Of a DNA stretch of 10,293 nucleotides, positions 1 to 10,293 are shown piece by piece. The position numbers and the translations under genes were made by a program. This DNA is from Aquificaceae bacterium (lineage in GTDB: Bacteria; Aquificota; Aquificia; Aquificales; Aquificaceae): positions 1-10,293 of the forward strand of contig JANWYC010000024.1 in the NCBI GenBank assembly GCA_025057245.1. The letters are read 5' to 3'. Every line of letters starts with the position of its first letter. Positions within the stretch are counted from its first letter, which is position 1. The notes under the pieces were generated by a model. It was not told where the DNA came from. It ran no database searches and saw nothing but the letters and a program-made list of their open reading frames with translations.

Positions 1-17
1 GCGTGTTTTTTTGTTGT

Positions 18-23
18 TATAAT
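18..23 (+). promoter_or_regulatory. -10 box (TATAAT) of the DsrE/copper-receptor unit
   Basis: A perfect TATAAT lies 34 bases before the ATG at 58, which would place the transcript start near 30 and give a leader of about 28 bases. With a 17-base spacer the -35 element would fall at or just beyond the left edge, so it cannot be judged. The downstream ribosome site supports a real leader here. It probably drives both 58-498 and 510-2531. Confidence 0.5.
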
Positions 24-42
24 AGCGTTAAATTATTCGTTG

Positions 43-50
43 AAAGGAGG
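43..50 (+). promoter_or_regulatory. Ribosome binding site AAAGGAGG
   Basis: AAAGGAGG ends 7 bases before the ATG at 58 and fixes that start. It overlaps the end of a CGTTNAA direct repeat (26-32 and 38-44). Confidence 0.85.
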
Positions 51-57
51 CTAAAAT

Positions 58-498
58 ATGAAGATAAGAACACTCCTGATGGCGGGTTTGATGTTAGCTT
101 CACCACTCCTTGTGAAACCCACATGGTCTCATCAGCACGAGGGGGCGCATCAGCAGGCAAAGGACAACATAATTCTTGTGGTGAACCTTACCACTGACAA
201 AGGCATGTCTCCCATGATGGCAGTGAGGTTCGCAACCGTATCTCTTGGCAGGGGTAATCAGACCGTGGTATGGCTCAACTCTGAAGCTGTAAAAATCGCA
301 GACGCAAAAGCAAAGAAACCAACGGAGGCTACAAAAATGCTAAAAGATTTTATTTCAAAGGGTGGAAAGGTTTATGTGTGCCCTCACTGTGCGCAGAAGC
401 TGGGTATTAAAGAGCTTATAGAAGGTGCGGAGTTTGGGAAGCCAGACATAATCTTTGGCGCGCTTTCTCAAGATAGGGTGAGAATAGTATCTTGGTAA
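58..498 (+). CDS. Periplasmic DsrE/DsrF-like protein with CPHC motif
   Basis: The 146-residue product begins with a signal peptide: K2/R4, a hydrophobic stretch at about 5-19, and likely cleavage near residue 24. The mature N-terminus is histidine-rich (SHQHEGAHQQ). The rest, about 36-146, has the small alpha/beta fold pattern of the DsrE/DsrF-like family: an initial beta strand NIILVVNLTT, a GMSPMMAVRFA helix, VVWLN, and VYVCPHCAQKLGI. Cysteines 108 and 111 form the CPHC pair. DsrE-family proteins handle sulfur or bind small ligands through a conserved cysteine; exported members are poorly characterised. The stop codon overlaps the ribosome site of the following copper-receptor-like gene, so the two are co-translated. 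A role in periplasmic copper or thiol handling is inference from this neighbour, the CxxC and the histidines. Family assignment is fairly sure; function is not. Confidence 0.8.
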   Translation: MKIRTLLMAGLMLASPLLVKPTWSHQHEGAHQQAKDNIILVVNLTTDKGMSPMMAVRFATVSLGRGNQTVVWLNSEAVKIADAKAKKPTEATKMLKDFISKGGKVYVCPHCAQKLGIKELIEGAEFGKPDIIFGALSQDRVRIVSW

Positions 499-504
499 GG
501 AGGT
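497..504 (+). promoter_or_regulatory. Ribosome binding site AAGGAGGT overlapping upstream stop
   Basis: AAGGAGGT starts inside the TAA (496-498) of the DsrE-like gene and lies 5 bases before the ATG at 510. This tight join implies one transcript and coupled translation. Confidence 0.85.
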
Positions 505-509
505 AGAAA

Positions 510-2531
510 ATGAGGCGAGGCTTTCTTCTTACCGCTCTTTTTTCTCTTTCATCCTTTGCTCAAGAGGTTCTTATAAAGGAAGTTGAAGTAAAGGGTAAAA
601 AGGAAACCTTTAAGGAAAGTCTTGAGATAAGAGAAGTAAGAGAGTCCTTCGCAAAGGACGTTGGTGAAGCTCTTCAGAAGGTAGAAGGTGTTAACAAGGT
701 AAGAAAGGGTGGCATAGCCAACGATGTGATTATAAGGGCTTTCCAAAGGGATAACATCAATGTTCTCATTGACGGCACGGAGGTTCACGGTGCATGCCCC
801 AACAGAATGGACCCACCCGCCTTCCATGTGGACTTCTCCGAAGTAGAAAAGGTAGAGATAATAAAAGGTCCTTTTGACATAAGGAATCAGGGTTCTATGG
901 GTGGTCTGGTAAACATCATCACCAAAAAACCGGACAAGGGCTTTAGGGTCAGGCTAAGTGCCACTGCCGGCTCTTTCAACTTCATAAACCTATCCCCAGT
1001 AGTCTCTTACAGAGATGACAGATTCTTCGGACTTGTTGGATACTCATACAAGTATTCAAAGCCTTACAGGGACGGAGACGGGAAAAGGGTTACTGAATAT
1101 GCATCTGGGCATCCTAAACCCCCGGACTCTGCCTACAAACCAGAAAAGTTAAACTCCAAAGCCTTTGAGATAAACACCTACTGGGCGAAGTTTGGCTTCT
1201 TCCCGCAGAAAAACCACGAGCTGGAGCTCTCTTACACTCGTCAGCAAGCTGACCACGTTCTCTACCCTGCTTTGAGAATGGATGCAATTTACGACAACAC
1301 AGACAGGGTAAACCTCACCTACACCATTGAAAAGAGACTAAAACTGCAGGTATATTTCAATCAAGTTAAACACGACATGACAGACCAGTACAGACGGTCT
1401 TCTATTAACGCTCCCAGGGTTTACTCCATGAGAACCTACGCAGAGACTAAAACCTACGGCGGTAAAATGGAGGTTAAAGTAGACCACCTTTCAGTAGGCT
1501 TAGACGCCTATCAAAGGAATTGGGATGCGATAAACGAAAGAAGAATGTATTCAAACTACACCCCTGTTCACATGATACCCGACGTGGACATTAGAAATCT
1601 CGGTCTTTACGGAGAGTATGATAGGAAGTTTGACAAATACAGGTTAGTTGCAGGCTTAAGACTGGACTACACAAAGAGCGAAGTAGGTGCAAAGGATGGA
1701 AGCACTTCTCCGGAGTTTAAAACAAACCTCTACAACCAATTTCACGGCACGAGGAGCACTTCTAAGACAGACACATACCCCTCTGGCAACCTACAGCTAT
1801 TCTACAACATAAGCAAAGAGCTTGAACTTTTCACGGGCGTGGGTCACGCAGTAAGAGTTCCAGACCCACAGGAGAGGTATATATACCTTCCTGGAGCAAT
1901 GCAAACGCCACCGTGGGTAGGTAATCCTAAGCTAAAACCCTCGCGCAACACGGAGGTGGACGTAGGAATAAAGCACAAAACTCAGGACTCTTTGACAAAG
2001 GCTACGGTCTTTTACAGTTTTGTTCAGGACTACATTACGGTCAACAGGCGGCAAACTGTAAACACCTACGCAAACACTGATGCGGTTTTCTGGGGCTTTG
2101 AGTTTAGCTCTACTTATAACCTACAGAAAAACCTATTTTTGCTCAGCGGTGCAAGCTATACCAACGGCAAGAAAGACAAAAATCAATCTATAGGCATAAC
2201 TGACGAAGACGTGGCTGAGGTGCCTCCTCTGAAGGGCAGGCTTGGGCTAAGGTATGACACTGGTGTTTGGTTTGTGGAAGGCGAAACTGTTGCTGCCGCT
2301 ACGCAGAACAAGGTAGACTCTAACTTGGGTGAGACGAAAACCTCTGGCTGGGCTATAGTAAACCTCAAAGCGGGCGTGGAATACAAAAACTTAAAGGTCA
2401 ACGCCGGAGTGGAGAACCTGCTTGACAAACACTACTACGAGCATCTCTCTTACATAAGAAACCCCTTTGCGGGTAGCAGAGTGCCAGAACCCGGTAGGAG
2501 TTTCTACCTGAGTGCCTCTTACCAGTTTTGA
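510..2531 (+). CDS. TonB-dependent outer-membrane receptor, OprC/NosA-type (copper)
   Basis: The 673-residue protein has a signal peptide (about 1-17, ending SSFA), a plug domain (about 40-145, with the IIKGP and GSMGGLVNIITKKP motifs typical of TonB-dependent receptors) and a 22-strand-type barrel to the C-terminus, which ends in phenylalanine (SASYQF) as expected for outer-membrane insertion. The plug carries HGACPNRMDPP with C96 and M100, and the barrel has HDM at 288-290. This CxxxM plus HxM pattern is the copper-binding signature known from OprC of Pseudomonas, and the surrounding CPNRMDPP resembles NosA/OprC proteins. I infer TonB-driven copper uptake across the outer membrane, possibly serving copper enzymes such as cytochrome oxidase or nitrous-oxide reductase. 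It is second in a unit with the periplasmic DsrE-like gene. No TonB/ExbBD genes are in the window. Receptor class is certain; metal specificity is likely. Confidence 0.93.
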   Translation: MRRGFLLTALFSLSSFAQEVLIKEVEVKGKKETFKESLEIREVRESFAKDVGEALQKVEGVNKVRKGGIANDVIIRAFQRDNINVLIDGTEVHGACPNRMDPPAFHVDFSEVEKVEIIKGPFDIRNQGSMGGLVNIITKKPDKGFRVRLSATAGSFNFINLSPVVSYRDDRFFGLVGYSYKYSKPYRDGDGKRVTEYASGHPKPPDSAYKPEKLNSKAFEINTYWAKFGFFPQKNHELELSYTRQQADHVLYPALRMDAIYDNTDRVNLTYTIEKRLKLQVYFNQVKHDMTDQYRRSSINAPRVYSMRTYAETKTYGGKMEVKVDHLSVGLDAYQRNWDAINERRMYSNYTPVHMIPDVDIRNLGLYGEYDRKFDKYRLVAGLRLDYTKSEVGAKDGSTSPEFKTNLYNQFHGTRSTSKTDTYPSGNLQLFYNISKELELFTGVGHAVRVPDPQERYIYLPGAMQTPPWVGNPKLKPSRNTEVDVGIKHKTQDSLTKATVFYSFVQDYITVNRRQTVNTYANTDAVFWGFEFSSTYNLQKNLFLLSGASYTNGKKDKNQSIGITDEDVAEVPPLKGRLGLRYDTGVWFVEGETVAAATQNKVDSNLGETKTSGWAIVNLKAGVEYKNLKVNAGVENLLDKHYYEHLSYIRNPFAGSRVPEPGRSFYLSASYQF

Positions 2532-2559
2532 GTTATTCCTAACGGACTGTAAGGCTCTT

Positions 2560-2575
2560 CTCCCCTGTTGGGGGG
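2560..2575 (+). terminator. GC-rich hairpin after the receptor gene
   Basis: CTCCCC, loop TGTT, then GGGGGG gives a 6-bp stem with one G-T pair, 29 bases after the receptor stop. No T-tract follows (TGCCCTCC comes next), so it is at best a weak or factor-dependent terminator or a transcript 3'-end stabiliser between the receptor and the response regulator. Confidence 0.35.
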
Positions 2576-2646
2576 TGCCCTCCTTTACATATGAAGTGTA
2601 AAAAAACCGATACAAAATGAAAGACATGCGGATAAACATAAGAAGT

Positions 2647-3372
2647 ATGAGGACGGTTATAGTAGAAGACGAACCTTTAGCAGTGCAAAGGCTAAGGAGG
2701 ATGCTTTCAAAGGATGCTAGGCTTGAGGTGGTGGCGGAGGTAGGCTCATACAAAGAAGCTATTGACACCATTCAGGAGCAAAAGCCAGAAGTTCTCTTTC
2801 TTGACATCAGACTTCCTGACGGAACGGGCATAGACTTGGCAAAGGAGGTTCTTTCCCTCGGACTCAACCCTTACATCATCTTTACCACTGCTTACGGTGA
2901 GTACGCCGTAGAGGCTTTCAGAGTGTCTGCGGTAGACTATCTTCTAAAACCTTTCTCCGAAGAGGACCTAAAGAATGCCATAGACAAAATCTTTGAAAAA
3001 AAGAGCAACGTTCCTCAGGTTATGGAATTTATAAAATCTGAGAGACCGATAATACCCGCTAAAATAGGCAACAAGGTAGTGTTTTTCAACCCTGACGACA
3101 TATACTACGTGCAGGCTGAGATGGGTGAGGTAAGTGTAAGAACTAAGGAAGGGCTAATACCTTTGAGTAAAAAACTTTACGAAGTGGAAGAGAGGCTAAG
3201 ACCTTACAACTTTTTCAGAGTGCACAGGTCATATTTGGTTAACCTCAACAAGGTCAAGGAGCTTAAAGGCGTGGAACAGAGTAAGTATGTAATAGTGTTT
3301 AAGGACATTAACGAAAGTATAAAGACAAGCAGGGAAGGTGCAAAAGCCTTAAGGGATTACCTTAACATTTAA
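2647..3372 (+). CDS. LytTR-family response regulator
   Basis: With the ATG at 2647 the product is 241 residues. The receiver domain (about 1-120) shows the acidic pair E7/D8 in VIVEDEP, phospho-acceptor D53 in FLDIRLPDGTG, T81 in FTTAYGEYA, and K101 in LLKPFS. The LytTR DNA-binding domain (about 137-241) includes FFNPDDIYYVQAE, and FFRVHRSYLVNLNKV near 190-203. These regulators bind paired short sites and are activated by a LytS/AgrC-type kinase; none is in view, so the gene is an orphan here. I chose 2647 because family members start directly with the beta strand MRTVIVEDEP; ATGs at 2617 and 2626 would add 10 or 7 residues, and none of the three has a clear ribosome site. Lying 115 bases after the receptor gene, it may or may not share its transcript. 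The TAA overlaps the photolyase stop on the other strand (shared TTAA). Confidence 0.9.
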   Translation: MRTVIVEDEPLAVQRLRRMLSKDARLEVVAEVGSYKEAIDTIQEQKPEVLFLDIRLPDGTGIDLAKEVLSLGLNPYIIFTTAYGEYAVEAFRVSAVDYLLKPFSEEDLKNAIDKIFEKKSNVPQVMEFIKSERPIIPAKIGNKVVFFNPDDIYYVQAEMGEVSVRTKEGLIPLSKKLYEVEERLRPYNFFRVHRSYLVNLNKVKELKGVEQSKYVIVFKDINESIKTSREGAKALRDYLNI

Positions 3373-4652
3373 GCCTTGTATAAACTCCTTACCAAAGACA
3401 CTCTATCGTAGTAGTTTACCACGGGCTTATGGTAAGGCAGTTTGTGCCTTAAGGGGTCTTGGAGCATGGGGCAGGGTAGGTGAGACAGCTCTGGCAGGTA
3501 TTTTTTTATATACTCACACTCTGGGTCGTATCTTTGAGCCTGAAGCATGGGATTAAAGAGCCTTAGGGGTTTCGGGTCTGCTCCCACGGAGGCGCTCCAC
3601 TGCCAGTTTCCTATGTTTACCACTTGGTCATAGTCCAGAAGGTGTTCTTTGAAAAACTCCTCTCCAATACGCCAGTCCACCAAAAGCACCTTGGTTAGAA
3701 AGCTGGCAAGTATCATCCTCATTCTGTTATGAAGCCACTTTTCTTGCTTTAGCTGACGAACGCCCGCATCTACTAAGGGATAGCCGGTTCTACCTTCCAA
3801 GAAGGCATCTATGTGTTCTTGTCTATTCTCCCATGCGATGCCTCGCCTTTTCTCCTGAAACTCCAAGTCTTTTACCTCAGGATTATGAAAAGCTATGTGA
3901 TACCAAAACTCTCTCCACGCCAGCTCCTTAATAAACTGCTCGCTCTTTCCATAAACCTTTTTGAATATCTCTCTAAGAGAAAGTACGCCAAACCTGATGC
4001 AGGGAGACAGCTTTGAAGAGCCATCTATTGCTGGGTAGTTTCGGGTCTCTTCGTATTTCTCAAAAGGAAAGGTCTCCAGCCTTCTTTTACAATCTTCTGG
4101 GTAGAAAGGCTCGGGGTCTTCCACCTTTAGCATAAGTTTTATGCGGTTGATGTCGGGTAGTGGCAAATCCGGAACTTTAAAGTCCGCCACTGGCTCAGTG
4201 GAAAGGTCTACTTTGTTTATCCACTCTTTATAAAAGGGCGTGTATACCTTTCTTTGAGGGATGCTTTCCACTGGAGAGAGGAAGTTTTCAAAGAGTTGCA
4301 CAAACTCCACACCGTATAGCTTACAGACCTGTTCTACTTTCTCATTTCTCTCTTTACCACTCCAGCTGTAGGAAAGGGTAGTGTATACATGGGTAGGTTT
4401 ATAAACTTTAAAAACTTCTCTTAGCGCATCCTCCGTCTTGCCATAAAAACAGTATAGCTTTAGGCTCTTTGAGAGCTGTTCCACCGCTCTAACCACATAA
4501 CCTAACTTTTTGCCCTCAGCCTTGAGCTCCTGCAGTATGTCCGTGTCAAACACAAACAGAGGAACTACTTCTCTATGTCTTTTGGAAACATAGGCTAAAG
4601 CTCTGTTATCCTCCCTTCTCAAGTCTTTTTTAAACAGATAAACCGCACTCAT
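3369..4652 (-). CDS. phr: Deoxyribodipyrimidine photolyase (class I CPD photolyase)
   Basis: The 427-residue flavoprotein uses light to split cyclobutane pyrimidine dimers. An N-terminal alpha/beta domain (about 1-130, YLFKKDLRREDNRAL) binds the antenna cofactor. A C-terminal helical FAD domain (about 200-427) contains GSSKLSPCIRFG (211-222), ELAWREFW (243-250), GRTGYPLVDAGVRQL (287-301) and WLHNRMRMILASFL. Aligned by eye to E. coli PhrB, the electron-transfer triad is intact (W274, W327, W350 for W306, W359, W382). D340 and N346 match D372/N378, and E243/W246 match the lesion-binding E274/W277. That favours a true CPD photolyase over a cryptochrome. The start overlaps the stop of the upstream membrane-protein gene as ATGA, and only a weak GGTGG precedes it, so translation is probably coupled. 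It is the last gene of a three-gene minus-strand operon and meets the response regulator tail to tail. Confidence 0.95.
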   Translation of the reverse strand: MSAVYLFKKDLRREDNRALAYVSKRHREVVPLFVFDTDILQELKAEGKKLGYVVRAVEQLSKSLKLYCFYGKTEDALREVFKVYKPTHVYTTLSYSWSGKERNEKVEQVCKLYGVEFVQLFENFLSPVESIPQRKVYTPFYKEWINKVDLSTEPVADFKVPDLPLPDINRIKLMLKVEDPEPFYPEDCKRRLETFPFEKYEETRNYPAIDGSSKLSPCIRFGVLSLREIFKKVYGKSEQFIKELAWREFWYHIAFHNPEVKDLEFQEKRRGIAWENRQEHIDAFLEGRTGYPLVDAGVRQLKQEKWLHNRMRMILASFLTKVLLVDWRIGEEFFKEHLLDYDQVVNIGNWQWSASVGADPKPLRLFNPMLQAQRYDPECEYIKKYLPELSHLPCPMLQDPLRHKLPYHKPVVNYYDRVSLVRSLYKA

Positions 4653-5089
4653 GGTTTTGCCACCGCCAAGTATATAACCCAGAGGGAGACCAGTATTAGT
4701 GGAAGGGCTACCGCTATTGTAAACAAGTCATACCGCTTGTAAGCAGTGGTCTTATCCTTAGCCCTTGGGATGTAAAGGTTTACGAACCAGAAGTTTACAA
4801 CTTCAAGGGGGAGTATAATACCAAGAACGAGAGGTAGTTTTTTGTTAAGCCAGTTTATGTCAAATCTGTATTCAAGCATGTGGAGCATATACAGACCCAT
4901 GGCAAGTGCTAAAGCAAAGCCTGCAATCTCAACGTTTGTCATCCAACGGTAAAAGCTTCTCAAAAGGTCTTGATTGCATCCTGTGTTTCTGTAATTAGAG
5001 TAGAGCATGAAAAGACCCAGAGAGGAAGAGGCACCTGCCCAGATAAATATGCCTATAATGTGGAAGAACTTTGCGGTTGTGTATTCCAT
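4649..5089 (-). CDS. Four-helix membrane protein, HemJ/DUF2269-like
   Basis: The 146-residue integral membrane protein has four predicted membrane helices at about 8-30, 52-71, 86-106 and 121-143. The first helix reads KFFHIIGIFIWAG (K7, H10, W17), the third is preceded by WLNKKLPLVL (W80, K84), and the end is WVIYLAVAKP. This spacing (KxxHII, then W seven after H; WxxxKLxLVL; terminal VxKP) and the length resemble HemJ, the membrane protoporphyrinogen IX oxidase, and the related DUF2269/CopD-like group. A heme-related redox role is therefore possible but unproven; a plain DUF2269 protein is the alternative. The start overlaps the end of the preceding small gene by 37 bases, and the stop overlaps the photolyase start (ATGA), so the three genes form one coupled unit. 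No clear ribosome site precedes the ATG. Confidence 0.8.
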   Translation of the reverse strand: MEYTTAKFFHIIGIFIWAGASSSLGLFMLYSNYRNTGCNQDLLRSFYRWMTNVEIAGFALALAMGLYMLHMLEYRFDINWLNKKLPLVLGIILPLEVVNFWFVNLYIPRAKDKTTAYKRYDLFTIAVALPLILVSLWVIYLAVAKP

Positions 5090-5307
5090 TTCTTAAGGTA
5101 TTTTAGCGACCTTTTGATGTTGTAGTATATCTTTTTACCTACGAAAGGTAACTTTTTGAGCTTAACTATATCCTTTTTGGAGGAGCGAGATAGCAAGAGT
5201 ATGGCGAGGAGGTATAGAGGAACTGTGGGTAGGATGGGTAGGAATATACCTATCGTCCCAAGGGCGAAGAAGGAAAACCCAGAGATTTTGTAAAGGCTTT
5301 TCTTCAT
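5053..5307 (-). CDS. Small DUF454/YbaN-type membrane protein
   Basis: The 84-residue product starts at the ATG at 5307 (MKKSLYK). A TTG two codons upstream is possible but less likely. Residues about 9-35 hold the DUF454 hallmark, a membrane hairpin with LGTIGIFLPILPTVPLYLL, followed by LLSRSSKKD in place of the usual cFARSS. The C-terminal part (36-84) is lysine-rich and lacks the second membrane region of typical DUF454 proteins, which are about 110-130 residues; it looks like a short family version. The last 37 bases overlap the next gene in another frame. No ribosome site is visible; a -10-like box 8 bases upstream suggests a leaderless mRNA. Function of the family is unknown; E. coli YbaN is a member. 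Confidence 0.7.
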   Translation of the reverse strand: MKKSLYKISGFSFFALGTIGIFLPILPTVPLYLLAILLLSRSSKKDIVKLKKLPFVGKKIYYNIKRSLKYLKKWNTQPQSSSTL

Positions 5308-5314
5308 AACCAAT

Positions 5315-5320
5315 AATATA
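5315..5320 (-). promoter_or_regulatory. -10-like box (TATATT) before the DUF454 gene
   Basis: On the minus strand TATATT ends 7 bases before the ATG at 5307, so transcription would begin at or next to the start codon. No convincing -35 is seen at 16-18 bases. It is the best candidate for driving the DUF454, HemJ-like and photolyase genes. Confidence 0.35.
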
Positions 5321-5601
5321 GACCAAAAAAGCTAAAATAGAGACGACTAAACCATACAGTTCAACCGCTTCGTCTAAAAAGCTAACCTTCTAAGCTTGGT
5401 ATTTAGCCACTTCTGAGCTTGAGTGTTGCAAAGTAGTTAAAAACCGCACGGTCTGAAAGCGAGAGATTTATTAATATTAGACACAGCACCATTATATCTA
5501 CGAACAAGCCATGAGTAGAGATTTAAAGAAAAAAGTAAACTGAGGCTTTTTATAGTAGGCTTCTTAGCTTTTTAAATTTTCTCCTCAGACACAAGATACT
5601 C

Positions 5602-5607
5602 TATAAT
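5602..5607 (+). promoter_or_regulatory. -10 box (TATAAT) immediately upstream of secA
   Basis: A perfect TATAAT ends 10 bases before the secA ATG. Transcription would start around 5614, leaving a leader of only about 3-4 bases, and there is no Shine-Dalgarno sequence. The -35 region is poor (TTCTCC at 5579-5584 with a 17-base spacer). Confidence 0.5.
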
Positions 5608-5617
5608 TTTAAGAACT

Positions 5618-8416
5618 ATGGTAGACTGGCTTATAAGAAAAATATTAGGCACGAAGAGTGACCGTGAGGTAAAAAGGCTTCGCAAGATAGTTCAGAGGAT
5701 AAATCAGAAGGAAAAGGAGCTTGACCAGCTTAGCAACTTACAGCTCAGAGAGCTGGCAAGAGGGCTCCACCAGAGTATATCTCAGGAAGAGCTAAAGGAA
5801 AAGATAAGGGATGGAGAGATAGTGCAGGAGGTTGAGACGGTCTTTGCTCTGGTAAGGGAAGTAGGTAAAAGGACGCTGGGTCTTAGGTTCTTTGACGTGC
5901 AGTTAATCGGTGGTCTTGTTCTCCACGAGGGCAAGATTTCCGAGATGAAAACTGGGGAAGGTAAGACTTTGGTGGCTACATCCGCAACAGCGCTTAACGC
6001 TATGACAAACGAAGGCGTCCATGTGGTAACCGTCAACGACTATCTGGCGAGGAGGGACGCGCAGTGGATGGGTGCTATCTACCTGTTTTTAGGTCTTGAT
6101 GTGGGAGTGATAAACTCTGACTACAGTTCTTACAAAGTAGAGTGGGCTGACCCAGAGCTGGCGGAGAGAGCCATAGCGGAGGACTGGAGGGTATGGCCAA
6201 AGGGTTACTTTGAGGAAACGCTACCCTCAGAGCTTATATCCGTTCAAGCAAAGAAGGCTTTTTACACAAAGTTGAACCCTTGCACCAGAAGGCAGGCTTA
6301 CGAGTGTCACATAACTTACGGAACTAACAACGAGTTTGGTTTTGACTATCTGAGGGACAACATGGCTTTCTCCCTTGAGGAGCTGGTGCAGGTCAAGGGG
6401 CACAACTTTGCCATAGTGGACGAGGTGGATTCCATACTTATTGACGAAGCCAGAACACCTCTAATAATCTCTGGTCCTGCGGAGATGGATACTTCGGTCT
6501 ACTACAAGGCGGATGAGGTGGTAAGGAAGCTAAAACCTGAAGTGCACTTCGTGGTTGACGAAAAGAACAGAACGGTTCAGTTAACGGAGGAGGGTATAAA
6601 AACCGCCGAAGAGCTCTTAGGTGTGGATAACTTGTATGACATAAGGCGAATAGACATCTTACATGCGATTAACCAAGCCTTGAGGGCTCACAACCTCTTT
6701 AGGAAAGATGTTCATTACATAGTCAGAGACGGGGAGGTTCTCATAGTGGATGAGTTCACTGGTAGAGTGCTTCCGGGTAGAAGGTGGAGTGATGGATTGC
6801 ATCAGGCTATAGAGGTAAAGGAAGGCGTTCCAATACAACAAGAGAACCAAACACTTGCCACCATAACCTTTCAGAACTACTTCAAACTCTACAGAAAACT
6901 CTCTGGTATGACTGGCACTGCGGAGACCGAAGCCCTTGAGTTTAAGGAAATATACGGGCTTGAGGTGGTGGTAGTCCCCACTCACAGACCTATGAGAAGA
7001 AAAGACCATCCGGATACCATGTTCAAGACAAAAAGTGAAAAGTGGGAGGCTGTGGTAGAACTAATAAGCCAAGAACACGAAAAGGGTAGACCTATTCTGG
7101 TAGGCACTGTCTCCATAGAAGATTCAGAGCACCTTTCCAAGCTCTTACAAAAGAGAGGTATAAAACACAACGTGCTAAACGCCAAACATCACGAAAGGGA
7201 AGCGGAGATTATAGCTCAGGCTGGTAGGGTGGGTGCGGTCACCATATCCACAAACATGGCAGGTAGGGGAACGGACATACTTTTAGGTGGAAACCCAGAA
7301 TACCTTGCGAGAGAAATACTCAGGTCAAAAGGCAAGTCTCCAGAGGAAAGCACGGAGGAAGAGTGGAAAAGTGCCTTAGAATCCGCTTACAGAATTACTG
7401 AAGAGGAGAAGAAGAAAGTAGTAGAGCTGGGCGGTCTTTTGGTTATAGGCACAGAAAGGCACGAGTCCAGAAGGATAGACAATCAGCTAAGAGGAAGGGC
7501 GGGAAGGCAGGGCGACCCGGGCGAGTCTCGATTTATCCTGTCCTTAGAAGACGACCTAATGAGAATATTTGGTGGAGACAGAGTTAAAAAGCTAATGGAT
7601 ATGCTTAAAATACCACCAGGAGAGCCCATTGAAAGTGGTATGGTAACCAAAGCCATACAGAACGCTCAGAAAAGAGTGGAAGCTCAAAACTTCCAGATAA
7701 GGAAAAGGCTTCTTGAATACGACATGGTTATGAACACTCAAAGGCTTACCGTGTATTCCATGAGAAGGGACATGCTCGAAGGTAAAGGTCTTGAGGAATA
7801 CCTAAGGGAGTTTATACACGACCTTGTAAGTCAAAAGGTGGAAGAGACCATAAGAGAAGAAGAGCCAGAGCTGTGGGAGCTTGAACCTCTTAGGAACTAC
7901 ATAAAGGAGCTTCTGGGCTTAGAAGTGGACATGCCTCAAGCAAGGGATAGGCAAGAGTTGATAGACCTTTTGAGCGATGCGGTGCTTAAGGCAGTGGAAG
8001 CAAAAAAGCAGGAGTTGGGTGAGCCTGTTTTCTACGAGCTTTTAAAGGTGTTGATGCTCTCAAACCTTGACCATCTTTGGAGGGAGCATTTGCATACCAT
8101 GGATAGGCTCAGAGAGAGCATCTACTTAAGAGGTTATGCGTCAAGGGACCCTCTCGTGGAATACAAGAAAGAAGCCTTCTACCTTTTTGAAGACATGCTC
8201 TACAGACTGAGGGAGAGAGTCGTTTCAGACATTTTCCACATGCAGGTAAGAACTCAGGAGGAGCTGGAGGAAGAGGTCAGGAGAGAGGAGGAACGCACGC
8301 AAAAACTTTTAAGCCTGGCGGTTTTCAGCGGGGTGGAAGGAAAGGCAGATCAATCTCAAAAGGGTCCAAAGAGAAAAACTCTGAGAGAGCGACTGCAGGC
8401 AAGGAGAAAGAAATAG
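5618..8416 (+). CDS. secA: Preprotein translocase ATPase SecA
   Basis: The 932-residue protein is the cytoplasmic motor that drives secretory proteins through SecYEG using ATP. Visible motifs are MKTGEGKT (Walker A, K116), VNDYLARRD (139-147), YGTNNEFGFDYLRDN (234-248), VDEVDSILIDEARTPLIISG (Walker B/DEAD-like, 267-286), TGRVLPGRRWSDGLHQAIE (381-399), STNMAGRGTDI (544-554) and GRAGRQGDPG (626-635). The C-terminal half holds the preprotein cross-linking/helical scaffold regions. Residues about 167-224 are an insertion relative to E. coli SecA, in the first ATPase domain, of a type I recall from Aquificales and Thermotogae. The last 30 residues are basic (RKTLRERLQARRKK) and contain no zinc-binding CxCxS...CC/H motif, so SecB or lipid contact through that motif is not expected. 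The final 92 bp overlap the Sua5-family gene on the other strand. No ribosome site is seen. Confidence 0.98.
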   Translation: MVDWLIRKILGTKSDREVKRLRKIVQRINQKEKELDQLSNLQLRELARGLHQSISQEELKEKIRDGEIVQEVETVFALVREVGKRTLGLRFFDVQLIGGLVLHEGKISEMKTGEGKTLVATSATALNAMTNEGVHVVTVNDYLARRDAQWMGAIYLFLGLDVGVINSDYSSYKVEWADPELAERAIAEDWRVWPKGYFEETLPSELISVQAKKAFYTKLNPCTRRQAYECHITYGTNNEFGFDYLRDNMAFSLEELVQVKGHNFAIVDEVDSILIDEARTPLIISGPAEMDTSVYYKADEVVRKLKPEVHFVVDEKNRTVQLTEEGIKTAEELLGVDNLYDIRRIDILHAINQALRAHNLFRKDVHYIVRDGEVLIVDEFTGRVLPGRRWSDGLHQAIEVKEGVPIQQENQTLATITFQNYFKLYRKLSGMTGTAETEALEFKEIYGLEVVVVPTHRPMRRKDHPDTMFKTKSEKWEAVVELISQEHEKGRPILVGTVSIEDSEHLSKLLQKRGIKHNVLNAKHHEREAEIIAQAGRVGAVTISTNMAGRGTDILLGGNPEYLAREILRSKGKSPEESTEEEWKSALESAYRITEEEKKKVVELGGLLVIGTERHESRRIDNQLRGRAGRQGDPGESRFILSLEDDLMRIFGGDRVKKLMDMLKIPPGEPIESGMVTKAIQNAQKRVEAQNFQIRKRLLEYDMVMNTQRLTVYSMRRDMLEGKGLEEYLREFIHDLVSQKVEETIREEEPELWELEPLRNYIKELLGLEVDMPQARDRQELIDLLSDAVLKAVEAKKQELGEPVFYELLKVLMLSNLDHLWREHLHTMDRLRESIYLRGYASRDPLVEYKKEAFYLFEDMLYRLRERVVSDIFHMQVRTQEELEEEVRREEERTQKLLSLAVFSGVEGKADQSQKGPKRKTLRERLQARRKK

Positions 8417-9029
8417 GTTTAAAGTTTGTGTAGAAGTCAAATATGTATTTGAACTGTATGTTGCCTTCCCTTACGAGCCTTATACCCTTTGGATACATTA
8501 ACCTTACAATGGTTGACGGTTTGCCCTTCCTTGTGCCTCCATTTATGTACAGGTCCACTTTATCGCCGAAGTATTGCATGGCTTCCTTTACCGTAGTTGC
8601 GGGTTTCTCTCCCTCTGGGTTTGCGCTGGGTGCTACCAGTGGAACGTTCAAAATTTTAAGAAGCTCAAACACATGACTTTGGGCTTTTGGCTTTCTAACC
8701 GCAAGGCTCTTCCCACTCCTTGTAAGAAAGAGGGGAAGCCTGTTCCACTTGTAGAATATGAACGTTGCAGGATAGGTCTGCACCAGAGCTTCGTGTCGTT
8801 CAGTAAACATCAGACCAAGGTCGCGTAGCCATGCAACGTTGGGAATAAGTAAGAGGAAAGGTCTACCGCTCGGTCTTCTTATGGAATACAGCCTCTCCAC
8901 CGCCTCTCCGTTGCTCGCATCTGCCAGAAGACCGTATATGGTGTCTGTGGGAAAGCACACTATACCGCCGTTAGATAGCACATCCGCTACATCTTCCAGA
9001 ACCGTCCTCGTCAGCTTTTTTACTTTCAC
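8325..9029 (-). CDS. Sua5/YciO/YrdC-family protein (probable threonylcarbamoyl-AMP synthase)
   Basis: The 234-residue protein has one YrdC-type domain (about 1-204). TsaC/Sua5 proteins make threonylcarbamoyl-AMP from threonine, bicarbonate and ATP for the universal t6A37 modification of ANN-decoding tRNAs. Seen here: GGIVCFPTDTIYGL (21-34), RRPSGRPF (51-58), SLAVRKPK, VPLVAPSANPEGEKPATT, and IRLVREG near the domain end. In my alignment the lysine of the usual KxRP motif is replaced (YSIRRP, I50 at that place, R51 next), so activity should not be assumed; a YciO-like relative is the alternative. The start is GTG, chosen because it gives the normal family N-terminus; no ATG or ribosome site lies just upstream. 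Residues 205-234 are encoded antisense to the end of secA and lie beyond the domain. A sigma-70-like promoter sits about 200 bases upstream. Confidence 0.87.
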   Translation of the reverse strand: MKVKKLTRTVLEDVADVLSNGGIVCFPTDTIYGLLADASNGEAVERLYSIRRPSGRPFLLLIPNVAWLRDLGLMFTERHEALVQTYPATFIFYKWNRLPLFLTRSGKSLAVRKPKAQSHVFELLKILNVPLVAPSANPEGEKPATTVKEAMQYFGDKVDLYINGGTRKGKPSTIVRLMYPKGIRLVREGNIQFKYIFDFYTNFKPISFSLPAVALSEFFSLDPFEIDLPFLPPR

Positions 9030-9236
9030 GGCTATACATAATTTTAATAAACTTTAGAGTTCCCATTCTTATAGTCGTTTATTCAACTACAAGAACAAGT
9101 CTGGCAGGTAAAGGGAGTATAGACTCCTCTATGAGACTAGCTTTTACCAATCCCAATTAGCCCATCAGGACTAATTCTGTTTTACCGTTTACACCGTGCA
9201 GCATTGGACGTTAACTACTCCGCATTATGCAGAAAT

Positions 9237-9265
9237 ATTTTAAAACCACAATTGAACTTTGTCAA
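9237..9265 (-). promoter_or_regulatory. Sigma-70-type promoter toward the Sua5-family gene
   Basis: On the minus strand TTGACA (9265-9260) and TAAAAT (9242-9237) are separated by exactly 17 bases. The start would be near 9230, inside a 9-base palindrome, and the transcript would run about 200 bases before the GTG at 9029. It is the best-matched promoter I found outside coding sequence. Confidence 0.55.
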
Positions 9266-9534
9266 CATGTAAGAGGAGAATGTTTGAGAATTATCTTATA
9301 GGCATATGACAATAACTCTATACCGCACGTGGAAAAACATAAAAAACTTAGCTTCAGAAGTGTCATAAGATTCCAGAAAATGAACCTTACCAATACAAAT
9401 ACACTCGCAAGCTCGTATAGCCTCGTATTATCCCTATCACCCCAAGCCCTCTTCACATTCCTAAACAACCGCCTCATCTTGGGGTGTCGGAATATCGTCT
9501 CTTTACTGAGATATACCTTTTTGCGGTATGTATG
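9262..9534 (-). other. Unidentified open frame, possible gene remnant
   Basis: An uninterrupted frame of 90 codons, with an ATG at 9477 giving 71 residues. The first half is basic and coding-like in composition (HPKMRRLFRNVKRAWGD, then RDNTRLYELA, with AGG/CGG arginines as in neighbouring genes). The second half is hydrophobic and cysteine-containing and looks like chance sequence. There is no ribosome site at 9477. It could be a decayed gene fragment or a chance frame; I recognise no family. Confidence 0.2.
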
Positions 9535-9581
9535 TTATAAACCTTGTATTTCTTGCTCTGGAAGAATTTAAAACATTCTAA

Positions 9582-9908
9582 TTAGGTTTCGTTGACCCTA
9601 TAGCCAAATCGTTGAATTACTTCCACAGGATTTGTAGCAAGAATGAGCTCCCTGTGAAGCTTTTTTAGTTTCTCTCGGTTAGTTTCCGCCTTGATTTGCT
9701 CTTCCAATTGTTTTGGCACCTCACCAAGCTTTACTTCCAACACATCAAGCACCATCTCCTGAGCATCTTCTAATAGCCCCTCAAACCTTCCTTCAAGTCT
9801 CCCCTCGAGCCTTCCCTCGAGCCTTCCCTCAAGCCTTCCCTGCTGTAAGCCCTGTTGCAAACCCAACTCATATTTCATCTCTGAATAGGTCTTCAACTCA
9901 AACTCCAC
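9582..9908 (-). CDS. Candidate internal product RpnS (intragenic antitoxin) in the Rpn gene
   Basis: An in-frame GTG at 9908 is preceded by AGGAGGTG (9921-9914) with 5 bases between. This is as strong as the ribosome sites at 43-50 and 497-504. Translation from here gives 108 residues starting VEFELKTYSEM and containing the whole tetrapeptide-repeat array and the C-terminal tail. In described Rpn systems, a separately translated C-terminal domain of about this size dimerises and blocks the toxic full-length nuclease. Caveat: the same bases encode Gly-Gly-Glu in the long protein, so a chance ribosome site is possible. The alternative ATG at 9878 has no good site. Confidence 0.45.
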   Translation of the reverse strand: MEFELKTYSEMKYELGLQQGLQQGRLEGRLEGRLEGRLEGRFEGLLEDAQEMVLDVLEVKLGEVPKQLEEQIKAETNREKLKKLHRELILATNPVEVIQRFGYRVNET

Positions 9909-10293
9909 TCTTTCACCTCCTACTTCTCTCAATTTAATCAACACCTCCTCCCAGTCAAGACCCTTTTCCTTTGACACTATCAACACAAACAACTCCACAT
10001 ACCACCGCTCCCTCTCCCCTAACTTCCCCATCACCTCCGCAAACCTCACTATCCCCATCAATAACTCCTCAAGCGGTCTGTCAAGATTCCTAAGCAAGTA
10101 AAGGTATGTATACATCACACTATATAGCTCAATCCTCTTCAAAAGGTCCTCTCGGTTAAGGCTTACCAAGTCAAGAAGTAACACCCTGTAGTTTAGAAAG
10201 TAAGACCTAATCTCAGAAGGTATTTCAAAGAGTTCCACAAACTCAACAGGATAAAGCCAAGGCTTTTCTCCGTGATAGAATATGAAAGGAAGC
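9582..10293 (-). CDS. Rpn-family nuclease/putative transposase, C-terminal part (runs off right edge)
   Basis: The frame is open to the window edge, so 236 codons plus stop are seen and the true start lies outside. The GTG at 10238 is internal: upstream codons read FYHGEKPWLYPVEF, a typical Rpn segment (YHG...PW) that continues into ELFEIPSEI. Rpn proteins are PD-(D/E)XK nucleases; the catalytic N-terminal domain (roughly the first 100 residues) is outside this window, so its integrity is unknown. The visible part holds a helical middle region, then eight consecutive four-residue repeats (two GLQQ, four GRLE, GRFE, GLLE) and a coiled C-terminal tail ending RFGYRVNET. Repeats of this kind are a hallmark of the family's variable C-terminal domain. 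Rpn genes have been described as intragenic toxin-antitoxin, anti-phage systems; a candidate internal start is at 9908. No transposon ends are seen, so mobility is not supported here. Confidence 0.9.
   Translation of the reverse strand, partial: LPFIFYHGEKPWLYPVEFVELFEIPSEIRSYFLNYRVLLLDLVSLNREDLLKRIELYSVMYTYLYLLRNLDRPLEELLMGIVRFAEVMGKLGERERWYVELFVLIVSKEKGLDWEEVLIKLREVGGERVEFELKTYSEMKYELGLQQGLQQGRLEGRLEGRLEGRLEGRFEGLLEDAQEMVLDVLEVKLGEVPKQLEEQIKAETNREKLKKLHRELILATNPVEVIQRFGYRVNET
9768..9863 (-). repeat. Eight 12-bp units encoding tetrapeptide repeats
   Basis: Reading on the minus strand, the units encode GLQQ, GLQQ, GRLE, GRLE, GRLE, GRLE, GRFE and GLLE. The DNA of the units at 9816-9827 and 9804-9815 is identical (GGAAGGCTCGAG), and 9828-9839 differs from them by one base. 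The array keeps frame because each unit is 12 bases. It sits in the C-terminal domain of the Rpn protein. Confidence 0.9.
9914..9921 (-). promoter_or_regulatory. Internal consensus ribosome binding site in the Rpn gene
   Basis: AGGAGGTG on the minus strand, complementary to the 16S anti-Shine-Dalgarno, 5 bases before the in-frame GTG at 9908. A second AGGAGGTG at 9949-9942 has no well-placed ATG or GTG. Confidence 0.5.
9931..9958 (-). promoter_or_regulatory. Promoter-like sequence inside the Rpn gene
   Basis: On the minus strand TTGACT (9958-9953) and TAAATT (9936-9931) are 16 bases apart. The predicted start near 9924 would give a leader of about 16 bases holding just the ribosome site and then the GTG at 9908. 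The -10 matches only 4 of 6 and the spacer is one short. Confidence 0.3.

Follow-up and report, generated by a model that had tools for sequence, protein, structure and literature searches.

Organization of the rpn locus

The window, i.e. the whole stretch of 10,293 nucleotides that was analyzed, is the entire contig C166 of an Aquificaceae genome of 1,306,173 bases in 265 contigs. An Rpn-type gene on its minus strand (9582..10293) is open at the 5' end, the contig end truncating the gene at 10293. The corresponding ORF (9582-10292) terminates at 9582, stop counted, and hosts an internal GTG in frame. The locus comprises the following features.

9582..10293, minus strand: Rpn (YhgA-like, PF04754) nuclease gene, 3' portion; 236 codons, with the catalytic part missing together with the 5' end
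9931..9958, minus strand: candidate internal promoter TTGACT-16-TAAATT, 22 nt before the internal start; RNA start predicted near 9924
9914..9921, minus strand: Shine-Dalgarno sequence AGGAGGTG; anti-Shine-Dalgarno duplex of -14.5 kcal/mol
9906..9908, minus strand: internal start GTG; GTG or ATG in 16/16 sequences listed
9780..9863, minus strand: seven tetrapeptide repeat units (GLQQ GLQQ GRLE GRLE GRLE GRLE GRFE), 15 residues past the internal start
9582..9908, minus strand: predicted RpnS, 108 amino acids; one long helix, then three short helices

The window fragment matches PF04754 with 30 bits (Pfam cut-off 21), in agreement with the preliminary description, which had named an Rpn gene as the host; the full-length relative L031 scores 102.8 bits. 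The tail matches DUF4351 (PF14261) weakly over profile positions 2-33 (E 0.008, 16.7 bits versus a cut-off of 25). A PADLOC run gave a best match of E 0.22, a score that does not exclude a role in phage defence. Among 8000 candidates scored, 70 proteins related to the window product were found, within bounds set by candidate number and E-value. The closest seven listed (P0001-P0007, 67-87% identity) are Rpn-family proteins of Caldimicrobium, Thermodesulfobacteriaceae, and an Aquificaceae MAG, and P0002 and P0005, the two longest close relatives with a Met start, comprise 338 and 340 amino acids. A second partial rpn copy of the same genome lies at the start of contig C6.

Rpn nucleases feature the catalytic motif D ... 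E-x-K/Q. The catalytic candidates D61 and E80 (P0002 numbering) are nearly invariant across 40 aligned full-length relatives; because the 5' end of the window gene is missing, we infer its catalytic residues from these close relatives. The predicted model of P0002 (pLDDT 85) is organized in an α/β head, with weak matches to PD-(D/E)XK nucleases over residues up to ∼159, and one helix (residues 228-291, with low confidence at ∼258-270) that spans the junction and the repeats.

The internal start and its ribosome site

Positions 9923-9903 of the minus strand read GTAGGAGGTGAAAGAGTGGAG, in which AGGAGGTG is separated from the GTG by a spacer of five bases (9913-9909). This is exact to the letter what the preliminary description had claimed, namely a ribosome site of this type, 5 bases, and an in-frame GTG at 9908 giving ∼108 residues. 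The same description had placed the start just before the tetrapeptide repeats and found that the order of ribosome site, start, repeats, and tail fits the known architecture; this order is present in the window, and the repeats begin 15 residues on. The number of repeat units per copy varies from 3 to 12 in the sequence cluster of the window (14 genes). The short form was predicted by AlphaFold2 (pLDDT 88) as a helix of residues 2-61 followed by three short helices.

The pattern AGGAGGTGA-N4-RTG has a single match in the 1.31-Mb genome, the window site, and a reversed-pattern control likewise has one match. A second in-frame candidate, TTG 9932, lies behind GAGGAGGTG, with -14.8 versus -14.5 kcal/mol for GTG 9908 by the simple duplex measure. 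It was rejected as a conserved start, because the codon is TTA in 14 of the 16 sequences listed, and only GTG 9908 is conserved.

Conservation of the junction start

Conservation of the ribosome site at synonymous positions, the check suggested in the preliminary description, gives a mixed picture in the 15 close copies: the second Gly codon is GGT in 15/15, but the first is GGA in seven and GGG in eight (never GGC or GGT). The GGG variant interrupts AGGAGG in these 8/15 copies; with either codon, base pairing to the anti-Shine-Dalgarno sequence stays possible through A-U or G-U. The start codon is GTG in 12 and ATG in 3 copies. By itself, this set is weak, because 41% of the 156 codon columns examined are without synonymous variation.

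For a wider set, 151 genomes (including that of the window) were searched, 17 of which had matches, and 38 named loci were added. From 126 profile hits, we retained 76 genes (ORFs of at least 225 amino acids and more than 175 bits, the regions to fetch being chosen by frame length), which form 15 single-linkage clusters at 50% identity. With a threshold of ≤ -9 kcal/mol for the anti-Shine-Dalgarno duplex at an in-frame ATG or GTG, the junction start passes in 76/76 genes (ATG 63, GTG 13; median -12.6 kcal/mol). At other positions of these genes, it is passed by 51 of 1311 in-frame starts and by 58 of 1839 that are out of frame. In 69 of the 76 genes, the site with the best score falls in the same three alignment columns. 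The left-out short or contig-end ORFs with a recognizable junction (14, the motif search missing some junctions) all exhibit duplexes of -10.7 or stronger.

The GGAGG core occurs in two codon phases (36 and 40 genes), and the residues encoding it vary, with Gly-Gly-Glu, Glu-Glu-Val, Lys-Glu-Glu, and Gln-Glu-Asp among others. When one gene per cluster was subjected to synonymous shuffling, the summed energy of -173.0 was reached in 0/1000 shuffles (null -92.7, sd 11.6, minimum -134.3), and all 15 clusters pass -9 versus a null mean of 4.9 and a maximum of 9. Gene by gene, the shuffles are mostly not significant (p ≤ 0.05 in 10/76), because Gly-Gly, Glu-Glu, and Met already encode much of the signal. 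In the pooled comparison, the junction ribosome site is maintained by codon choice as well as by protein sequence, with selection at synonymous sites.

Regions fetched afterwards provided 16 readable held-out junctions, excluding five already-seen ORFs and ORFs that do not span the junction and coming mostly from already-sampled genomes; 14 of them pass -9. The two exceptions are L147, with -7.3 yet the best site of its own gene, and L159, which has a broken head frame and keeps the ribosome site but carries ATA instead of ATG.

Natural derivatives and damaged copies

In at least 11 copies away from contig ends (L005, L036, L045, L093, L102, L103, L149, L156, L158, L161, and L162), the head frame is broken or deleted, and the ribosome site, the start, and the tail frame are intact; the final tail residues differ in L161. 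Part of the head breaks may be sequencing or assembly errors. In L158, L161, and L162, the head is reduced to a short out-of-frame stub directly before an intact ATAGGAGGTGAAGA unit and an ATG, and these (L158:897-1172, L161, and L162, minus strand) are putative natural antitoxin-only genes. L078 and L026 possess an extra tail gene with the same internal start 21 nt past the rpn stop. Two free tails are without a working site, L012:1874-2119 (ATA) and L100:2088-2348 (ATG, no ribosome site), and L042 and L159 show damage in both head and tail.

Among the whole, stop-free PF04754 heads listed in a head-side search, 28/29 reside in open frames of at least 302 amino acids. The exception, the short head L007, has a stop followed by a tail ORF whose site is weaker (-8.4).

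A second, divergent head type

One representative each of clusters 0, 4, 6, 13, and 14 was run against Pfam, and all five heads remain under all cut-offs. Two cluster-0 genes and L150 are among the matches listed for PF04754 and barely reach it (21.6, 22.1, and 21.1 bits versus 21). Because these few members just reach the cut-off, the divergent head is to be regarded as a remote relative and not as unknown. Genes with either head type are alike in junction start, ribosome site, and repeats, and their tails are often common to both within a genome. A partial head of the divergent type (L002:564-1175) adjoins the second rpn tail of the window's own genome on contig C6.

Comparison with Rpn of E. 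coli and C. difficile

RpnL/RpnS of Escherichia coli K-12 (rpnA-E) and Clostridioides difficile were described as intragenic toxin-antitoxin (Zhong et al. 2023, PMC10327210). Internal start, repeats, antitoxin activity, and phage defence were published there already, and co-expression of both forms was stated to be probably broadly conserved (PMC10327210). The start at codon 244 of RpnA was mutated experimentally, and PDB entry 7th0 spans RpnA 244-292, its first residue corresponding to this start. Our scan of four of the five E. coli K-12 rpn genes lists the ATG of rpnA codon 244 and its counterparts in rpnB, rpnC, and rpnE. The junction duplex passes -9 in rpnC (-10.8) and reaches -8.0 in rpnA, rpnB, and rpnE; among the internal sites, the junction ranks first in rpnB and rpnC, second in rpnE, and third in rpnA, with the higher-ranking codons of rpnE and rpnA scoring just slightly better. 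In rpnB, the duplex of the long-form start (-10.3) is stronger than that of the junction (-8.0).

The window gene shares with E. coli Rpn the PF04754 head, the in-frame internal start with a ribosome site at the head/tail junction, the variable tetrapeptide repeats, a tail predicted to be helical, and the occurrence of free-standing tail copies. In contrast to the E. coli genes, the window start is a GTG, and its ribosome site lies nearer to the consensus (-14.5 versus -8.0 to -10.8 in the four genes). The repeats were reported to start 8-20 amino acids past the internal start (PMC10327210), a range that covers the 15 residues of the window; across our set of 76 genes (75 with repeats), the first repeat is found 10-36 residues past the start, some thus lying outside this range. 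DUF4351 was named as a free-standing RpnS in some species (PMC10327210), whereas the window match is below the cut-off, and E ≤ 0.01 is reached in 6 of 66 tails. The tail alignment A3 comprises 66 of the 76 tails. A profile of the window tail did not retrieve 7th0 and so gave no sequence relation of the tail to E. coli RpnAS. Among the papers listed in a literature search, no other one treats RpnS; in the passages covered, a 2025 review (PMC12707154) only cites the Rpn work, and the main text of PMC10327210 has no occurrence of Aquific-, thermophil-, leaderless, or Caldimicrobium.

Promoter and long-form start signals

Taken alone, the promoter candidate of the window is at chance level. Across the 15 clusters, sigma-70-like sites ending 20-45 nt before the internal start give a sum of 130 versus 112.8 (sd 4.1) in synonymous shuffles (0/300), with the 20-45 interval picked post hoc and the pre-set interval of 14-150 nt giving 2/200. 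Promoter matches of at least 9/12 occur in 10 of 15 clusters in the 20-45 interval, compared with 3.7 expected, and six intervals farther upstream show no excess over synonymous shuffles. A score of 9/12 is reached by 45 of the 76 genes; clusters 2 and 3 (20 genes) and clusters 8, 11, and 14 (four genes) contribute nothing to this count. Unlike these candidates, the four E. coli rpn genes have no such site at that distance; internal RNA starts were reported for these genes (PMC10327210).

Long-form starts were compared in 71 genes with a closed 5' end and at least 270 amino acids; the counts contain related and hence non-independent genes, and the window gene lacks its own long-form start. In 71/71 genes, no duplex in the first 45 codons is as strong as that of the junction. 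A duplex passing -6 in the first 12 codons is found in 9/71 rpn genes versus 116/249 other genes of genome G013. A -10 box with its end exactly six bases ahead of a start codon occurs in 32/71 versus 13/249; at this distance, RNA synthesis would begin at the start codon itself. Cluster by cluster, a box at 5-8 nt is present in 15/16 genes of cluster 0, 10/12 of cluster 1 (which contains the window gene), 4/6 of cluster 4, 3/3 of cluster 6, and 5/14 of cluster 2, and in 0/20 genes of the remaining clusters. Examples of the leaderless type are L031:2440-2500 and L047:2793-2854, with a -10 box end six or seven bases ahead of the start codon and without a ribosome site.

The toxin mRNA is therefore predicted to be leaderless in clusters 0, 1, 4, and 6 and in part of cluster 2. 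By the example of its close relatives, the long-form start of the window gene would likewise be devoid of a ribosome site. The long-form starts of these relatives, most of them leaderless-looking, differ from those of the four E. coli genes, where the duplexes range from -3.5 to -10.3.

Exchange of tails between heads

Tails on different heads have a median identity of 0.45 within a genome (90th percentile 0.87; 73 pairs), compared with 0.31 between genomes (2413 pairs). When labels were permuted within head clusters, 0/2000 permutations reached the observed mean tail identity. The pairs L034/L047, L022/L008, L010/L008, and L005/L074 carry tails of 81-94% DNA identity on unrelated heads, in one genome or in two genomes of one genus, and the DNA they have in common extends from the repeat region to the stop codon at most. 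For L034/L047, L022/L008, and L005/L074, the DNA match opens downstream of the internal start, within the repeats or close to them, and closes near the stop codon, so that the repeats look like a joint for the movement of tails between unrelated heads.

The rpn genes are also frequent contig breakpoints (window 10293; L002:1; the starts of L046, L048, L049, L054, L057, and others), as would be expected if several copies of tails and repeats per genome hamper assembly from short reads.

A two-product reading of the window gene

We consider it likely that the window gene is a two-product Rpn locus with an RpnS antitoxin made from the internal GTG 9908. The full-length product RpnL would be a PD-(D/E)XK-type DNA nuclease that is toxic to its own cell. 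RpnS (108 amino acids, repeats and tail) would be translated from GTG 9908 behind the near-perfect ribosome site, in excess, and probably from a separate short RNA as well; it would block RpnL by binding to the matching repeat and tail; the locus probably serves phage defence. For RpnS production, toxicity, neutralization, and defence, we infer from the work on E. coli and C. difficile. The gene-within-gene arrangement proposed in the preliminary description gains support from the junction start in all 76 discovery genes, the 14 of 16 held-out junctions, and the same junction in E. coli RpnA.

In principle, the internal product might serve an active nuclease complex as a subunit, structural or regulatory, instead of acting as an antitoxin, as Cas11d, which is made inside Cas10d, exemplifies. 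The predicted single long helix is of the dimerization kind, and one complex was found to hold two RpnAL together with two RpnAS (PMC10327210), both of which would suit a subunit. However, E. coli RpnS counters growth inhibition, SOS induction, and cleavage (PMC10327210), and head-less tails exist, yet whole heads lack an in-frame tail in just 1/29 cases, as would be predicted for an antitoxin. A subunit role is therefore unlikely.

It is rather improbable that the window locus, lying at a contig end, is a repeat copy in decay or a product of misassembly, with neither toxin nor antitoxin activity in its genome. Such a status would be in line with the gene reaching the contig end, with the second partial copy on contig C6, and with the origin of its DNA matches: over alignments of 416-728 bases, the window rpn DNA is 80-93% identical to twelve copies in Caldimicrobium and 77-85% identical to three Thermodesulfobacteriaceae copies, both groups belonging to another phylum, Thermodesulfobacteriota. 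Against decay or misassembly stand the intact open frame, ribosome site, start, and tail in the window, the 86% identity to the Aquificaceae MAG protein, and the neighboring gene Sua5 (8325-9029), whose closest named relatives are from Aquificaceae, which makes an Aquificaceae origin of the contig probable. The similarity of the rpn DNA, set against this Aquificaceae-like neighbor, suggests a recent transfer across phyla; alternatively, the contig end may be misjoined.

That the motif is a mere by-product of a conserved Gly-Gly-Glu-Arg-Val at the domain junction, without initiation, is very improbable: shuffles of single genes seldom reach significance, GAG and GGA are common in the coding sequence around the site, and another Shine-Dalgarno-like site lies 24 nt upstream in the window, but the pooled shuffles (0/1000), the recurrence of the same nucleotide motif from different amino acids in two codon phases, its retention in head-deletion derivatives without a head frame, and the experimentally verified E. 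coli start at the same junction all argue for initiation.

Implications for the Rpn family

With a two-product reading, the intragenic antitoxin described in E. coli and C. difficile would also occur in Aquificaceae and their relatives, in Caldimicrobium, and with a divergent head type. New in this respect is the comparative sequence evidence that points to an internal start in the Aquificaceae relatives, in Caldimicrobium, and with the divergent head type; also new are the close candidate internal promoter, the leaderless-looking toxin start, the apparent exchange of tails, and the putative head-deletion derivatives.

More tentatively, and on balance doubtfully, the toxin might be made from a leaderless RNA and the antitoxin from an internal promoter and a near-perfect ribosome site, with tails being exchangeable genome-wide via the repeats between unrelated heads. 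If this were true, a shift between leaderless and Shine-Dalgarno initiation would alter the toxin/antitoxin ratio without degradation of the antitoxin. The release of RpnL is a key unresolved issue according to the original authors (PMC10327210), and the split between leaderless and Shine-Dalgarno initiation would then be a possible and directly testable answer to how RpnL is released.
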